The translations under genes were made by a program, and so were the position numbers. From the NCBI GenBank assembly GCA_016209015.1, contig JACQWY010000032.1, positions 1-64,000 of the forward strand: a stretch of 64,000 nt of DNA, written 5' to 3'. The stretch comes from Gammaproteobacteria bacterium (GTDB taxonomy: Bacteria; Pseudomonadota; Gammaproteobacteria; Ga0077536). Below are positions 1 to 64,000 of the stretch, piece after piece. Below the pieces are notes generated by a model. That model made no database searches. It was not told the DNA's origin and saw only the letters and a program-made list of their open reading frames with translations. Position 1 is the first letter of the stretch. Each line of letters starts with the position of its first letter.

Positions 1-136
1 CGCGCTCGTCCTCTGCGCCGGCCCCGGGGTTCGGCTGAACAACCGGGCCCTCGCCTGCGCGAGGGCGACACGTGGGAAATGCGCGCCGCGGTGTGCCGAG
101 GAACAGCCCCACAGTTCGGAGAAGAACCAGGAAAAA
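1..136 (-). repeat. Dispersed palindromic repeat, family 1, copy A
   Basis: The core is the hairpin CCCTCGCCTGCGCGAGGG at 48-65. On its right are a 'cgacacgtgggaa' block, a 'cgcgccgcggtgtgcc' block and a terminal 'cagttcggagaagaacc' block. The same order of blocks occurs, in one orientation or the other, in the other complete copies of the family at 300-431 and 35295-35431. The element runs off the left edge of the window. No coding ORF is supported here. Confidence 0.75.
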
Positions 137-431
137 GGTTCTTCTCGAGACTGCGGGCTCATTCGACGCATTCCGCCTCGGCTGATCTTCGTCGCCCTCG
201 CGCAGGCGAGGGCCCAGTCGGTGACCCACGGCACGCGCAGTGAACCTCGGACTTTCGAGCGCTCCCTTCCCGACCGCGCTCGTCTTCTGCGCTGGCCCCG
301 GGGTTCAACGTCGGCGCCGCGGCTGAACGACTGGGCCCTCGCCTGCGCGAGGGCGACACGTGGGAAGTGCGCGCCGCGGTGTGCCGGGGAACAGCCCCGC
401 CGTTCGGAGAAGAGCCAAAAAAAGACCCGGC
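137..431. repeat. Composite family 1 repeat, copies B and C head to head
   Basis: Two family 1 hairpin cores in opposite orientation (195-212 and 336-353) are joined by a roughly 120-bp spacer and bounded by 'ggttcttctc' on the left and 'cggagaagagcc' on the right. The spacer next to the first core ('ggtgacccacggcacgcgca') is the reverse complement of sequence in the composite at 3355-3612. The two composites are therefore the same element in opposite orientations. ORFs drawn through it are artefacts of the palindromes. Confidence 0.75.
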
Positions 432-877
432 CTGGGGTCGACTTGCGGGGGCAGCCGTGTAAAATCCCCCACGTTCGGGTGATTTTGCTCGAGTGACGAT
501 CGATCGTGGGCAGCGATGCGGGCGGCGGGTGCGGGACGTGCGTTGATACGACGTCCGTGCCGCAACGCAACAAGTCTCGCGGCCCACGTCTCCATTCGCG
601 CGAAGACGGCTACGGTGATGATTCCTCGTGCCGGGAGCGGCCAGTCCGCAGCGCTAGTGCGCACGTTCCCGCGCCGCGATCCTCCAGGCTAGGTCACGAT
701 GAACTCCGAGGTGTCCCCGTCTCTCCGGGCGCAAGCGTTCCGGCGGCGGCGCCGAGTTGTTCACACGTGCCGCGCCCCGGTCGACCTCAGAGCGTTCGAC
801 CGGCGGTCAGCGTCATCCCGAATCCAGGCACGGTTACCGTGCCGGCGACCACAAGAAGCTGAAGAGAGGTTTCGTTC
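432..877. other. Intergenic region upstream of the RND exporter gene
   Basis: I see no gene in this stretch of about 445 bases. The ORFs listed across it have no recognisable protein features and conflict with each other. It presumably carries the promoter of the exporter gene that starts at 878, but I could not pick out convincing -35/-10 boxes. A purine-rich 'gaagagagg' stands just upstream of the ATG as the ribosome binding site. Confidence 0.5.
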
Positions 878-3298
878 ATGAGATTCCGTCTGGCCGCCTG
901 GATCATGGCGCATCGCGCCTCCGTGGGCATCGCATTCATACTCGTCACGCTGGCCTTCATGGCCGGTTTCCCGAAGGTGCAGATCCGCACCATCTTCAAG
1001 GACCTGTTGCCGACCGACGATCCGTTCGTTCAGGTCTATTACGACCATCCGAATTTCGGCAATCCGCTGACCGTGTCGATCATGATCAAGCGGAAGAGCG
1101 GTGACATCTACAATTCCGAGACGCTGAACAAGGTCTGGAAGATGACGCGCGACATCGACCTCGCGCCCTACATCGACCACGACCAGATCGTCTCGATCGC
1201 CACCGAGAAGGTCCGTTACGCGGAAGCGACGCCCGACGGCGTCGACATGCATCCGTTGATGGACAGTCACGCGCCGGAAACGCCGGAGGAGATGAAGGAT
1301 TTCCGCCATCGCGTCGAAATGTCGCCGAACGCGCAGACGTTCTTCATCTCGGGCGACGAATCCGCAACGCTGCTCAATGCCGCGTTCCGCGACAACGTCG
1401 ACTACGGCGAAGCCTTCGCCTACGTGCAGAAGCTCGTCACGGAAGCGCGCGACGCGAATCACGACGTCTATCTCGCCGGCCAGCCGGCGCTGACGGGCTG
1501 GGTCTACAAGCTGCAGAAGCAGACCTACAAGATCTTCGGCGTGACGGTTGCGGCACTCATGATCGCGCTCGTCTTCTACATGCGGAACGTCGCCGGTGTG
1601 ACGACGCCTATCGTCTGCGCCGCAGTCGCGGGCGTCTGGGGCTTCGGCTTCATCGGCTGGCTCGGCCGGCCCATCGAGCCGCTGCTCATGATCGTGCCGC
1701 TGCTGCTCGTCGCACGCTCGTTCTCGCACTGCGTGCAGTACACCGAGCGCTACTACGAAATCCTGATGCACGTGAAGGACCGCTCGAAAGCCGCCGAAAT
1801 CACCATGGCCATCATGATGGCGCCCTCGATCCTCGGCATCATGACCGACGTGTTCGGCATCATCTTCATCGCCATCGCGCCCATCAAGACGATGGAGAAC
1901 CACGCGCTCTTCTGCGGTTTCTGGGCGCTCTGGATCATCCCGACGGGCGTGTTCCTGATCTCGATTCTCCTGTCCTATCTGCCGGTGCCGCGCAACATGG
2001 CGGAAATCGTCGGCGGCGAAGGCAAGGAATCGGGCATCCACCTCCTGCAGGACAAGGCGCTGCACGGCATCGCGCACATCACCTACGGCAAGACGGCGCG
2101 CGTCACGGCGGTCGTCGTCACGCTGTTCGGGATCTGGGCGATGTGGGAGACCTCGCTCATCAAGATCGGCAACCCGGTCGAGGGCTCGAACCTGCTCTGG
2201 TACGAATCCGAGTTCAACACCGCCGTGCGCGCCATCAATGCGCACTTCCCCGGCATGAACACGCTCGAGATCGTCATCCGCTCGGACAAGCGCGACCCGG
2301 AACGCCGCGTCGCCCGCACGCCGGAATACGTGCAGGTCGCGAGCGACATCCAGCGCATGGTCGAGGCCGACACGAAGATGCCGCCGCGCGCGACCTTGTC
2401 CTTCGCGGACTACATGCGCGAGGTCAATCGTCTGTTCTCCGGCGGCAATCCGAAGTGGGCCACCCTCGATCCGACGGACAAGGCGGTGAACACCGCGGGC
2501 TTCGCGGCGACGATGGGCACGAATCCCGTGAACTTCGGCGCGATCTCCGACTTCGAGTTCCAGAACTCGACGGTCTCGCTCTGGTTCAAGGACAACAAGC
2601 AGGAGACGGTCGACGCCGCGCTCGCGAGCGCGAAGAAGGCGGTGGACGCCGTCGGCGTCAAGCACCCCGACTTCACCGTCCGCCTCGGCAGCGGCGTGAT
2701 CGCGCTGCAGCAGGCGATGAACAGCGTCGTCGAGCGTTATCACTGGCTGATTCTCGGCCTCGTGAACCTCGCGGTGCTCGTCATCTCGGCCTATGCCTAC
2801 AGGTCCTTCATGGCCGCGTTCATCCTGCTCGTGCCCGTGAACCTGTCGAACTTCCTGCTGCTCGCCGCGATGCACGTGCTCGGCATCGGTCTCGACATCA
2901 ACGCGGTGATCGTGGCGGTCATGGGCGTGGGCGTCGGTATCGACTACGGCATTTATCTCCTCTCGCGTATCTGCGAGGAATATGCCGCCCACGATCACGA
3001 CGTGAAGCTCGCGATCACCGCCGCGCTCACCACGACCGGCAAGGCGATCATGTTCACCGCGACGATCATGCTGCTCGGCATCCTGCCCTGGTACTTCCTG
3101 TCGGATCTGAAGTTCATGGCCGACATGGGCATCCTGCTCGTCGCGATCATGCTCATCAACATGGTGCTCTCGCTCGTGGTGCTCCCGCTTCTCGTCTGGT
3201 TCGTGAACCCGAAGTTCATGGCCCGCGAGGATCTGATGGTCGGCGAGAGCGTCGACATCTCGCTGTACACGGCGGACTTCGTGACGGAAGCCGCGTGA
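878..3298 (+). CDS. MMPL/RND-family efflux transporter permease
   Basis: This 806-residue inner-membrane protein belongs to the RND superfamily in its two-times-six-helix MMPL form. One N-terminal helix is followed by a large periplasmic loop, a block of helices around residues 220-370, a second periplasmic domain at about 430-610, and a final helix block at 620-790. The helix motif 'GVGVGIDYGIYLLSR' near residue 690 is typical of the family's proton-relay helix. Such proteins export lipids or hydrophobic compounds; the substrate cannot be read from the sequence. The ATG at 878 has a purine-rich ribosome binding site and the N-terminus looks complete. The gene stands alone: repeats lie on both sides, a terminator follows directly, and no outer-membrane or adaptor partner is adjacent. 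Confidence 0.9.
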   Translation: MRFRLAAWIMAHRASVGIAFILVTLAFMAGFPKVQIRTIFKDLLPTDDPFVQVYYDHPNFGNPLTVSIMIKRKSGDIYNSETLNKVWKMTRDIDLAPYIDHDQIVSIATEKVRYAEATPDGVDMHPLMDSHAPETPEEMKDFRHRVEMSPNAQTFFISGDESATLLNAAFRDNVDYGEAFAYVQKLVTEARDANHDVYLAGQPALTGWVYKLQKQTYKIFGVTVAALMIALVFYMRNVAGVTTPIVCAAVAGVWGFGFIGWLGRPIEPLLMIVPLLLVARSFSHCVQYTERYYEILMHVKDRSKAAEITMAIMMAPSILGIMTDVFGIIFIAIAPIKTMENHALFCGFWALWIIPTGVFLISILLSYLPVPRNMAEIVGGEGKESGIHLLQDKALHGIAHITYGKTARVTAVVVTLFGIWAMWETSLIKIGNPVEGSNLLWYESEFNTAVRAINAHFPGMNTLEIVIRSDKRDPERRVARTPEYVQVASDIQRMVEADTKMPPRATLSFADYMREVNRLFSGGNPKWATLDPTDKAVNTAGFAATMGTNPVNFGAISDFEFQNSTVSLWFKDNKQETVDAALASAKKAVDAVGVKHPDFTVRLGSGVIALQQAMNSVVERYHWLILGLVNLAVLVISAYAYRSFMAAFILLVPVNLSNFLLLAAMHVLGIGLDINAVIVAVMGVGVGIDYGIYLLSRICEEYAAHDHDVKLAITAALTTTGKAIMFTATIMLLGILPWYFLSDLKFMADMGILLVAIMLINMVLSLVVLPLLVWFVNPKFMAREDLMVGESVDISLYTADFVTEAA

Positions 3299-3328
3299 TG
3301 CGCTGACCGGATGACCGGTCGGGAGGAA

Positions 3329-3354
3329 GGGGACGCTGGGCGTCCCCTTTATTT
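3329..3354 (+). terminator. Rho-independent terminator after the RND gene
   Basis: GGGGACG (3329-3335), a five-base loop, and CGTCCCC (3341-3347) are followed by TTTATTT. The hairpin lies 30 bp after the stop codon of the RND exporter gene and fits a classical intrinsic terminator. Confidence 0.85.
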
Positions 3355-3612
3355 GGTTCTTCTCCGAACTGCGGGGCAGGATTCACCGGCAGACAGAGGT
3401 GGCCTTCTGCAGACGTCGCCCTCGCGCAGGCGAGGGCCCAGTCGTTCAGCCCGGGCGCCGAGGTCGAACCGCGGATCGAGTCCGGATTACCAGCGCAGCG
3501 CCTTCGAAAGCCCGAGGTTCACTGCGCGTGCCGTGGGTCACCGACTGGGCCCTCGCCTGCGCGAGGGCTACGCATGGCGGGCAACTGCGCCCGCAGCTCG
3601 GAGAAGAACGTT
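3355..3612. repeat. Composite family 1 repeat, copies D and E head to head
   Basis: Hairpin cores at 3421-3438 and 3550-3567 are inverted relative to each other. The outer borders are 'ggttcttctccgaactgcgg' and, on the right, 'cggagaagaacg'. The interior matches the 137-431 composite in reverse orientation. The element fills the gap between the terminator at 3354 and the end of the methyltransferase gene at 3692; the remaining bases (3613-3691) show nothing recognisable. Confidence 0.75.
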
Positions 3613-3691
3613 CTTTCGATTCGCAGGTTGTCGTGAAAGAAGCGCTGCCACTAGAGAGGAAGCGCAGCAAAGCCGTCGTCCCACGCCGCCG

Positions 3692-4690
3692 CTACGCCTT
3701 CCTCCCCGAATAGATGCTGTATCCACCCGCCAGCGGCAGCCGCGCCAGGTCCCGCAAGCCTGCCGCCTCGAACCACCCGCGATATTCCGACTCCGTGTAC
3801 GCCTGCCCGTCCTCGTAGACGTTGAGGAACATGACATTCGCCGCGACCGCGTCGGCCGGCGCGAGCCGCGTGTCGTCGAGCATGCGGCCGACGGCGAACA
3901 GCACGCCGCCGGAATCGAGCGCTGCGGCGACGTTCCGCACCGTCCGCGCGGCAGCGTCGGCGCTCATCACCTGCAGCACCGAGCGCAGCGCCGCGACGTC
4001 GTAGCCGCCGGGCAGCGAACCGTTCACCAGGTCGACGTCGCAGACCTCGATGCGCGCTCCGAGCCCGGCTTCCGCGATGCAGTCCCGCGTGATCACCGCG
4101 ACGCTCGGCAACTCGGCCACCGTGGCGCGGAGCGAAGGGCAGAGCCGGCAGAGCGCGACGCTCAGGCCTCCCGAGCCGCCGCCGGCATCGAGCAGGCGGC
4201 GCTTCTGCGCGAGATCGAATTCCTTGTTGAGACGCCGTGCCGCGGCGCTCGCGCCCGCGTCCATGCCGCGGATGAAACCGGAGAGCTCGTCCTTCGTCAT
4301 GTTCGCGAAATCGTGCTTCGCCTGCGGCCGGCCGCTCCTGATCGAGGCGGCCGTGTGCATCGTCGAGGACCAGAGATCGGCGTAGGCCCCGGCGATCTCG
4401 CCGAGATAACGCGAACCGCCCTTGACGAGGAACTCCTGCGCCTCGGGCGTATTCGCGAAGCGCCCGCCATCGAGCGTGAGCATGCCTGCCGTGACGAGCG
4501 CGTACATCAAAGGCCCGAGCTTCACCGCGTTTACACCGAGCGCAGCGGCGACTTCCTCCACCGTCTTCGGCCCGTCGCCGAGCGGCGTGAACACCTCGAG
4601 CTGCATGCCGGCGAGCATCGCGAGCGCGGGATAGACGTTCGCGACGTGGCGGTTGATGGTGTCGGGCTGGAGGCGATCTGCGGTGGTCAT
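3692..4690 (-). CDS. SAM-dependent O-methyltransferase-like protein
   Basis: This 332-residue protein has the two-part layout of the acetylserotonin/hydroxyneurosporene O-methyltransferase family. An N-terminal winged-helix dimerisation domain covers about residues 1-110 ('TVEEVAAALGVNAVKLGPLM'). A Rossmann methyltransferase domain begins with the SAM motif 'LLDAGGGSGGLSVAL' near residue 165. The acidic residue of motif II is not obvious. The substrate is unknown. The ATG at 4690 is preceded by a GGGGA ribosome binding site. The gene lies downstream of hypB on the same strand but is separated from it by a repeat element, so membership of the hydrogenase operon is doubtful. Confidence 0.85.
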   Translation of the reverse strand: MTTADRLQPDTINRHVANVYPALAMLAGMQLEVFTPLGDGPKTVEEVAAALGVNAVKLGPLMYALVTAGMLTLDGGRFANTPEAQEFLVKGGSRYLGEIAGAYADLWSSTMHTAASIRSGRPQAKHDFANMTKDELSGFIRGMDAGASAAARRLNKEFDLAQKRRLLDAGGGSGGLSVALCRLCPSLRATVAELPSVAVITRDCIAEAGLGARIEVCDVDLVNGSLPGGYDVAALRSVLQVMSADAAARTVRNVAAALDSGGVLFAVGRMLDDTRLAPADAVAANVMFLNVYEDGQAYTESEYRGWFEAAGLRDLARLPLAGGYSIYSGRKA

Positions 4691-4717
4691 GGACGTTTCC
4701 CCTGGCTCGATATCTCG

Positions 4718-4850
4718 CAGGTCCGATTAGCCGAAGGCGTAATCGGACGTTTCGTCGGTGGCGTCTGCGCCCTGCAGGAGAATTCGGGAAACTCGGCGGC
4801 GCGGAAACTCCGAGCGTCCGATTACGCTGGCGCTAATCAACGGACCTACG
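4718..4850. repeat. Dispersed inverted repeat, family 3 (GTAGGTCC type), copy 1
   Basis: The left arm contains 'GTCCGATTAGCCGAAGGCGT' and the right arm the inverted 'CGTCCGATTACGC' and 'CGGACCTACG'. The same arms recur at 51576-51663 and, in diverged form, at 35443-35575. The right arm runs into the 3' end of hypB and contributes its last codons and its TAG stop. Confidence 0.75.
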
Positions 4851-5624
4851 AAGCCCTGCGCTCAACCAGGCGATCCACGCCTCCATTCCCTCCCCGCTCC
4901 GCGCGGAAACTTCGATGACGTCGAGCCCGGGCTTGATCCGCCGCGCATACTCGAGACAACGCACGACGTCGAAATCGACGTGCGGCAGGAGATCAATCTT
5001 CGTCAGCAGCATGAGATCCGCGCCCGCGAACGCATCCGGGTACTTGAGCGGCTTGTCCTCGCCTTCCGTCACGGAGAGCAGCACGACGCGACGCGTCTCG
5101 CCGAGCTTGAAGCCGGCCGGGCAGATGAGATTGCCGACGTTCTCGATGAGGAGGCACTGCACTGACGGCAGCACGTCGAGTGCGTGCAGCACCATGTGCG
5201 CATCGAGATGGCAGCCCTTGCCGGTGTTGAGCTGCACGGCGGGGACGCCCGTCGCCTCCACGCGCTTCGCGTCGAGATCCGTGTGCTGATCGCCTTCGAT
5301 GACGGCGCACGACCAGCGGCTCGAGATCCGCTTCAGCGTCTCGACGAGCAGCGTCGTCTTGCCGGCACCGGGGCTCGACAGCAGGTTCGCCGCGAACGTC
5401 CGGGCCGCCGCGAGCCGCGTCGCCACGTCAGCCGCATAGGCATCGTTGCGGTCGAGCAGCCGCGTCGAGAGCTCGACGACACGCGTCGGCCCGAAGCCGG
5501 GCAGACCCGTGGTTTCGGGCGCGAAGCTGAAGCGCCGCGCCTGTCCGCCGTGATCGTGCGGGTGGTGATGGTCGTGCGCGTGAGCGGATTTACCCGGTTC
5601 GCCGCAGCCGCAGATGTCGCACAT
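4833..5624 (-). CDS. hypB: Hydrogenase nickel-incorporation GTPase HypB
   Basis: HypB delivers nickel to the large subunit of [NiFe] hydrogenases in the cytoplasm, with HypA, using GTP hydrolysis. The 263-residue sequence starts with the high-affinity metal motif 'MCDICGCGEPG', then a His/Asp-rich stretch that may store nickel. The GTPase domain follows, with P-loop 'SSPGAGKTT', the family signature 'ENVGNLICPAG' and 'TKID'. It is co-oriented with hypA but separated from it by 88 bp filled with a hairpin element. Its last five residues and stop lie inside a dispersed repeat, so the original C-terminus may have been altered slightly. The family assignment is certain. Confidence 0.97.
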   Translation of the reverse strand: MCDICGCGEPGKSAHAHDHHHPHDHGGQARRFSFAPETTGLPGFGPTRVVELSTRLLDRNDAYAADVATRLAAARTFAANLLSSPGAGKTTLLVETLKRISSRWSCAVIEGDQHTDLDAKRVEATGVPAVQLNTGKGCHLDAHMVLHALDVLPSVQCLLIENVGNLICPAGFKLGETRRVVLLSVTEGEDKPLKYPDAFAGADLMLLTKIDLLPHVDFDVVRCLEYARRIKPGLDVIEVSARSGEGMEAWIAWLSAGLRRSVD

Positions 5625-5649
5625 GGACGTAATCCTACTCCTCAGCCGA

Positions 5650-5712
5650 ATTGGGGTCAGAGTCCATTAAGAATGGACTCTGACCCCAATATTAATCGAC
5701 TCTGACCCCAAA
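5650..5712. repeat. GGGGTCAG hairpin element between hypA and hypB
   Basis: A perfect 19-bp stem with a three-base loop (5650-5668 and 5672-5690, arms starting ATTGGGGTCAGAGTCC) is followed by a further half-copy ('CGACTCTGACCCC', about 5697-5709) that touches the hypA stop codon. Two longer relatives lie at 32140-32229 and 51475-51564. The hairpin could reduce read-through from hypA into hypB or act as a transcript-stabilising structure; the sequence does not decide which. Confidence 0.85.
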
Positions 5713-6054
5713 TCACGCGCCCGCGACGCGGCGGACGATCATGTCGTTGCCGGCGATGACCTGCGGTCCGAAGCGTCCGCAGGCCGGGCAGGGTTCGTAG
5801 CGATCCTCCGGCGCGTACTCGTTGTCGCATTCTCCGCAACGCAGGCGTCCGGGCACGGATTCGAGGTCCAGCCGTGCGCCAGACGCGACGCTCCCGGCGA
5901 GGACCGCTTCGAGCGCGAACGCCAGCGCCTCCGGGACGACGCAGGACCAGGCGCCGATCGAGAGCCCGATCTCGGTGACGCGCGAGAGACCGTGTCTTTC
6001 CGCCTCGATTCCGACGATGTGCAGCACTTCCTCGGCGAGCGCGACTTCATGCAT
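5713..6054 (-). CDS. hypA: Hydrogenase maturation nickel metallochaperone HypA
   Basis: This 113-residue protein begins with the conserved nickel-binding N-terminus MHE and carries the HypA zinc site as two CxxC pairs ('CGECDNEYAPEDRYEPCPAC'). HypA works with HypB to place nickel in the hydrogenase large subunit. The ORF track runs further upstream in this frame, but the ATG at 6054 gives the exact family N-terminus and overlaps the end of the protease gene by 8 bp, indicating translational coupling. Confidence 0.97.
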   Translation of the reverse strand: MHEVALAEEVLHIVGIEAERHGLSRVTEIGLSIGAWSCVVPEALAFALEAVLAGSVASGARLDLESVPGRLRCGECDNEYAPEDRYEPCPACGRFGPQVIAGNDMIVRRVAGA

Positions 6055-6502
6055 GCCCGGCTCCCGCGAGCGCCCGCAGCTCCGGCCACACCGCCTCGAG
6101 ATTCGCCGCACAGCGCGGGGAGATCCCGGCACCGAGCTCGAATCCCTCGGCGCCGATTTCGAGCAGGCGCGCGCGCGGCGCCGGCCGCCGGTAGACGTGC
6201 TCGAACAGCGCGAGCAGGGCGCCCGGCGAGAGCGCGTGCGTCGTGAATGAATGATCGGCCAGCGGGGTGATGTCGGTGAAGCGAAAGCCGTCGCTGAAGC
6301 GGTGCGAGGCGTCGACGAACAGCACTTCGGCGCCCGCCGCCGCATCGTCGACGTGCTCGGGCGCGAGCTGATAGCACTCTTCGAGTCGCACGTCGCCCGG
6401 CACCGTCGCCGCGAGTCTGTCGAGCAGCAAGGGTCCGGCCGCGTCGTCACCGCGCGAACGGTTGCCGATCGCGAAGACGACGAGCCGGGCTGCGGTGTTC
6501 AT
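6047..6502 (-). CDS. hoxW: Hydrogenase maturation protease (HoxW/HyaD family)
   Basis: This 151-residue protein has the endopeptidase signature 'FAIGNRSRGDDAAGPLL', whose acidic residues bind nickel in the precursor. A second acidic ligand is in 'LFVDASHRF' and a His is in the later 'ITPLADHSFTTHALSP'. The enzyme cleaves the C-terminal peptide of the hydrogenase large subunit after nickel insertion. It sits directly after hoxH (11 bp gap), whose C-terminus carries such a peptide, so HoxH is the obvious substrate. The start at 6502 was chosen over the longer track ORF because it gives the family N-terminus. Confidence 0.93.
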   Translation of the reverse strand: MNTAARLVVFAIGNRSRGDDAAGPLLLDRLAATVPGDVRLEECYQLAPEHVDDAAAGAEVLFVDASHRFSDGFRFTDITPLADHSFTTHALSPGALLALFEHVYRRPAPRARLLEIGAEGFELGAGISPRCAANLEAVWPELRALAGAGHA

Positions 6503-6513
6503 GCCCGCGCGCC

Positions 6514-7998
6514 TCAGCCGATCGCTATCGTCCCCGCTTCGTCGCGGCTGATCGCGCCGACGCGCGTGCCGTCCGCGGCCTCGAGCTCGACGACGAGCGG
6601 CATGCGGCCGACCGCGTGCGTCGCGCAGGACAGGCAGGGATCGTAGGCGCGGATCGCGACCTCGATCTCGTTCAGCAGCTCGGGCGTCAGATTCGCGCCG
6701 TTGAGCCGGTCGATCGCGACGCGGCGGATCGATTCGTTCATCGCCTGGTTGTTGCTCGTGGTCGAGACGATGAGGTTCGCGCGCGTGACGAGCCCTTCGT
6801 CGTTCACTTCGTAGTGATGGAACAGCGTGCCGCGCGGCGCTTCGATGACGCCGATGCCCTCGAAGTGGCGCTCGCCGATACGCACGAGATCGTCGCTCAT
6901 GAGATCCGGATCGCCGAGCATCTCGCGGATCGCTTCCGCGCAATGCAGCGCCTCGATCATGCGTGCCCAATGGTAGGCCAGCGCACCCTGCGGCAGACCC
7001 TGGTGCGCGGCGAGGAAACCGACGCGCTCCGCTTCGGCGAGCGGCGTCGTGATGCGATCGCAGTTGTTGAGGCGGGCGAGCGGACCGACGCGATACCAGC
7101 CGTACTCCGGTCCTTTGTCGATCAGGTACGGGAACTTCATGTAGCTCCAGTTCTTCACCTGCTCGCGCACGAGATGCATGTAGTCGTTACAAGGATATTG
7201 ATCGACGAAACGGCTGCCGTCGGCTTCCTTCACGCGGATGCCGCCGTCGTAGAGCTCGAGCTCGCCGTCCGGACCGATGAGCCCGAGAAACGGACTCTCG
7301 ATCCGGCCGAATGCTTCGTGGCGATTGCGATGTTCCTGGTAGAGGCGCTTCGCGAGCGCGACGGCCTTCACGCAGAAGCCGACGATTTCCCCGATGCCGG
7401 CGGCGAGCGTCTTCACTTCCTCAGGCTTCATCGCCTTGTTCATGCCGCCGGGCATGACGACGACGCCGTGGATTTTCTTGCCGCTGATGGCCTTGATGAT
7501 CTCCTGACCGTAGCGGCGGATCTGCACGCCTTCGAGCGCGACGGTCGGATGCTCGGCGATGACGCCGAAGATGTTGCGCTTCTGCACCTCACTGTCGAAG
7601 CCGAACAGCAGATCGGGCGAGGCGAGATGGAAGAAATGCAGCGCATGCGATTGCAGCACCTGCCCCCAGTGCAGGAGCCGGCGCAGCTTCGTCGCGGCAG
7701 GCGAGAGCTGCGCGCCGACAATCTGATCGATGGCCTTGCCGGCCGCGAGCTGATGACTCACCGGGCAGATGCCGCACAGGCGCTGCACGACGATCGGCAC
7801 CTCCCAGTACGGCCGGCCCTGGATGAATTTCTCGAAGCCGCGGAATTCGACGATGTGCAGGCGCGCCTGCTGCACGCGATTGTCCTCGTCGAGCAGCAGC
7901 GTGACTTTGCCGTGTCCTTCGACGCGTGTGACGGGGTCGATGACGACGCGCTTGAGCGGCTGGTTGCCAACCGCGGTTTCGAGATTCGTGGTGCTCAT
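6514..7998 (-). CDS. hoxH: NAD-reducing [NiFe] hydrogenase large subunit HoxH
   Basis: The 494-residue catalytic subunit splits or makes H2 at a NiFe(CN)2CO centre. Both nickel-ligand motifs are present: 'RLCGICPVSH' near residue 65 and 'DPCLSCATHA' near residue 465. The latter is followed by a tail of about 30 residues, expected to be removed by the neighbouring protease. The 'RVEGHGK' motif is also conserved. With HoxY, HoxU and HoxF it forms a soluble group 3d bidirectional hydrogenase. The ATG at 7998 gives 'MSTTNLETAV'; the track ORF running to 8595 is an upstream extension through hoxY sequence. Confidence 0.97.
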   Translation of the reverse strand: MSTTNLETAVGNQPLKRVVIDPVTRVEGHGKVTLLLDEDNRVQQARLHIVEFRGFEKFIQGRPYWEVPIVVQRLCGICPVSHQLAAGKAIDQIVGAQLSPAATKLRRLLHWGQVLQSHALHFFHLASPDLLFGFDSEVQKRNIFGVIAEHPTVALEGVQIRRYGQEIIKAISGKKIHGVVVMPGGMNKAMKPEEVKTLAAGIGEIVGFCVKAVALAKRLYQEHRNRHEAFGRIESPFLGLIGPDGELELYDGGIRVKEADGSRFVDQYPCNDYMHLVREQVKNWSYMKFPYLIDKGPEYGWYRVGPLARLNNCDRITTPLAEAERVGFLAAHQGLPQGALAYHWARMIEALHCAEAIREMLGDPDLMSDDLVRIGERHFEGIGVIEAPRGTLFHHYEVNDEGLVTRANLIVSTTSNNQAMNESIRRVAIDRLNGANLTPELLNEIEVAIRAYDPCLSCATHAVGRMPLVVELEAADGTRVGAISRDEAGTIAIG

Positions 7999-8015
7999 GG
8001 GCTTTCTCCGCGGGC

Positions 8016-8561
8016 TCAGTCGAAATGCCGCAACGCGTAGCTCATCTGCGGGGCGCGGTTCTCGAGCACCGCCGTCAGCAGCTCCAGGAAGGCCTCGGCC
8101 GGCGGCGGGCAGCCGGTGAGGAAGTAGTCGACCTTCACCGCATCCTGGATGGGATGGACCTGATTCAGCAGCAGGGGCAGTTCCGGATCGCTCGGGATCT
8201 GCGGATCCGCGACGCCGACGCCGTAGAGATAAGACTCCTCGAGACACTCGGCGAGACCGTAGCGATTGCGCATCGCCGGCACGCCGCCGTTGATCGCGCA
8301 GGCGCCGACGGCGACGAGGATCTTGCACTGCTGGCGGAAATGGCGGACGACGTGCACATTCTCGTCGTTGCAGAGCCCGCCCTCGACGAGGCCGATGTCG
8401 CAGGCGTGCAGCGTGTGGATGTCGGTCAGCGGCGTGCGACCGAAGCTCACCTTGTCGACGAGCGCGACGATGCGTTCGTCGATGTCGAGGAAGGACATGT
8501 GGCAGCCGAAGCAGCCGGCGAGGGAGCAGGTCGCGACGGTGATCTTGCGGGTGTCGCTCAT
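8016..8561 (-). CDS. hoxY: NAD-reducing hydrogenase small subunit HoxY
   Basis: This 181-residue small subunit carries the proximal iron-sulfur cluster that takes electrons from the NiFe site. Cluster ligands are visible in 'SLAGCFGCHMSFLDID', 'VGACAINGG' and 'LTGCPPPAEAF'. It is short, as expected for HoxY, which lacks the C-terminal cluster domain and the Tat signal of membrane-bound hydrogenases; the complex is therefore cytoplasmic. Its ATG overlaps the hoxU stop codon (ATGA), and hoxH follows 17 bp later. Confidence 0.96.
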   Translation of the reverse strand: MSDTRKITVATCSLAGCFGCHMSFLDIDERIVALVDKVSFGRTPLTDIHTLHACDIGLVEGGLCNDENVHVVRHFRQQCKILVAVGACAINGGVPAMRNRYGLAECLEESYLYGVGVADPQIPSDPELPLLLNQVHPIQDAVKVDYFLTGCPPPAEAFLELLTAVLENRAPQMSYALRHFD

Positions 8562-9298
8562 GGCGCGCTCCCTCCCGGCGCGGCATCGTCGGCACGCCGG
8601 TTGCCGATGCGATCGATCGACGTGCGATCGTAGAGCCGCCTGCCTATCGGTCGCGCGTAGTTGTCGTGCTTGAAGAGTAGCGCGCCGACCGGGCAGACGT
8701 GCGCGGCGCGGTCCTCCGCGCTGAACTCGGTGTCGCGCAGGAGACCGCTCGCACTGTTCGGCATCAGCCGCGTCTCGATGCCGCGGCCGCCGAGGCTGAA
8801 GACGTGCTTGCCGTCGACGCGGTCGCTCGCCCGCACGCAGAGATTGCACTGGATGCAACGATCGCGGTCGAGCAGCATCTCGTCGTGGGAGGCGTCGACC
8901 GCCTTCTTCGGATACGACGGCGAGAAATGCAGATCCTGCATGCCGAGCCCGTAGGCCGTGGCCTGCAACTGGCACTGCCCGCTCTGCTCGCAGGCCGGGC
9001 AGAAATGATTGCCGTCGACGAACAGCATCTGCGTGATGCGCAGGCGCAGCTCTTTGATCTCCGCCGTGTCCGATTCCACGCTCATGCCGGGCGTCGCGGG
9101 CGTCGTGCAGGCGGCGACGTAGCGCCCGCCCGCCTTCACCATGCACAGCCGGCAGCTCCCGTGCGGGCCGAACTCGGGATGGAAGCACAGATGCGGAATA
9201 TAGACGCCGGCGCGGTGCGCGGCGTCGATCACGGTGTCGCCCGCCTGGCAGGGGACGGCGGCGCCGTCGATGGTGATGCCGAGTGCCTGGTCCGTCAT
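8558..9298 (-). CDS. hoxU: NAD-reducing hydrogenase diaphorase subunit HoxU
   Basis: This 246-residue protein is homologous to the N-terminal part of complex I subunit NuoG. In order it shows a [2Fe-2S] ferredoxin domain ('CFHPEFGPHGSCRLC' ... 'AACTTP'), a His/Cys-ligated cluster motif ('NHFCPACEQSGQCQLQ'), and a four-Cys ferredoxin-like site ('CIQCNLC' ... 'CPVGAL'). It relays electrons between HoxY and HoxF. The start at 9298 lies 2 bp after the hoxF stop, and its own stop overlaps the hoxY start. Confidence 0.96.
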   Translation of the reverse strand: MTDQALGITIDGAAVPCQAGDTVIDAAHRAGVYIPHLCFHPEFGPHGSCRLCMVKAGGRYVAACTTPATPGMSVESDTAEIKELRLRITQMLFVDGNHFCPACEQSGQCQLQATAYGLGMQDLHFSPSYPKKAVDASHDEMLLDRDRCIQCNLCVRASDRVDGKHVFSLGGRGIETRLMPNSASGLLRDTEFSAEDRAAHVCPVGALLFKHDNYARPIGRRLYDRTSIDRIGNRRADDAAPGGSAP

Positions 9299-9300
9299 GT

Positions 9301-11073
9301 CTATCGCTCCCTCAGTGCGCGGGCCTCGGCGACCGCGCGCTTCAGATCGAGCACGGTGCCGTCGGGCGAATCGCGCAGGCGATCCTGGAACACGGCCGGC
9401 CGGCCGCGCTCGAGATCCTGGAACGGATTGCCGAGCGTGTGGCCGAGGCCGCAGTGGCTCGCCTTCGAGGCGACTGCCGCAGCCTCGGTGATGATCTGAA
9501 GCTCGTGCTCCGTGCCCTGGCCGCGGCGGATGCGCTGCAGCGCGTTCAGCATGATGTTGCTGCCGGAACGGCAGGGCGTGCAGAAGCCGCAGCTCTCGTG
9601 GTGGAAGAACGCCACGAAGTTGTACACGAGCTCGAAGAGATCGCGCTCGCGCCCTATGACCATGAACGAGCCGCCGCTCGAGACGTGCGAGAAATCGAGC
9701 GGCAGGTGGAACTCCTCCGGGAACAGCAGCCGGCCCGACGGTCCACCGACCTGCACGGCGAGCGGGTCGCGCGTGCCGCACAGATCGAGCAAGGTCGAGA
9801 CCTGCGTGCCCATGGCGCATTCGAAGATGCCCGGATGCGCGCAGTCGCCGGAGACGCTGTGGAGCTTCGTGCCCGCCGATCCCTGCGAGCCGAGCGCCGC
9901 GAATTCCGCCGCGCCGATGCCGGCGAGCTGGGCTATCGCGCAATACGTCTCGACGTTGTTCACGACCGTCGGCCGGCCGCGATAGCCGTGCGTCGCGGGG
10001 AACGGCGGTCGGATACGCGGCACGCCGCGCCTGCCTTCGAGGGATTCGAGCAGCGCGGATTCCTCGCCGCACACATAGGCGCCGGCGCCGAGGTGGATCG
10101 CGATGTCGAACGGGAAATCGGCCGCGCCGCAGACCTTCGCCCCGAGCAGGCCGGCACGCCGGCGTGCTTCGAGCGCCGCATTCAGCCGGTCGTAGAGCCA
10201 GAGATATTCACCACGCAGGTAGATGTAGCCCTGCTTCGCACCGACGACACGCGCGGCGATCGTCATGCCCTCGATGAGGAGCTCGGCGTGATCCGAGAGC
10301 AGCAGGCGATCCTTGAACGTGCCGGGCTCGCCTTCGTCGGCGTTGCACACCACGTACTTCTCCGGCACGACTTCGGCACGGCAGGCATCCCATTTCGCGT
10401 GTGTCGCGAAGCCCGCACCGCCACGGCCACGCAGACCGCTCGCGCGCAGCATTTCCATGAACGCGGCATCGCCCGCCGCGAGCACGCGCTCGACGAGCGC
10501 ACCCGGCGTGAACGCGAACTCGAGCAGCGGGCCGGCGAGTCGCACGTTCGGATCGACCTTGAACCACTCCGCAGGCCATTCCGCGACGGGACGCCGCGAG
10601 GCGATGGCGCGCGCGATGGCGTCGAGGCGCGTCGCCGTCAAACGCGGGAGCGGATAACCGTTCACGAGCGCCGCGGGACCCTGATCGCCGAGACCGATGC
10701 ACGATGTCGGCAGCGCGCGCACGTTCGGCAGATCCTTGAAGCGCGCCATGTTCGCTTCCTGCCCCTGCCACAGCTCGGTAATATTCGTGCTGAAGCGGAG
10801 CGTGTACGGTGCGGGCGGCGTTTCCTCGAGAAAGCTGTAGAACGCGACGACACCGTGGATCTCCGCCCGCGAGAGGCCGAGATTCGTGGCGAGCCAACTG
10901 ATGGCCTCGGCCGGCACGTAGCCGAGCCGGTGCTGGATCGACACCAGGATCTGCAGGAGATCGAGCCGGTCGGGCATCGCGCCGAAACGGGTCGTCAGTT
11001 CCTCGCGGATGGGTGCGAACGGTGCAGCCGCGGGATACGGGCCGCACCGAGGAAAGGTGTCTGTGGTGGTCAT
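9301..11073 (-). CDS. hoxF: NAD-reducing hydrogenase NADH-binding subunit HoxF
   Basis: This 590-residue protein fuses a NuoE-like N-terminal domain (about 1-165) to a NuoF-like domain. The latter has the FMN/NAD sites 'GRGGAGFATHAKW', 'CNADEGEPGTFKDR' and 'GAYVCGEESALLESLEG', and the [4Fe-4S] site 'SCGFCTPCRSG' with a final Cys in 'SHCGLGH'. It exchanges electrons with NAD(H). No separate hoxE exists. In the NuoE-like domain three of the four [2Fe-2S] cysteines appear to be missing: only 'TSCIGLGDQGP' keeps one. The track start at 11079 is a TTG; the ATG at 11073 is preferred. It is the first gene of the hoxFUYHW-hypAB transcription unit. Confidence 0.96.
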   Translation of the reverse strand: MTTTDTFPRCGPYPAAAPFAPIREELTTRFGAMPDRLDLLQILVSIQHRLGYVPAEAISWLATNLGLSRAEIHGVVAFYSFLEETPPAPYTLRFSTNITELWQGQEANMARFKDLPNVRALPTSCIGLGDQGPAALVNGYPLPRLTATRLDAIARAIASRRPVAEWPAEWFKVDPNVRLAGPLLEFAFTPGALVERVLAAGDAAFMEMLRASGLRGRGGAGFATHAKWDACRAEVVPEKYVVCNADEGEPGTFKDRLLLSDHAELLIEGMTIAARVVGAKQGYIYLRGEYLWLYDRLNAALEARRRAGLLGAKVCGAADFPFDIAIHLGAGAYVCGEESALLESLEGRRGVPRIRPPFPATHGYRGRPTVVNNVETYCAIAQLAGIGAAEFAALGSQGSAGTKLHSVSGDCAHPGIFECAMGTQVSTLLDLCGTRDPLAVQVGGPSGRLLFPEEFHLPLDFSHVSSGGSFMVIGRERDLFELVYNFVAFFHHESCGFCTPCRSGSNIMLNALQRIRRGQGTEHELQIITEAAAVASKASHCGLGHTLGNPFQDLERGRPAVFQDRLRDSPDGTVLDLKRAVAEARALRER

Positions 11074-11154
11074 GGCCAATCCCGTGTTTCTCTGTGTCGT
11101 CGACCTCGGTGGGGCCGCATGATTACGATGCTATGCGCCGCGCCCCGAGACGTT

Positions 11155-11168
11155 TTGATCGCCGTCAA
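11155..11168. promoter_or_regulatory. Candidate FNR/Anr box in the hoxF-hypF divergent gap
   Basis: TTGATCGCCGTCAA matches the FNR-family consensus TTGAT-N4-ATCAA at nine of ten fixed positions. It lies 82 bp upstream of the hoxF ATG and 21 bp upstream of the hypF ATG. A TAGCAT hexamer read toward hoxF (11133-11128) is centred about 31 bp from the box centre, close to the geometry of a class II FNR-activated promoter. It is too near hypF to work that way in the other direction. Oxygen-responsive control of the structural genes is my inference; no fnr gene is in the window. Confidence 0.5.
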
Positions 11169-11189
11169 ACGGCGGCCGGGCCCTCGACG

Positions 11190-13448
11190 ATGAGCGTGCA
11201 GCGCCTGCGGATCCAGTGTGCCGGTGTCGTCCAGGGTATCGGATTCCGTCCCTTCGTCAAACAACTCGCGGATCGTTGCGCCGTCGGCGGATACGTCGCG
11301 AATCACGACAGTCACGTGACGATCGAAATCGAGGGCGAGATCGCCGCGCTCGCCGCGTTCCGCGGCGCGCTGTTCGCGGATTCGCCCGCCGGTTCCGCGC
11401 TCGCGCTCGCTGCCGAGGAAAGTGTAGCGGCCACCGGGACGCGCGGCTTCGTCATCGCGCCGTCGCGGCGCGGTCCGGTGCTCGAGCTGCCGCGCACGCC
11501 GGACTACGCGCTGTGCGCGGCCTGTCGCGACGAGCTCTTCACGCCGGGCAATCGGCGTCATCGTTATCCGTTCATCGGCTGCGCGCGGTGCGGACCGCGC
11601 TATGCGATCACCGACGCGCTGCCCTACGACCGCGAGCACACGAGCTATCGTGCTTTTCCACCCTGCCCGGACTGTGCACGCGAATACGCCGATCCCGCCG
11701 ATCGCCGCTTCCACGCCCAGACCGTGAGCTGCCCCGCCTGCGGGCCGCGGCTCACGTGGCGTGACGGCGACGGCATCGCCGCCGCGGGCACGGATCCGCT
11801 CGCCGCCGCGCTCGCCGCGCTCGAGGCCGGCGCGCTCGGCGCGGTGCGGGGCACGAGCGGCTTCCATCTGCTCGCGCGCGCGGATGACGAACGGGCCGTC
11901 GCGCGATTACGCGATTTGAAGCGCCGGCCGCGCAAACCCTGCGGTCTGCTCGCGGCCTCGCTCGCGCAGATCGCGGGTTTCGCTGACGTCGAGCCCGGTG
12001 AAGCGGCGCTCCTGGTTTCGCCTGCGGCGCCGCTCGTCCTCGTCGCGAAGCGCGCCGCGCCGGCCTGGGCGGAAGCGGTCGCGCCGGGCAATCCGCGGCT
12101 CGCGGTGATGTTGCCGGGCAACGGCCTGCATGCGCTGATCATGGCAGCGATGCCGGCGCCGCTCGTCGCGACGAGCGCGAACCTCGCCGGAGAGGCACTG
12201 ATCGGGGACAGCACGGAGGCGATCGCGGCATTCGCAAGGCACGTCGACTTCTTCCTCGATCACGATCTCGAGATCCGCGAGCCGCAGGACGACGCAATCG
12301 TGCAGCTCGTCGCCGACCGGCCCATGCTGTTGCGGCGCGGCCGCGGCTATGCGCCGGCGCTCGAACGCTTCGACGAAGCGACGCCGCGACGGCTCGTCGC
12401 GGGCGGCGCGCAGCTCAAGAACAGTTGCGGCGTGCTCGCGGACACGCTCGCGCTCGTCTCGCAGTATCAGGGCGATCTCGAAGCGGCCGGCACGGCGGCG
12501 CGGCAGGCGGCGCGCATCGCGCGCTATGCGGGGGACGACGCGCTGCTGCTGAAGGAAGCACATCCCGACATCGGCTGGGAGGCCGTGCGCGCCGCGGACT
12601 TCCGGCCGGTTCCGCACCATCGCGCGCACGCCCGCGCCTGCGCCGTCGAGCACGGAATCGCGGCGCCGCATCTCGCCGTGGTGTGGGACGGACTCGGCTA
12701 TGGCGATGACGGCGGCTGGTGGGGCGGTGAATGCTTTCGCGCGGAAGGACCGCGCCTCGACCGTGTCGCGACGCTGCGGCCGGTCCGCATGCCCGGCGCG
12801 GAGGCCGCGATCCGGCATCCGGATCGCGTCGCGCTCGCGCTGCTGTGGGAGATCGCGGGCGAGGCGGGATTCGAGTGGCACCGCGCGCGCTTCGGCACGA
12901 CGCGCTTCGCGGCGCGCGACTACGCGAACTTCGCGCGTCTGCTCGCCGACGGCCGGCATGCCCCGTGGTCCTACAGCGTCGGCCGGCTGCTCGACGGGCT
13001 CGCGAGCCTGCTCGGGCTCGCCCACGACAACACGTTCGAGGGCGAAGCCGCAATGGCGCTGCAGTTCGCCGCCGAGCGCGCCGAGGGGCCGTGCGAGCTC
13101 GTGCTGCCGTGGCGGGAACGCGCGGATCTGTTCGAGCTCGACTGGCAGCCGCTCGTCACGACGATCATGACGGCAAACCCGACGCCGGATGCGTTCGCCC
13201 GCGGCGTCCATCTTGCGCTCGCCCGCGCGATCGTCGATCGTGCCCTCGCGGCCGGGCTCGGCACGATCACGCTCTCCGGCGGCTGTTTCCAGAACCGCCT
13301 GCTCGTCGAGAGCGTCGCTGCGCTGTGTCGCGCCCGCAGCCTCGTCTGCCGCTGGCCCGAGCGGCATCCGCCGAACGACGGCGGCATCGCGCTCGGCCAG
13401 CTCGCGATCGGGCTCGATATGCTGCTCGCCGAACAGAGAGGTCGCTAA
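11190..13448 (+). CDS. hypF: Carbamoyltransferase HypF
   Basis: HypF starts cyanide ligand synthesis for the NiFe centre by transferring a carbamoyl group to the C-terminal Cys of HypE. The 752 residues show an acylphosphatase domain ('GVVQGIGFRPFV', residues about 12-25), and two zinc-finger pairs ('CAACRDEL', 'CARCGPRY', 'CPDCAREY', 'CPACGPRL'). A YrdC-like carbamoyl-AMP domain and a C-terminal Kae1-like domain follow ('PHHRAHARAC', 'LSGGCFQN'). The length is normal. The ATG at 11190 was chosen over the upstream track start because it gives the canonical N-terminus. It is the first gene of hypFCDE. Confidence 0.97.
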   Translation: MSVQRLRIQCAGVVQGIGFRPFVKQLADRCAVGGYVANHDSHVTIEIEGEIAALAAFRGALFADSPAGSALALAAEESVAATGTRGFVIAPSRRGPVLELPRTPDYALCAACRDELFTPGNRRHRYPFIGCARCGPRYAITDALPYDREHTSYRAFPPCPDCAREYADPADRRFHAQTVSCPACGPRLTWRDGDGIAAAGTDPLAAALAALEAGALGAVRGTSGFHLLARADDERAVARLRDLKRRPRKPCGLLAASLAQIAGFADVEPGEAALLVSPAAPLVLVAKRAAPAWAEAVAPGNPRLAVMLPGNGLHALIMAAMPAPLVATSANLAGEALIGDSTEAIAAFARHVDFFLDHDLEIREPQDDAIVQLVADRPMLLRRGRGYAPALERFDEATPRRLVAGGAQLKNSCGVLADTLALVSQYQGDLEAAGTAARQAARIARYAGDDALLLKEAHPDIGWEAVRAADFRPVPHHRAHARACAVEHGIAAPHLAVVWDGLGYGDDGGWWGGECFRAEGPRLDRVATLRPVRMPGAEAAIRHPDRVALALLWEIAGEAGFEWHRARFGTTRFAARDYANFARLLADGRHAPWSYSVGRLLDGLASLLGLAHDNTFEGEAAMALQFAAERAEGPCELVLPWRERADLFELDWQPLVTTIMTANPTPDAFARGVHLALARAIVDRALAAGLGTITLSGGCFQNRLLVESVAALCRARSLVCRWPERHPPNDGGIALGQLAIGLDMLLAEQRGR

Positions 13449-13451
13449 GCC

Positions 13452-13688
13452 ATGTGTCTCGCCGTCCCCGGTCGCATCCTCGACAAGCGCGCCGACGCGA
13501 TCGCGACCTGGCTCGCACGCGTCGATTTCGATGGCGTGATCAAGGAAGTCAGCCTCGCGTTCGTACCGGAAGCGGAAGTCGGTGATCATGTGCTCATCCA
13601 CGCCGGCTTCGCGATCGCGGTGCTGAGCGCGGAAGAGGCCGCGGCGACGCTCGCGGAGTTCGCGGCGCTCGCGGCGGGCGCGCGATGA
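13452..13688 (+). CDS. hypC: Hydrogenase assembly chaperone HypC
   Basis: This 78-residue protein begins with the invariant 'MCLAVPG', whose Cys2 is needed to carry the Fe(CN)2CO unit with HypD to the large-subunit precursor. It starts 3 bp after hypF and its stop overlaps the hypD start (ATGA). Confidence 0.97.
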   Translation: MCLAVPGRILDKRADAIATWLARVDFDGVIKEVSLAFVPEAEVGDHVLIHAGFAIAVLSAEEAAATLAEFAALAAGAR

Positions 13689-14779
13689 GCAACGCACCCT
13701 ATCGCGATCCCGGGATCGTCCGCGCACTCGCGCAGGCGATCGCGGCGCGCATGACGCGCCCCTGGTCGGTGATGGAGATCTGCGGCGGTCAGACGCACGC
13801 GATACTGAAGTACGGCCTCGACCAGCTCCTGCCGAAAGAGCTCACGCTGATTCACGGTCCCGGCTGTCCGGTGTGCGTGACGCCTGCCGAGGCGATCGAT
13901 TTCGCGGTCGCGCTCGCGGCGCGGCCCGACGTCGTCCTCTGCACCTACGCCGACATGCTGCGCGTGCCGGGCACTTCGCAGGCGCTGCTCGATGCGCGTG
14001 CCGCGGGCGGCGACGTGCGCATGGTCTATTCGCCGCTCGAGGCGGTCACGATCGCGCGCGAGCATCCAGCACGCGAGATCGTGCTGTTCGCGATCGGCTT
14101 CGAGACGACCGCGCCCGGCAACGCGCAGGCGATCCTGAGCGCGGCGTCCGCGGGCCTCGCGAACTTCGCGGCGATCGTCGCGCAGGTCACGGTGCCGGCG
14201 GCGCTCGACGCGTTGCTCGACGATCCGCGCCAGCGCATCGATGGCCTGCTCGCCGCCGGCCACGTCTGCACGGTCACGGGTTACGACGAATACCACGCGC
14301 TCGCCGCCCGCCACGCGACGCCGATCGTCGTCACGGGTTTCGAGCCCGTCGATCTCCTGCGCGGCCTGCAGCGCTGCGTCGAGCTGCTCGAAGCGGGCCG
14401 CGCCGAAGTCGCGAACTGCTACGAGCGCTACGTGAGCGAGCACGGCAACGCCGCGGCACGTGCGCTGCTCTCGCGCGTCTTCGCACCCGCCGACATGGGG
14501 TGGCGCGGACTCGGCACGATCCCCGCGAGCGGCTATCGGATCCGCGAGGAGTTCGCGGCCTTCGATGCCTGGCGCAAGTTCGTCCCGGGCAGCAGCCTCC
14601 CGCGCAGCGACGCCGGCGAGTGCCTCGCGGGTGAAGTGCTGCGCGGCCTGAAGAAGCCCAACGAGTGTCCGGCCTTCGGCACGCGCTGCACGCCGGCGCA
14701 ACCGCTCGGCGCGCCGATGGTCTCGGGCGAAGGCGCGTGCGCGGCTTATTTCCGCTATCGCCCGCCGGCCGCCGCATGA
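13685..14779 (+). CDS. hypD: Hydrogenase iron-ligand assembly protein HypD
   Basis: HypD is the scaffold on which iron receives CN and CO. The 364 residues contain the conserved 'EICGGQTHA', 'HGPGCPVCVTP' and 'GFETTAPG' motifs. The C-terminal region ('CLAGEVLRGLKKPNECPAFG') ligates its [4Fe-4S] cluster. Overlapping start and stop codons with hypC and hypE indicate translational coupling. Confidence 0.97.
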   Translation: MSNAPYRDPGIVRALAQAIAARMTRPWSVMEICGGQTHAILKYGLDQLLPKELTLIHGPGCPVCVTPAEAIDFAVALAARPDVVLCTYADMLRVPGTSQALLDARAAGGDVRMVYSPLEAVTIAREHPAREIVLFAIGFETTAPGNAQAILSAASAGLANFAAIVAQVTVPAALDALLDDPRQRIDGLLAAGHVCTVTGYDEYHALAARHATPIVVTGFEPVDLLRGLQRCVELLEAGRAEVANCYERYVSEHGNAAARALLSRVFAPADMGWRGLGTIPASGYRIREEFAAFDAWRKFVPGSSLPRSDAGECLAGEVLRGLKKPNECPAFGTRCTPAQPLGAPMVSGEGACAAYFRYRPPAAA

Positions 14780-15807
14780 GCTGTCCGCTGCCGTCCGACG
14801 GCCGCGATCGCATCACGCTCGCGCATGGCAGCGGCGGGCGCCTCACGCGCCGTCTCGTCGAGGAGATCTTCGCGCCCGCGTTCGACAATGCGCTGCTCGC
14901 GCCGCTCTGCGACGCCGCGGTATGGACGGAGCACGCCGGCCGCCTCGCGTTCACGACGGACGCCTACGTCGTCAGCCCGCTCGTCTTTCCGGGCGGCGAC
15001 ATCGGTCATCTCGCGGTCTGCGGCACGGTGAACGATCTCGCGATGATGGGCGCGCGGCCGAAGCATCTGTCCGCGGCGTTCGTGCTCGAGGAAGGATTGC
15101 CGCTCGCCGTCCTGAAGGACCTCGTGCGCTCGATGGCGGCCTGCGCGCGCGAGGCCGGTGTCGCCATCGTCACCGGCGACACGAAAGTCGTCGAGCGCGG
15201 CAAGGGCGACGGGCTCTACGTGACGACCGCGGGCGTCGGCGTCTGCGCCACCGCGACGCCGCTCGGGCCCTCCATGATCGCGGACGGCGACGTCGTGATC
15301 GTCAACGGCGATCTCGGCCGTCACGGCATGGCGATCATGGCGCACCGCGCGGGCCTCGAGTTCGACGAACCGCTGCTGAGCGATGTCGCGTGCCTGCACG
15401 AGCCCGTGCTCGCGCTCATCGAGGCAGGCATCCCCCTGCACTGTCTGCGGGATCTCACGCGCGGCGGTCTCGCGACGGCCATCGTCGAGCTGGCGCAGGC
15501 GAGCGCCCGGGGCGTCGTCGTCGACGGCGGCGCGATCGTCGTCTCGCGCCCCGTTGCCGCGGCCTGCGACCTCCTCGGACTCGACCCGCTGTACGTCGCG
15601 AACGAGGGACGCTTCGTGGCCTGCGTGCCGGCTTCCGCCGCGGACGCGGCGCTCGCCGTGCTGCACGCACATCCGCTCGCGCGCGAGGCGCGCGTGGTCG
15701 GCCGGGTGGGCGGCGTCACGCCGGGCTGGGCGGTGCTCGAGACGCCTTACGGTACGCGGCAGAAGCTCGATTTGCTGAGCGGGGATCAGTTGCCGAGGAT
15801 TTGTTGA
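14776..15807 (+). CDS. hypE: Carbamoyl dehydratase HypE
   Basis: HypE dehydrates the thiocarbamate on its C-terminal Cys to thiocyanate using ATP. This 343-residue protein has the PurM-like fold motifs 'LAHGSGGR' and 'TGDTKVVERGKGDG', and ends in the required 'PRIC' with a terminal cysteine. The start overlaps the hypD stop (ATGA); the earlier track start is an upstream extension through hypD. This completes the full HypABCDEF set in the window. Confidence 0.97.
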   Translation: MSCPLPSDGRDRITLAHGSGGRLTRRLVEEIFAPAFDNALLAPLCDAAVWTEHAGRLAFTTDAYVVSPLVFPGGDIGHLAVCGTVNDLAMMGARPKHLSAAFVLEEGLPLAVLKDLVRSMAACAREAGVAIVTGDTKVVERGKGDGLYVTTAGVGVCATATPLGPSMIADGDVVIVNGDLGRHGMAIMAHRAGLEFDEPLLSDVACLHEPVLALIEAGIPLHCLRDLTRGGLATAIVELAQASARGVVVDGGAIVVSRPVAAACDLLGLDPLYVANEGRFVACVPASAADAALAVLHAHPLAREARVVGRVGGVTPGWAVLETPYGTRQKLDLLSGDQLPRIC

Positions 15808-15883
15808 GGCTGGGAGTTTCGCAGCTCCATTCCTTCGCCCGCCGCTTTCGGCTACGCTCCCTTTCCCCAACGAGGCGACGACC

Positions 15884-16138
15884 ATGCCGAAATACGATTA
15901 CCACTGCGAGACGAACGGCCGCACCGTCGAAGTCATGCACCGCATGAGCGAGACGGTCGCGACCTGGGGCGAGCTCTGCGCACGCGCCGGGATCGGGCTC
16001 GAGGACACACCGGCCGATGCGCCGGTCGGGAGGATCATCACGAGCGCGAACTTCGCGCACCGCGACAACCTGGGCTGCGATACGGGACCCCCGATCGAAG
16101 ACTGCCGGCAGAAGGGCGGGAATTTCTGGCAGGTGTGA
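15884..16138 (+). CDS. FmdB-like small protein with degenerate zinc ribbon
   Basis: This 84-residue protein starts 'MPKYDYHCETNGRTVEVMH', the shape of the FmdB/CxxC zinc-ribbon family (usually MPxYxYxCxxCG). The second Cys of the first pair is replaced (CETN), and the later Cys residues are not in a CxxC pair, so zinc binding as in the family is doubtful. It lies 76 bp after hypE on the same strand and may be transcribed with the hyp genes. Its function is unknown. Confidence 0.7.
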   Translation: MPKYDYHCETNGRTVEVMHRMSETVATWGELCARAGIGLEDTPADAPVGRIITSANFAHRDNLGCDTGPPIEDCRQKGGNFWQV

Positions 16139-16155
16139 GCGGCGCGAAGCGCCGC

Positions 16156-16232
16156 GGGGACATGTTGCTCAATTCGGCCTCGAAGATACTCGCAGGACGA
16201 GACGGTATGGCCGAATTGAGCTACGTGTCCCC
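16156..16232. repeat. Inverted-repeat hairpin between the FmdB-like gene and cphA
   Basis: GGGGACA and CTCAATTCGGCC on the left (16156-16179) pair with GGCCGAATTGAG and TGTCCCC on the right (16209-16232), with five-base mismatched bulges. Directly before it, at 16139-16155, is a perfect 7-bp stem (GCGGCGC, GAA loop, GCGCCGC). Both lie between convergent genes and could act as a bidirectional terminator, although there is no clear T run. Confidence 0.75.
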
Positions 16233-16243
16233 CACCGCCCCTC

Positions 16244-18811
16244 CTAGCCCGCCTGCACGCGCTCCGCGATGTGCGCGAGCGCGGGTTCCACCTGGTCGAT
16301 GAGGATGAGGCACAGGTCGCCCGGCCGCAGCGCCGCGAGCGCCGTGTCGATCGCCACGAACTCGCCGTGGATTTCCTGAACCTTCTCCGTGCGCAGCGCG
16401 CCGACGAGGCCGTCGCGTAACAGTGCCAGCACTTCGCCGTCTTCGCGGCCGCGCTGGCACTGGTCCTGATACAGCAGCACTTCCTCGAAGGCCTGGCCGA
16501 GGATGCGCGTCTGCTCGCGGATGTCCTCGTCGCGGCGATCGCCGGCGCCGCTGATGACGACGAAACGGCGCTGCGCCGGCATGTTCTCGACGGCCTTCAC
16601 GAGTGCGAGGATCGCGTCCGGGTTGTGGCCGTAGTCGGCGACGACGGTCGCGCCGCGATACTCGAAGAGATTGAAGCGGCCCGGCGCCGTGTGCTGATCG
16701 GCGGCGAACGTGCTGAGCCCCGCGAGCACGGCGTTCCAGTCGAGGCCGAGCGCCCAGGCCGCGGCGATCGAGGCCATCGCGTTCTCGACCTGGAAGCCGA
16801 TCGTGCCGTTGCGCGTGATCGGAATGCGGGTGAGCGGGATGCGCTGCTCCTGGCCGCCCTCGGCCGCGACGATGTCCGCGCCGTCGACGTAGACGACACG
16901 CTTGCCTTGTGCCGCGTGCATCGCCATCACCGGATGATGGCGATCCGCGGCGAAAAACGTCACCGCGCCCGGGCAGGATTCCGCCATCGCGGCGACGATG
17001 GGATCGGCCGCGTTCAGCACCGCCGTGCCGTCGGGCGCTACGTTCATGACGATGACGCGCTTCAGCACTGCGAGGTCTTCCACCGTCGTGATGAAGTTGA
17101 GCCCGAGGTGATCGCCCTTGCCGATGTTCGTCACGACCGCGACCTTGCAGCGATCGAAGGCGAGCCCCTCGCGGAGCAGGCCGCCGCGTGCGGTCTCGAA
17201 CACCGCGGCGTCGACGTCGGGATGCAGCAGCACGTTGCGCGCGCTCTTCGGGCCCGAGCAGTCGCCGGTGTCGATGCGCCGTGAGCCGATGTAGACGCCG
17301 TCCGTGTTCGTCATGCCGACGCGCAGTCCGCTGCAGGCGAGGATGCGCGCGATGAGGCGCACCGTCGTCGTCTTGCCGTTCGTACCGGTGACCGCGACGA
17401 CCGGGATGCGGCCGTCGTTGCCGTCGCCGTAGAGCGCGGAGATGATCGCCTCGCCCACCGCGCGGCCCTTGCCGAACGAGGGGCTGAGATGCATCCGCAG
17501 GCCCGGCGCGGCATTCACTTCCACGATGCCGCCGCCCTGCTCTTCGAGCGGCTTCAACATCGTCTCGCAGACGATGTCCACGCCCGCGATGTCGAGGCCG
17601 ATCATCTGCGCGGCGTCGACGGCGCGCGCGGCGAGCTCGGGATGGACGTCGTCGGTGACGTCGGTCGCGGTGCCGCCGGTCGAGAGATTCGAGTTGTTGC
17701 GAAGCACGACGCGCGCGCCCTTCTGCGGCACGGAATCCACTTCGAAACCCTGCACCGCGAGCCGCGCGCGGGCGATGTCGTCGAGACGGATGCGCGTCAG
17801 CGAGGTCGCGTGGCCGTCGCTCCGGCGCGGATCGCTGTTCACCTCGGCGACGAGCTCGGCGATCGTGCGCTCGCCGTCGCCGATGACGTGCGGCGGCTCG
17901 CGGCGCGCCGCGGCGATGAGGTTCTTACCGACGACGAGCAGCCGGAAATCGTGGCCCGGGATGAACTTCTCGACAATCGACTCCTCGCTGATCTCCTGCG
18001 AAGCGGCGAACGCGACCTCGAGGTGCTCGCGCGTCTCGAGATTGACCGTCACGCCCTTGCCGTGATGGCCGTCGCGCGGCTTGACGACGACCGGCGTGCC
18101 GATTTCGCAGACCGCGGCCCAGGCTTCCTCGATCGTCTTCACGGGCCGGCCGAGCGGCACCGGGATGCCGGCGGCGTCGAGCAGCTTCTTCGTCAGATCC
18201 TTGTCCTGCGCAATCGATTCGGCGACCGCGCTCGTGCCGTCGAGCTCAGCAGCCTGGATGCGTCGCTGCCTGCTGCCCCAGCCGAACTGCACGAGGCTGC
18301 CCTCGGTGAGCCGGCGGAACGGAATGCCGCGCGCCGTCGCAGCCTGCACGATCGAACCCGTGCTCGGGCCGAGGCGCAATTCCTCGTCGAGCTCGCGCAG
18401 GCGCGTCACCGCGCCCTGCAAATCGAACGCGGTGTCCTGGCGCGCCGCCGCGCAGAGCGCCTCGGCGATCTCGAAGGCGAGACGGCCGACGGCCTCCTCG
18501 GTGTATTCGACGACGACCTGGAAGACGCCGGGCTCGATCGTCGGCGTCGTGCGGCTGAACGCGACGGGACAACCCGCCTGTGCCTGCAGCACGAGCGCGC
18601 CGAGCTCGAGCGCGCGCGGCAGGTTCAGGCGTTCGTGATTCGCGACGTGGTGCAGACCGCCGACCCCCGGGAAGAGCGCCCGCAGACGGTGCTCGAAAGC
18701 GGCATCCGGCAGGCCCTGCTCGTCGGGTGCGAGCGTGACGAGCGCCTCGATCGCGGTGTGGCGGCCCCAGAGGTTCGGCCCGCGCAGGGCCCGTAGGCGA
18801 GAGATTTCCAT
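16244..18811 (-). CDS. cphA: Cyanophycin synthetase CphA
   Basis: CphA polymerises aspartate and arginine into cyanophycin, a nitrogen and carbon reserve stored as cytoplasmic granules. The 855 residues have the family's N-terminal domain (about 1-160) and an ATP-grasp domain with glycine-rich loop 'VVVKPRDGHHGKGV' (about 241-254) and metal ligands 'EVNAAPG' (431-437). A Mur-ligase-like domain follows with intact P-loop 'GTNGKTTT' (476-483) and C-terminal lobe 'VISGAGDRRDEDI'. Both ATP sites look functional. The ATG at 18811, 5 bp after the upstream paralogue, is preferred to the 1000-residue track ORF, whose extra N-terminus is out-of-frame paralogue sequence. No cyanophycinase gene is in the window. 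Confidence 0.95.
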   Translation of the reverse strand: MEISRLRALRGPNLWGRHTAIEALVTLAPDEQGLPDAAFEHRLRALFPGVGGLHHVANHERLNLPRALELGALVLQAQAGCPVAFSRTTPTIEPGVFQVVVEYTEEAVGRLAFEIAEALCAAARQDTAFDLQGAVTRLRELDEELRLGPSTGSIVQAATARGIPFRRLTEGSLVQFGWGSRQRRIQAAELDGTSAVAESIAQDKDLTKKLLDAAGIPVPLGRPVKTIEEAWAAVCEIGTPVVVKPRDGHHGKGVTVNLETREHLEVAFAASQEISEESIVEKFIPGHDFRLLVVGKNLIAAARREPPHVIGDGERTIAELVAEVNSDPRRSDGHATSLTRIRLDDIARARLAVQGFEVDSVPQKGARVVLRNNSNLSTGGTATDVTDDVHPELAARAVDAAQMIGLDIAGVDIVCETMLKPLEEQGGGIVEVNAAPGLRMHLSPSFGKGRAVGEAIISALYGDGNDGRIPVVAVTGTNGKTTTVRLIARILACSGLRVGMTNTDGVYIGSRRIDTGDCSGPKSARNVLLHPDVDAAVFETARGGLLREGLAFDRCKVAVVTNIGKGDHLGLNFITTVEDLAVLKRVIVMNVAPDGTAVLNAADPIVAAMAESCPGAVTFFAADRHHPVMAMHAAQGKRVVYVDGADIVAAEGGQEQRIPLTRIPITRNGTIGFQVENAMASIAAAWALGLDWNAVLAGLSTFAADQHTAPGRFNLFEYRGATVVADYGHNPDAILALVKAVENMPAQRRFVVISGAGDRRDEDIREQTRILGQAFEEVLLYQDQCQRGREDGEVLALLRDGLVGALRTEKVQEIHGEFVAIDTALAALRPGDLCLILIDQVEPALAHIAERVQAG

Positions 18812-18816
18812 CGCGG

Positions 18817-21000
18817 TCAGCGCGCTCCAACGATAGCGAAGTTCGCGTCGTGCGGATCGAAAGTCTCGATGCCGGCACGGATGATTTCGAGCGGTATGTC
18901 CAGGGCCCACGCCGTCGCGATGGCGGCGAGCACCTGGGTGACGCCGGGCTCGCCGTTCGCGGCGCTGCCGAGCGGCACGGCGGCGAGCTGCGTGAGCACG
19001 CTCTCCTGCGCGCCGGTCGCGAGCACGAGGTCGCCACCGCGGGTAAACACCACGCGGCCGCCGGCGTCGCGATGCGCGGCGAGCGGCGGCGCAGCGGGCA
19101 CCGTCGAGAAGAAGACGACCGCGCCGTCGCAGAGCTTCGCCATCGAGGCGACGAGCGGATCCTCGGCGTTCAACACGGCGGCGCCCTCGGGCAGCACGAC
19201 GTCGATCTGCGTGCGCAGGACGTTGAACATCTGATCGGGATTGCAAATGTCGAACTCGTCAATCTTGTCGCGCTCGTCGAGCCCCATCACGACGCCGACG
19301 CGGCAGCGATCGTAGGCGAGGCCCTCGGCGACGAGCGCGCGGGCCCCGTTCTCGAGCACGGCGGCCTCGACGCTGCGGTTGATGAGGAGACGATGCGCGC
19401 CGCGCCAGTGCGCCTGGTCGCCGCGCGCGATCACGCGGCGGTCGAGGAACAGGCCGTCGCGGCAGGCGAGTCCGACGCGCTTGCCGGTGAGCTGCAGCAG
19501 GCGCGCGACGAGGCGGCCCACCATGCCGAGACCGTCGCTGCCGGTGATGCCGACGAGCGGAATGCGGCCGGTCTCACCGTGCGGGAAGAGATGGCCGACG
19601 ATCGCCGGCCCGACCGGACGCGGCCCACCGCGCGCAGGCTTCAGGTGCAACTGCAGGCCCGGCCCCGAATTGACCGCGACGACCGCGGCCTCCTGCAGCG
19701 CGAGCGGCTTCGCGATGTCCTCCGCGACGAAATCGATGCCCGCGATGTCGAGGCCGACGACGCGCGCGGCGAGCGCGACGGCGGTCGCGATGCTCGGGTG
19801 CACGAGGTCGGTGACGTCCTCGGCGAGATTGCCGTCGCGGCGCACGAGCAGCACTGCGCCCGCGGCCGGTACGCTCTCCGGCGTGGCGCCCTGACGGGCG
19901 AGCTCGAAACACACGACCTCGTCGAGCTTCATCGGGTTCAGCGGTGCATCGGCCATGACGCCGCGGCGCGGGTCGGAATTGATCTGCTTCTCGACGAGCG
20001 CGGCGACCGTCGAGACGCCGTCCCCGGTGACCATCGCGGGCTCGCCGCGTGCCGCCGCGACCATGCGCCCGCCGATGACGAGCACGCGGTGCTCCTGACC
20101 GGAGACGAAGTGCTCGACGATGATGTTGCGCGTCTCCTCGCGGGCCGCGACATAGGCCGCTTCGACTTCCTCGCGCGTCGTGAGCTTCGTGAAGACCGCG
20201 CGGCCGAGGCGCGCGCTGTTCGGCTTCACGACGACCGGCAGACCGACGTCCTCCGCCGCCTCCCACGCATCCTCCGCGCTCTTCACGAGCCTGCCCTCGG
20301 GCACCGGCACACCGCAGGACTTCATGAGCCCGCGCGCGAGATCCTTGTCCTGCGAGATGCCTTGCGCGATCGCGCTCGTCAGATCCGTTTCCGCCGTCCA
20401 GATGCGGTGCTGGGCCGCGCCGTGTCCGAGCTGCACGAGATTGCCCTCGGAGAGCCGGATGGCGGGGATGCGCCGCAGCTCGGCGGCATTGACGATCGAA
20501 GAGGTGCTCGGGCCGAGGCAGTGCACGTCGCAGAGCTGCTTCAGCCCCAGCACCGCGGCACCCACGTCGAAGGCGCGGTCCTCGATCGCGGACATCACGA
20601 GATCACGTGCGAAATTCAACGCGGCCGCGGTGACGGTTTCGTTCCAGGCCCGCACGACGATTTTGTAGACGCCCCGCTCGGAAGTCTCGCGCGCGCGGCC
20701 GAAACCGCCGGGCAGACCGGCGAGGTTCTGCAGCTCGAGCGTCACGTGTTCGAGGATGTGGCCGGGCCAGGTGCCTTCGCGCAGCCGGCGCAGAAAACCG
20801 CCGGGCTCGCCGTAGCTGCAGCGGTGATCCGCGAGCGTCGGCAGCCAGGCCGAGAGGCGCTCGTAGAAACCGGGGATCGTGTTCGAGGGAAAATCCTCGA
20901 GTGCGCCGATGTCCACCCGGGCCTCGAGCACGGGATGATAGGTCCACATATTGGGACCGCGCAGCGGCGTGACACTGCGGATCAGGATGTCTTTTTTCAT
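18817..21000 (-). CDS. CphA-like paralogue with apparently degenerate ATP sites
   Basis: This 727-residue protein follows CphA through the N-terminal, ATP-grasp and most of the Mur-ligase-like domains, but ends before the usual C-terminal lobe. The Mur-ligase P-loop is 'GITGSDGLGM' (about 484-493), without the GKT/S core. The ATP-grasp loop reads 'VVVKPNSARLGRAV' where CphA has DGHHGKGV, and the metal motif EVNAAPG is 'AVNSGPG' (442-448), losing the glutamate. Comparable shortened paralogues (cphA' in proteobacteria, CphA2 in cyanobacteria) are known. CphA2 uses one site to join Asp-Arg dipeptides, but here both sites look impaired. It is the first gene of the pair with cphA (5 bp gap), suggesting a partner or regulatory role. 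Confidence 0.85.
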   Translation of the reverse strand: MKKDILIRSVTPLRGPNMWTYHPVLEARVDIGALEDFPSNTIPGFYERLSAWLPTLADHRCSYGEPGGFLRRLREGTWPGHILEHVTLELQNLAGLPGGFGRARETSERGVYKIVVRAWNETVTAAALNFARDLVMSAIEDRAFDVGAAVLGLKQLCDVHCLGPSTSSIVNAAELRRIPAIRLSEGNLVQLGHGAAQHRIWTAETDLTSAIAQGISQDKDLARGLMKSCGVPVPEGRLVKSAEDAWEAAEDVGLPVVVKPNSARLGRAVFTKLTTREEVEAAYVAAREETRNIIVEHFVSGQEHRVLVIGGRMVAAARGEPAMVTGDGVSTVAALVEKQINSDPRRGVMADAPLNPMKLDEVVCFELARQGATPESVPAAGAVLLVRRDGNLAEDVTDLVHPSIATAVALAARVVGLDIAGIDFVAEDIAKPLALQEAAVVAVNSGPGLQLHLKPARGGPRPVGPAIVGHLFPHGETGRIPLVGITGSDGLGMVGRLVARLLQLTGKRVGLACRDGLFLDRRVIARGDQAHWRGAHRLLINRSVEAAVLENGARALVAEGLAYDRCRVGVVMGLDERDKIDEFDICNPDQMFNVLRTQIDVVLPEGAAVLNAEDPLVASMAKLCDGAVVFFSTVPAAPPLAAHRDAGGRVVFTRGGDLVLATGAQESVLTQLAAVPLGSAANGEPGVTQVLAAIATAWALDIPLEIIRAGIETFDPHDANFAIVGAR

Positions 21001-21261
21001 GTTCGTTTTACGGCTTTCTGCCGCTGCGACAGGTCGACGGCGTCCCCGGATGCCTGTTCCGACGCCTGGCGCGATGTTTTGGTCGCGGGAGAGTAAGTAA
21101 ATTTCGCGGGCTGCGAAAGCCCCGCGAACCGCGCCGGCAACGCTGCGTGATCATGGAGGCATCGTAGCGGCGCGCGCTGAACGCGCGCTGAATTCCCGAC
21201 GGCCTCGCGCACGATCGGCACGAGACCGACAGCAGCCTTGAACAAACGCGGGACAGCCTGC
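21001..21261. other. Divergent intergenic region between the cyanophycin genes
   Basis: These 261 bp must hold the promoters for the synthetase pair (leftward) and the ABC-DUF1854 pair (rightward). There is a local inverted repeat 'cgcgggctgcgaaagccccgcg' around 21106-21127 (stem CGCGGGCT.. AGCCCCGCG, one bulge), and a short direct repeat of 'gcgcgctgaa' near 21174-21192. No convincing activator site or sigma box was recognised. Confidence 0.45.
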
Positions 21262-23562
21262 ATGCTGCCGTTGATGAGCATGGAATCCGAGCCGTCCGTC
21301 AACGGCAGTCCCGTCCCGGCGCGCTGGCGCACTCGTCTCGCCGCGGTCCTCGACGCGGACGAGCGCGTGCTCGGCTGGTTCGAGCCCGATCTGGATCAAC
21401 GGCTCCACTTCGCCGCCGGGCTCGTGCTGCTCACGGATCGCCGCCTCGTCGCCGCGACGGCGGACAGCGAGGCGTGGGGGATCTGGCCGCACCGCGACGG
21501 GCTCTCCTTCGATCATCAGGACCACGGCGGCGTCGGTACGGTCGATCTGCACGACGGCACGCGGCGGCTCGCGCGCTGGCGCTACACGCTCGGCCACGAC
21601 CCGGCTGCGCAGCGCCTCATCGGCCAGTACGGCGCGATCGTCGCGGCCGCGCGCGCCGGCCGCCGCTACGAACGCGAGCTCGAAGCCGCGTGTCCGAAAT
21701 GCGGCGGGCCGCTCGTGCCGGGGCAGGAGGACTGCCCGGTCTGCGCGAGCGAATCGACGATCCCACCCTCGACGTGGACGCTGTTCCGGCTGTGGCGTTT
21801 CGCGCGGCCCTACAAGCTCCGGCTGCTGGCCGGCTTCCTGCTCACACTCGGCGGCACCGCGGCGACGCTCGTGCCGCCCTATCTCACGATGCCGCTCATG
21901 GATCGCGTGTTGATCCCGTATCAGAACGGCGTGCCGATCGACTACGGCCTCGTCACGAAATACCTCGCGGGTCTCTTCGCCTCGGCGGTGATCGCCGCGG
22001 TGCTCGGCTGGGCGCGCACGTTCATCCTCGCGCTCGTCAGCGAGCGTCTCGGTGCCGATCTGCGCACCGCGACGTTCGATCACTTGCTCCGCCTCTCGCT
22101 CGAATACTTCGGCGGCAAACGCACGGGCGATCTGATCTCGCGCATCGGCTCCGAGAGCGATCGCATCTGCGTCTTCCTCTCGCTGCACGCGCTCGATTTC
22201 GCGACCGACGTGCTGATGATCCTCATGACCGCCGCCATCCTGGTCTCGATCAGCCCGTGGCTCGCGCTCGTCACGCTGCTGCCGCTGCCGTTCATCGCCT
22301 GGCTCATCCACATCGTGCGTGACAAGCTCAGGCACGGCTTCGAGAAGGCGACGCGCATCTGGTCGGAAGTGACGAACGTGCTCGCGGACACGATCCCCGG
22401 CATCCGCGTCGTGAAGGCCTTCGCCCAGGAGAGCCGCGAGGGCCAGCGCTTCCGCGCCGCGAACGATCACAATCTCGCGGTCAACGATCGCGTGAACAAG
22501 GTGTGGTCGCTGTTCTCGCCGACGGTGACGCTGCTGACCGAGACGGGGCTCCTCGTCGTGTGGGCATTCGGCATCTGGCAGGTCGCCCACGATCGCATCA
22601 CGGTCGGCGTGCTGACGGCCTTCCTCGCCTACATCAGCCGCTTCTATACGCGCCTCGATTCCATGAGCCGCATCGTGTCCGTCACGCAGAAGGCGGCGAC
22701 GGGCGCGAAGCGCATCTTCGACATCCTCGATCACGTCTCGAGCGTGCCCGAGCCCGCGCACCCCGTGCATCTCGACGCAGTGCACGGCCGCATCGAGCTC
22801 TCGAACGTCGGCTTCCGCTACGGCAGCCGCGCCGTCATCCGCGGCGTCGACATGACGATCGCGCCGGGCGAGATGGTCGGTCTCGTGGGTCACAGCGGCT
22901 CGGGCAAGAGCACGCTCGTGAACCTCATCTGCCGCTTCTACGACGTCGCGGACGGCGCGATCAGGCTCGACGGCGTCGACATCCGCACGCTGCCCGTCGC
23001 GGAATTCCGCCGCCACATCGGCGTGGTGCTGCAGGAGCCGTTCCTGTTCTTCGGCACGATTGCCGAGAACGTCGCCTACGGCCGGCCCGAGGCGACGCGC
23101 GCGGAGATCGTCGCCGCCGCGCGCGCCGCGCACGCCCACGAGTTCATCCTGCGCCTGCCGCACGGTTACGACTCGCTCGTCGGCGAGCGCGGCCAGGCCT
23201 TGTCGGGCGGCGAACGGCAGCGCATCTCGATCGCGCGTGCGCTGCTCATCGATCCGAAGATCCTGATCCTCGACGAGGCGACGTCGTCCGTCGACACGGA
23301 GACGGAGAAGGAGATCCAGAAAGCGCTCGACAATCTCGTCCAGGGCCGCACGACGATCGCGATCGCGCATCGTCTCAGCACGCTGCGCCGAGCCGATCGC
23401 CTCGTCGTCCTCGATCGCGGCCAGGTCGTCGAGACCGGCAATCACGACGAGCTGATGGCGCGCGAAGGCGATTACTACCGGCTCTACCAGGCCCAGGTCC
23501 GCGCGGCGGAAGCCGAAGAGGTCATGCACTGGGCGCCGCCGCCCGTCGAGGCGCGCGCATGA
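21262..23562 (+). CDS. ABC exporter associated with cyanophycin genes
   Basis: This roughly 766-residue protein is a half-type ABC exporter with an extra N-terminal part. Residues about 1-140 form an uncharacterised globular domain, followed by a zinc ribbon ('CPKCGGPLVPGQEDCPVC'). Six membrane helices lie at about 165-450. The nucleotide-binding domain has Walker A 'GHSGSGKST', signature 'LSGGERQR' and Walker B 'ILILDEATS'. It overlaps the DUF1854 gene (ATGA) and diverges from the cyanophycin synthetases. A homologous pair is named in databases as cyanophycin-metabolism-associated, from my memory. Its substrate is unknown. The start is uncertain: the track uses TTG 21238; ATGs exist at 21262, 21274 and 21280, and 21262 has a weak GGGA eight bases upstream. 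Confidence 0.88.
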   Translation: MLPLMSMESEPSVNGSPVPARWRTRLAAVLDADERVLGWFEPDLDQRLHFAAGLVLLTDRRLVAATADSEAWGIWPHRDGLSFDHQDHGGVGTVDLHDGTRRLARWRYTLGHDPAAQRLIGQYGAIVAAARAGRRYERELEAACPKCGGPLVPGQEDCPVCASESTIPPSTWTLFRLWRFARPYKLRLLAGFLLTLGGTAATLVPPYLTMPLMDRVLIPYQNGVPIDYGLVTKYLAGLFASAVIAAVLGWARTFILALVSERLGADLRTATFDHLLRLSLEYFGGKRTGDLISRIGSESDRICVFLSLHALDFATDVLMILMTAAILVSISPWLALVTLLPLPFIAWLIHIVRDKLRHGFEKATRIWSEVTNVLADTIPGIRVVKAFAQESREGQRFRAANDHNLAVNDRVNKVWSLFSPTVTLLTETGLLVVWAFGIWQVAHDRITVGVLTAFLAYISRFYTRLDSMSRIVSVTQKAATGAKRIFDILDHVSSVPEPAHPVHLDAVHGRIELSNVGFRYGSRAVIRGVDMTIAPGEMVGLVGHSGSGKSTLVNLICRFYDVADGAIRLDGVDIRTLPVAEFRRHIGVVLQEPFLFFGTIAENVAYGRPEATRAEIVAAARAAHAHEFILRLPHGYDSLVGERGQALSGGERQRISIARALLIDPKILILDEATSSVDTETEKEIQKALDNLVQGRTTIAIAHRLSTLRRADRLVVLDRGQVVETGNHDELMAREGDYYRLYQAQVRAAEAEEVMHWAPPPVEARA

Positions 23563-24035
23563 GCGGCATGGCGATCGACCTCGAGCTCACGCGCAACGAG
23601 CTCGGCCAGCTCGTCTACACCGCCCGCGACGGCATGCGCCACGAAGGCGTCGTGCCGGTGCGCGCGTTCCCGATCACGGCGCCGCAGTCCGGCCTCGCGA
23701 TCGTCAGCACCGAGGGCGAGGAGCTGGTCTGGATCGAGGATCCCGAAGCCTTGCCTCAGCGCCTGCGAGTGCTGCTCGAGGAGGAGCTCGCGACGCGCGA
23801 CTTCACGCCGCGCATCACGTGCATCAAAGAAGTTTCGAGCTTCGCGACACCGAGTACGTGGCTGGTGGAGACGGATCGCGGCGGGACCACACTCGTCCTG
23901 AAGGGCGAAGAAGACATCCGCCGGCTCTCCGGGGCGGGACTCCTCATTGCCGACAAGCACGGCATCCACTACCTCATCCGCGACATGAAGGCGCTCGACA
24001 AGAAGAGCCGGAGATTCCTCGACCGGTTTCTGTGA
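23559..24035 (+). CDS. DUF1854 family protein of the cyanophycin locus
   Basis: This 158-residue soluble protein matches the DUF1854 pattern: 'RDGMRHEGVVPVRAFPITAP' near residue 25, 'SIVSTEGEELVWI'-like strands around residue 55, and the C-terminal 'DKHGIHYLIRDMKALDKKS'. It has no signal peptide, membrane helix or recognisable catalytic motif. Its ATG overlaps the ABC exporter stop codon (ATGA), so the two are translationally coupled. The pairing suggests an accessory of the transporter or of granule metabolism; the molecular role is not known to me. Confidence 0.85.
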   Translation: MSGMAIDLELTRNELGQLVYTARDGMRHEGVVPVRAFPITAPQSGLAIVSTEGEELVWIEDPEALPQRLRVLLEEELATRDFTPRITCIKEVSSFATPSTWLVETDRGGTTLVLKGEEDIRRLSGAGLLIADKHGIHYLIRDMKALDKKSRRFLDRFL

Positions 24036-24053
24036 GGCCCGGGGCGCTTTATG

Positions 24054-24086
24054 GGATGTGCCGACGCAGGAGGTGCATCGATCGCG
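24054..24086. repeat. Dispersed 33-bp repeat, family 4, copy 1
   Basis: GGATGTGCCGACGCAGGAGG and the following 'tgcatcgatcgcg' recur with one mismatch at 51680-51712. A shorter diverged copy in reverse orientation is at 32047-32070. It abuts the 3' end of the pseudogene remnant. Confidence 0.7.
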
Positions 24087-24700
24087 TCCTCGTCGGTCTG
24101 ATTGTGCCGTGTCGTGCCGTAGAGCGAGATCCCGACGACCTGCTCGAAGAGGCCCGCCGTGACCGGATCGAAGGCGACGTTCAGCACCTGCGCGTCGCCC
24201 GCACCCAGGCTCGCGAAATCCTCGAAGCCGGTCAGCATGTAGTTCGCGCCCGTGCCGCCGAGCTCCCCGCGCCGCCCGCCTTGCCGAGCACCGGGTTCGC
24301 GTAGTCATTGATCTGCGCCGCCACGAACACCGTCTGCGGAGTGAGGCTCAGATCCGCCAGGTCCGCGTGGTGGCCCGCGAACGCGAGCGTCGCGAGACCG
24401 CCGAACGTGCCGGCCGCCGAGGTGTCGTCGAGCTCGATCTGCAGCGACGTCGCGTCCACTGCGCACGCGCCGCGAATGCAGTGCCGACGCCGAAGTTCGC
24501 GCTCGTATAGACGGACGACACCACGACGTCGTTCGCGCCGAGCGCGAGCGTGCCGGCGACGACCGTGCTGCCCCCGCCGGTCATCGTGCCGCCGGTCCAG
24601 CCCGATGCCGTGCCGAAGGTGAGCGTGCCGCACTGCCCAGGGTGAACGTCGCGCTGCTGCCGGGCATCGGAATTCAGGCGGGATCCCGGCGTGGCGCCCG
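24085..24700 (-). pseudogene. Frameshifted remnant of a beta-strand-rich secreted protein
   Basis: Reading the minus strand, coherent protein-like segments are spread over different frames in sequence order. They are 'GSSATFTLGS', then 'TLTFGTASGWTGGTMTGGG' ... 'ANDVVVSSVYTSANFGVG', then 'SLQIELDDTSAAGTFGGLA' ... 'FVAAQINDYANPVLGK', then 'LTGFEDFASLGAGDAQVLN' ... 'TAGLFEQVVGISLYGTTRHN'. The composition resembles autotransporter-passenger or choice-of-anchor type repeat proteins. At least three frameshifts are needed to join them and no start or signal peptide remains, so this is a decayed gene. The 850 bp between the DUF1854 gene and 24887 hold no other coding region. Confidence 0.75.
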
Positions 24701-24886
24701 GGCTGCTGACGTACCACGTCAGGCGAGGCCACGCGGTCCATCCGGCTTGCGGACGAGGCCCCGGAGTGCTGCGCGGATCCCGCGATCGGCGCCGCTGCTC
24801 CGCAACGGGGCCCGGACACCGCCGATGCGTCCGCCTCAGCGGGGCGTCACGGGATCCGTCGCCGGCACTCGCGCACGCCCGGGCGA

Positions 24887-25288
24887 TTACCGGAACGCGC
24901 CTTGCTGCTTCATCATCTCGCAGGGATTGTGGCGCATCGCCGGCAGCGGCTTGCCCTGCTCCTGCGCGCGCTTGACCATCGCCGCGCGGTGCTGAGACAC
25001 GAAGGTTTCGCACTCGTCCATGGACTTCAGGCTGTGCAGCTTCGTCATGTGCTCGGTGCGTTCTTCGGGTGTCATGAGTTCGAAGCCGCGGGTGGCGTTC
25101 GGTCCCCCGGGGCCGCCCCCGCAGGGTCCGGCCCCGGCGCATGGCCCGCCACCGGCGCCGGGTCCGGCACCGCCGCAGGGGCCCGCGCCAGGACACGGCG
25201 GCGCGGTGTCGTCGGCAGCGACCGCCGGCAGCGCGAAGAGTGCGCCGGCGAACAAGAGGGCGAGGGAAAGACGGGTGGGCGTTTTCAT
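24887..25288 (-). CDS. Small secreted Gly/Cys/Pro-rich protein
   Basis: This 133-residue protein starts with a clear signal peptide ('LALLFAGALFALPAVA', cleavage near residue 24). A low-complexity segment follows, built from repeats of the type 'GAGPCGGAGPG' with evenly spaced cysteines. The C-terminal half is helical and charged ('LMTPEERTEHMTKLHSLKS') with two more Cys. The C-terminal part resembles small periplasmic proteins of the LTXXQ/Spy kind only vaguely. The ATG at 25288 has an AGGAGG ribosome binding site. It precedes no operon partner closely. The function is unknown; metal or thiol chemistry is a guess from the cysteines. Confidence 0.8.
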   Translation of the reverse strand: MKTPTRLSLALLFAGALFALPAVAADDTAPPCPGAGPCGGAGPGAGGGPCAGAGPCGGGPGGPNATRGFELMTPEERTEHMTKLHSLKSMDECETFVSQHRAAMVKRAQEQGKPLPAMRHNPCEMMKQQGAFR

Positions 25289-25359
25289 GACGGCCTCCTC
25301 GGGTTCAGGGAACCGTGCGGCGCGGGCCGTCGGGCGGGCACTGCACGTGGCTGGGAGCT

Positions 25360-25725
25360 TCAGGAAGCGTTGCCCGCTTCCTTCGGCTGGGAAATCTCCT
25401 CGTAGGCGCCGAGCGCTTCGGCGGCATACATCAACGACGGACCACCCCCCATGTACACGGCCATGCCCAGCGTCTCCTCGAGCTCCGCGCGCGTCGCGCC
25501 GAGCTTGACGAGCGCCTGCACGTGGAAGCCGATGCAGCCGTCGCAATGCGCGGCGATGCCGAGCGCGAGCGCGATGAGCTCCTTCGTCTTCTTGTCGAGC
25601 GCGCCGTCCTTCGTCGCGGCCTGGGCCAGCGCACCGAAGGCTTTCATGACCTCGGGGATGTCGCCACGCAGCTTCGCGAGCGAGGCGGAAATCGAGCGGG
25701 TGATGTCCTGGTAGTTCTTGCTCAT
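25360..25725 (-). CDS. Carboxymuconolactone decarboxylase/AhpD-family protein
   Basis: This 121-residue all-helical protein carries the AhpD-type thiol motif 'AAHCDGCIGFHVQ' with CxxC and a downstream His, as in alkylhydroperoxidase-like members of the family. Members commonly reduce peroxides through that Cys pair. It lies 49 bp downstream of the ArsR regulator gene on the same strand and is probably co-transcribed with it, which fits a redox or sulfur-stress role. The start at 25725 ('MSKNYQDITR') is preferred to the longer track ORF. Confidence 0.88.
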   Translation of the reverse strand: MSKNYQDITRSISASLAKLRGDIPEVMKAFGALAQAATKDGALDKKTKELIALALGIAAHCDGCIGFHVQALVKLGATRAELEETLGMAVYMGGGPSLMYAAEALGAYEEISQPKEAGNAS

Positions 25726-25774
25726 CGGGATGCTCCATTCAAAGTGTAGGTCGAAGCCCGGTTCGGGGCCTGCG

Positions 25775-26167
25775 TCAGGTTGTCGCACACCGCCTCTTCG
25801 GCGCACGTGCGCGCGCACCGCGTTTCGCGGGCAAGCCGCAGAAATGCTCGTGAAGCAGGGCGATGACACCCAGCGCGGGGCCGGGCGCGACGCCGTAGTA
25901 GATCGTCTGCGCCTCGCGCCGCCACGACACGAGGCCGGCCTCGCGCATCACGGCGAGATGCTGCGAAAGCGCGGACTGCGACAGCGGCAGCCGCGCGTTG
26001 AGGTCGCCGACGCACAACTCCCCTTGCGCCAGGATGCACATGATCATGAGCCGGTGGGAATTGGCGAGCGTGCGCATCAGCGCGGCGGCTGCGTCGGCCT
26101 GCTGCAGCATCGCGGCCGGGTCGAACTGGGCGAGGTGCGCGGCGGCGGATTTCTTCATGTCGACCAT
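25775..26167 (-). CDS. ArsR-family persulfide-sensor-type repressor (BigR/SqrR-like)
   Basis: This 130-residue winged-helix protein has the recognition helix 'LSQSALSQHLAVMREAGLV'. Cys44 ('RLMIMCILAQGEL') and Cys110 ('LLHEHFCG') are 66 residues apart, the same spacing as the Cys41-Cys107 pair that forms the tetrasulfide in SqrR of Rhodobacter. It diverges from a sulfide:quinone oxidoreductase gene with an AT-rich inverted repeat between them. Derepression of sqr by sulfane sulfur is the expected role (inferred). The start is 26167 or, less likely, 26158. Confidence 0.85.
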   Translation of the reverse strand: MVDMKKSAAAHLAQFDPAAMLQQADAAAALMRTLANSHRLMIMCILAQGELCVGDLNARLPLSQSALSQHLAVMREAGLVSWRREAQTIYYGVAPGPALGVIALLHEHFCGLPAKRGARARAPKRRCATT

Positions 26168-26183
26168 TATATCAGACGTTGCT

Positions 26184-26204
26184 TATTTAGAAACCACTAA
26201 TATA
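26184..26204. promoter_or_regulatory. Candidate operator of the SqrR/BigR-like repressor
   Basis: TATTTAG-N6-CTAATATA forms an imperfect AT-rich inverted repeat (TTAG-N6-CTAA core) in otherwise GC-rich DNA. It is 16 bp from the repressor ATG and 55 bp from the sqr ATG. The position suits repression of both divergent promoters. Its resemblance to the AT-rich BigR box is my judgement, not a computed match. Confidence 0.55.
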
Positions 26205-26259
26205 CAATCCGGGAAGACATCACGAACTGCGCAATCCTCGGCATCATACGGAGGTTCCC

Positions 26260-27543
26260 ATGGCTCATATCGTCGTTCTCGGTGCGGGTGTCGGCGGTAT
26301 GCCGGCAGCCTACGATCTCAAGCGCGCGGTGGGCAAAGCCCACGAGGTGACGCTGGTCAACGCCGGCGAATACTTCCAATTCACCCCCTCGAACCCCTGG
26401 GTCGTCGTCGGCTGGCGCAGCGCGGAGCAGGTGCAGGTGCCGATCCGGCCGCACGTGGAGAAGAAGGGCATCCGCTTCATCGCCTGCGCCGTCAACAGGG
26501 TCGAGGCGTCCGCGAATCGCCTGCTGCTCGCCGACGGCAGCACGGTGGACTACGACTACCTCGTCGTGACGACGGGCCCCAAGCTCGCGTTCGACGAAAT
26601 ACCGGGGCTCGGTCCCGACGGCCACTCGCACTCCGTCTGCACGACGCCGCACGCGAGCTCCGCAGCGCTCGCCTACCGGAAGTTCCTCGAGAATCCCGGG
26701 CCGGTGGTCATCGGCGCAGCGCAGGGCGCTAGCTGCTTCGGGCCCGCCTACGAGTTCGCGATGATCGTCGACGCGGATCTGCGCAAGCGCCGGCTGCGCG
26801 ATCGCGTGCCGATCACCTTCGTCACGAGCGAGCCCTACATCGGTCACATGGGTCTCGGCGGCGTCGGCGACTCGAAAGGGCTCATGGAGTCCGAAATGCG
26901 CCAGCGGCACATCAAGTGGGTGACGAACGCGAAAGTGCTGGAGGTCAAAGACGGCTCCGTGCACGTCGCCGTCCACGACGACAACGGTGTGGAAACGGGC
27001 CGCCGGGAAATCGATTCGCGCTACACCATGTTCATCCCTGCGTTCAAGGGAGTCGACGCCGTCGCCGCCGTGCCGGAGATGTGCAACCCGCGCGGCTTCA
27101 TGCTGATCGACGAATACCAGCGCAACCCGAAATATCGCAATGTGTTCGCCGCCGGCGTGTGCGTCGCGATCCCGCCCGTGGAGACGACTCCGGTGCCGAC
27201 CGGCGCACCGAAGACCGGCTACATGATCGAGTCCATGGTCACGGCGCTCGTCGAGAACATCGTCCAGGAGCTCGCCGGCGAACGTGCCGATCACAAGGCG
27301 ACCTGGAACGCCGTGTGCCTCGCCGATACCGGCGACAGCGGTCTCGCCTTCGTCGCGCTGCCCCAGATCCCGCCGCGCAACGTGACGTGGACGAAGGAAG
27401 GCAAGTGGGTACATCTGGCGAAGATCGCGTTCGAGAAGTACTTCCTGCGCAAGATGAAGACGGGCAATACCGAGCCCGTGTTCGAGAAGTACGTCATGTC
27501 GGCGCTCGGCATCAAGCGCCTGAAGGAAGTCACGCGCGGTTGA
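26260..27543 (+). CDS. sqr: Sulfide:quinone oxidoreductase, type I
   Basis: This 427-residue FAD enzyme oxidises sulfide and passes electrons to quinone at the cytoplasmic membrane, making polysulfide. The N-terminal dinucleotide motif is 'VVLGAGVGGMPAAYDL'. Cys127 ('SVCTTPHA'), Cys159 ('GASCFGPAYEF') and Cys353 ('WNAVCLADTGD') fall where the three redox cysteines (128, 160, 356) of the Acidithiobacillus enzyme lie. The C-terminal amphipathic segment 'WVHLAKIAFEKYFLRKMK' suits membrane attachment. An excellent GGAGG precedes the ATG. It is a single-gene unit divergent from the repressor. Confidence 0.94.
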   Translation: MAHIVVLGAGVGGMPAAYDLKRAVGKAHEVTLVNAGEYFQFTPSNPWVVVGWRSAEQVQVPIRPHVEKKGIRFIACAVNRVEASANRLLLADGSTVDYDYLVVTTGPKLAFDEIPGLGPDGHSHSVCTTPHASSAALAYRKFLENPGPVVIGAAQGASCFGPAYEFAMIVDADLRKRRLRDRVPITFVTSEPYIGHMGLGGVGDSKGLMESEMRQRHIKWVTNAKVLEVKDGSVHVAVHDDNGVETGRREIDSRYTMFIPAFKGVDAVAAVPEMCNPRGFMLIDEYQRNPKYRNVFAAGVCVAIPPVETTPVPTGAPKTGYMIESMVTALVENIVQELAGERADHKATWNAVCLADTGDSGLAFVALPQIPPRNVTWTKEGKWVHLAKIAFEKYFLRKMKTGNTEPVFEKYVMSALGIKRLKEVTRG

Positions 27544-27567
27544 GGCCGCGCAACGCGTTCCCCCTTT

Positions 27568-27593
27568 GCGGCACCGGGCGGGGTGCCGCGTTC
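27568..27593. terminator. Hairpin between convergent sqr and SGNH genes
   Basis: GCGGCACC (27568-27575), a six-base loop, and GGTGCCGC (27582-27589) are followed by GTTC. The perfect 8-bp stem lies between two convergent genes. There is no long T run, so it is a plausible but weak intrinsic terminator. Confidence 0.55.
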
Positions 27594-28773
27594 ATCTGGC
27601 CGATCCCTGCCGTCCCGGGCACACGTATCGCGCGTCGGCGAGCGCCTTCGCGATCAGCACTGACTTCACGAGCCCGCCCTCGTTCACGACGTGCCCTTCC
27701 CTGCCGACCGGCAGCGTCTCGTCCCGGGGATGCAGCGTGCCGAGATCGAGCACGCAGAGCTCCTCCGCATAAGCGAAGCGATAGAGCGCGCGCTGCACGA
27801 GATACGCGCTGCGATCGCTTGCCGCATAGATCGGGATCATGAACACGCTGCGATAGGGCGCCTGCGCGGCGAGCGCACGGAACGCCGCGGCGTTCGTCTC
27901 GAGATGTCCGCGGCCCGCCGTGTCCGGCAGGGCCGCGGCGAGATCGCGAAACGGCGGCGCCTCGTCCGAAGCGACGGAGCGCAGCGCCGCGTCCGCATCG
28001 ACCATCACCGTCACCGCGGCCGGCTCGGCGCGCAGGAAGCGCGGATGCATGGCCTCGACGTCCAACGGTCCCGCATCGCTGCGCGCGGGGGTCTCCGGCG
28101 GCTTCGCCGGCAGCGGCAGCAGTACCGGGTCGCGATCGCGCGCAGCGCCGAACAGCCGCTCGTGCAGACGATGCCGCCACTGCGCGATCCCCGTCGCGGA
28201 CAGCAGCCCGGCCGCCGCTTCTCGACGATCGAGCCGTCCCGGCAGACCGCCTGCGGCGATGGCCGTCTCGATACGCACGAAATCCTCGCCGTAGAGCCGC
28301 ACGAGGTCCGGATCCGCGAGCTGCGTCCAGGCCGCGAACGAGAACACGGCGAGGCCGCCGGGCTCGAGATAGGTGCGCGCGAGCGCATCGTACAGACGCG
28401 TCATGCGGCGATTGAGGAAGCCGGACTCGTAAGCGAAGAGCCCGACCCTGAGCCCCGAGCCCTCGGCGATCACGGACGGCAGCGTGCCCCAGGCGAGCGT
28501 GCTGTCGCCGAACAGGATCACGTCGTAGCTGTGCGGCTCGGACGCGAACAGGGGATTCGCGAGCGGCCCCGGCCCGCTGCGATCCTCGCTCACCGCGCGC
28601 AGGTAGGAGAGATCGAGTCCGCGCGCTTCGGGCCGGCTCAGGAGTGTCTCGTACAGTGGATTCGCGTAGCGCACGGCGGGCGCGCCCTGCCCGCCGTCGC
28701 GCCAGATCCAGGCGAGGAAGAGTGCCGCGACGAGTGCTGCGATGGAGAACGCATGGAGGAGGGCGTGGCGCAT
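27592..28773 (-). CDS. SGNH-like membrane-anchored partner of MBOAT acyltransferase
   Basis: This 393-residue protein has one N-terminal membrane helix ('AFSIAALVAALFLAWIW') and a periplasmic domain. An SGNH/AlgJ-DltD-like 'ILFGDSTLAWG' motif lies near residue 90 and 'HVVNEGGLVKS' near the C-terminus. Such proteins act with an MBOAT channel to transfer acyl groups onto an extracytoplasmic polymer or glycan. The MBOAT gene lies 3 bp upstream in the same unit. The acceptor is unknown, as no polysaccharide synthase is adjacent. The family assignment rests on context and the GDS-like motif. Confidence 0.75.
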   Translation of the reverse strand: MRHALLHAFSIAALVAALFLAWIWRDGGQGAPAVRYANPLYETLLSRPEARGLDLSYLRAVSEDRSGPGPLANPLFASEPHSYDVILFGDSTLAWGTLPSVIAEGSGLRVGLFAYESGFLNRRMTRLYDALARTYLEPGGLAVFSFAAWTQLADPDLVRLYGEDFVRIETAIAAGGLPGRLDRREAAAGLLSATGIAQWRHRLHERLFGAARDRDPVLLPLPAKPPETPARSDAGPLDVEAMHPRFLRAEPAAVTVMVDADAALRSVASDEAPPFRDLAAALPDTAGRGHLETNAAAFRALAAQAPYRSVFMIPIYAASDRSAYLVQRALYRFAYAEELCVLDLGTLHPRDETLPVGREGHVVNEGGLVKSVLIAKALADARYVCPGRQGSAR

Positions 28774-28776
28774 GAG

Positions 28777-30117
28777 TCAGAACTGGAAATAGATGAACGG
28801 AAGCGGCCGGCCGCGGAAGACGAGCGCGAGCGGCACGAGCGCCGCGGCCACGACGAGCGGCCAGCGCCGGCCGGCGAGCGTCGGATGACCTGCGGCGTCG
28901 ACGCGATAGAGCCGCACGAGGTGATCGAGCGCGACGCCGGCGATCGGCGCGAGGAGTGCGCCGCGCACATAGGGCAATCCGTCCGGCGCGGCCGGCGCGA
29001 CGAGGCGCGTCGCGAGCGTCGCTGCCGTCGCAGCATCGAGACGGAACAGTGCCCAGCCGAACGTGACGGCGAGCAGCGTCGCAGCCGTGCCGATCGCGGT
29101 CGGTACGCGCAGCGCCGGCAGGCGCTTCGCGGCGACGACGAGCACACCGTGATACGCGCCCCACAGCACGAAATGCCCCGCGGCGCCGTGCCAGAGACCG
29201 GACAGCAGGAACACGACGAGCAGATTCAGCGCATGCCGCACGCCGCCGCGTCGTGCGCCGCCGAGCGGGAGATACACGTAATCGCGGAACCACGACGAGA
29301 GGCTCACGTGCCAGCGCCGCCAGAAGAGCGCGATCGAAGGCGCCGCATAGGGATAGGCGAAGTTCGCCGGCAGGCGGCAGCCGAGCAGCAGCGCGAAGCC
29401 GATCGCCATGTCGCTGTAGCCGGAAAAATCACCGTAAATCTGCGCCCCGAAGCCGGCGAGCGTGAGCCAGGCGTCGAGCCCGCTCATCCCGGCGACGCCG
29501 AAGGAGAGATTCCAGTCCACCCACGCGCCGGCGTGATCGGCGATGAGGAGCTTCTTCGCGAGGCCGAGCGCGACGAGCACGAACGCGAGACCGGCGCGGC
29601 TCCCGTCGAGCGGCAGCGGCTTCGCGATGAAGTCGAACATCTTCGCCGCGCGCAGGATCGGCCCGGCCGCGAGATGCGGCCAGAACGCGACGAGCACGAC
29701 GAGCGACATGAAATCGCGCTCCGCCGCGACGCGCCCGGCGCGCACGTCGGCGTAGTAGCCGATCATCGTGAACGTGTAGAACGAGATGCCGATCGGCAGC
29801 GCGGCGTCGAGATACCCGCCGTGCGCGCCGCCGAGTCCGAGAAAGAAATCCCAGTACTTGAAGACGGCGAGCGGCACGAGCGCGAAGACGATCGCGAGCG
29901 GCGCCGTGCGCCGCGCGAGCGATCCGGCGAAGGCGCGCGCCAGCCCGGCGTGATAGAGCAGCAGCAAGACCGCCGGCGGATACCAGGCCGCATAGAAGCC
30001 GAGCGAGCCGTAGGCGAGCAGCAGCGTGCGCAGTCCGGCACCGCGGGCGGCGATCGCGAAATGCAGGGCGAAGAAGACGAGCGCGAAAATCGCGAAGCCG
30101 CCGCTCGTGAAAGACAT
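28777..30117 (-). CDS. MBOAT-family membrane-bound O-acyltransferase
   Basis: This 446-residue, roughly 10-helix protein is of the AlgI type. The family signatures are 'FWRRWHVSLSSWFRDYVYLP' and the active-site His in 'LLSGLWHGAAGHFVLWG'. It passes acyl groups across the membrane for O-acylation of an exported glycan or similar acceptor. AGGAGG precedes the ATG. It forms a two-gene unit with the SGNH-like protein. Confidence 0.93.
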   Translation of the reverse strand: MSFTSGGFAIFALVFFALHFAIAARGAGLRTLLLAYGSLGFYAAWYPPAVLLLLYHAGLARAFAGSLARRTAPLAIVFALVPLAVFKYWDFFLGLGGAHGGYLDAALPIGISFYTFTMIGYYADVRAGRVAAERDFMSLVVLVAFWPHLAAGPILRAAKMFDFIAKPLPLDGSRAGLAFVLVALGLAKKLLIADHAGAWVDWNLSFGVAGMSGLDAWLTLAGFGAQIYGDFSGYSDMAIGFALLLGCRLPANFAYPYAAPSIALFWRRWHVSLSSWFRDYVYLPLGGARRGGVRHALNLLVVFLLSGLWHGAAGHFVLWGAYHGVLVVAAKRLPALRVPTAIGTAATLLAVTFGWALFRLDAATAATLATRLVAPAAPDGLPYVRGALLAPIAGVALDHLVRLYRVDAAGHPTLAGRRWPLVVAAALVPLALVFRGRPLPFIYFQF

Positions 30118-30208
30118 CGCGCTGAGCCTCCTGGCGGATCATCCGGGTCGCACACGGCCCGAAGCCGGCGGCGTGCGCCGCGGATTATGCCTCAAGGCGT
30201 GCGCGGGA

Positions 30209-32005
30209 TCAGAACCAGCCGTCCTCCATCGCGAGACAGGTGTCGTCGGCGCGGGCGAGCAGCGCGAGCCGGTCGGGAACTCTCGAGAGCTCGTAGCGAT
30301 GGAAGTAACGGCAGGCCGCGAGCTTGCCGGCGTAGAACGCGCGGTCCGCGGCCTGCGCGGCGGGCAGCGCCGCGGCGGCGACCCGCGCCTGCTCGAGCCA
30401 GAGCCACGCGACGACGACGTGGCCGAAGGCATCGAGGAAGATTGTCGCGTTCGCGAGTGCGAGCGTCACCGCACCCTCGCGCTGGAGCGCGAGCAGCCGG
30501 CTCGCGACATCGGCGAGCGTCGCGAGCACGTCTTCGAGCCGGCTGCAGTACTCGACGAGCCCCTGGTGCACCCGCGCCGCGCCGATCGTCGCCGCCATCG
30601 CTTCCTGCAGCACGCGGAACGCCGCGCCGCCGCCCGCGCCGAGGCGGCGGCCGAGGAGATCGATGCCGTGGATGCCGTGCGTGCCTTCGTGGATGTGATT
30701 CAGGCGATTGTCGCGATACAGCCGCTCGAGCGGGAACTCGCGGGTGTAGCCGTAGCCGCCGAGGATCTGGATCGCGTGCTTGTTCGCTTCGAGACAGAAC
30801 TCCGACGGCCAGGATTTCGCGATCGGCGTGAGCAGATTCAGGAGCCGCGCCGCACGCTCGCGCACCGCTTCATCGGCGACCGCCCGCCCGACGTCGACGA
30901 GATGCGCGCAATAGAGGTTCAACATGAGGCCACCCTCGACCGCGGCTTTCTGCGCGAGCAGCAGGCGCTTGATGTCGGCGTGGCGGATGATCGGCACCTG
31001 CGGGCTCGCGGGATCCTTCTCGCCGGGCAGCCTGCCCTGCGGACGCTCGCACGCATAGGCGAGCGAATGCCGGTAGCCGGCGTAACCGAGCGCGACCGCA
31101 CCGAGTCCGACGCTGATGCGCATCTCGTTCATCATGTGGAACATGCCGGCGAGGCCTTCGTGGGGTGCACCGACGAGCTCGCCGACGCACTCACCGCGCT
31201 CACCGAGATTGAACACCGCGTTCACCGTGCCGCGATAGCCCATCTTGTGATTGAGGCCGGCGACGCGCACGTCGTTGCGCGCACCGGGGGAACCGTCCGC
31301 GTTCACGTGGAACTTCGGCACGAGGAAGAGCGAGAGGCCGCGCACGCCGGCCGGCGCGTCCGGCAGACGGGCGAGCACGAAATGGATGATGTTCTCGCTC
31401 AATTCGTGATCGGCGCAGGACGTCCACATCTTGTTGCCGCGGAGGAGATAGCGCCCCTCGCCGTCCGGTTCGGCGCGCGTGCGCACGTCGCCGACGGAAG
31501 AGCCGGCCTGCGGCTCGGAGAGCACCATCGTCCCGAACCAGCGTCCCGCGATCATCGGGGCGAGATAGCGGGCCTTCTGCTGCGCCGAACCGACGTGCTT
31601 CAGGAGATTCGCCGCCGCGATCGTGAGATAGGGATAACCGACGGCCGCGATGTTCGCGGCCTTGAACTCCGCGGCGCAGACCTGGGCGATCGTCCACGGC
31701 AACTGCATGCCGCCGTCCTCGTGGTCGAAGGCGGCACCGACGAAGCCCGCGGCGACGAACGCGTCGACGGCGGCCTTCACTTCCGGAATGAGCACGACCC
31801 GTTCGTCGACGAGCTCGGGCTCGTGTGCGTCGAGCTTCGCGGCGAAGGGTGCGAACTTCGCGCCCGCGAGCGTCGCCGCAGCCTCGAGCACGGCATCCCA
31901 GGTCGCGCGATCCTGATCGGCGTAGCGCGCGGTGTGCGCGAGCGCGCCGACGTCGAGCACTTCGTAGAGCAGGAAGGCGAGATCGCGGCGGTTCAGTTGG
32001 CTCAT
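30209..32005 (-). CDS. Acyl-CoA dehydrogenase, long form with C-terminal extension
   Basis: This 598-residue FAD enzyme catalyses alpha,beta-dehydrogenation of an acyl-CoA. Motifs: 'GTMVLSEPQAGSSVGDVRTR' and 'LRGNKMWTSC' in the FAD/substrate region, and 'ILGGYGYTREFPLERLYRD' near residue 420, followed by 'INxIHEGTHGIHG'-type sequence. A C-terminal alpha-helical domain of about 140 residues marks the DmdC/FadE-like long subfamily. Substrate unknown. The start at 32005 ('MSQLNRRD') is preferred to the track start at 32053. It lies downstream of the SDR gene but is separated from it by 298 bp of repeats. Confidence 0.92.
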   Translation of the reverse strand: MSQLNRRDLAFLLYEVLDVGALAHTARYADQDRATWDAVLEAAATLAGAKFAPFAAKLDAHEPELVDERVVLIPEVKAAVDAFVAAGFVGAAFDHEDGGMQLPWTIAQVCAAEFKAANIAAVGYPYLTIAAANLLKHVGSAQQKARYLAPMIAGRWFGTMVLSEPQAGSSVGDVRTRAEPDGEGRYLLRGNKMWTSCADHELSENIIHFVLARLPDAPAGVRGLSLFLVPKFHVNADGSPGARNDVRVAGLNHKMGYRGTVNAVFNLGERGECVGELVGAPHEGLAGMFHMMNEMRISVGLGAVALGYAGYRHSLAYACERPQGRLPGEKDPASPQVPIIRHADIKRLLLAQKAAVEGGLMLNLYCAHLVDVGRAVADEAVRERAARLLNLLTPIAKSWPSEFCLEANKHAIQILGGYGYTREFPLERLYRDNRLNHIHEGTHGIHGIDLLGRRLGAGGGAAFRVLQEAMAATIGAARVHQGLVEYCSRLEDVLATLADVASRLLALQREGAVTLALANATIFLDAFGHVVVAWLWLEQARVAAAALPAAQAADRAFYAGKLAACRYFHRYELSRVPDRLALLARADDTCLAMEDGWF

Positions 32006-32046
32006 GGATCGAGGTCCTCGGCGCAGGTATGAAGACCGCGAGCAAG

Positions 32047-32070
32047 GCGCCACCTGCGTCGGCGCATTCT
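32047..32070 (-). repeat. Family 4 repeat, diverged short copy
   Basis: The reverse complement 'GAATGCGCCGACGCAGGTGG' resembles the copies at 24054 and 51680 over about 20 bp. It overlaps the rejected N-terminal extension of the acyl-CoA dehydrogenase ORF. Confidence 0.4.
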
Positions 32071-32085
32071 CCTCAGCACTCCGTC

Positions 32086-32104
32086 GCCTTCGCGAAGGCG
32101 AGGG
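32086..32104 (+). repeat. Family 1 repeat, diverged copy G
   Basis: GCCTTCGCGAAGGCGAGGG followed by 'cccagtcggttaccctcggc' matches the hairpin core and right flank of the family 1 elements but lacks their outer borders. Confidence 0.6.
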
Positions 32105-32139
32105 CCCAGTCGGTTACCCTCGGCGCGAGCAGCGAGAGA

Positions 32140-32229
32140 GGGAATTGGGGTCAGGTTCGATTTCGCGGCCGGCGCGAGCGACCCATGCCTGGGCACATGT
32201 CCGCGAATTCGAACCTGACCCCATTTCCC
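32140..32229. repeat. 90-bp GGGGTCAG inverted-repeat element, copy 1
   Basis: The arms (GGGAATTGGGGTCAGGTTCG on the left, the inverted form ending GACCCCATTTCCC on the right) pair over about 29 bp with two mismatches. A second 90-bp copy, with the same arms and a similar centre, is at 51475-51564. No ORF or transposase lies inside. It looks like a non-autonomous REP/MITE-like element. Confidence 0.85.
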
Positions 32230-32303
32230 GCCGGCGCCGCGCGTCTTTCGCGGCACACGATGACTTGGGACGGGGCTTCGTCCTCGCACCCGCGCGCCTC
32301 CGG

Positions 32304-33176
32304 CTATGACTTCACGCTGCGCGCCGTCGTCGCCTCGCCCGTCGTGCCCTTGTTCAAGCGGCTCTTCGTCATTTCGCGTTCGCGCGGGATGTGCATGCGC
32401 GACCAGATCTCGGGGCCGAGCGCGCTGATGCCGCCGTCGACGACGAGATGCTCGCCGGTGACGAAGCGCGATTCGGCGCTCGCGAGGAAGAGCGCGGCGC
32501 CCGCGATGTCCTCGCTGCGGCCGTGCTCGGGCCAGGGCTGGAATTCGTCGAGGATGCGCGCGGTCTCCTCCGGGCCGCCGCCGAGACGCACGAGGCCGGT
32601 CTGGATCGCGCCGGGACAAATCGCGTTGACGCGGATGCGATCCGGCGCGAGCTGCACGGCCGCCGAGCGCGTGAGGTTGATGACGGCCGCCTTGGCGGCG
32701 GAATAGACGAGCGGTCCGCAGCCGCCGGTCAGGCCCGCAATCGACGCCGTGTTCACGATCGCGCCACCCGTGCCCTGGCGGCGCATGGCGCGCGCGCCGT
32801 GCTTGATGCCGAAGAAGACGCCCTTCGCCAGCACGTCGAACGTATAGTCCCACTCGGCCTCTTCGATGTCCCACACCGGACCTATCGCGCCGCCGACGCC
32901 GGCGTTGTTGAACAGCACGTCGAGGCGGCCGAACGTCTCGCAGGCCGCGCCGATCATCGCCGCGACGTCCGCTTCCTGCGAGACGTCCGCGCGCACGAAG
33001 CGCATGGCGTCGCCGTAACCGCGCTGCTTCGCGAGCTCGACGGTCACCGCGCCGTTCTCGGCGTTGTAGTCCGCAACGACGACCTGCGCGCCTTCCTCGA
33101 GGAACAGCAGCGTCGCCGCCTGACCCATGCCGCTCGCGCCGCCGGTGATCACCGCCACCTGGTCTTTCAGTCTCAT
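32304..33176 (-). CDS. Short-chain dehydrogenase/reductase (SDR)
   Basis: This 290-residue classical SDR has 'VITGGASGMGQ' for the cofactor, 'NNAGVGG', catalytic Ser in 'NTASIAG', 'YSAAK' and 'PGAIQT'. An Asp at the end of strand 2 ('VVADYN') favours NAD over NADP. About 30 C-terminal residues after 'VTGEHLVVDGG' are unusual and basic. It diverges from the flavin monooxygenase gene, with a palindromic candidate operator between them. It probably oxidises a hydroxyl group in the local catabolic pathway; the substrate is unknown. Confidence 0.92.
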   Translation of the reverse strand: MRLKDQVAVITGGASGMGQAATLLFLEEGAQVVVADYNAENGAVTVELAKQRGYGDAMRFVRADVSQEADVAAMIGAACETFGRLDVLFNNAGVGGAIGPVWDIEEAEWDYTFDVLAKGVFFGIKHGARAMRRQGTGGAIVNTASIAGLTGGCGPLVYSAAKAAVINLTRSAAVQLAPDRIRVNAICPGAIQTGLVRLGGGPEETARILDEFQPWPEHGRSEDIAGAALFLASAESRFVTGEHLVVDGGISALGPEIWSRMHIPREREMTKSRLNKGTTGEATTARSVKS

Positions 33177-33315
33177 GTTCCCTCCTCTGTCGTTCCTTCA
33201 CGCCGTAAAGCCGCCTGCGGCGGCCGGATCATCGGGCGAGTATAACAACGCTCCGGCGGCCGGCACGGACACTGCGCTGCAGCACCGGGCGCCTGCGTGC
33301 GCGGCCGACTCGTAA

Positions 33316-33333
33316 AGCTACCGGCCGGTAGCT
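33316..33333. promoter_or_regulatory. Perfect 18-bp palindrome, candidate TetR-type operator
   Basis: AGCTACCGGCCGGTAGCT is its own reverse complement. It lies 47 bp upstream of the flavin monooxygenase ATG and 139 bp upstream of the divergent SDR. TACCG-N2-CGGTA-like cores are common TetR-family operators. No tetR gene is in the window, so the regulator would be encoded elsewhere. Confidence 0.6.
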
Positions 33334-33380
33334 AGAATGCGGACGTCCCGTCAAATCCAAGCTGCGAGAAGAGGCCTGTC

Positions 33381-34484
33381 ATGAAGTTCGGTCTGATCTA
33401 CGAATTGTCGACGCCGCGCCCGTTCACGCGCGAAACGCAGAAAGAGGTGTTCGAGAACGCCATCGACCAGGCGGTGCTCGCCGACGAGCTCGGCTTCGCG
33501 AGCGTCTGGAGCGTGGAGCACCACTTCCTCGAGGAATACAGCCACGCGAGCTGCCCGGAAATGTTCCTGACCGCGATCGCGCGCGCCACGAAGAACATCC
33601 GGCTCGGTTTCGGCATCGCGACCTGCGTGCCGAACATGCACCACCCGATACGCTGGGCAGAGAAAGGCGCGACACTCGACATCCTCTCCGGCGGACGCGT
33701 CGAGTTCGGCACCGGCCGGACCTCGACCTGGAACGAGCTCGGCGGCTTCAATCAGCGCCCCGAGGACACGAAGCGCGCGTGGGAGGAATACTGCCGCGTG
33801 ATCCCGAAAATGTGGATGCAGGAGCGCTTCTCGCACGACGGCACTTTCTTCACCATGCCGGAGCGCAACGTGCTGCCGAAGCCCTGGCAGGAGCCGCATC
33901 CGCCGCTGTGGGTCGCGGTCACGGGTCAGGGCACGGAGCTCGACGCCGCCGATCGCGGCATGGGCGCGATGATCCTCTCCATCGCCGACGTCGAGCGGAA
34001 CATCCCGCGCTTCCAGGCCTATCGCGAGCGCATCAAGACCTGCGAGCCGGTCGGCGCGTTCGTGAACGATCAGATCGCGGTCGCGAACTGGCTGTTCTGC
34101 CATCCCGACAAGGACTATGCGTGGAAGCGCGGCGAGGAGCTCGTCGGCACGTTCGGCTACATGGCGGGACAGACGACCGAGATTTCCGAAGCGTATCCGT
34201 CGAGCAATTACACGGCGATCGGGCTGCTCGGCACGCTGCGCGCGGACCCGCATGCCCAGGACAAGAAGCCGCTCGCGAGCGGGCTCTGCTTCGGCGATCC
34301 GGCGACGATCATCGACGCCGTGAAGCGCTGGGAAGCGGCGGGCGCAGATCATCTCGTGTTCATGGTGCAGGCCCGCGAGACGCTGCCGCAGCAGGAGGTG
34401 ATCGACAGCCTCAAGCTCTTCGCGAAGGAAGTCATGCCGCATTTCAGCGGTGAGAAGAAGAAGGCCGCGGGAGGTGCGCGATGA
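33381..34484 (+). CDS. LLM-class flavin-dependent oxidoreductase (luciferase-like)
   Basis: This 367-residue protein belongs to the bacterial luciferase-like monooxygenase family. It has the TIM-barrel N-terminus 'FGLIYELSTPRPF', then 'VWSVEHHFLEEYSHASCPE', 'HPIRWAEKGATLDILSGGRV' and 'FGTGRT'. Members use reduced flavin to oxygenate or reduce organic substrates, including Baeyer-Villiger-type and carbon-sulfur cleavages. The substrate is unknown. Its stop overlaps the start of the next gene (ATGA), so the two proteins are coupled. The palindrome 47 bp upstream suggests substrate-inducible control. Confidence 0.92.
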   Translation: MKFGLIYELSTPRPFTRETQKEVFENAIDQAVLADELGFASVWSVEHHFLEEYSHASCPEMFLTAIARATKNIRLGFGIATCVPNMHHPIRWAEKGATLDILSGGRVEFGTGRTSTWNELGGFNQRPEDTKRAWEEYCRVIPKMWMQERFSHDGTFFTMPERNVLPKPWQEPHPPLWVAVTGQGTELDAADRGMGAMILSIADVERNIPRFQAYRERIKTCEPVGAFVNDQIAVANWLFCHPDKDYAWKRGEELVGTFGYMAGQTTEISEAYPSSNYTAIGLLGTLRADPHAQDKKPLASGLCFGDPATIIDAVKRWEAAGADHLVFMVQARETLPQQEVIDSLKLFAKEVMPHFSGEKKKAAGGAR

Positions 34485-35239
34485 CCGAATTGCTCTACGG
34501 GCGGCGTGCCGCCTCGACCGTCGGTGCGAACGCGCCGGTGCTCGACCTGAATCGCTCTGACGAGCTCGAGATCAAGGACATGCACGTCTACTACGTGCTG
34601 TTCGAAACGCCGATGGACGCGGCGCTGGCGCGCCTGCCGACGTCCCTGCATCCGGCGATCCCGGCGCATTTCGGGATCACGTTCTGGCGCGCGAAGGAAT
34701 CCGCGATCGGGCCGTTCGAGCTCGCGTTCGTCGGTCTCGCCTGCCGCTCGGGCATCAAGCCGCGGCATTTCATCCACGGCGCGTTCGCGAGCACGCAGGA
34801 AGCGCAGGCGTATTTCTCGGCGAAGTACGGCTTCCCGTGCCGACTCGCGGAGGTCCGCCAGCGCGAGCTCTACGATCGCATCGAGGGCAGCATCGCGTGC
34901 GACGGCCGCACGATCCTGGAGGTGATCACCACGCACATGCAGCCCGTGGTCGGGGCGGGCGCGACAGTGAAGTATTCGCCCGCACTCTGCGCCGCCGAGA
35001 CTTCCGCCGGCCGCAAGCTCGTGCAGCTCGAGACGAGCTACCAGTTCGCGCGCGTCATGCGCGGCACGCCGAAGGCGACGGTGTTCGATGCGGAAGCGCT
35101 CGGCGATGCGGCCATCAAACCCGCGTTCCCGATGTCCGGCGCGCACGCGATCACGACCGCGATGCTGCATCCGCCCCGCTTCATGGTCGATCCGGGAACG
35201 CCCGCCGAGAGCGGCGGCGCGCAGAAACTGCCGAGATGA
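34481..35239 (+). CDS. Acetoacetate decarboxylase-fold protein lacking the catalytic lysine
   Basis: This 252-residue protein follows the acetoacetate-decarboxylase superfamily: 'LPTSLHPAIPAHFGITFWRA', 'GPFELAFVGLACR', and the entry to the active-site helix 'AYFSAKYGFPCRLAEV'. In true decarboxylases this last region reads GFPKK, with the Schiff-base Lys; here it is GFPCR, so that chemistry is not expected. It is translationally coupled to the flavin monooxygenase and is followed by a strong terminator, making a two-gene unit. A binding, hydrolase or isomerase role on the monooxygenase product is possible. Confidence 0.72.
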   Translation: MTELLYGRRAASTVGANAPVLDLNRSDELEIKDMHVYYVLFETPMDAALARLPTSLHPAIPAHFGITFWRAKESAIGPFELAFVGLACRSGIKPRHFIHGAFASTQEAQAYFSAKYGFPCRLAEVRQRELYDRIEGSIACDGRTILEVITTHMQPVVGAGATVKYSPALCAAETSAGRKLVQLETSYQFARVMRGTPKATVFDAEALGDAAIKPAFPMSGAHAITTAMLHPPRFMVDPGTPAESGGAQKLPR

Positions 35240-35254
35240 GTTCGTTGTGTACTG

Positions 35255-35293
35255 CCGGGGCGCGCCGCGCGGCGGGCGCCCCGGTTTTTTTTT
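35255..35293 (+). terminator. Strong Rho-independent terminator after the monooxygenase pair
   Basis: CCGGGGCGC (35255-35263) pairs with GCGCCCCGG (35276-35284) and is followed by nine T residues. It lies 16 bp after the stop codon of the decarboxylase-fold gene. Confidence 0.93.
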
Positions 35294-35294
35294 G

Positions 35295-35431
35295 GCTCTG
35301 CTCCGAACTGTGGGGCTGTTCCTCGGCACACCGCGGCGCGTATTTCCCACGTGTCGCCCTCGCGCAGGCGAGGGCCCAGTCGTTCAGCCTCGGCGCCGAG
35401 GCCGAACCGCGAGGCCAGCGTAGAAGACGAG
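35295..35431 (+). repeat. Family 1 repeat, copy F
   Basis: Single full-length unit: 'gctctgctccgaactgtggg', the 'ggcacaccgcggcgcg' block, 'cccacgtgtcgccctcgcg' and hairpin core CCCTCGCGCAGGCGAGGG (35357-35374). These are followed by 'cccagtcgttcagcctcggc'. It is the reverse of copies A and C and begins directly after the terminator T run. Confidence 0.75.
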
Positions 35432-35442
35432 CGCGGTGCGGA

Positions 35443-35575
35443 ACGGAGCTCGTTAGCCGCAGGCGTAATCCGACGAATTCTTTGCCGAGCCGGACACCAG
35501 ACCTCCCGAAGGCGGCGGCCTGGACGCGAAGAATACGTACGATTACGCCTGCGGCTAATCGTACCTACGAGGAAT
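35443..35575. repeat. Family 3 (GTAGGTCC type) inverted repeat, diverged copy 3
   Basis: Left arm 'CGTTAGCCGCAGGCGTAATC' and right arm 'GATTACGCCTGCGGCTAATC' followed by 'GTACCTACGA' are inverted copies. The right arm supplies the TAG stop of the membrane protein gene at 35565. No gene lies between 35240 and 35564; the terminator, copy F and this element account for most of it. Confidence 0.75.
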
Positions 35576-35984
35576 TGCCGCGCGCGCGCTGATAGAGGCC
35601 CGCCACGGCGCAGGCGATGTAGCCCGCGAACGCACCGCTGGCGAGTATCCCGCCGTAGCGCACCGAGCCCCACAGGCGGATCGTCTCGACCACGCAATAG
35701 AGCGAGCCGGCCGCGAGCAGACCTTCGACCACGTTCACCGCGATTGCCGCGATCCGTCGCTGCGCCATGTGCCGGATGCCGATGAATGCGAGCGGCCAGA
35801 GGTACATGACGACAATCGGGATCTCGTCCGTCGATTGGAAGTCGATGCCGTGCGTCGGGATCCATACGTTCGGCGCCTCGTCCTTACGCGGCTCGCGTGA
35901 CAGTTGCGAAGAACACTGCGCGAGCGGCAGGAAGAAGCAGACGAGGATGACGGCGGCGAGTGCGCGTTTGAGCTTTTCGATCAC
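35565..35984 (-). CDS. Hypothetical small membrane protein or lipoprotein
   Basis: This 139-residue protein has an N-terminal hydrophobic segment ending in 'FLPLAQCSS', a possible though imperfect lipobox. A short periplasmic stretch follows, then two or three more membrane helices ('IPIVVMYLWPLAFIGI', 'NVVEGLLAAGSLYCVV', 'AFAGYIACAVAGLY'). I do not recognise the family. The GTG at 35984, preceded by GGAGG, is preferred to the longer track ORF. The stop codon lies inside a dispersed repeat, so the natural C-terminus may have been cut or replaced. Confidence 0.65.
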   Translation of the reverse strand: MIEKLKRALAAVILVCFFLPLAQCSSQLSREPRKDEAPNVWIPTHGIDFQSTDEIPIVVMYLWPLAFIGIRHMAQRRIAAIAVNVVEGLLAAGSLYCVVETIRLWGSVRYGGILASGAFAGYIACAVAGLYQRARGNSS

Positions 35985-36096
35985 GGTGTCCCTCCATGGG
36001 CGGGCGCCGATCCGGGCGCATGCGTACATTGTACCTGGAGCGGTTCGTGGGCTGCCGTGAAAGCGGTGCTGCCGCCCGCGTAGCGACGTCATCGAG

Positions 36097-36126
36097 CCGT
36101 CGTCCCGGCGCAGGCCGGGACGACGG
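36097..36126. repeat. Perfect 13-bp-stem hairpin in intergenic DNA
   Basis: CCGTCGTCCCGGC, loop GCAG, and GCCGGGACGACGG. It lies between the membrane protein gene and the 3' end of the MaoC-like gene. Hairpins of this 'gtcccggcgcaggccgggac' kind are common dispersed repeats in high-GC proteobacteria; this is the only copy I found in the window. Confidence 0.75.
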
Positions 36127-36192
36127 GCTATTGGAGCTTCACGTCTTTCATCGTGGACTGCACGAGGACAATGCAGATGCGATCGCTGCCCT

Positions 36193-37056
36193 CTACCCCT
36201 CGAACCGCGCCACCGCCTGCATCGCGACCGTCCCCTCCGGGGTCAGCGCCCACAGCTCGACTTCCGCGTCCGCGGCAGCCGGCCGCGCCGCGAGCGTAAA
36301 CGGTGCGACGTCGAAGAGCGGCGCTTTCGCCTTCATGTCGAAATGCACGAGGCGCCGGCCCGGGCGGCAGTCGCGCGCGTAATCGTTCAGGAGCTGCAGC
36401 AGGAACGGGCCGTGGACGACGAGGCCGGGATAGCCTTCCTCCGTCATCGCGTACGTGCGGTCGTAGTGGATGCGATGCGGGTTGAACGTGATCGCGGAGA
36501 AGCGGAAGAGCATCACGGGATCGACGGTGATCTCGCGCTGCCAGACGAGGCCCGCCGGCGCCGGCTCGCGGCGCGGCGCGGGATTCGCGGTGCCGGCGTG
36601 CACGGCTTCGCGGAACACGAGATCGTATTCCTCAACGATCGCGAGCCCGCGCGGGCCGCTGATGCGCCGCGTCTGGGTCGTGAAGACGAGCGTGCCCGTG
36701 CTGCCGCTGCGCACGCTCAGCGCGGTGAGCTCGGTCTCGCGGGACAGCGCATCGCCGACGCGGATCGGCTGGTGGTACGTCTGGCGCATGCCGGCGAACA
36801 TGCGGCGCGGCAGCGGCAGCGGCGGCAGCACGCCGGTCTCGAGCGGCATGCCGTCGGCGCCGAGCGAGGCCGGCCGCCAGGTGTTGTGGAAATACGCCTG
36901 ATGCCAGGCCGGCGGCACGGCTTCGCCCGGGCCCGGCGCGGGCTCGGGGCGATCGAAGGTCGTGACGATGTCGACGAGCGGGGCGCGCGTCGCGACGTCC
37001 TCCTCGACGAGTCGCGCGCCGAGATGGGCTCTCAGCGCGGCTTCATCGATGTTCAT
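36193..37056 (-). CDS. MaoC/FAS1-like acyl-CoA dehydratase (hydratase)
   Basis: This 287-residue double hot-dog protein is of the mesaconyl-C4-CoA hydratase/HTD2 type. An N-terminal FAS1-like half carries 'RRMFAGMRQTYHQPIRVGD'. The C-terminal MaoC half has the hydratase motif 'LFRFSAITFNPHRIHYDRTYA' and 'GPFLLQLLNDY'. It would hydrate a 2-enoyl-CoA. It is the last gene of a three-gene unit: the DUF35 gene overlaps its start (ATGA) and the thiolase-like gene is upstream. Hydratase followed by retro-aldol cleavage is the expected logic. The start at 37056 was chosen inside the giant read-through track ORF. Confidence 0.88.
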   Translation of the reverse strand: MNIDEAALRAHLGARLVEEDVATRAPLVDIVTTFDRPEPAPGPGEAVPPAWHQAYFHNTWRPASLGADGMPLETGVLPPLPLPRRMFAGMRQTYHQPIRVGDALSRETELTALSVRSGSTGTLVFTTQTRRISGPRGLAIVEEYDLVFREAVHAGTANPAPRREPAPAGLVWQREITVDPVMLFRFSAITFNPHRIHYDRTYAMTEEGYPGLVVHGPFLLQLLNDYARDCRPGRRLVHFDMKAKAPLFDVAPFTLAARPAAADAEVELWALTPEGTVAMQAVARFEG

Positions 37057-37484
37057 ACCACGGGATCCTCGTTGCGGAGCACGAGCACGCAAGCGGGCAG
37101 CGTGAGCGCCGCGCTCTCTCGTTCGAACACGATGTGGACGCGATGGCCGATGCCGAGCTCGTGCGGTCCGGCGTCGCGCAGCGGCACGTTCACGCGCACG
37201 CCTTCCGCGAGATCGACCGTCACGAGGCAGTACGGGAGCTCGTCCTCGAACGCCGGATGGAAAGCGTGATGGATCACCGTCCAACTGTGCACGCGGCCCA
37301 TGCAGCACGACGGCAGCCATTCCACCTCGAAGGAATGGCACTCGGCGCAGAGCGGGCGCGGATAGTGCCGCACCGTCCCGCAGCTCACGCAACTCTGGAG
37401 CATGAGCCGGCCTTCCCGCAGGCCGTCCCAATAGGGCGCGGCATCGGGATTCGGCGGCGCGAGCGGACGTTCGATCGACTCCAT
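37053..37484 (-). CDS. DUF35 OB-fold zinc-ribbon protein (aldolase/thiolase partner)
   Basis: This 143-residue protein has the rubredoxin-like zinc ribbon 'QSCVSCGTVRHYPRPLCAEC' followed by an OB-fold half ('GRVHSWTVIHHAFHPAFEDE' ... 'LPYCLVTVDLAEGVRV'). DUF35 proteins bind thiolase-like enzymes. In actinobacterial steroid side-chain degradation, a DUF35 domain fused to ChsH2 activates the aldolase Ltp2. Here it is free-standing, between the Ltp2-like gene (3 bp upstream) and the hydratase gene (ATGA overlap), which matches that arrangement split into separate genes. Confidence 0.92.
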   Translation of the reverse strand: MESIERPLAPPNPDAAPYWDGLREGRLMLQSCVSCGTVRHYPRPLCAECHSFEVEWLPSCCMGRVHSWTVIHHAFHPAFEDELPYCLVTVDLAEGVRVNVPLRDAGPHELGIGHRVHIVFERESAALTLPACVLVLRNEDPVV

Positions 37485-37487
37485 CGT

Positions 37488-38639
37488 TCAGGCCCTCCCG
37501 AAGATCGCGACCGTGCCGTCGCCCATGTCGCCGTAGCCGGTGACGAGGCCGAGCTCGGCACCGACGACCTGCGCCGCGCCCGCTTCGCCGCGGAGCTGGC
37601 GGACGAGCTCGACGACGTGATTCATGCCGACCATGTGCGCCTGCGAGAGGAGCCCGCCGTGCGTGTTCGTCGGCAGACGGCCGCCGAGGCCGAGCGCGCC
37701 GTCCCGCACGAACGCGCCGCCCTCGCCTTTCTCGCAGAAACCGAGGTCCTCGAGCTGGCAGAGCACGATGTAGGTGAAGCAGTCGTAGATCTCCGCGACG
37801 TCGATGTCCTCGGGTGTGACGCCGGCCATGCCGAACGCGCACCGCGCGGCGACGGCCGTGCCGAGGCGGGTGAGATCGCGACGCTGAGTGATCGCGCTTG
37901 GCGATTCGGGATGACCTTCGCCGACGCCGAGGACGACGACACGCGGCTGGCGCAGATCGCGCGCACGCTCCGCGCTCGAGACGACGATAGCCGCGGCGCC
38001 GTCGCTCTCGAGGCTGCAGTCGTAGAGCCGGAAGGGATCGGCGATGAGGCGCGAGCTCTGGTGATCCTCGACGCTCAGCGGGGTCGACATGATCGCCCGG
38101 CCGTTCAGGATCGCATGCCGGCGGGTCGTGACCGCGATTTCCGCGAAGTCGCGGCTCGTCGTGCCGTAGAGCTCCATGTGCCGGCGCGCCATCGGCGCAT
38201 AGAGCTGGGCCGGCGCGGCGGCGCCGACCGGCGCCTCGAATTCGCCGACGACCCGGAACTGCGGCATCTCGTTCACGCGCATGCCGATGCGTCCGCCGGA
38301 GGCGCCGTTGCGCGCGACGGGGACGAGCACGTGATTGCAGACGCCGGCGGCGATCGCCGCGGCCGCGCACTGCACGGCTGCGACGCAGCTCGCGCCGCCG
38401 AGCGGGGTCACGGCCGAGAAGCGGAGGTCGGACAAGCCGAGATTCGTGATGAGATCTTCCGCGACGACCTGGAAATTGCCATAGGGAATGACGCCGTCGA
38501 TGTCGCCCGGCGCGAGACCCGCGTCGGCGATCGCGGCGAGCGAGGCCTCGAGCGTGAGACGGAGCACGCTGCGCCCCGAGGCCCGCGAATACTCGGTTTC
38601 CCCCACGCCCGTGATGGCGCCCCTGGCATATAGCGACAC
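37488..38639 (-). CDS. Thiolase-like protein, probable Ltp2-type retro-aldolase
   Basis: This 383-residue thiolase-fold protein is of the SCPx/lipid-transfer branch. Features that do not fit a thiolase: the position of the nucleophilic Cys, counted from the following helix, appears to be Gly82 ('PLGGASCVAAV'). The usual H-D-C-F is 'EIYDCFTY' with Tyr285, and the C-terminal Cys region is 'VTGYGDMG' with Tyr369. Tyrosines at such positions are described for Ltp2 aldolases. 'LEDLGFCEKGEGGAFV' and 'NTHGGLLSQAH' are typical of the branch. The start is a GTG. Retro-aldol cleavage of a hydroxyacyl-CoA is inferred. Confidence 0.85.
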   Translation of the reverse strand: MSLYARGAITGVGETEYSRASGRSVLRLTLEASLAAIADAGLAPGDIDGVIPYGNFQVVAEDLITNLGLSDLRFSAVTPLGGASCVAAVQCAAAAIAAGVCNHVLVPVARNGASGGRIGMRVNEMPQFRVVGEFEAPVGAAAPAQLYAPMARRHMELYGTTSRDFAEIAVTTRRHAILNGRAIMSTPLSVEDHQSSRLIADPFRLYDCSLESDGAAAIVVSSAERARDLRQPRVVVLGVGEGHPESPSAITQRRDLTRLGTAVAARCAFGMAGVTPEDIDVAEIYDCFTYIVLCQLEDLGFCEKGEGGAFVRDGALGLGGRLPTNTHGGLLSQAHMVGMNHVVELVRQLRGEAGAAQVVGAELGLVTGYGDMGDGTVAIFGRA

Positions 38640-38814
38640 GTCGTGCCCTCGTCGTCGTTTCGCACAAACTTACCCGGCACGCACCGTCCCTGCCAAGCCC
38701 CGCGGGTATCCTTCGCAGGCCGACTCGCCTATGCTGCGCGGCACGATCGAGCAGCACCCCGCGCGACCGGACCCGGCGCGCGCACGAATACACCGGAACA
38801 CCAGGAGAAATTTC

Positions 38815-39639
38815 ATGGCAGGGCAGGGCGACACCCGCATCATGGCTTTGTATTGCGACTTCGAGAACATCGCGCTCGGCGTGCGCGACGCCAAGTATGC
38901 GCGGTTCGACATGGGCAAGGTGCTCGAGAAGCTGCTCGTGAAGGGCAACATCGTCGTCAAGAAGGCCTACTGCGACTGGGAGCGCTACAAGGAATTCAAG
39001 GGCAACATGCACGAGGCGGCGTTCGAGCTGATAGAAATTCCGCACCTGCGCGTCTCGGGCAAGAACTCGGCGGACATCCGCATGGTCGTCGACGCGCTCG
39101 ACCTCTGCTACACGAAGTCGCACGTCGACACGTTCGTGATCCTGAGCGGCGATTCGGACTTCTCGCCGCTCGTCTCGAAGCTCCGCGAGAACAACAAGAC
39201 GGTGATCGGCGTCGGCGTGAAGAACTCGACCTCCGATCTCCTCATCGCGAACTGCGACGAGTTCATCTACTACGACGACCTGGTGCGCGCCGAGAAACGC
39301 CGCACGCGCAAGAAGGCGACGCCCCAGGCGGCGCCCGCCACCGGCAGCGCGGTGAACGAGGCACCGGCCGAACCCGACAAGAAGCAGGAAGCGCTCGACA
39401 TCGTGCTGGAGACGATCGAGGCGCTCGTCGCCGAGCGCGGCGCCGAGGAGAAGATCTGGGGCTCGATGATCAAGCAGGCGATCAAGCGTCGCAAGCCCGG
39501 CTTCAACGAGTCCTACTACGGCTTCCGCTCGTTCAGCAAGCTGCTCGATGAAGCCGAAGCACGCAAGCTCCTCAAGCTCGAGCACGACGAGAAATCGGGC
39601 GGCGTGATCGTGATCCTCAGGGCGGCGGAGACCGAATAG
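38815..39639 (+). CDS. NYN-domain putative ribonuclease with LOTUS/OST-HTH domain
   Basis: The 274 residues contain an N-terminal NYN (PIN-like) nuclease domain. Its acidic residues are in 'MALYCDFENIALG', 'KNSADIRMVVDALDL' and 'VILSGDSDFSPLVSKL'. A Lys/Ala-rich linker (about 155-185) and a C-terminal OST-HTH/LOTUS-type domain ('IWGSMIKQAIKRRKPGFNES') follow. Such proteins probably cut RNA. AGGAG precedes the ATG at 38815; the track ORF begins far upstream without reason. It diverges from the thiolase-like gene and stands alone. Confidence 0.92.
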   Translation: MAGQGDTRIMALYCDFENIALGVRDAKYARFDMGKVLEKLLVKGNIVVKKAYCDWERYKEFKGNMHEAAFELIEIPHLRVSGKNSADIRMVVDALDLCYTKSHVDTFVILSGDSDFSPLVSKLRENNKTVIGVGVKNSTSDLLIANCDEFIYYDDLVRAEKRRTRKKATPQAAPATGSAVNEAPAEPDKKQEALDIVLETIEALVAERGAEEKIWGSMIKQAIKRRKPGFNESYYGFRSFSKLLDEAEARKLLKLEHDEKSGGVIVILRAAETE

Positions 39640-39691
39640 CGCCGTCCTGCGACGACGGGGCGCCGCGCCGCGCGCCGCATGCTCAAGCCGT

Positions 39692-39718
39692 GGACCGGTA
39701 CGGCCGATGTACCGGTCC
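39692..39718. promoter_or_regulatory. 9-bp inverted repeat upstream of the GGDEF-EAL gene
   Basis: GGACCGGTA, nine bases, TACCGGTCC. It lies 52 bp after the NYN gene and 61 bp before the preferred GTG start of the GGDEF-EAL gene. It may be an operator, or a terminator stem for the NYN gene without a T run. Its core TACCGG resembles the palindrome at 33316, but the spacing differs. Confidence 0.45.
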
Positions 39719-39779
39719 AGCCCAGATGCCACGGATTTTCCATGTCCCAGTACGTTGCGACGCACTGCCAGGAGTGCGC

Positions 39780-42179
39780 GTGAGCCCGCCACCCCTCGAT
39801 GCCGTGCCGGCGTCCGCGTTCTACAGCGCGGCGACGCACGACGAGCGCGTGCGGGCCGAGCAGATCGAGCTCCTGTTCGATCAGGCCGCGATCGGGCTCG
39901 TCACGAACTTCGGCATCGGCGTCCTGCTGCTCTTCCTGCTCGACGGCGAAGTGCCGGGCGGCGTGCTCGCCGGCTGGTTCGGCGTCCTGAGCCTGACCGG
40001 GGTCGCACGCGCCGCGGCCGTCGTCTACTACCGGCGACACGGCCCGGCCCGGGCCGGGCGCGCCTTGAAGCTCTACACGCTCGCCACCGCGTCTACCGGT
40101 CTCGTCTGGGGCGCTTCGCACTTCCTGTTCGCCTCGATCTCGCAGACGACGGCCGCGTTCCTGATGTTCGTGCTCGCCGGGCTGACCGCGGGCGGCATCA
40201 CGACGCTCTCCGCGGTGATGCGGGTCTATCTCGCGTTCCTGGCGACGTTCATCACGCCGGTGATCGTGCACTGCATGCTGCTCGGCGGCTCCGCGCACGA
40301 GACCATGGCGCTCATGATCGCGCTCTACGGCGTCGCGCTCTGCTTCTCGGCGCGCAACTACGAGCGCAATCTGCTCTCGAGCCTGAGCCTCGCCCGCACG
40401 AACGCGAGGCTCGTCGAGGATCTGCAGCGCTTCAACGGCGCGCTCGAAATCAGCAACGATCGCCTGCGCGAGCAGATCGACGGGAGACGGCTCAGCGACG
40501 AGCGCTTCCGCAACGCGTTCGCGAACGCGCCGGTCGGCATGGCGCTCTGCGATGCCGGCATGCGGATGGTGCGCGCGAACCGCGCGATCTGCGAGATGTT
40601 CGGCTACGACGAGCAGGCGCTCGTCGGGCGGCGTCTCGCGGATCTCACGCACGAGGACGACATCGGCCTCGATCGCGAATCGGCAGCCGAGCTCATCGCC
40701 GGACGCATCGACCACTACCAGATCGAGAAGCGCTACCGCAATCGCCGCGGCGAGACGATCTGGGGTCTGCTCTCCGTGTCCTGCTTCAACGCCGAATCGA
40801 GCGGCGGCCCGGCGCTCGTCGTGCAGATCCAGGACGTCACCGAAACCCGGATCATGTCCGAGCGGCTGAGCTGGCAGGCGCGTCATGACGATCTCACGGG
40901 CCTCGTGAACCGCCGCGAATTCGAGCATCGCCTGCAGCAGGCGATCGTCGACGCCGCACAGCCGGACACGCAGCACGCGGTGTGCTATCTCGATCTCGAC
41001 CAGTTCAAGGTCGTGAACGACACCTGCGGCCATCTCGCGGGCGATCAACTGCTGCGCCAGATTGCCGGCACGCTGCTCCCGCTCATGCGCCGTTCCGACA
41101 CCATCGCGCGCCTCGGCGGCGACGAGTTCGGCGTGCTCATGCAGCACTGCTCGGGGGAGCAGGCGCTGAGGATCGCCCAGACCATGCGCAAGACGCTCGA
41201 GGACCTGAGCTTCGTCTGGGAGGACAAGCGCTACAAGGTCGGCGCGAGCATCGGCCTCGTGCCGATCGTCGACGGCAGCGTGAACGTGACCGACGTGCTG
41301 AGCGCGGCCGACTCCGCGTGCTTCACGGCGAAGGAGCGGGGCCGCAACCGCGTGCACGTCTACCACCCGACGGACGCCGAGCTCGCCCGGCGCCACGGCG
41401 AGATGGCCTGGGTCGAGCGCATCACGCGCGCCCTCGACGAGGATCGCTTCGAGCTCATGTACCAGAGCATCGAAGCGGCGGCCGGCCCCGGCCGCGACGG
41501 TCTGCATCTCGAATTCCTCGTCCGCATGCGCGGCAGCGACGGCGAGCTCGTGCCGCCGGGCGCGTTCCTGCCGGCGGCCGAGCGCTACCACATCGCCTCG
41601 CGCCTCGACCGCTGGGTCGTCGCGCGCGCGTGCTCCTGGATCCGCGGGCTCGGCGAAGGTCAGGATGCGCTCGCGCTGTGCGCGATCAACGTCTCCGGCC
41701 AGTCGCTCACGAGCGAGGAGTTCCTCGCCTTCGTGCTCGACCTGCTCGCCCGCGAGGGCATGCCCGCCGGGAAGATCTGCTTCGAGATCACCGAGACCGC
41801 GGCGATCGAGAACCTGCCGGCCGCGCAGCGCTTCATGGCGGAGCTCAAGGCGCGGGGCTGCCGCTTCGCGCTCGACGATTTCGGCAGCGGCCTGTCGTCT
41901 TTCGGCTATCTCCGGGCGCTGCCGGTCGACTATCTGAAAATCGACGGCGCGTTCGTGAAGGACCTGCTCGCCGATCCCGTGAACCTCGCGATGGTCAGCG
42001 CGATCAACTCCATCGGCCAGATCCTCGGCAAGCGCACGATCGCGGAATTCGTCGAGGACGACGCGACGCGCCGGGCGCTCGCCGAAATCGGTGTCGACTT
42101 CGTGCAGGGCTACGGCATCGGCCGCCCGCGCCTGCTGTCCTCGCTGCCCATCCCCGACGCCCGGCGCCTCGCCGGCTGA
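39780..42179 (+). CDS. Membrane PAS-GGDEF-EAL cyclic-di-GMP protein
   Basis: This roughly 799-residue signalling protein has five or six N-terminal membrane helices (about residues 25-200), a coiled-coil linker, a PAS domain ('NAPVGMALCDAGMRMVRANR'), a GGDEF domain and an EAL domain. The GGDEF site is intact ('LGGDEF') with an RxxD inhibition site just upstream (RRSD). The EAL signature is 'LEFLVRM' (E-F-L) with intact 'DDFGSGLSSFGYL', so phosphodiesterase activity is likely but not certain. The GTG at 39780 has AGGAG five bases upstream; an ATG at 39726 is an alternative. Confidence 0.92.
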   Translation: MSPPPLDAVPASAFYSAATHDERVRAEQIELLFDQAAIGLVTNFGIGVLLLFLLDGEVPGGVLAGWFGVLSLTGVARAAAVVYYRRHGPARAGRALKLYTLATASTGLVWGASHFLFASISQTTAAFLMFVLAGLTAGGITTLSAVMRVYLAFLATFITPVIVHCMLLGGSAHETMALMIALYGVALCFSARNYERNLLSSLSLARTNARLVEDLQRFNGALEISNDRLREQIDGRRLSDERFRNAFANAPVGMALCDAGMRMVRANRAICEMFGYDEQALVGRRLADLTHEDDIGLDRESAAELIAGRIDHYQIEKRYRNRRGETIWGLLSVSCFNAESSGGPALVVQIQDVTETRIMSERLSWQARHDDLTGLVNRREFEHRLQQAIVDAAQPDTQHAVCYLDLDQFKVVNDTCGHLAGDQLLRQIAGTLLPLMRRSDTIARLGGDEFGVLMQHCSGEQALRIAQTMRKTLEDLSFVWEDKRYKVGASIGLVPIVDGSVNVTDVLSAADSACFTAKERGRNRVHVYHPTDAELARRHGEMAWVERITRALDEDRFELMYQSIEAAAGPGRDGLHLEFLVRMRGSDGELVPPGAFLPAAERYHIASRLDRWVVARACSWIRGLGEGQDALALCAINVSGQSLTSEEFLAFVLDLLAREGMPAGKICFEITETAAIENLPAAQRFMAELKARGCRFALDDFGSGLSSFGYLRALPVDYLKIDGAFVKDLLADPVNLAMVSAINSIGQILGKRTIAEFVEDDATRRALAEIGVDFVQGYGIGRPRLLSSLPIPDARRLAG

Positions 42180-42191
42180 TTCCCGCCCGCC

Positions 42192-42911
42192 TCAGCCCGC
42201 AGGACGCGCGACCGCGAGCAGCGAGGCGCCGAACGGCAGGGCGAGACCTCGCGTGAGACGGCGTTCGAGACGCAGGCACGCGCCTGCCGCCGTGTTGAGC
42301 CAGGCCGGTGGCAGGCCAGGCAGTCGTCGCGATCCGCCGCCGAGCCGCTCGAGCCCGCGTTGCCCGAGCTTGGCCAGTGCCAGCGCATGGAAGAAGTATT
42401 CGTGCCGTGTCGCAGTGAAGCCCGCGGCAGCGAGCTCCGCAGCGAGCGACTGCCGGTCGTAGCGGCGCAGATGCAGATTCAGATCGTCGTGCGTCGTCCA
42501 CAGCAGGCGGCCGGCCGGCACCGTGATCAACACGGCGCCGCCGGGCTCGAGCAGTCGCGCGGCATGGCCGAGGAACGCGATGGGATCGGCGAGGTGCTCG
42601 AGGACGTCGAGCAGGAGCAGCAGATCGAAACGCGCTGCGGGCGCGAAGGATTCGAGGGACTGCGGGTGGATCGAGACGTCGCCGGCGGCGGGCCCCAGAC
42701 CCGGCGTCGGCTCGAGGCCTTCGGCACGGCCGAAGCGCGCGAGCTCGGGCAGCAGATAACCGTCGGCACAGCCGACGTCGAGGATGCGCAGCGGCCGGCC
42801 CCGGTCCGCGGCGAGCGCCGCGACGTGCTCGAGGACGACGGCGCTGCGCGCCCGCCACCACCAGTGCCGGCGCGTCAGCCCGGCATAGATCGCGACGTAC
42901 TCAGGCTCCAT
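42192..42911 (-). CDS. Class I SAM-dependent methyltransferase
   Basis: This 239-residue protein has a SAM-binding motif 'ILDVGCADGYLLPEL' and the post-motif 'FDLLLLLDVLEHLADP', as in the Methyltransf_11/23 families. The N-terminal 'YAGLTRRHWWWRARSAVV' is typical of methyltransferases found in glycan and lipid biosynthesis clusters. Its start overlaps the end of the GT2 gene by 11 bp, so both are one unit. The substrate is unknown, perhaps the lipid-linked sugar made by the neighbouring enzymes. Confidence 0.88.
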   Translation of the reverse strand: MEPEYVAIYAGLTRRHWWWRARSAVVLEHVAALAADRGRPLRILDVGCADGYLLPELARFGRAEGLEPTPGLGPAAGDVSIHPQSLESFAPAARFDLLLLLDVLEHLADPIAFLGHAARLLEPGGAVLITVPAGRLLWTTHDDLNLHLRRYDRQSLAAELAAAGFTATRHEYFFHALALAKLGQRGLERLGGGSRRLPGLPPAWLNTAAGACLRLERRLTRGLALPFGASLLAVARPAG

Positions 42912-43842
42912 CGACGCGCAGCGAGGCCTCGCGATCCACGATATAGCGCGGCCGCTGCCGGACTTCGTCGTGAATGCGCGCCACGTATTCGCCGACGATG
43001 CCGACGAAGAAGAGCTGCGTACCGCCGAGGAACACCATCGTCGCCAGCGTGCCCGTGAAGCCTTCGGGCGTGAGCCCGAACAGGAGCTTCTTCAGCGCTG
43101 CATACAGGGTGTAGAGCAGGGTGAGACCCATCGTGACCCCGCCGAGCATCCAGGCCATGCGGATCGGCACCGAGGAGAACGCGAACAGGCCGTCGAACGC
43201 GAGGTTCGCGAGCTTGCCGAAGCTGTATTTCGGCGTGCCGGCGTAGCGCGCGCCGCGCGCGACGGGGATGCCGATCTGACGATAGCCCACCCAACTGCGC
43301 ACGCCGCGAACGTAGGCGCGCTTGTCCAGCGCGTCGCGCACACGTTCGAAAACGCGGCGCGACATCAGGCCGAAGTCGCCGGTCTGAATCGGAATGCGAT
43401 GCTCCGAGGCCCAGCCGATCATGCGATAGCAGGCGTCGTAGGCGAAACGCTTCAGGAGGCCCTCGGGCCGCTCGGTGCGCACCGCGTAGACGACGTCGTA
43501 ACCTTCGGCATGGCGGGCCAGGAACTCGGGCAGCGCCTCGGGCGCGTCCTGCAGATCGCCGTCCATCAGCACGAGCACGTCGCCGCGCGCGTGGTCGAGC
43601 ACGGCGCTGTAAGCGGCCTGCTGGCCGAAGTTGCGGGAGAATCGCAAATAGCGGATTCTCTGGTCGCGTTCGGCAGCAGCGAGACACAGCTTCGCCGTCT
43701 CGTCGCTGCTGCCGTCGTCGACGAGGATGATCTCCGCTGTGTGAGTGGAGATCGTCTCGAGCACGGCGTTCAGACGCGAGAGGAGCTCCGTGAGGTTCGC
43801 CGCCTCGTTGTAGAGCGGGATTCCGATCGACAGTGTTGGCAT
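42901..43842 (-). CDS. Family 2 glycosyltransferase (DPM1/ArnC/GtrB-like)
   Basis: This 313-residue protein has a GT-A catalytic domain ('SIGIPLYNEAANL', 'ILVDDGSSDET', 'DVLVLMDGDLQDAPEALPEF'). Two C-terminal membrane helices ('WMLGGVTMGLTLLYTLYA', 'MVFLGGTQLFFVGIVGEYVA') are the layout of polyprenyl-phosphate sugar transferases. It would load a sugar onto undecaprenyl phosphate. It is divergent from a GT39-like membrane protein that could use that donor. The start at 43842 ('MPTLSIG') is preferred to the longer track ORF. Confidence 0.93.
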   Translation of the reverse strand: MPTLSIGIPLYNEAANLTELLSRLNAVLETISTHTAEIILVDDGSSDETAKLCLAAAERDQRIRYLRFSRNFGQQAAYSAVLDHARGDVLVLMDGDLQDAPEALPEFLARHAEGYDVVYAVRTERPEGLLKRFAYDACYRMIGWASEHRIPIQTGDFGLMSRRVFERVRDALDKRAYVRGVRSWVGYRQIGIPVARGARYAGTPKYSFGKLANLAFDGLFAFSSVPIRMAWMLGGVTMGLTLLYTLYAALKKLLFGLTPEGFTGTLATMVFLGGTQLFFVGIVGEYVARIHDEVRQRPRYIVDREASLRVDGA

Positions 43843-43865
43843 GGCAGCTGAGCGGGTCCTATTCG

Positions 43866-45800
43866 ATGTCGTCATTCTTCGAGAAAGCCGCGGCGCGCGC
43901 AATCCACGGAGCGACGCCCGGGCCCGCGATCCCGCCGGCACCGCTGCGACCGCCGGAGCGCGCGCTGGCAGGTGCGATCCTCGTCGTCGTCATCGGCTGC
44001 TACTGGCTCTACGTGCCCACGCGCTTCTTTCCGTGGGACGACGGTTCGATGGCGCAGATGGCCGAACGCGTCGCCGGCGGCGAAGTGCCCCATCGCGACT
44101 TTCGCGACACCTATTCCGGGCTCCTGAATTACTGGCATGCGCTCGGACTCGCGGTCCTCGGACGCGATTTCCTGTCGCTGCGTCTGCAACTCGTCGCCGT
44201 GTTCGCGCTCGCGCTCGTGGCGTACACCGCGCTCGCGCGGCGCATGCTCGGACCTCGCCTCGGCCTGCTGCTCGCCGCCACCGCGGCGCTGTTCGGTCCC
44301 TTGCAGTACGCCGGACCGATGCCGTCCTGGTACAACGAATGTCTCGCCATCGCGGCGTGCTGGTGTGTCGCGCGCTTTGCGGCGACGGGACGGGTGATCT
44401 GGCTCGCCGCAGCGGGCCTCGCCTGCGGAACCTCCATCGCCGTCAAGATCGTGGGCGTCTATGCCCTCGGCGCCGCCGTTGCGGCCATCCTCTGGCTCGA
44501 ACAGCTCGACGAAGCGACTGGCACTGGACGTCCGCTCGCCTTCCTGATCGCCAAGACGCTCGGCTTCGCCATCGCCTGCGCACTCGTCCTGCGTCTCCTC
44601 GCGCACGGCGGAGCGGGCACCGAGCTGCTGACGCTCGGCGCGCCGGTCGTCCTGCTCGCCGCGCTCGTCGTCGCCGACGACTGGCGCCGGGCCCGCGGTC
44701 CCTCCGGGCCGCGGCTGCGCCGCTGCGCGGCGCGGCTCGCGCCGTTCGCGCTGGGCGCGGTCCTGCCGCTCGCCGTCTGGACTCTGCCGTACTGGTCGCG
44801 CGCGGGGCTCGCGACGCTCTGGCAGGGCGTCGTGGTGCTGCCGGGCAGCCGGCTCGCCCTCGATACCACGCACGGCGCGATGCCGGGTCTCGCCACGATG
44901 ACGCTCCCGTTCGCCGCCACGGCCCTGCTCGCGCTCGCCGGCGCAGGGCGCAGCGCGCGCAGCGCTGCCGGGCTCGCAGCGCTCGTGCTGCTGGTCGCGG
45001 CGGTCGCGCTGGGCTCGCGGGAATTCTGGTACCTGCAGCCCTGGGGCATGCTGCGCGCGGCGCCCTGCCTCGCGAGCGCACTCACCGTGCTCGCGTATGT
45101 CACCGGGATCCGCCGCGGTGCCGCCGTCGCGCCGATGGCGGTAGGCGTGTGCTGGTTCGCCGCTTTGACCGCACTCGTGCAGTTCCCGTTTCCACACGGC
45201 ATCTACGCGCTGTATGCCGCCCCGCTCGGCCTGCTCGCCTGGACGGTCGCCGCGGCGGGGCTGCCCGGGGCCCGTGCCCTGCCGCCGGCGCTGCTGCTGG
45301 GGGCGCTCGCGGCGAGCGCGATCCTGTTCGATGCGCGCAGCGACATCCGCACGCTCGGCGTCCGGTTGGCGCCTGCCCCGGTGGCCGTACCGATGAACAC
45401 GCCGGGCGCCTCGCTGCTCGCCCCGACGCGGGTGGCGCGCACCTATCAGGCGCTCGTCGCCGAATTCGCGCTCGTCGCGGGCCGCTGCGTGTACGCCGGG
45501 CCGGACGCGCCGGAAATCCCGTTCCTCGCCCGCGCCGGCTATTGCCATCCCGCGCTCTACGACATCTTCGAACCGGGCTACGCGGATAAGGCCGGCTTCG
45601 AACGGGCCCTCTTCGACTGGCTGGCGCGGGCCCGGCCGGCGGCGGTCGTCCTCAATCTCCGGCCCGCGTTCTCGCGTCCCTACAGCGGGGAATTCACCGC
45701 CCGGCTCCGCCCGCTCTACACCCGCTGGGTGCTCATCGACGACCACTTCCTGGTGGGCACGGCGGGCGAGACTCCATCCGCGGCAGCGACGGGCCGATAA
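43866..45800 (+). CDS. Multi-spanning membrane protein, GT39/ArnT-like glycosyltransferase
   Basis: This 644-residue protein has about ten to twelve membrane helices. The first periplasmic loop holds an acidic motif 'FPWDDGSMAQMAERVAGGE' followed by 'HRDFRDTYSGLLNYWHA', as in lipid-linked-sugar-dependent GT-C transferases. A C-terminal soluble part follows residue 520. It starts 24 bp from the divergent GT2 gene, and together they suggest transfer of a polyprenyl-linked sugar to a surface acceptor. The exact family is uncertain. The secreted MshQ-like protein gene follows 35 bp later and may be in the same transcript. Confidence 0.72.
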   Translation: MSSFFEKAAARAIHGATPGPAIPPAPLRPPERALAGAILVVVIGCYWLYVPTRFFPWDDGSMAQMAERVAGGEVPHRDFRDTYSGLLNYWHALGLAVLGRDFLSLRLQLVAVFALALVAYTALARRMLGPRLGLLLAATAALFGPLQYAGPMPSWYNECLAIAACWCVARFAATGRVIWLAAAGLACGTSIAVKIVGVYALGAAVAAILWLEQLDEATGTGRPLAFLIAKTLGFAIACALVLRLLAHGGAGTELLTLGAPVVLLAALVVADDWRRARGPSGPRLRRCAARLAPFALGAVLPLAVWTLPYWSRAGLATLWQGVVVLPGSRLALDTTHGAMPGLATMTLPFAATALLALAGAGRSARSAAGLAALVLLVAAVALGSREFWYLQPWGMLRAAPCLASALTVLAYVTGIRRGAAVAPMAVGVCWFAALTALVQFPFPHGIYALYAAPLGLLAWTVAAAGLPGARALPPALLLGALAASAILFDARSDIRTLGVRLAPAPVAVPMNTPGASLLAPTRVARTYQALVAEFALVAGRCVYAGPDAPEIPFLARAGYCHPALYDIFEPGYADKAGFERALFDWLARARPAAVVLNLRPAFSRPYSGEFTARLRPLYTRWVLIDDHFLVGTAGETPSAAATGR

Positions 45801-45835
45801 AGTCCCGGTTACCGATCCGGTTGTACGTGTCCAGC

Positions 45836-48800
45836 ATGTCGCGCCCCTCGCCCCGTCTCTTCCCGATGCTCCTGGTCTGGCTCGCGGGGCTGTGGGCGGC
45901 CGGCGCCGACGCCGCGACGTATGCGAGCGCGCCGACCGCCTACAACTGGATCACGACCGGCGCGGAGACCACGATCACGTCCTGGTCGACCTCGTCGGGC
46001 TGCGTCGACTCCGTCGGCGACGACAGCCTCTCGAACGCGTTGAACCTCGGTTTCACGTTCAACTACGGCGGCACGAACTACACGCAGTTGCGCATCTTCA
46101 CGAACGGCCACGTCCAGTTCAACAGCACCTACTGCGGTTACGGCACGAACAACATCGGACCGCCGCGCACCTACCCCGACGGGATGCCGAATACGAACCA
46201 GGATCGGACGATCCGCATCTACGGCGCGGATCTCGACGTAAGTGCCGCCGGCAGTGGCACCATCACCTACGCCACGACGGGCAGCTCGCCGAATCGCGTG
46301 TTCGTCGTGAGCTGGAACAACGTGCGGGCCTGGACGGACACGGGCTCGGGCTTCGGCGGCGGCACCTCGTACAACTTCCAGATCCAGATCTACGAAAGCG
46401 GCGAGTTCCGTTACATGTACGGCACCTCGGACGACATCTCGACCGCCGGCAAGCCGGTCGGACCGGCGCAGGTCGGCTGGCAGGTGAGCGGCTCGGACTA
46501 CGTCATCCAGCAATACGGCCTGCCCGCGAACGGCAGCGGCCTCCGCTTCTTCATCCCGGGCGGGGCGGGCTCCGGTACGGGCTGCAACATTCCTGCGACG
46601 TATCCGCTCTACGGCGGGACGCTCAGCGTCGGCAGCGGCACGGTGAACAACGGCTCGACGACGAAGACGATCACGGCGGCGAGCGGCACGGGCAAGGCCT
46701 TGAACGCCGCGACCGGCGCGCTCGTGAGTTACACGCCGACGCTGCCGGCGCTGAATCCCGCGACGTTTCCGACGAACGGCAGTACGACGGACAGCACCTC
46801 GACGACGATCGCCGCGGGTTCGTACCGGACGCTCACGCCGTCGGGGAACTTCACGTTCACGGGCGGCACGTATTACATCAAGACGCTGAACCTCGCCGGC
46901 CGCACGGCGACGATCGCGCCGGGTGACTACTACATCGAGACCGTGAACATCAGCAACAACGGCAAGATCACGATCAGCCCGAACGGTCCGGTGAACATCT
47001 ACATCAAGACCAGGGTCGCCGGCTCGGGCGCGGACCACGTCTCGATCAATTCCGGCGGCTCGCCCCAGAACATGCGCTTCTGGCTGTACCCGGCGGCGAC
47101 TTTCGCGATCAAGGACGACTCGACGTTCACCGGGCTGCTCTATGCCCCGGATGCCGGCAATACCGTGAGCTTCGCGAGCACGAACACGATCACCGGCGCG
47201 GTGATCTCGGCCGGCTCGCTCTCCGTCGGCAGCTCGGCGAGCATCGTCTTCACCTCGACGACCGCGAACTTCATCGGCTCGATTGCGACCTCCACGTGCA
47301 CGAGCACGAGCGACCACATCGCGTTGAGCGGCAGCACGACCGCCGTGACCTGCGCGGCAACGAGCGTGACGGTCACCATCCACAAGGCCGATCACGGCGT
47401 GAATACGGCGTTCACCGGCGCGGTCGCGCTCTCGACCTCGACGAGCCACGGCGACTGGACGCTCGCGAGCGGCAGCGGCACGTTCGACAACGGCGCCGCG
47501 AACGACGGCGCGGCGACTTACACCTTCGTCGCCGGCGATGCCGGCACGGCGCAGTTCACGCTGAAGGACACCGTCGTCGAGACGGCGAACCTCGACGCGA
47601 CCGACGGCAGCATCAGCGAGACGACCGGCAGCGCGACGGCCGCCGAGGATCTCGGCATCGCGTTCGCACAGACCGGCTTCCTGTTCCTCGCCGACGGCGT
47701 GAACGGCGCGATCGGCAACCAGATCGCCGGCAAATCGAGCGGCACGGCACCCGGCGCGCAGACGCTCACGCTCGCCGCGGTGCGGACGAGCGACAGCACC
47801 GGCGTCTGCCAGGCCGCGCTCGGCGGCGCACAGACGGTGAGCCTGGCTTACGAATGCATCAGCCCCGCGACCTGCGCCGGCAGCACGTTCCAGATCGGCA
47901 GCACGACGATCGCCGCGAATGCGTCGGGCACGGTGTCGGGCTACGCGAGCGTGCCGCTGACCTTCGACGCCGCGACGGGCCGCGCCGCGTTCACCGCCAC
48001 GTATCAGGACGCCGGCAGTACGCGGCTCACCGCGCGCTACCAGATCCCGCTGCCGGACGGCGCGGGCTCGGGACAGTACATGACGGGCACGAGCAACACG
48101 TTCGGCTGGCGGCCGTTCGCGCTGGAATTCCAGGTGACGGGCAATCCGGCGGCGAGCAGCGCGGCCGGTACGCGCTTCAAGGCCGCGGGCGCGAGCTTCG
48201 ACGCGACGCTGCGCGCAGTCGCCTGGAGCGCGGCCGCGGACACGAACAACGACGGCGTCGCGGACGGTCATCAGAGCGGCGACACGAGCGCGACGAACAA
48301 CGCGAGCCTCACCGCCAACGCGACGACGCCGAACTTCACGCCGGGTGTCGCGGCGAGCCTGAGCGCGCGTCTCGATCAGCCTGCCGGCGGTCATGCGCCG
48401 GCGCTCGGCGGCACGACGAGTGCCACGCTCGGCAGCGGCACGGCGAACGTCACGGGCCTGCTCTACGACGAGGTCGGCATCATCGAGCTGACCGCAATCC
48501 AGGGCGGCAGCTATCTCGGCATGGGGACGACGGAGACGGCGCAGATCCGCGGCGTGACGGGCTACGTCGGGCGCTTCTATCCGAGTCGCTTCAACGTCGC
48601 CGGCAACACACCGGTCTTCGCCGCGGGCTGCACCGCCGGCAGCTTCACGTATCTCGACCAGGGCTTCGGCTTCAGCACCGCGCCGGCGTTGACCGTCACC
48701 GCCTTGAACGTCGCGGGCGTCGCGACGCAGAACTACACGACGGCCGGCTTCTTCAAGCTCGCGACCGCGCTCGCGAACCGCGCCTATGGCGACTCGAGCG

Positions 48801-49543
48801 GCGCGACCGCGTCGTTCAGCTCGCTCCTCGCCGGCACGACGACGCTCGCCGGCAACACCGGCGGTACCGGCAGCGCGACGCTCTCGCTCGCTAACGGCGG
48901 TTCCGGCGATCAATTCCTCTACGGGCGGACGAGCCTCGTCGCGCCGTTCGTGCCGACGGTGACGGCGGCGTTCCCGGCCGGCGACCTCACGGATTCCGAC
49001 GGTGTCTGCTACGACCCGAATGGCGATCACACCTGCGATCCGTATCAGATCGCCGGGATCGCGGCGGGCGGCGCGACGCTGCGCTTCGGGCGCCTGAAGC
49101 TCGTCGATGCGGTCGGCTCCGAAGTCCTCCCGCTCGAAGTGCCGGCGCGCGCCGAGTACTACGACGGCCAGGGCTTCGTCGCGAACACGAGCGATTCGTG
49201 CACCGCGATCACGACCGCGGCGCTCGATCTGAAGACGACGGCGAGCAATCCCGCCCAGGGCACCGCGAGCGTCGCGATCGGCGGCGGCACGACGACGGCG
49301 AGCTTCGCACACGTCCCGCTCGCGGCGGGCACTCTGAGCCTGAATTTCAGCGCACCGGGCGCCGGCCACACGGGCGACGTCGACGCGACGATCAATCTCG
49401 GCGCGAGCGGCGCGAACGCCGCGTGGCTGCGCTACGACTGGGACGGCAACGGCGCGCAGGACAACGATCCGGCAGCGCGCGCCGGCTTCGGCGTGTATGC
49501 GGGACGCAAGGCCGTCATCTACCAGCGCGATCCCTGGCGCTAG
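45836..49543 (+). CDS. Large secreted MshQ-like protein with DUF6701 domain
   Basis: This 1235-residue protein has a signal peptide ('LLVWLAGLWAAGADA'). The N-terminal beta-rich domain ('LGFTFNYGGTNYTQLRIFTN') resembles the NIDO/lectin-like domain of surface proteins. A polymer-like Thr/Ser/Gly-rich middle follows, then a C-terminal DUF6701 region ('GATLRFGRLKLVDAVGSEVL', 'VPARAEYYDGQGFV', 'ARAGFGVYAGRKAVIYQRD') as in MshQ of MSHA pilus clusters. No other msh gene is nearby. The low-complexity T/S/G segments would be good glycosylation targets for the enzymes upstream (inference). ATG 45836 is chosen over the TTG at 45821. Confidence 0.88.
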   Translation: MSRPSPRLFPMLLVWLAGLWAAGADAATYASAPTAYNWITTGAETTITSWSTSSGCVDSVGDDSLSNALNLGFTFNYGGTNYTQLRIFTNGHVQFNSTYCGYGTNNIGPPRTYPDGMPNTNQDRTIRIYGADLDVSAAGSGTITYATTGSSPNRVFVVSWNNVRAWTDTGSGFGGGTSYNFQIQIYESGEFRYMYGTSDDISTAGKPVGPAQVGWQVSGSDYVIQQYGLPANGSGLRFFIPGGAGSGTGCNIPATYPLYGGTLSVGSGTVNNGSTTKTITAASGTGKALNAATGALVSYTPTLPALNPATFPTNGSTTDSTSTTIAAGSYRTLTPSGNFTFTGGTYYIKTLNLAGRTATIAPGDYYIETVNISNNGKITISPNGPVNIYIKTRVAGSGADHVSINSGGSPQNMRFWLYPAATFAIKDDSTFTGLLYAPDAGNTVSFASTNTITGAVISAGSLSVGSSASIVFTSTTANFIGSIATSTCTSTSDHIALSGSTTAVTCAATSVTVTIHKADHGVNTAFTGAVALSTSTSHGDWTLASGSGTFDNGAANDGAATYTFVAGDAGTAQFTLKDTVVETANLDATDGSISETTGSATAAEDLGIAFAQTGFLFLADGVNGAIGNQIAGKSSGTAPGAQTLTLAAVRTSDSTGVCQAALGGAQTVSLAYECISPATCAGSTFQIGSTTIAANASGTVSGYASVPLTFDAATGRAAFTATYQDAGSTRLTARYQIPLPDGAGSGQYMTGTSNTFGWRPFALEFQVTGNPAASSAAGTRFKAAGASFDATLRAVAWSAAADTNNDGVADGHQSGDTSATNNASLTANATTPNFTPGVAASLSARLDQPAGGHAPALGGTTSATLGSGTANVTGLLYDEVGIIELTAIQGGSYLGMGTTETAQIRGVTGYVGRFYPSRFNVAGNTPVFAAGCTAGSFTYLDQGFGFSTAPALTVTALNVAGVATQNYTTAGFFKLATALANRAYGDSSGATASFSSLLAGTTTLAGNTGGTGSATLSLANGGSGDQFLYGRTSLVAPFVPTVTAAFPAGDLTDSDGVCYDPNGDHTCDPYQIAGIAAGGATLRFGRLKLVDAVGSEVLPLEVPARAEYYDGQGFVANTSDSCTAITTAALDLKTTASNPAQGTASVAIGGGTTTASFAHVPLAAGTLSLNFSAPGAGHTGDVDATINLGASGANAAWLRYDWDGNGAQDNDPAARAGFGVYAGRKAVIYQRDPWR

Positions 49544-49652
49544 AGCGCTCAGCCGACAGCGGGACGCGGTACGCCGGACGGGACACGGCGCGGCGGATGT
49601 GCTTTCCTAGGCGCATGGAACGCCCTTCGACGATCGTGCGCACCAGCGCCCC

Positions 49653-50414
49653 ATGAGAGCCCAGGCTCCCTGGCCCGGCCGCTGGCAACGCCGGCTCCTC
49701 GCCGTCCCCGGTCAGCCCGACGACACGGGCTCGCTCGTGATCTGGCTGCAGACCGCGCATCTCTGCGCCGATCTGCGCGTGCCGACGGGACGCCCGTCGT
49801 TCGCGGGCGCGAGCGCGCTCACGGAATGCACCGACGATCAGCTCGCCTGGCTCGCGACGCAGCAGGGCTTCGCCGGCACGCTCGAAGTTTATGGCGACCT
49901 CTATGCCTGGCGTCGCGACATCGATTTCCAGGCGCCCGGCGCCGTGCCCGACGTCGGCCGCATGCGCCCGGCCGGCGACTGCGTGATCGAGACCGGCGTC
50001 CATGCGGAATACCTCGAGGAATGGCTGCACACGCCGGCCGAGGAGCACGAGCTCGCGGCGACGCGGCTCATGGTCGCAGGCGCGGCGCGCGAGGCCGCAT
50101 GGTGGCCGGGGGTGGCGGTCGCGGTCGGCGACGAATGCCTCCTCGTGCTCGGCCGCCGCACACCGCCCGCGCATCTGCCGGGCCTCTTCGCCGCGGCGTC
50201 CGGCGCGCGCGAACGTGACGCGCTCGCCCAGGTGCTCGACTGCGAGATCTCCTATCTGCGCCGCGACTGGAACGCCGAGTGCTGGCGCGTGGTCGCCTCC
50301 ACCCTGCCCTGGCGCGAAGGCCTCGAGCTCGCCGTAGAGGACGGCCGGCTGCCCACACTGCATGCGCATCCGACGCTCGCCGGACGCGAGATCCGCGGGC
50401 TCGACGAGTACTGA
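49653..50414 (+). CDS. Conserved hypothetical protein, possibly HRI1/lipocalin-like
   Basis: This 253-residue soluble protein has no signal peptide. Its layout is an N-terminal 'VIWLQTAHLCADLRVP', a middle 'WRRDIDFQAPGAVPDVGRM' and 'GDCVIETGVHAEYLEEWLH', then strands with 'LLVLGRRTP' and a late 'CEISYLRRDWNAECWRV'. The pattern of paired beta strands and the IETG motif remind me of the fungal HRI1 lipocalin-like family, but the resemblance is weak. It lies between the MshQ-like gene and the quinone reductase, about 40 bp from the latter, and may be co-transcribed with it. Confidence 0.65.
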   Translation: MRAQAPWPGRWQRRLLAVPGQPDDTGSLVIWLQTAHLCADLRVPTGRPSFAGASALTECTDDQLAWLATQQGFAGTLEVYGDLYAWRRDIDFQAPGAVPDVGRMRPAGDCVIETGVHAEYLEEWLHTPAEEHELAATRLMVAGAAREAAWWPGVAVAVGDECLLVLGRRTPPAHLPGLFAAASGARERDALAQVLDCEISYLRRDWNAECWRVVASTLPWREGLELAVEDGRLPTLHAHPTLAGREIRGLDEY

Positions 50415-50453
50415 TTTCATCACGGGTTGCGACGCCACACCGAGGAGCCCAGC

Positions 50454-51428
50454 ATGCCGCACGCCATCCGCTTCGCCGCCCACGGCGGCCCCGAAGTGCT
50501 CCGCTGGGAGGAAGTGAACGTCGCCGCAGCCGCCGCCGGCGAGCTCCGCGTGCGCAATACCGCCGTCGGGCTCAACTACATCGACATCTATCACCGCGAA
50601 GGGCTCTACCCCGTGCCGCTGCCGAGCGGCATCGGCCTCGAAGCCGCGGGCGTCGTCGTCGAGTGCGGACCGGGCGTCACGGATTTCGCGCCGGGCGATC
50701 GCGTCGCGGGCGCGTCCGGTCCGCTCGGCGCCTATGCCGAGGAGCGCATCGTCCCGGCCGATCGCGTCGTGAAAATTCCGGACGGCATCGGCGACGCACA
50801 GGCCGCGTCGATGATGCTGAAGGGCATGACGACGCACTATCTCCTCCGCCGCACGTACCGCGTACAGCCGGGCGACATCGTCCTGATCCATGCCGCGGCG
50901 GGTGGTGTGGGACTCATCGCGTGCCAGTGGGCGAAGCATCTCGGCGCGACGGTGATCGGCACGGTCGGCAGCGACGAGAAGGCCGCGCTCGCGGCAGCCC
51001 ACGGCTGCGATCATCCCATCGTCTACGCCCGCGAAGACTTCGTCGCGCGCGTGGCCGGGATCACGGGCGGGCGGAAGTGCAACGTCGTCTACGATTCCGT
51101 CGGCCGCGACACGTTCATGAAGTCGCTCGACTGCCTGCGTCCGCTCGGCACGCTCGTATTGTTCGGCATGGCCTCCGGTCCGGTGCCGGCCTTCGAGCCG
51201 GGGATCCTCGGCACGAAGGGCTCGTTGACGCTCTCGCGCCCCTCGCTCGCGCACTACACCGCGACGCGCGAGGATCTCGTCGCGACCGCGAACGAGCTCT
51301 TCGACGTCGTGCTGAAAGGCGCGGTGAAGATCGAGGTGAATCAGACCGTGCCGCTGCGCGAGGCGGCGGCAGCGCAACGTGCGCTGACGGCGCGGAAGAC
51401 GACAGGATCGACGGTGATGATCGTCTGA
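50454..51428 (+). CDS. NADPH:quinone reductase, zinc-free MDR family (Qor)
   Basis: This 324-residue protein has a GroES-like N-terminal domain and the Rossmann motif 'HAAAGGVGLIACQWAKHLGA'. Further motifs are 'RNTAVGLNYIDIYHREGLYP' and 'VVYDSVGRDTFMKSLDCL', characteristic of QorA-type quinone oxidoreductases. No zinc ligands are present. It reduces quinones with NADPH in the cytoplasm. GAGGAG precedes the ATG at 50454. Confidence 0.94.
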   Translation: MPHAIRFAAHGGPEVLRWEEVNVAAAAAGELRVRNTAVGLNYIDIYHREGLYPVPLPSGIGLEAAGVVVECGPGVTDFAPGDRVAGASGPLGAYAEERIVPADRVVKIPDGIGDAQAASMMLKGMTTHYLLRRTYRVQPGDIVLIHAAAGGVGLIACQWAKHLGATVIGTVGSDEKAALAAAHGCDHPIVYAREDFVARVAGITGGRKCNVVYDSVGRDTFMKSLDCLRPLGTLVLFGMASGPVPAFEPGILGTKGSLTLSRPSLAHYTATREDLVATANELFDVVLKGAVKIEVNQTVPLREAAAAQRALTARKTTGSTVMIV

Positions 51429-51474
51429 GGCGTCGAGCGGGTTCGCAGGTTGCCACGAACCAGGCGGTGCCGGC

Positions 51475-51564
51475 GGGAAATGGGGTCAGGTTCGATTTCG
51501 CGGCCGATGCGAGCGGCTCATGCCCGGGCGCTCGGGCGCGAAATCGAACCTGACCCCAATTCCC
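51475..51564. repeat. 90-bp GGGGTCAG inverted-repeat element, copy 2
   Basis: Same arms and length as 32140-32229: GGGAAATGGGGTCAGGTTCG on the left, and the inverse ending GACCCCAATTCCC on the right. The centre differs more than the arms, as expected for a structure-conserved element. Confidence 0.85.
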
Positions 51565-51575
51565 TCGATCATGGT

Positions 51576-51663
51576 CGTAGGTCCGTGATTAGCCGAAGGC
51601 GTAATCGGACGTTCGTATCACGACCGGAGCGTCCGATTACGCTGCGCCAGTCGGACCTACGAC
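51576..51663. repeat. Family 3 (GTAGGTCC type) inverted repeat, copy 2
   Basis: GTAGGTCCG and TTAGCCGAAGGCGTAATCGG on the left; CGTCCGATTACGC and CGGACCTAC on the right. It is the closest match to the copy at 4718-4850, but with a shorter centre. Confidence 0.8.
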
Positions 51664-51679
51664 GAGAAACCGCCCTATA

Positions 51680-51712
51680 GGATGTGCCGACGCAGGAGGC
51701 GCATCGATCGCG
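51680..51712. repeat. Family 4 repeat, copy 2
   Basis: GGATGTGCCGACGCAGGAGG plus 'cgcatcgatcgcg', identical to 24054-24086 except for one base. The three repeats from 51475 to 51712 fill most of the 361-bp gap between the quinone reductase and kinase genes; the rest (51713-51789) shows nothing recognisable. Confidence 0.7.
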
Positions 51713-51789
51713 GCTCGCCGACGCCGTGGTTACCTGACCGCCGCCCGTCGGGCTTCCTTCGTCAGCCCGACCTGCCCGCTGCTGCCAAC

Positions 51790-52842
51790 CTACCGATCGT
51801 AGAACTCGTAATCGTCGTCATCGCCGGGGTATCCGCCCTGCCCGCCGCCGAGCGCCGGCGCCGCCTCGTCCATCGCCGCGAGCTGTTCGCGGAGCGCGAG
51901 GATGTGGTCCTGCCAGTAACGCTGCGAATTGAACCACGGGAAGTGCAGGGGAAACGCCGGGTCGTTCCAGCGCCGTGCGAGCCAGGCGGCGTAGTGGATC
52001 ATGCGCAGCGTGCGCAGCGCCTCTATCAAGGGCAGCTCGGCGTAATCGAACTCCGCGAAATCCTCGTAGCCCTCGAGCACGACCGCGAGCTGCCCGGCGC
52101 GCTCGTGGTGCTCGCCGACGAGCAGCATCCAGAGATCCTGGATCGCCGGGCCCGTCATGCAGTCGTCGAGATCGACGAAGTGCGGTCCGGCCGGCGTCCA
52201 CATGATGTTGCCGGGATGGCAGTCGCCGTGGAGCCGCAGCGCACGATACGGTCCGGCGCGATCGAAACAGGCACGGATCCTCACGAGTGCATCGTCGATC
52301 ACGCTCTCGTAGACCCGTTTCAACTCGCCGGGAATGAACTCCGAGCCGAGCAGAAACTGCGACGGCTCTGCGCCGAGCCGGGCGATCGAGAGCTCGGGAC
52401 GATGCGTGAACTTCCGCGTGCTGCCGACGGCATGGATACGGCCGATGAAGCGGCCGAGCCAGCGCAGCGTGTCGTGATCCTCGAGCTCCGGCGCGCGGCC
52501 GGGGCGGTTCGGATAGAGCGCGAAGCGGAGCTCCGCGTCGTGGTGCAGCGTGCGGCCGTCGATCGCGAGCGGCGCGACGATCGGGATCTCGCGTTCGAGG
52601 AGCTCGGCTGCGAACGCGTGCTCCTCGCCGATCGCCGCATCGCTGAAGCGGCCCGGCCGGTAGAACTTCGCGATCACGTTGTCGGTCTCGCCGACGCCGA
52701 CGCGATAGACGCGGTTCTCGTAACTGTTCAGCGCGAGCAGGCGGCCGTTGCACTCGTAACCGCAGGACTCGATCGCGGCGAGCACGCGATCGGGGGTGAG
52801 CGTGGCGTACGGCGCGTCTGCCGCCGGGAGCGCTCCGCTCAT
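51790..52842 (-). CDS. srkA: Stress response Ser/Thr kinase SrkA (YihE/RdoA) family
   Basis: This 350-residue protein has an aminoglycoside-phosphotransferase-type kinase fold. It carries the nucleotide lysine in 'DNVIAKFYRPGR', the catalytic loop 'LRLHGDCHPGNIMW' and the metal Asp in 'FVDLDDCMTGP'. 'LNSYENRVYRVG' and 'LEREIPIVAPL' are typical of SrkA, a Cpx-linked kinase that protects cells from stress-induced death in E. coli. The Asp/Tyr-rich C-terminus is species-specific. It lies 7 bp after the helicase gene. ATG 52842 is chosen over the upstream GTG at 52875, which would overlap the helicase gene. Confidence 0.9.
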   Translation of the reverse strand: MSGALPAADAPYATLTPDRVLAAIESCGYECNGRLLALNSYENRVYRVGVGETDNVIAKFYRPGRFSDAAIGEEHAFAAELLEREIPIVAPLAIDGRTLHHDAELRFALYPNRPGRAPELEDHDTLRWLGRFIGRIHAVGSTRKFTHRPELSIARLGAEPSQFLLGSEFIPGELKRVYESVIDDALVRIRACFDRAGPYRALRLHGDCHPGNIMWTPAGPHFVDLDDCMTGPAIQDLWMLLVGEHHERAGQLAVVLEGYEDFAEFDYAELPLIEALRTLRMIHYAAWLARRWNDPAFPLHFPWFNSQRYWQDHILALREQLAAMDEAAPALGGGQGGYPGDDDDYEFYDR

Positions 52843-52849
52843 CGTCCGC

Positions 52850-55024
52850 TCAATCGCGGCGCTTCGGTTTGACACCGCCCGGCTTGCGATCGCGGGGCGC
52901 GCCGTCGCGCGGCTTGAAGCCGCCCTTCTCGAACCGGCGCGGCGGACCGGCCTTCGTGTCGCGGTCGTCGGCCTGCTTGCGGCTGCGCTTCGAGGGCGCG
53001 TGCTCGCCGCCCTCGTCGGCGCGGCTCATGTTGAGCGGGAACTGGCGCACGCGCACCTTGCGCAGGTGCTTCAGAATCTCGGGCGGCATGCCGTCCGGCA
53101 GGTCGACCGTGCTGTGCTCGTCGTAGAGCTCGATGCGGCCGATGAACTTGCTGTCGATGCCGGCCTCATTCGCGATCGCGCCCACGATGTGCGAGGGCGT
53201 GACGCCGTGGGCGTGGCCGACTTCGATGCGATAGCGGACCATGTCGAGATCGGGCTGTCCCTTGTGGCGCGCGGGCGGCGCGTCGAAATGCGGTGCGCGG
53301 CGCGGCGGGCGGTCGCCGTGCGAACCGTCCTGGGGATGGTCGGGTTCGTGGCGGCGGCGGGGCGGCTCGTCGGCCTGGCGCGTGAACGAGGGCGGCTCGC
53401 GGCGCGGCGGACGGGTCTCGTCCCCACGCGCGAACGGCGGCGGCTCGCGGCGCTTCGGCGGCTCGTCGGCCTGGCGCGCGAACGAGGGCGGCTCGCGGCG
53501 CGGCGGACGGCTGTCTTCCCCGCGCTCGAACGCCGGCTCGGGTCGCCGTCCCGGCGGCTCGTCGGCCTGGCGCGCGAACGGCGGTGGCTCGCGGCGCGGC
53601 GGACGATCGTCCCGCTCGAACTCGCGACGCGGCTTGCCGCGCGGCCCTTCGTCGCGTCCGGCCCAGGCGCCTTTCGCACCGCGCGGCGCGTCTTCGCCCG
53701 CCTGCTTCGCAGGCACCTGCAGCGGCCGCTCCTTCTGCGCGAGGAACGCCAGCGCGGCCGCGATCTTGCGCGGCTCGAGATCGTGCTCGGATTCGAGCTC
53801 CGCGATCACGGATTCGAGGAACGCGAGCTCCTCGTTGCCGACGATGTCCGCGACCTGCTGCTTGAACTGCTGCACGCGGCGATCGGCGATCGCCTCGCGG
53901 CTCGGCGGCAGCATGGGCTCGATGGGCTGCTTCGTCGCCCGCTCGATCGCACGCAGCATGCGCATTTCGCGCGGCGCGACGAACAGGATCGCCTCGCCCG
54001 AACGCCCGGCGCGGCCGGTGCGGCCGATGCGATGCACGTAGCCCTCGATGTCGTAGGGGATGTCGAAGTTCACGACGTGGCTGATGCGCGGCACGTCGAG
54101 ACCGCGCGCCGCGACGTCGGTCGCGATCACGATGTCGAGCTTGCCTTCCTTCAACTGTTCGACGACGCGCTCGCGCTGCACCTGGTTCATGTCGCCGTTG
54201 AGCGCCGCGGCGCCGTAGCCGCGTGCCTCGAGCTTCTCGGCGAGCTCGACCGTCGCAGTCTTCGTGCGCACGAAGATGAGCACGGCATCCATGTCCTCGG
54301 CCTCGAGGATCCGGGTCAGCGCGTCGAGCTTGTGCAGGCCGCTGACCTGCCAGTAGCGCTGGCGGATCGCGGCGACCGTCGCGGTCTTCGTCTTGATCTT
54401 CACTTCGCGCGGTTCCTTCAGGTGCTTCTCGGCGACCGCGCGGATCGGCTCCGGCATCGTCGCGGAGAAGAGCGCGACCTGGCGCGCCTCCGGCGTGTGC
54501 TCGAGGATCCATTCGACGTCCTCGATGAAGCCCATGCGCAGCATCTCGTCCGCCTCGTCGAGCACGATCGAGCGCAGGTTGCCGAGCGAGAGGCTCTCGC
54601 GGCGCAGGTGATCCATCACGCGGCCGGGCGTGCCGACGACGACGTGCACGGCGCGGCGCAACTGCTTCAACTGCATGCCCATGCTCTGACCGCCGTAGAT
54701 CGGCAGCACGTGAAAGCCGGGCAGATGGCGCGCATAACTCTGGAACGCTTCCGCGACCTGCAGCGCGAGCTCGCGCGTCGGCGTCAACACCAGCACCTGG
54801 GGATCGCGCTGCTCGAAATCGAGCCGCTCGAGCAGCGGCAGCGCGAACGCGGCCGTCTTGCCCGTGCCGGTCTGGGCCTGGCCGATCACGTCGTGGCCGG
54901 CGAGGAGATGGGGAATCGTCGCGGCCTGGATGGGCGACGGGGTTTCGTAGCCGACTTCGGCCAGCGCCTGCAGGAGCGGGGCGGACAGCGGGAAATCAGC
55001 GAAATTTTCGATCGGGGTCGACAT
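52850..55024 (-). CDS. DEAD-box RNA helicase (DeaD/CsdA-like) with long RG-type linker
   Basis: This 724-residue protein has all helicase motifs: 'AQTGTGKT', 'PTRELALQ', 'GTPGRVMDHL', 'DEADEML', 'FSATMP', 'ATDVAARGLDVP' and 'HRIGRTGRAGR'. A disordered basic linker (about 450-590) is made of imperfect repeats such as 'REPPSFARQADEPPKR'. It leads to a DbpA-type RNA-binding domain ('VGHAHGVTPSHIVGAIANEA') and a basic tail. It remodels rRNA or mRNA structure in the cytoplasm, often at low temperature. It probably heads a unit with the srkA-like gene. The linker repeats are its unusual feature. Confidence 0.95.
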   Translation of the reverse strand: MSTPIENFADFPLSAPLLQALAEVGYETPSPIQAATIPHLLAGHDVIGQAQTGTGKTAAFALPLLERLDFEQRDPQVLVLTPTRELALQVAEAFQSYARHLPGFHVLPIYGGQSMGMQLKQLRRAVHVVVGTPGRVMDHLRRESLSLGNLRSIVLDEADEMLRMGFIEDVEWILEHTPEARQVALFSATMPEPIRAVAEKHLKEPREVKIKTKTATVAAIRQRYWQVSGLHKLDALTRILEAEDMDAVLIFVRTKTATVELAEKLEARGYGAAALNGDMNQVQRERVVEQLKEGKLDIVIATDVAARGLDVPRISHVVNFDIPYDIEGYVHRIGRTGRAGRSGEAILFVAPREMRMLRAIERATKQPIEPMLPPSREAIADRRVQQFKQQVADIVGNEELAFLESVIAELESEHDLEPRKIAAALAFLAQKERPLQVPAKQAGEDAPRGAKGAWAGRDEGPRGKPRREFERDDRPPRREPPPFARQADEPPGRRPEPAFERGEDSRPPRREPPSFARQADEPPKRREPPPFARGDETRPPRREPPSFTRQADEPPRRRHEPDHPQDGSHGDRPPRRAPHFDAPPARHKGQPDLDMVRYRIEVGHAHGVTPSHIVGAIANEAGIDSKFIGRIELYDEHSTVDLPDGMPPEILKHLRKVRVRQFPLNMSRADEGGEHAPSKRSRKQADDRDTKAGPPRRFEKGGFKPRDGAPRDRKPGGVKPKRRD

Positions 55025-55129
55025 GGGATAAGGAACCGGTGCTTGGGAAATGGGACGAATGGTCCAGGCAGTTTAGACCACCCGGACCCGGTGTGCTTCA
55101 GTGTGAACGCGGGCCGGCCGGCCCTCGGG

Positions 55130-55714
55130 TCAATTCGCGGGCGTGACGAGCTTACGCATCGCGAGCTGGTGTTCCATCATGTTGCCCATCATGCGGAGCT
55201 TCTCGGGCAACAGGACTCTCCAGGCGCCGCCTTCCTTCTCGGCCGAGATCACTTCGACGCGGCTCGAGCGATTCGTGCCGAGCTTGAGCTCGTTGCGCAC
55301 CACGACGTGGACGATCGACAGGCCTTCCGCGACTTCGCCGAGCACCTTCGTGTCCACGACGTCGAGGTGCTTGCCCTGGATGTCGCTGAGGTTCACGACG
55401 AAGCGCATCACGCGCTCGAAGAACACCGCAGGCTCGGCACCGGTCGCCTCCTCGGGCTTCGCTTTCTCGCCGAACGTCGCGTCGAGAAAGCCGCGCACGC
55501 CTTCCTTCTGCTCGGCGGCGTAGATCGGCATGAAGGCGTTCTTGAAGTCGGCGAGGTCTTTCGGCTTCACGAAGCCGGCGGCGACGGCGAAGTTCTGGAT
55601 GCGGATCGCGGCGGCATATTTCTCGACGATGTCGGTGGCTTCGGTCGCGAAAGAGGAAGCACAGGCAAACAGGGCGAGCGCCAGGGCGGCGCCGTAGCGG
55701 CAGAGGGAACGCAT
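55130..55714 (-). CDS. Hypothetical periplasmic protein
   Basis: This 194-residue protein has a signal peptide ('YGAALALALFACASSFA'). The mature part alternates helices and strands ('DIVEKYAAAIRIQNFAVAAG', 'VIRNELKLG'-like strands, 'SSRVEVISAEKEGGAWRVLL') and resembles NTF2-like or DUF-type accessory folds. I do not recognise the family. A GGGCCGGCCGGCCC palindrome (55111-55124) follows the stop and may help termination before the helicase promoter. Confidence 0.75.
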   Translation of the reverse strand: MRSLCRYGAALALALFACASSFATEATDIVEKYAAAIRIQNFAVAAGFVKPKDLADFKNAFMPIYAAEQKEGVRGFLDATFGEKAKPEEATGAEPAVFFERVMRFVVNLSDIQGKHLDVVDTKVLGEVAEGLSIVHVVVRNELKLGTNRSSRVEVISAEKEGGAWRVLLPEKLRMMGNMMEHQLAMRKLVTPAN

Positions 55715-55804
55715 AGCGGTGTCTCGGGAGATTTTGCGCGATCCTAAACACTTAATCGCGATTGCGCCACGTCGATGCGCGATCCGGGCGGATTCAGCTC
55801 GCGT

Positions 55805-56407
55805 TCAGGTGCGGACCGGCTCCCGCCACATCGTGGCGGCCACCACGAACACCCACAACGACAAGATCCCCGTGGAGAGGCGCTGGAACAGACCCTGGTG
55901 CGGCGGATCGATACCGATCAGCACCAGGCACGCGAAGCTCGCGAGCCCCGAGGCGCTGGAGTACGCCGCCAACGAGCGATACGCGGGCTCGCGTCGGAAC
56001 AGGCGCGCACCGAGCAGGGTCGCTGCGATGAGCGCGAGAAATCCCGCGCGGGCCGCGAGATTGTGGATGATCTGATCCGGGCTCGGCAGCGGCGCGCCGC
56101 AATGCAGATCGCAGGGGTAGACCCCCGCGACGACGCGCAGCATCCCGCCCAGCGCGACGAGAGCCGCCGCCGCGACGGCGCCGAAACGGCGGTACATCAC
56201 GAGTGCGAACGGCACGTACAGCGCGCCGGTGAATACGAAGCCGCCGTAACGCATGGGGAATTCCGTCGGACCGCCCCGTTCGCCGAGCTCGCTGATGAAC
56301 TGGGTGATAGGGCTGTAGTCGGGCCGCAGCGCGCCGAATCCCGCGATACAGGCCGCCCACAGCAGCGGGGCCGCGAGCCCGCAGGCAATCCCGGCGCGAG
56401 GATTCAC
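55805..56407 (-). CDS. DUF998-family membrane protein
   Basis: The 200 residues contain about six membrane helices, starting 'GIACGLAAPLLWAACIAGFG'. The family motif 'YSPITQFISELGERGGP' follows the first helix and 'GGMLRVVAGVYPCDLHC' comes mid-protein. The function of DUF998 is unknown. The GTG at 56407 overlaps the stop of the DUF2238 gene (GTGA), so the two are translationally coupled; the longer track ORF is an extension through that gene. Confidence 0.85.
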   Translation of the reverse strand: MNPRAGIACGLAAPLLWAACIAGFGALRPDYSPITQFISELGERGGPTEFPMRYGGFVFTGALYVPFALVMYRRFGAVAAAALVALGGMLRVVAGVYPCDLHCGAPLPSPDQIIHNLAARAGFLALIAATLLGARLFRREPAYRSLAAYSSASGLASFACLVLIGIDPPHQGLFQRLSTGILSLWVFVVAATMWREPVRT

Positions 56408-57030
56408 CGTGCCGCCCCGCCGCGCCGGAGCGCGTCGATCTGCCGGTCCTGCACGCGGACGAGTGTCAGCATCGCGGCGATCGCGCCCAGGAGCGCCGCG
56501 AACATGTCCGACTGCGTGTCCCAGGGATCGCCCTGCGTGCCGAGGAACTCGTCCGCACCCTGGCCCATCGCGAGCGCAGCGCCCCATTCCACGAGCTCAT
56601 AGGTCGCGCTGATCGCGAGCGCGACGCACACCGCGAGGAACGCCGCCATCCGGCGCCCCGCGACGTACTCCTGGCGGAGCAGGATTTCGCGGGCGACGAG
56701 CGCCGGCACGAAGCCCTGCGCGACGTGCCCGAGCTTGTCGTAGGGATTACGCGCGAGATGGAACGCCGCCTCGACCCAGGCACCGAGCGGCACGCGCGCG
56801 TAGGTATACGCCCCGCCCGCCATCAGGATCAGCGCGTGGCAGAAGATCAATCCGTAGAGCAGCGGCGTCAGCGGGAAGCGCCGATAGGTCGCCGCCATCA
56901 CCGCGATCCCGATCGGAATCGGCAGCGTCTCCATCCACCAGGTCGCGCGGTCGTGGGGCGCGAGCCCCGAGACGCCCAGCAGCGCGAGCGTGAGCGCGGC
57001 GAGGAGCAGCAGTCGGGTTGCGCGGGCCAT
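56404..57030 (-). CDS. DUF2238-family membrane protein (YjdF-like)
   Basis: The 208 residues have about six membrane helices and the conserved 'NPYDKLGHVAQGFVPALVAR' and 'YELVEWGAALAMGQGADEFL' followed by 'GTQGDPWDTQSDM'. The conserved acidic and His residues suggest a catalytic or metal site in the membrane, but the function is unknown. It is coupled to the DUF998 gene and divergent from the hydantoinase gene. Confidence 0.9.
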   Translation of the reverse strand: MARATRLLLLAALTLALLGVSGLAPHDRATWWMETLPIPIGIAVMAATYRRFPLTPLLYGLIFCHALILMAGGAYTYARVPLGAWVEAAFHLARNPYDKLGHVAQGFVPALVAREILLRQEYVAGRRMAAFLAVCVALAISATYELVEWGAALAMGQGADEFLGTQGDPWDTQSDMFAALLGAIAAMLTLVRVQDRQIDALRRGGAAR

Positions 57031-57115
57031 GCGCGCAGTCTAGCAGGGTGCTCGGCAGGGCCCGCCGATTGCGCTACGCTCGGCCTGCCGACGTCCGGCG
57101 CGAGGAGGTCCCGTC

Positions 57116-58903
57116 ATGGCCGCAAGCCCACTCCAGCGCGAGCTCGACCCCATTCTGATGGCGGTGCTCGCGAACCGTCTCGACGCGATCGTGCGCGAGA
57201 TGACGAATACGCTGCTGAAGACCGCGCGCTCGGCGGTGCTCGCGGTGGTGCGGGATTTCTCCTGCTCGATCGTCACCGGCGACAACCGGCTGCTGTGCGC
57301 GGCCGAGGGCGCGCCCGTCCACATCTTCGGCTCGAGCCTCCAGACGCAGGCCATGTGCGAGCTGCACCCGGACCTCGCGCCGGGGGATGCCTTCCTGCAC
57401 AACGATCCGTATCTCGGCAACACCCATCCGGCCGATCACATGTACATGGCGCCGGTGATCGTCGACGGCGTGCATCTGTTCACGGCGTGCGCGAAAGCGC
57501 ACCAGGCGGATTGCGGGAACTCGATCCCCTCTACTTACCATGCCTATGCGAAAGACATCTACGAGGAAGGCGCGCTCATCTTCCCCTGCGTGCGCGTGCA
57601 GCGCGACTACCAGGACATCGGCGACGTCATCCGCATGTGCCGGCGGCGCATCCGCGTGCCCGACCAGTGGTACGGCGACTACCTCGCCTCGATCGGCTCC
57701 GCGCGCATCGGCGAACGACGGCTCGTCGAGCTCGTCCGCCGCTACGGCATCGAGACGATCAGGAAGTTCATCGAGGAATGGTTCGCCTACTCCGAGCGCC
57801 GCGCAGTGGAGGCGATCCGCAAGCTGCCTGGCGGGCGCTACACGAGCGTGAGCCGCTACGATCCCCAGCCGCCGACGCTGCCCGACGGACTCCCGATCAC
57901 GGTGCATGTCGCGATCGACGCCGCGGCCGGCCGCATCGAAGTCGATCTCACCGACAACGCGGACAACATCGCCTGCGGCCTGAACGAATCCGTCGCCTGC
58001 GCGACCTCGAACGCGATGTGCGGGGTGTTCAACTGCATCGATCCGGAAGTGCCGCACAACGCGGGCAGCTTCACGCGCATCGCGGTGAAGCTCCGCGACG
58101 GCTGCGTGACCGGCATTCCGAAGTTCCCGCACAGTTGTTCGATGGCGACGACGAACATCGGCGATCGCATCGTGAACGCCGTGCAGCTCGCGTTCGCGGG
58201 CATCGGCGAAGGCTACGGCAACGCCGAGGGCGCGATGGGCATGGGTGCCGGTGCGGCCGTGATCTCGGGCCACGACTGGCGGCGCGACGGCCCCTACATC
58301 AACCAGGAATGGATGATCGCGAACGGCGGCCCGGGCACGCCCGCGACGGACGGCTGGCTGAACTTCGGCCTGCCGGTCGCCTGCGGCGTCATCTACCGCG
58401 GCTCGGTCGAAGTCGACGAATCGAAGTTCCCGATGCTCTACCGCCGCCTCGCCGTCATCCCGGGCGGCGGCGGCGCGGGCCGCTTCCGCGGCGCGCCGGG
58501 CGTCGAAGTCGTCTACGGACCGCGCCGCGATCCGATGACGGTCGTCGTGTCCTGCGACGGCCAGGTCAACGCCCCGCAGGGGGCGCGCGGCGGCGCGCCT
58601 GGACCTGCCGCGGCGACTTACAAGCTGAAACCCGATGGCAGCGCCGAGAAGCTGCCCGGGGCCGTGGTCTGCACGCTCGAAGCGGGTGAATGCATCCGCG
58701 GTCTCGACGCCGGGGGCGGCGGCTACGGTCCGCCCGTCGAGCGCGATCCGGCGCGCGTGCTCCGCGACGTGCTGGAACGCTGGGAGACACCGGCGCGGGC
58801 GCAGGACGTCTACGGGGTCGTGCTCACGGGGCGGATGGAGGATGAAACGCTCGCCGTCGATGCCGCGGCGACGGCTGCGGCGCGGGCTGCGATGCGAAGC
58901 TGA
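57116..58903 (+). CDS. Hydantoinase B/oxoprolinase-family protein
   Basis: This 595-residue protein is of the HyuB family (acetone carboxylase/N-methylhydantoinase/oxoprolinase beta-type subunit). It has 'VRDFSCSIVTGDNRLLCAA', 'FLHNDPYLGNTHPADHMYM' (metal-binding region), and 'NAGSFTRIAVKLRDGCV'. HyuB usually works with an ATP-dependent HyuA subunit, and no hyuA gene is in the window. The gene stands alone between a divergent and a convergent neighbour. The substrate is unknown. Confidence 0.93.
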   Translation: MAASPLQRELDPILMAVLANRLDAIVREMTNTLLKTARSAVLAVVRDFSCSIVTGDNRLLCAAEGAPVHIFGSSLQTQAMCELHPDLAPGDAFLHNDPYLGNTHPADHMYMAPVIVDGVHLFTACAKAHQADCGNSIPSTYHAYAKDIYEEGALIFPCVRVQRDYQDIGDVIRMCRRRIRVPDQWYGDYLASIGSARIGERRLVELVRRYGIETIRKFIEEWFAYSERRAVEAIRKLPGGRYTSVSRYDPQPPTLPDGLPITVHVAIDAAAGRIEVDLTDNADNIACGLNESVACATSNAMCGVFNCIDPEVPHNAGSFTRIAVKLRDGCVTGIPKFPHSCSMATTNIGDRIVNAVQLAFAGIGEGYGNAEGAMGMGAGAAVISGHDWRRDGPYINQEWMIANGGPGTPATDGWLNFGLPVACGVIYRGSVEVDESKFPMLYRRLAVIPGGGGAGRFRGAPGVEVVYGPRRDPMTVVVSCDGQVNAPQGARGGAPGPAAATYKLKPDGSAEKLPGAVVCTLEAGECIRGLDAGGGGYGPPVERDPARVLRDVLERWETPARAQDVYGVVLTGRMEDETLAVDAAATAAARAAMRS

Positions 58904-58907
58904 GACC

Positions 58908-58929
58908 TCCGGCGGCGGGCGCCGCCGGA
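58908..58929. terminator. Hairpin between convergent genes
   Basis: TCCGGCGGC, loop GGGC, GCCGCCGGA, 5 bp after the hydantoinase stop and 13 bp before the stop of the convergent sorting-signal protein gene. The 9-bp GC stem has no T run; it probably helps terminate both genes. Confidence 0.5.
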
Positions 58930-58942
58930 AGGCCGGGACGGA

Positions 58943-59659
58943 TCAGACGCGGCGACGGGCCCGGAGCAGGCCGAGCGCGGCGGCGAAGCCCAGAATCGCG
59001 GGCGGCAGCGGCACGGCCGCCCCGGTCTGGAAGCGCACGTTGTCGAGCGCGGTGACCTCGGCAATCTGGTTCGCGAACTCGGCGTTGATGAGCAGCGCCT
59101 GCAGCCCCCCGAGCACCGAGGACAACTGCTGTCCGGTCGCCGCCGGTCCGAACACGGAGCCGACGAACCAGCCGGCCGCGTCGGTCGCGAACGGGACGTC
59201 GTAATGCTGCCACGCGGGCGCCTCGGGCGGCGGATTGTTCGAGCCGTACACGAGCACCGTGCCGTTCGTGCCGACGAGCGCGACGTTCGGGCCGTTGATG
59301 AACAGACCGCCGTTCGCCTGCTGCTGCATGTCGTAGGACAGCGAACCGCCGAACAGCGCGGCCTGGTTGCCGAGAAACGTCGCGGGCGCGACGAAATGGG
59401 TCCAGTCCGCGTTCGGATCGGTGACCGTGATGCGCCCGCCGGGATTGCCCCCCGTCGCAACGTAGACGACCGGCGGATCCGCGGTCGTCGGCAGGTCGTA
59501 GATCGGCGTGACGAGCGTCAGATCGTTCGCGACGGCGACGGCGGTCCAGCCTTCCGCGCCGAGCGTGAAATCGCTACCGGAAGTCGCGGCGGCAGCCGGG
59601 CCGGCGACGGCGCCCCCGGCGAGCGCGATGAGCGCGAGCGCCCTGGTGAAAGCGGACAT
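58943..59659 (-). CDS. Secreted protein with PEP-CTERM/VPLPP-type sorting signal
   Basis: This 238-residue protein has a signal peptide ('ALALIALAGGAVAGPAAAA') and a beta-sandwich body like laminin-B/PEP-CTERM cargo ('FTLGAEGWTAVAVANDL', 'ALDNVRFQTG'). The C-terminal tripartite signal is 'VPLPPAILGFAAALGLLRAR', that is, a proline motif, a hydrophobic helix and arginines. Such tails are recognised by exosortases, which are not encoded in this window. GGGAG precedes the ATG at 59659. The function is unknown, probably at the cell surface or in extracellular matrix. Confidence 0.87.
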   Translation of the reverse strand: MSAFTRALALIALAGGAVAGPAAAATSGSDFTLGAEGWTAVAVANDLTLVTPIYDLPTTADPPVVYVATGGNPGGRITVTDPNADWTHFVAPATFLGNQAALFGGSLSYDMQQQANGGLFINGPNVALVGTNGTVLVYGSNNPPPEAPAWQHYDVPFATDAAGWFVGSVFGPAATGQQLSSVLGGLQALLINAEFANQIAEVTALDNVRFQTGAAVPLPPAILGFAAALGLLRARRRV

Positions 59660-59742
59660 CGAAATCTCCCTTGCGATCGAGTTCCCTGGACTCCGGATAG
59701 TCCCGGCGCATCGCAAGAGGGTCAAATGTGAAGAAACGTAAA

Positions 59743-59778
59743 CGCGGCCGGGTTCACATTCCCGTGTCCCCGGCCGCG
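59743..59778 (-). terminator. Terminator of the SDR gene (minus strand)
   Basis: CGCGGCCGGG (59743-59752) and CCCGGCCGCG (59769-59778) form a perfect 10-bp stem. Read on the minus strand, the hairpin comes 13 bp after the SDR stop and is followed by TTTACGTTTCTTC. This suits an intrinsic terminator with an imperfect T tract. Confidence 0.65.
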
Positions 59779-59790
59779 CGCGGGAGGCTC

Positions 59791-60552
59791 TTAGAGATTG
59801 CCCTTGTGCTGAACCCCGTCGACGGGAAGCATCGCGCCCGAGATCCAGCTCGCCTTCCCGGAGGCGAGGAAGACGACGGCGTTCGCGATCTCCTCGGGCC
59901 GGCCCATGCGGCCGCTCGGGATCGTGCCGACGATCATGTCGTAGAACGGCTTGTTGGTCTTGTTGATCTGATCCCAGAAGCCGTCCGGGAAATCGATCGA
60001 GCCCGGCGCGACGCAATTGACGCGGATGCCTTTCGGCGCGAGCTCGACGGCCATGCTCTTGGAGTGGCTGATGAGTGCTGCTTTCACCGCGGCATAGGCC
60101 GCGACGCCGGGCAGGCTCGCTTCGAGGCCGGAGATCGAGGTGATGTGGATGATCGCGCCGCCGCCCGCGGCTTCGAGCCAGGGCACGACCTGCCAGGTCG
60201 CGCGCACCGCGGCCATCATGTCGACGTTGACGCTCGCGAGCCAGCCCGCCTCGTCGTCGGTCACGCCGAAGCCGGAGGGGTTGTTGACGAGCACGCCGAT
60301 ACCGCCGAGCTCCTGGTGTGCCATGTCGAGGAACTTCTTCAACGACGCGGCGTCGCCGACGTCGCAGGCCGCGGCATAGCAGTCGACGCCGAGCTTCACG
60401 ATCTCGGCCTTCGTCGCCTCGAGTGCCTCCGCGCCCCGCGCGCAGATCGCGACGTTCGCGCCTTCGCGTGCGAAGCCGAGCGCGATCGCCCGCCCGATGC
60501 CGCGGCTCGCGCCGGTGACGATGACGCCCTTGCCCTTGAGACCCAGTTCCAT
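59791..60552 (-). CDS. Short-chain dehydrogenase/reductase (SDR)
   Basis: This 253-residue classical SDR has 'VTGASRGIGRAIALGFAREG', 'VLVNNPSG' (the usual NNAG is NNPS), Ser in 'HITSISG', 'YAAVKAAL', and 'VAPGSIDFPDG'. 'ICARG' after strand 2 suggests NADP preference. The substrate is unknown. It is a single gene with its own terminator, upstream of the NfeD-like gene's 3' end by only 41 bp on the same strand, so read-through from the NfeD unit is possible. Confidence 0.92.
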   Translation of the reverse strand: MELGLKGKGVIVTGASRGIGRAIALGFAREGANVAICARGAEALEATKAEIVKLGVDCYAAACDVGDAASLKKFLDMAHQELGGIGVLVNNPSGFGVTDDEAGWLASVNVDMMAAVRATWQVVPWLEAAGGGAIIHITSISGLEASLPGVAAYAAVKAALISHSKSMAVELAPKGIRVNCVAPGSIDFPDGFWDQINKTNKPFYDMIVGTIPSGRMGRPEEIANAVVFLASGKASWISGAMLPVDGVQHKGNL

Positions 60553-60593
60553 GCCGACCTCCTCTCGTTATCGTGTGCCGGATGCGGGCGCGC

Positions 60594-61040
60594 TCACAGC
60601 GCCCGCACGACTTTCAGTATCGTGCCCTCGACGCCGACGACCTCGACACGCGTGCCGGCGGCGAGATCCTCGCCCGCCACGCGCCACACGCCGTCGTCGA
60701 CCTTGAGCTTGCCGTAGCCGTCGACGATCGCTTCGTCGAGCGTGAAATGCCGGCCGAGATACGAGCGGCCGCGCTGATTGAGATCGGGATGACTCTCCGT
60801 CTCCGGATGCGCGGCCCGGTAGCGCCGCCAGGCGAAGATGCTTGCGACCGACGTCGCGGCGAACAGCAGGAGCTGGGTCTGCCAGGCGAGCACGGGCACG
60901 ATGAAGAGCGCGAGCCCGGTGAGCGCCGCGCCGATGCCGAACCACAGCATGAACGCACCCGGAAACGCCGCTTCCGCGATCATGAGCGCGACGCCGGCGA
61001 GGAACCAGTGCCAGTACTGCACGGATCCCAGCAGCGTCAT
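60594..61040 (-). CDS. NfeD-family membrane protein
   Basis: This 148-residue protein has a short N-terminal part, three membrane helices ('HWFLAGVALMIAEAAF', 'LWFGIGAALTGLALFIV', 'QLLLFAATSVASIFAW') and a C-terminal OB-fold NfeD domain ('GYGKLKVDDGVWRVAGEDLA', 'GTRVEVVGVEGTILKV'). NfeD proteins partner stomatin-like proteins in membrane microdomains. Its ATG shares one base with the stop of the stomatin gene (TGATG). Confidence 0.93.
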   Translation of the reverse strand: MTLLGSVQYWHWFLAGVALMIAEAAFPGAFMLWFGIGAALTGLALFIVPVLAWQTQLLLFAATSVASIFAWRRYRAAHPETESHPDLNQRGRSYLGRHFTLDEAIVDGYGKLKVDDGVWRVAGEDLAAGTRVEVVGVEGTILKVVRAL

Positions 61041-61969
61041 CACGGCTTCTTCGGCTCGGGAGCGAGCGCCGCCTTCGCGAGCTCGGCGATGCCGCCGAGC
61101 GAGCCGAGCACGCCCGAGACCTCCATCGGCATGAAGATGATCTTCTGGTTCGGCGCTATGCCGATGCTGCGCAGGGCATCGACGTATTTCTGCGCGACGA
61201 AGTAGTTCACGGCCTGCACACCGCCCGCTTCGATCGCCCGCGAGACCATATGCGTCGCCTTGGCCTCGGCCTCGGCGAGACGCTCGCGCGCCTCGGCATC
61301 CTTGAACGCGGATTCGCGCCGGCCTTCGGCCTCGAGCACCGCGGCCTGCTTCTCGCCTTCCGCTTTCAGGATCGCGGCCTGGCGCAGACCTTCGGCTTCG
61401 AGAATCGCGGCGCGCTTGTCGCGCTCCGCCTTCATCTGGCGCGCCATCGCCTCGACGAGATCCATGGGCGGCGTGATGTCCTTGATTTCGATGCGCGTGA
61501 CCTTCACGCCCCAGGGATGTGTCGCTTCGTCGACGACCCCGAGCAGCTTGGAATTGATCACGTCGCGCTTGGAGAGTGATTCGTCGAGGTCCATCGAGCC
61601 GAGCACGGTGCGGATGTTCGTGGTGGTGAGATTCAGGATCGCGTATTCGAGGTTGTTCACCTCGTAGGCGGCACGCACGGCGTCGAGCACCTGGAAGAAG
61701 ACGATGCCATCGACGCGGATGACGGCGTTGTCGCGCGTGATGACCTCCTGCGAGGGCACCTCGAGCACCTGTTCCATCATGTTGATCTTGCGCCCGACGG
61801 AATCGACGTAGGGCACGATGATGCCGAGGCCGGGCTTGAGCGTCGTGCGATAGCGCCCGAAGCGCTGCACCGTCCATTCGAAGCCCTGCGGCACTATCTT
61901 CGCGCCCATGAAGAGCGTGACGGCGGCGAGGATGACGATGCCCAGAACGAAATAACCGCTGACGTCCAT
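61040..61969 (-). CDS. qmcA: Stomatin/prohibitin (SPFH/band 7) protein, QmcA-like
   Basis: This 309-residue protein has one N-terminal membrane helix ('[19 protein letters not shown]') and an SPFH domain ('[20 protein letters not shown]', '[16 protein letters not shown]'). A long Ala/Glu-rich coiled coil at about 190-260 ('[20 protein letters not shown]') supports oligomer rings. It acts as a membrane-microdomain scaffold and protease regulator with NfeD, whose gene is coupled to it. The arrangement matches E. coli qmcA-ybbK. Confidence 0.93.
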
Positions 61970-62038
61970 TCCACTCCCTCCCCGGCTCGCGCGGGTTGCG
62001 CGCGGCCTATTCTACAGACGCGCGGCGGACCAGCCAGC

Positions 62039-63091
62039 TCACGCCGCGAACGTGCGCGCCACGGCGGCATCGGCCTCGCAAGCCTGCGCGCCGAGCGCGG
62101 CCGCGGTGCCGAGCTGGTTGCGGGCGCGCACGAGGTTGTGCTCGCCCCGGCTCGCGTAGCGCCCCGCATCCCAGCCGAAGTAGCGTTCGTGGAGCGCGTC
62201 CGCGCAGAAGCGCGCGGCGAGCTCGAGCTGGATCGTGAGCGTCGCGGGCACGATGGCGGCGATCTCGGCGGCCGTCAGGAAGTCGCGGGCGGCGGCGCCA
62301 TAGCCCTCGAGCGCCGCGACGAACAGCGGCAGCGCAAAGCGGCCCTCGGCCGCGTCCTCGCCCGCCGGATTGCACCACGAGCGGAACGCGTCGCCCAGGT
62401 CGAAGACGAGGGGACCGCGGCCGACGGTGTCGAGATCGACGAGTGCGCGGCAGGTACCGTCCTCGCCGAAGATGAAATTCGAGATCTTCGGATCGCCGTG
62501 CACGACGCGCCCCGGTTCACGAGGCAATTGCGGCAGATCGGCGCAGCGCGCGCGGATCTCCGCCGCGAGCTGCGCAGCGGCGCCGTGGAGCCGATGCGAC
62601 CCACATTCGGCGATCGCGCCCTCGAGCGTCGCGAGATGGCGCGTCAGATCATGGACCGGCGGGCGGAGCTGCGGGAACACGTAGTCGAGATCGGCGAGCG
62701 CCGCGTGGAAGCGTGCGAGGCCCCGCCCTGCGGCGTGCGCGTAATGCACGTCCGGCATCGCGGTGAACGTCGTGCCCGCGACGTGCGTCAGCAGGCGCCA
62801 CACGCGCGTCTCGCGCTCGATCCACGAGGCGCCGTTGCGCGCCGGCACGAGGCGTGGCGTCACCTGGCCGCGCGCGGCGAGATGGCGCGTGACCGCTTCG
62901 ATGTTCGCGTTCACCGCGCCCGGGAAGATCGGATGCAGGCACTGCAGGACGTAGCGGCTGCCGTCCGCCGCGGTGACGAGGAAGGTCTGGTTGATGAGGC
63001 CGACGGTGATGGGCGCAATCGCCGCGACGGCGAGCGGCCAGTCCGCGAGGACCGCGCCGGCCGCAGCGCGGAAGTCGATCCCGTCCGTCAT
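62039..63091 (-). CDS. Phosphotransferase-fold sugar/amine kinase (NahK-like)
   Basis: This 350-residue aminoglycoside-phosphotransferase-fold protein has 'LINQTFLVTAADGSRYVLQC' for nucleotide binding, catalytic loop 'VVHGDPKISNFIF' and metal Asp in 'LVDLDTVGRGPLVFDLGDA'. The 'D-P-K-x-S-N' loop and 'DLDTV..GPL' resemble N-acetylhexosamine 1-kinases and related sugar kinases. The exact substrate is unknown. It starts 7 bp after the coiled-coil gene, so the two form a unit. The start at 63091 ('MTDGIDFRAA') is preferred to the longer track ORF. Confidence 0.88.
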   Translation of the reverse strand: MTDGIDFRAAAGAVLADWPLAVAAIAPITVGLINQTFLVTAADGSRYVLQCLHPIFPGAVNANIEAVTRHLAARGQVTPRLVPARNGASWIERETRVWRLLTHVAGTTFTAMPDVHYAHAAGRGLARFHAALADLDYVFPQLRPPVHDLTRHLATLEGAIAECGSHRLHGAAAQLAAEIRARCADLPQLPREPGRVVHGDPKISNFIFGEDGTCRALVDLDTVGRGPLVFDLGDAFRSWCNPAGEDAAEGRFALPLFVAALEGYGAAARDFLTAAEIAAIVPATLTIQLELAARFCADALHERYFGWDAGRYASRGEHNLVRARNQLGTAAALGAQACEADAAVARTFAA

Positions 63092-63098
63092 GCGCGGC

Positions 63099-63560
63099 TC
63101 AGTCGCCGGGCTGACGATAGCCGATGCCGTTGAGCTCTGCTTCGAGGCCCGCGACTTCCTTCTTGAGCTTCTCGATCTGTGCGCGCGCCTCGTCGCGTTC
63201 GCGCCCGACGCGCGCGGTCTCGGCGAGGGCCTCGAATGCGGAGTGCTCGGCGCGCTCGGCGCGGTCGAGCGCGGCACTGCGCTGCGAGCTCAGCTCCGCT
63301 TCGAGCCGCGAGGGGCCGGACAGGCGGCGCCAGACCTGACGCATGTTGACCAGCCAGCCCTCGTGCTCGAGCGGCCGCGCCGTCGCGCGGAGATCCGCGA
63401 ACTCCGGGCGGTCCATGTGGGCGAGCGCGGTGTCGATCAGGAAGTCGATGAATTCGAGATCGGCCGTGCTGCGGGCCTCCGTCGTCGCGCGCCGCGTGAT
63501 GGCATACAACGCGCGGGCTTCCCAGAAGCCGGATTCGCCTTCATCGAACTCGATGCGCAT
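63099..63560 (-). CDS. Hypothetical coiled-coil protein
   Basis: This 153-residue soluble protein has an N-terminal helical part ('MRIEFDEGESGFWEARALYA', then 'FIDFLIDTALAHMDRPEFAD') and a C-terminal coiled coil from about residue 95 ('RVGRERDEARAQIEKLKKEV'). It has no signal peptide or known catalytic motif. It precedes the phosphotransferase gene by 7 bp. I do not recognise the family. Confidence 0.72.
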   Translation of the reverse strand: MRIEFDEGESGFWEARALYAITRRATTEARSTADLEFIDFLIDTALAHMDRPEFADLRATARPLEHEGWLVNMRQVWRRLSGPSRLEAELSSQRSAALDRAERAEHSAFEALAETARVGRERDEARAQIEKLKKEVAGLEAELNGIGYRQPGD

Positions 63561-63612
63561 GTGACTCTCCCGTTCCCGATGTGTCGCTGCGCGGTCTCCC
63601 GACCGCGCGGGC

Positions 63613-64000
63613 TCAGAGCGTGTGGGTCGCGAAACCCATCGCTTCGATCGTAGCGCGTTGCGCGTGCCCGGTGATGACCGCGTTCACGCCCCGTGCCGGA
63701 ACGAGGTAGCGGCCGGCGACGGCCACGAGTTCGTCGAGGCCCGCATTCAGCACGCGATCGCGGTACGCGGTGCGGAAGGCGTGCGTGCGGCCCTGACGCT
63801 CGGAATAGAACGCGTGGACGGCCGCACCGGCCGGCGAGCGCGGTTTGTCGAGCGCACGGATGACGCCGAGAATCGATTCCTCGAGCCGCGCCTGCTCGGC
63901 GTGCTCGGGGATCCAGGCCGGCGCGCGATCGAAATCGAGGAAGGTCTCGACGAGGCGCGGATCGCGATACGAGTAGAGCGAGAACACGCCGCTGTCGGCA
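63613..64000 (-). CDS. M16C (PreP/presequence-protease-type) metallopeptidase, C-terminal part
   Basis: The reading frame is open to the right edge of the window; the track's 'start' at 63987 is an internal GTG preceded in frame by more protein ('DSGVFSLYSYRDPRLVETF'). The SYRDPR motif and the helical C-terminal segment ('PAGAAVHAFYSERQGRTHAF', 'FRTAYRDRVLNAGLDELVAV') match the C-terminal quarter of PreP-like insulinase-family peptidases. The zinc site (HxxEH) would lie outside the window. It is a partial gene. Confidence 0.85.
   Translation of the reverse strand, partial: ADSGVFSLYSYRDPRLVETFLDFDRAPAWIPEHAEQARLEESILGVIRALDKPRSPAGAAVHAFYSERQGRTHAFRTAYRDRVLNAGLDELVAVAGRYLVPARGVNAVITGHAQRATIEAMGFATHTL

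Follow-up and report, generated by a model that had tools for sequence, protein, structure and literature searches.

The window analysed here is a stretch of 64,000 nucleotides from a gammaproteobacterial contig, and its minus strand carries two adjacent genes related to the synthetase (CphA) of cyanophycin, a polymer that stores nitrogen. The first of these, which we call CphA', is the subject of this analysis. Residues are numbered as in SuCphA1/TeCphA1 unless stated otherwise, and residue roles were taken from PMC9427784 and PMC9262961. The locus has the following features.

13685-15807, plus strand: hypD and hypE (hydrogenase maturation), downstream of cphA and on the opposite strand to it.
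16244..18811, minus strand: CphA, the partner synthetase, 855 aa; GTNGKTTT, DGHHGKGV and EVN intact, N-domain cutting site destroyed.
18817..21000, minus strand: CphA', a degenerate CphA1 paralogue of 727 aa with N, G and Mcore domains and without Mlid.
19192..19221, minus strand: Mcore segment VLRTQIDVVL of CphA', matching SuCphA1 602-610; its R and D (R603, D607) are invariant in 55/55 CphA'.
19522..19551, minus strand: degenerate Mur-ligase P-loop GITGSDGLGM, with K499 and T500 lost.
19669..19677, minus strand: AVN in place of EVN, with loss of the Mg ligand E450; R458, close by, is also lost.
20194..20220, minus strand: degenerate P-loop of the ATP-grasp site, NSARLGRAV where CphA has DGHHGKGV, with H267 lost; low pLDDT at residues 263-266.
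20518..21000, minus strand: N domain of CphA' (approximately residues 1-161), a predicted endo-cyanophycinase; Pfam Cyanophycin_syn at 122 bits, against 31.5 in the partner.
20746..20820, minus strand: intact Cx19HxxEH motif; C61, H81, E84 and H85 of CphA' correspond to SuCphA1 C59, H79, E82 and H83.
21238..23562, plus strand: cyanophycin metabolism-associated ABC transporter (NF052233, 1398 bits), divergent from cphA'.
23559..24035, plus strand: cyanophycin metabolism-associated DUF1854 protein (NF052234, 224 bits).

The reading frame of CphA' runs from an ATG at 21000 to a TGA at 18819-18817 with a coding-like GC3 of 0.86-0.91, and 5 nt separate its stop from the start of the downstream CphA (18811). 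The preliminary description had taken the gene to be intact and first in its operon, and both points hold. CphA' passes the family model NF010623 (982 bits, cut-off 877) and stays below the equivalog TIGR02068 (702 bits, cut-off 850); the CphA1 structures 7wac and 7lg5 match it at E 1e-138, while Pfam finds Mur_ligase_M and Mur_ligase_C in the partner CphA and neither in CphA'. An AlphaFold2 monomer model built from 27 relatives has a mean pLDDT of 81.9, with the N domain (about 80-95) and Mcore mostly confident; pLDDT falls below 50 in loops such as the G-domain P-loop (263-266) and the loop of the Asp/Mg site (446-462). With this model, the best Foldseek matches were the SuCphA1 structures 7lgj, 7lg5 and 7txv, with CphA2 far behind. 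The global TM was moderate (0.62) and the rmsd large, as expected from domain motions; the predicted structure confirms that the CphA1 fold is retained, and no finer detail is read from it. CphA' is thus a CphA1 homologue by family sequence and fold. The names of the two divergent neighbours, a transporter gene next to genes for an intracellular storage polymer and a DUF1854 protein, come from NCBIfam.

The synthetase sites of CphA' are heavily altered. In the G site we found H267 replaced by L, R323 by G, E450 by A and R458 by Q, together with a shortened Gomega loop, so none of the four residues taken as diagnostic of Asp addition in CphA1 is kept (for the roles of E450 and R458, see PMC9427784). 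In the M site K499 has become L, T500 G, T522 R and H586 K, and the chain ends at about SuCphA1 residue 721, so that CphA' lacks the set taken as diagnostic of Arg addition (K499, T500, D585/H586 and Mlid). Alignment against SuCphA1/TeCphA1 therefore bears out what the preliminary description had read from the letters: the changed Mur-ligase P-loop, the changed ATP-grasp loop, the change of EVN to AVN and the stop before the last lobe. Its wider claim that both ATP sites are lost stands for the M site, whose P-loop is wrecked, but is too strong for the G site, which is eroded and not erased, since K220, K261, R309, D431 and N452 are still present. Catalytic residues supplied at shifted positions were also considered and rejected: neither pairwise nor MAFFT nor phmmer alignment to SuCphA1/TeCphA1 revealed an alternative GxxGK[TS] or EVN. 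The changes go far beyond chance, because R309, R323 and the M-site K/D/H residues are all retained in the partner CphA and in 12/12 of the solo CphA1s examined, and because relatives of CphA' are under purifying selection. In the sampled tandem pairs, E215 is lost in both copies.

The N domain gives a very different picture. CphA1 has there a third site, passed over in the preliminary description, which was discovered in 2022 and is a rare case of a polymerase making its own primers: a zinc metallopeptidase-like endo-cyanophycinase with a Cx19HxxEH motif, which slowly cuts cyanophycin into primers (PMC9262961). In SuCphA1 the mutation E82Q abolishes cutting and primer independence, and G-/M- mutants of SuCphA1, or its lone N domain, can in trans make the primer-dependent TmCphA1 primer-independent (PMC9262961). 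Besides the four motif residues, CphA' keeps the shell residues H59, F69, R72 and E89 in its own numbering (SuCphA1 H57, F67, R70 and E87), so that all eight N-site residues that mark the CphA1 endo-cyanophycinase are present. At the same positions the partner CphA has L for H57, H for C59, R for H79, L for H83 and V for E87, F67 and R70 are deleted, and E82 is still E. Several polymer contacts of CphA' differ from those of SuCphA1 (Y14 to M, E90 to N, T101 to A, S603 to R and E607 to D), which counts against a cutting role. Two of these contacts, S603 and E607, touch the polymer in the N-domain site of SuCphA1 (PMC9262961); in the 55 CphA', the strip of Mcore lining this site ranks with the best-conserved parts of the M domain.

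How general is this arrangement? A scan of GTDB genomes with a pattern including C59, and thus biased for one ligand, gave 80 named loci, in all of which CphA comes after CphA'; most are from Burkholderiaceae and other Betaproteobacteria. Because that pattern held C59, a second, motif-free survey searched 150 genomes from a different order (probably Burkholderiales) for matches to the partner CphA; CphA was present in 56 of them, nearly always as tandem pairs. This set was supplemented with pairs that tblastn located in relatives belonging to the GTDB family of the window. With the role of each copy assigned from the G-domain residues R323 and R458 only, the N site was complete where these two were lost and incomplete where they were kept in 80/80 named pairs and in 55/55 pairs from the motif-free searches. 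Solo CphA1s combine the N, G and M sites in 12/12 cases checked (eight that came out of the surveys, plus four named ones carried on plasmids of Deinococcus, Mesorhizobium, Ruegeria and Sphingobium).

The decay of the ATP sites varies among CphA'. The forms of Cupriavidus, Pandoraea and Ralstonia are full length, with M-site residues and Mlid, and most others are truncated to about 700-750 aa. In most CphA' the losses are confined to the Asp-binding R323 and R458 and the Gomega loop, with K220, K261, H267, R309, D431 and E450 still in place. The window protein is among the most eroded: the joint loss of H267 and E450 is seen there and, less cleanly, in one other CphA' (L233). L233 comes from the window's own family (G008 contig 45, ORF 3036-5057 on the minus strand, 656 aa); its G domain is very badly eroded (branch length 5.4), all eight N-site residues are kept, and it is predicted to be a natural near-minimal cutter.

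In a tree of G domains all CphA' form one clade (support 99), which is nested in a clade of CphA and CphA' (98). The tree is thus most simply explained by one old duplication, and reciprocal loss after it accounts for the split of the sites. It follows that the 135 pairs, as descendants of one duplication, are not independent events; the cphA pair of Tetrasphaera (PMC10687191) could be an independent case. The window CphA' groups with that of Cupriavidus necator in the same clade and stands first in a tandem with CphA, as in the family typified by Ralstonia eutropha. Betaproteobacteria and relatives of the window genome share a conserved CphA' family that forms tandems with CphA, and the window protein is an extreme case within it. 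Its identity to Cupriavidus CphA' is about 64%, against only about 47-50% to the aligned relatives of its own GTDB family, which suggests a transfer or a distinct sub-lineage. Over the 55 pairs, mean pairwise identity in the N domain is higher in CphA' than in CphA (0.62 vs 0.57), and it is lower in the G domain (0.62 vs 0.71) and in Mcore (0.44 vs 0.68). All domains of CphA' are under purifying selection among close relatives (omega about 0.02-0.23), with dN of about 0 in one near-identical pair of N domains.

The residue pattern is conserved, the two genes keep their tandem order and selection is purifying; from this we infer that CphA' probably acts in trans as a primer-cutter for its partner CphA, following the split of a three-site CphA1. 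One old duplication of such an enzyme would have divided the work between two proteins. CphA, having lost its own ability to cut, would use its G site (for Asp) and M site (for Arg) to lengthen cyanophycin. CphA', without aspartate recognition and, in the window, without both ATP sites, would have kept the zinc endo-cyanophycinase of the N domain and would cut long chains into short (beta-Asp-Arg)n primers for CphA to extend, probably inside a mixed oligomer of the two. Its degenerate G and Mcore domains would persist as a scaffold and oligomer interface and would help to form the wall that binds polymer at the cutting site. On this model CphA' would bind zinc, cleave cyanophycin, supply primers and form a complex with CphA. 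The preliminary description had proposed a regulatory or structural partner or a primer-binding subunit; the loss of both synthetase functions is supported, but this proposal is only half right, and a primer-cutting subunit fits best because CphA' retains a complete N-domain catalytic site. L233, whose N site is whole next to an eroded G domain, supports the same role. In Accumulibacter, neighbouring cphA copies are evenly expressed (PMC10687191).

The same activity could serve degradation. The genome of the window has no match to the cyanophycinase model TIGR02069 (the CphA' gene included, so that by this model CphA' falls outside the CphB/S51 cyanophycinases) nor to IaaA or IadA. Among 69 genomes compared, an above-cut-off TIGR02069 cyanophycinase occurs in 8/8 genomes with a solo CphA1 and in 4/59 with a pair. 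This agrees with the scarcity of cyanophycinase in Betaproteobacteria (3%), a puzzle already published (PMC10206079; PMC5178258), and CphA' possibly also stands in for the missing enzyme. That it would be chiefly catabolic, freeing oligomers from granules with primer supply a secondary task, seems to us rather unlikely. Replacement of CphB by CphA' is a plausible but weaker claim, given that the N-domain activity characterised so far works slowly and yields (beta-Asp-Arg)4 instead of dipeptides, CphB being a fast exo-enzyme (PMC9262961); moreover, co-transcription with CphA points to synthesis, and the paired genomes may have cyanophycinases of an unrecognised kind. A tentative possibility is that both tasks are combined, Betaproteobacteria and their relatives having a two-subunit machine made of a dedicated zinc endo-cyanophycinase, at once primer generator and missing cyanophycinase, and a synthetase that starts inefficiently alone. 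In one of the four paired genomes with a cyanophycinase (G263), that gene lies next to a CphA cluster distinct from the pair. At this locus (L230, contig 1, 5339100-5346000), two additional CphA genes, oppositely oriented and each with a degenerate N site, adjoin a strong cyanophycinase (L244), and the genome also has an ordinary CphA'/CphA pair.

CphA' could instead be non-catalytic, with a structural zinc and a capacity to bind polymer, and shape or regulate a mixed oligomer with CphA. The purifying selection on its inert G and Mcore domains and the fold retained in the model are in line with such a role. We nevertheless regard it as decidedly unlikely, because a purely structural site has no need of the general base E82, which is invariant alongside the metal ligands, and because the combination of E82 with its metal ligands is exactly what the partner CphA has lost. 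Some CphA' may still use ATP, since most canonical ones keep the ATP residues of the G site and lose the Asp-binding parts only; with the whole M site and Mlid in Cupriavidus, Pandoraea and Ralstonia, this could mean that the ATP-grasp reaction of CphA' uses a different acceptor or amino acid and that the pair makes a modified polymer. Such a reaction is very improbable for the family, where relatives such as L233 are even more eroded than the window protein, and it cannot hold for the window protein itself because H267, E450, K499, T500 and Mlid are lost. A decaying pseudogene, suggested by the long branch of the window CphA' in the G-domain tree (0.56) and its lost motifs, is extremely unlikely and was rejected given the intact frame, the coding-like GC3, the conserved tandem order, the purifying selection on relatives and the invariant N site. 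We also rejected an assignment to CphA2, which lacks the N motif and has an ATP site, the opposite of CphA', where the motif is present and the G site eroded; 7ta5 and 8fxh were weaker matches than CphA1 in sequence and fold searches.

Among characterised systems, CphA' shares with SuCphA1 (7lgj/7txv) the N, G and Mcore domains and the full Cx19HxxEH motif with its shell, but has lost the aspartate and Mg residues of the G site, the M P-loop and Mlid, so that only the cutting part is predicted to work. The partner CphA resembles TmCphA1 of Tatumella, with working G and M motifs and no N-domain site, except that TmCphA1 is described as a single primer-dependent enzyme and the partner adjoins a CphA'. 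Cyanobacterial CphA2 is likewise a CphA paralogue minus a synthetase site; the N-domain motif is missing from it (PMC9262961), and it uses one ATP site to polymerise beta-Asp-Arg, the reverse of CphA'. CphB (TIGR02069) hydrolyses cyanophycin, as CphA' would by inference, but it is a fast exo-cyanophycinase releasing beta-Asp-Arg dipeptides, whereas the site of CphA' resembles a Cys-His-His metallopeptidase-like endo-site. The CphA' of R. eutropha / C. necator H16 (H16_A0775) belongs to the same tandem family. Adames reportedly wrote in 2013 that this protein "misses a large part of the J-loop". The homologue in C. necator UYPR2.512 (L071) has the N site, R323G, R458L and a gapped Gomega loop. 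Unlike the window protein, which is truncated and eroded at both ATP sites, the C. necator CphA' has its full length and its M-site residues.

Tandem cphA pairs (in R. eutropha H16, Sideroxydans and Accumulibacter), the third site of CphA1 and the missing cyanophycinase were already known. In openly searchable papers we found no statement of a three-site split between pair members or of a function for CphA', although priority is not certain. If the split is real, evolution would have carried out the separation experiment of PMC9262961, placing builder and cutter on separate proteins whose ratio would be open to regulation. This would provide a concrete function for the unexplained second cphA of Betaproteobacteria and a testable answer to the fate of their cyanophycinase. 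A passage in PMC8560796, citing Adames 2013, states that the R. eutropha H16 genes gave no detectable cyanophycin, whether in E. coli or in R. eutropha itself. This counts against the cutter-and-builder reading, although here too the split would offer a testable answer, if both proteins were not functional together. In practice, co-expression of CphA' may raise the yield of cyanophycin. As a further observation on the pairs, the catalytic H267 is replaced by Q in the synthetase partner of 50/55 pairs and retained by CphA' in 46/55, and the window CphA is among the five partners that retain it.
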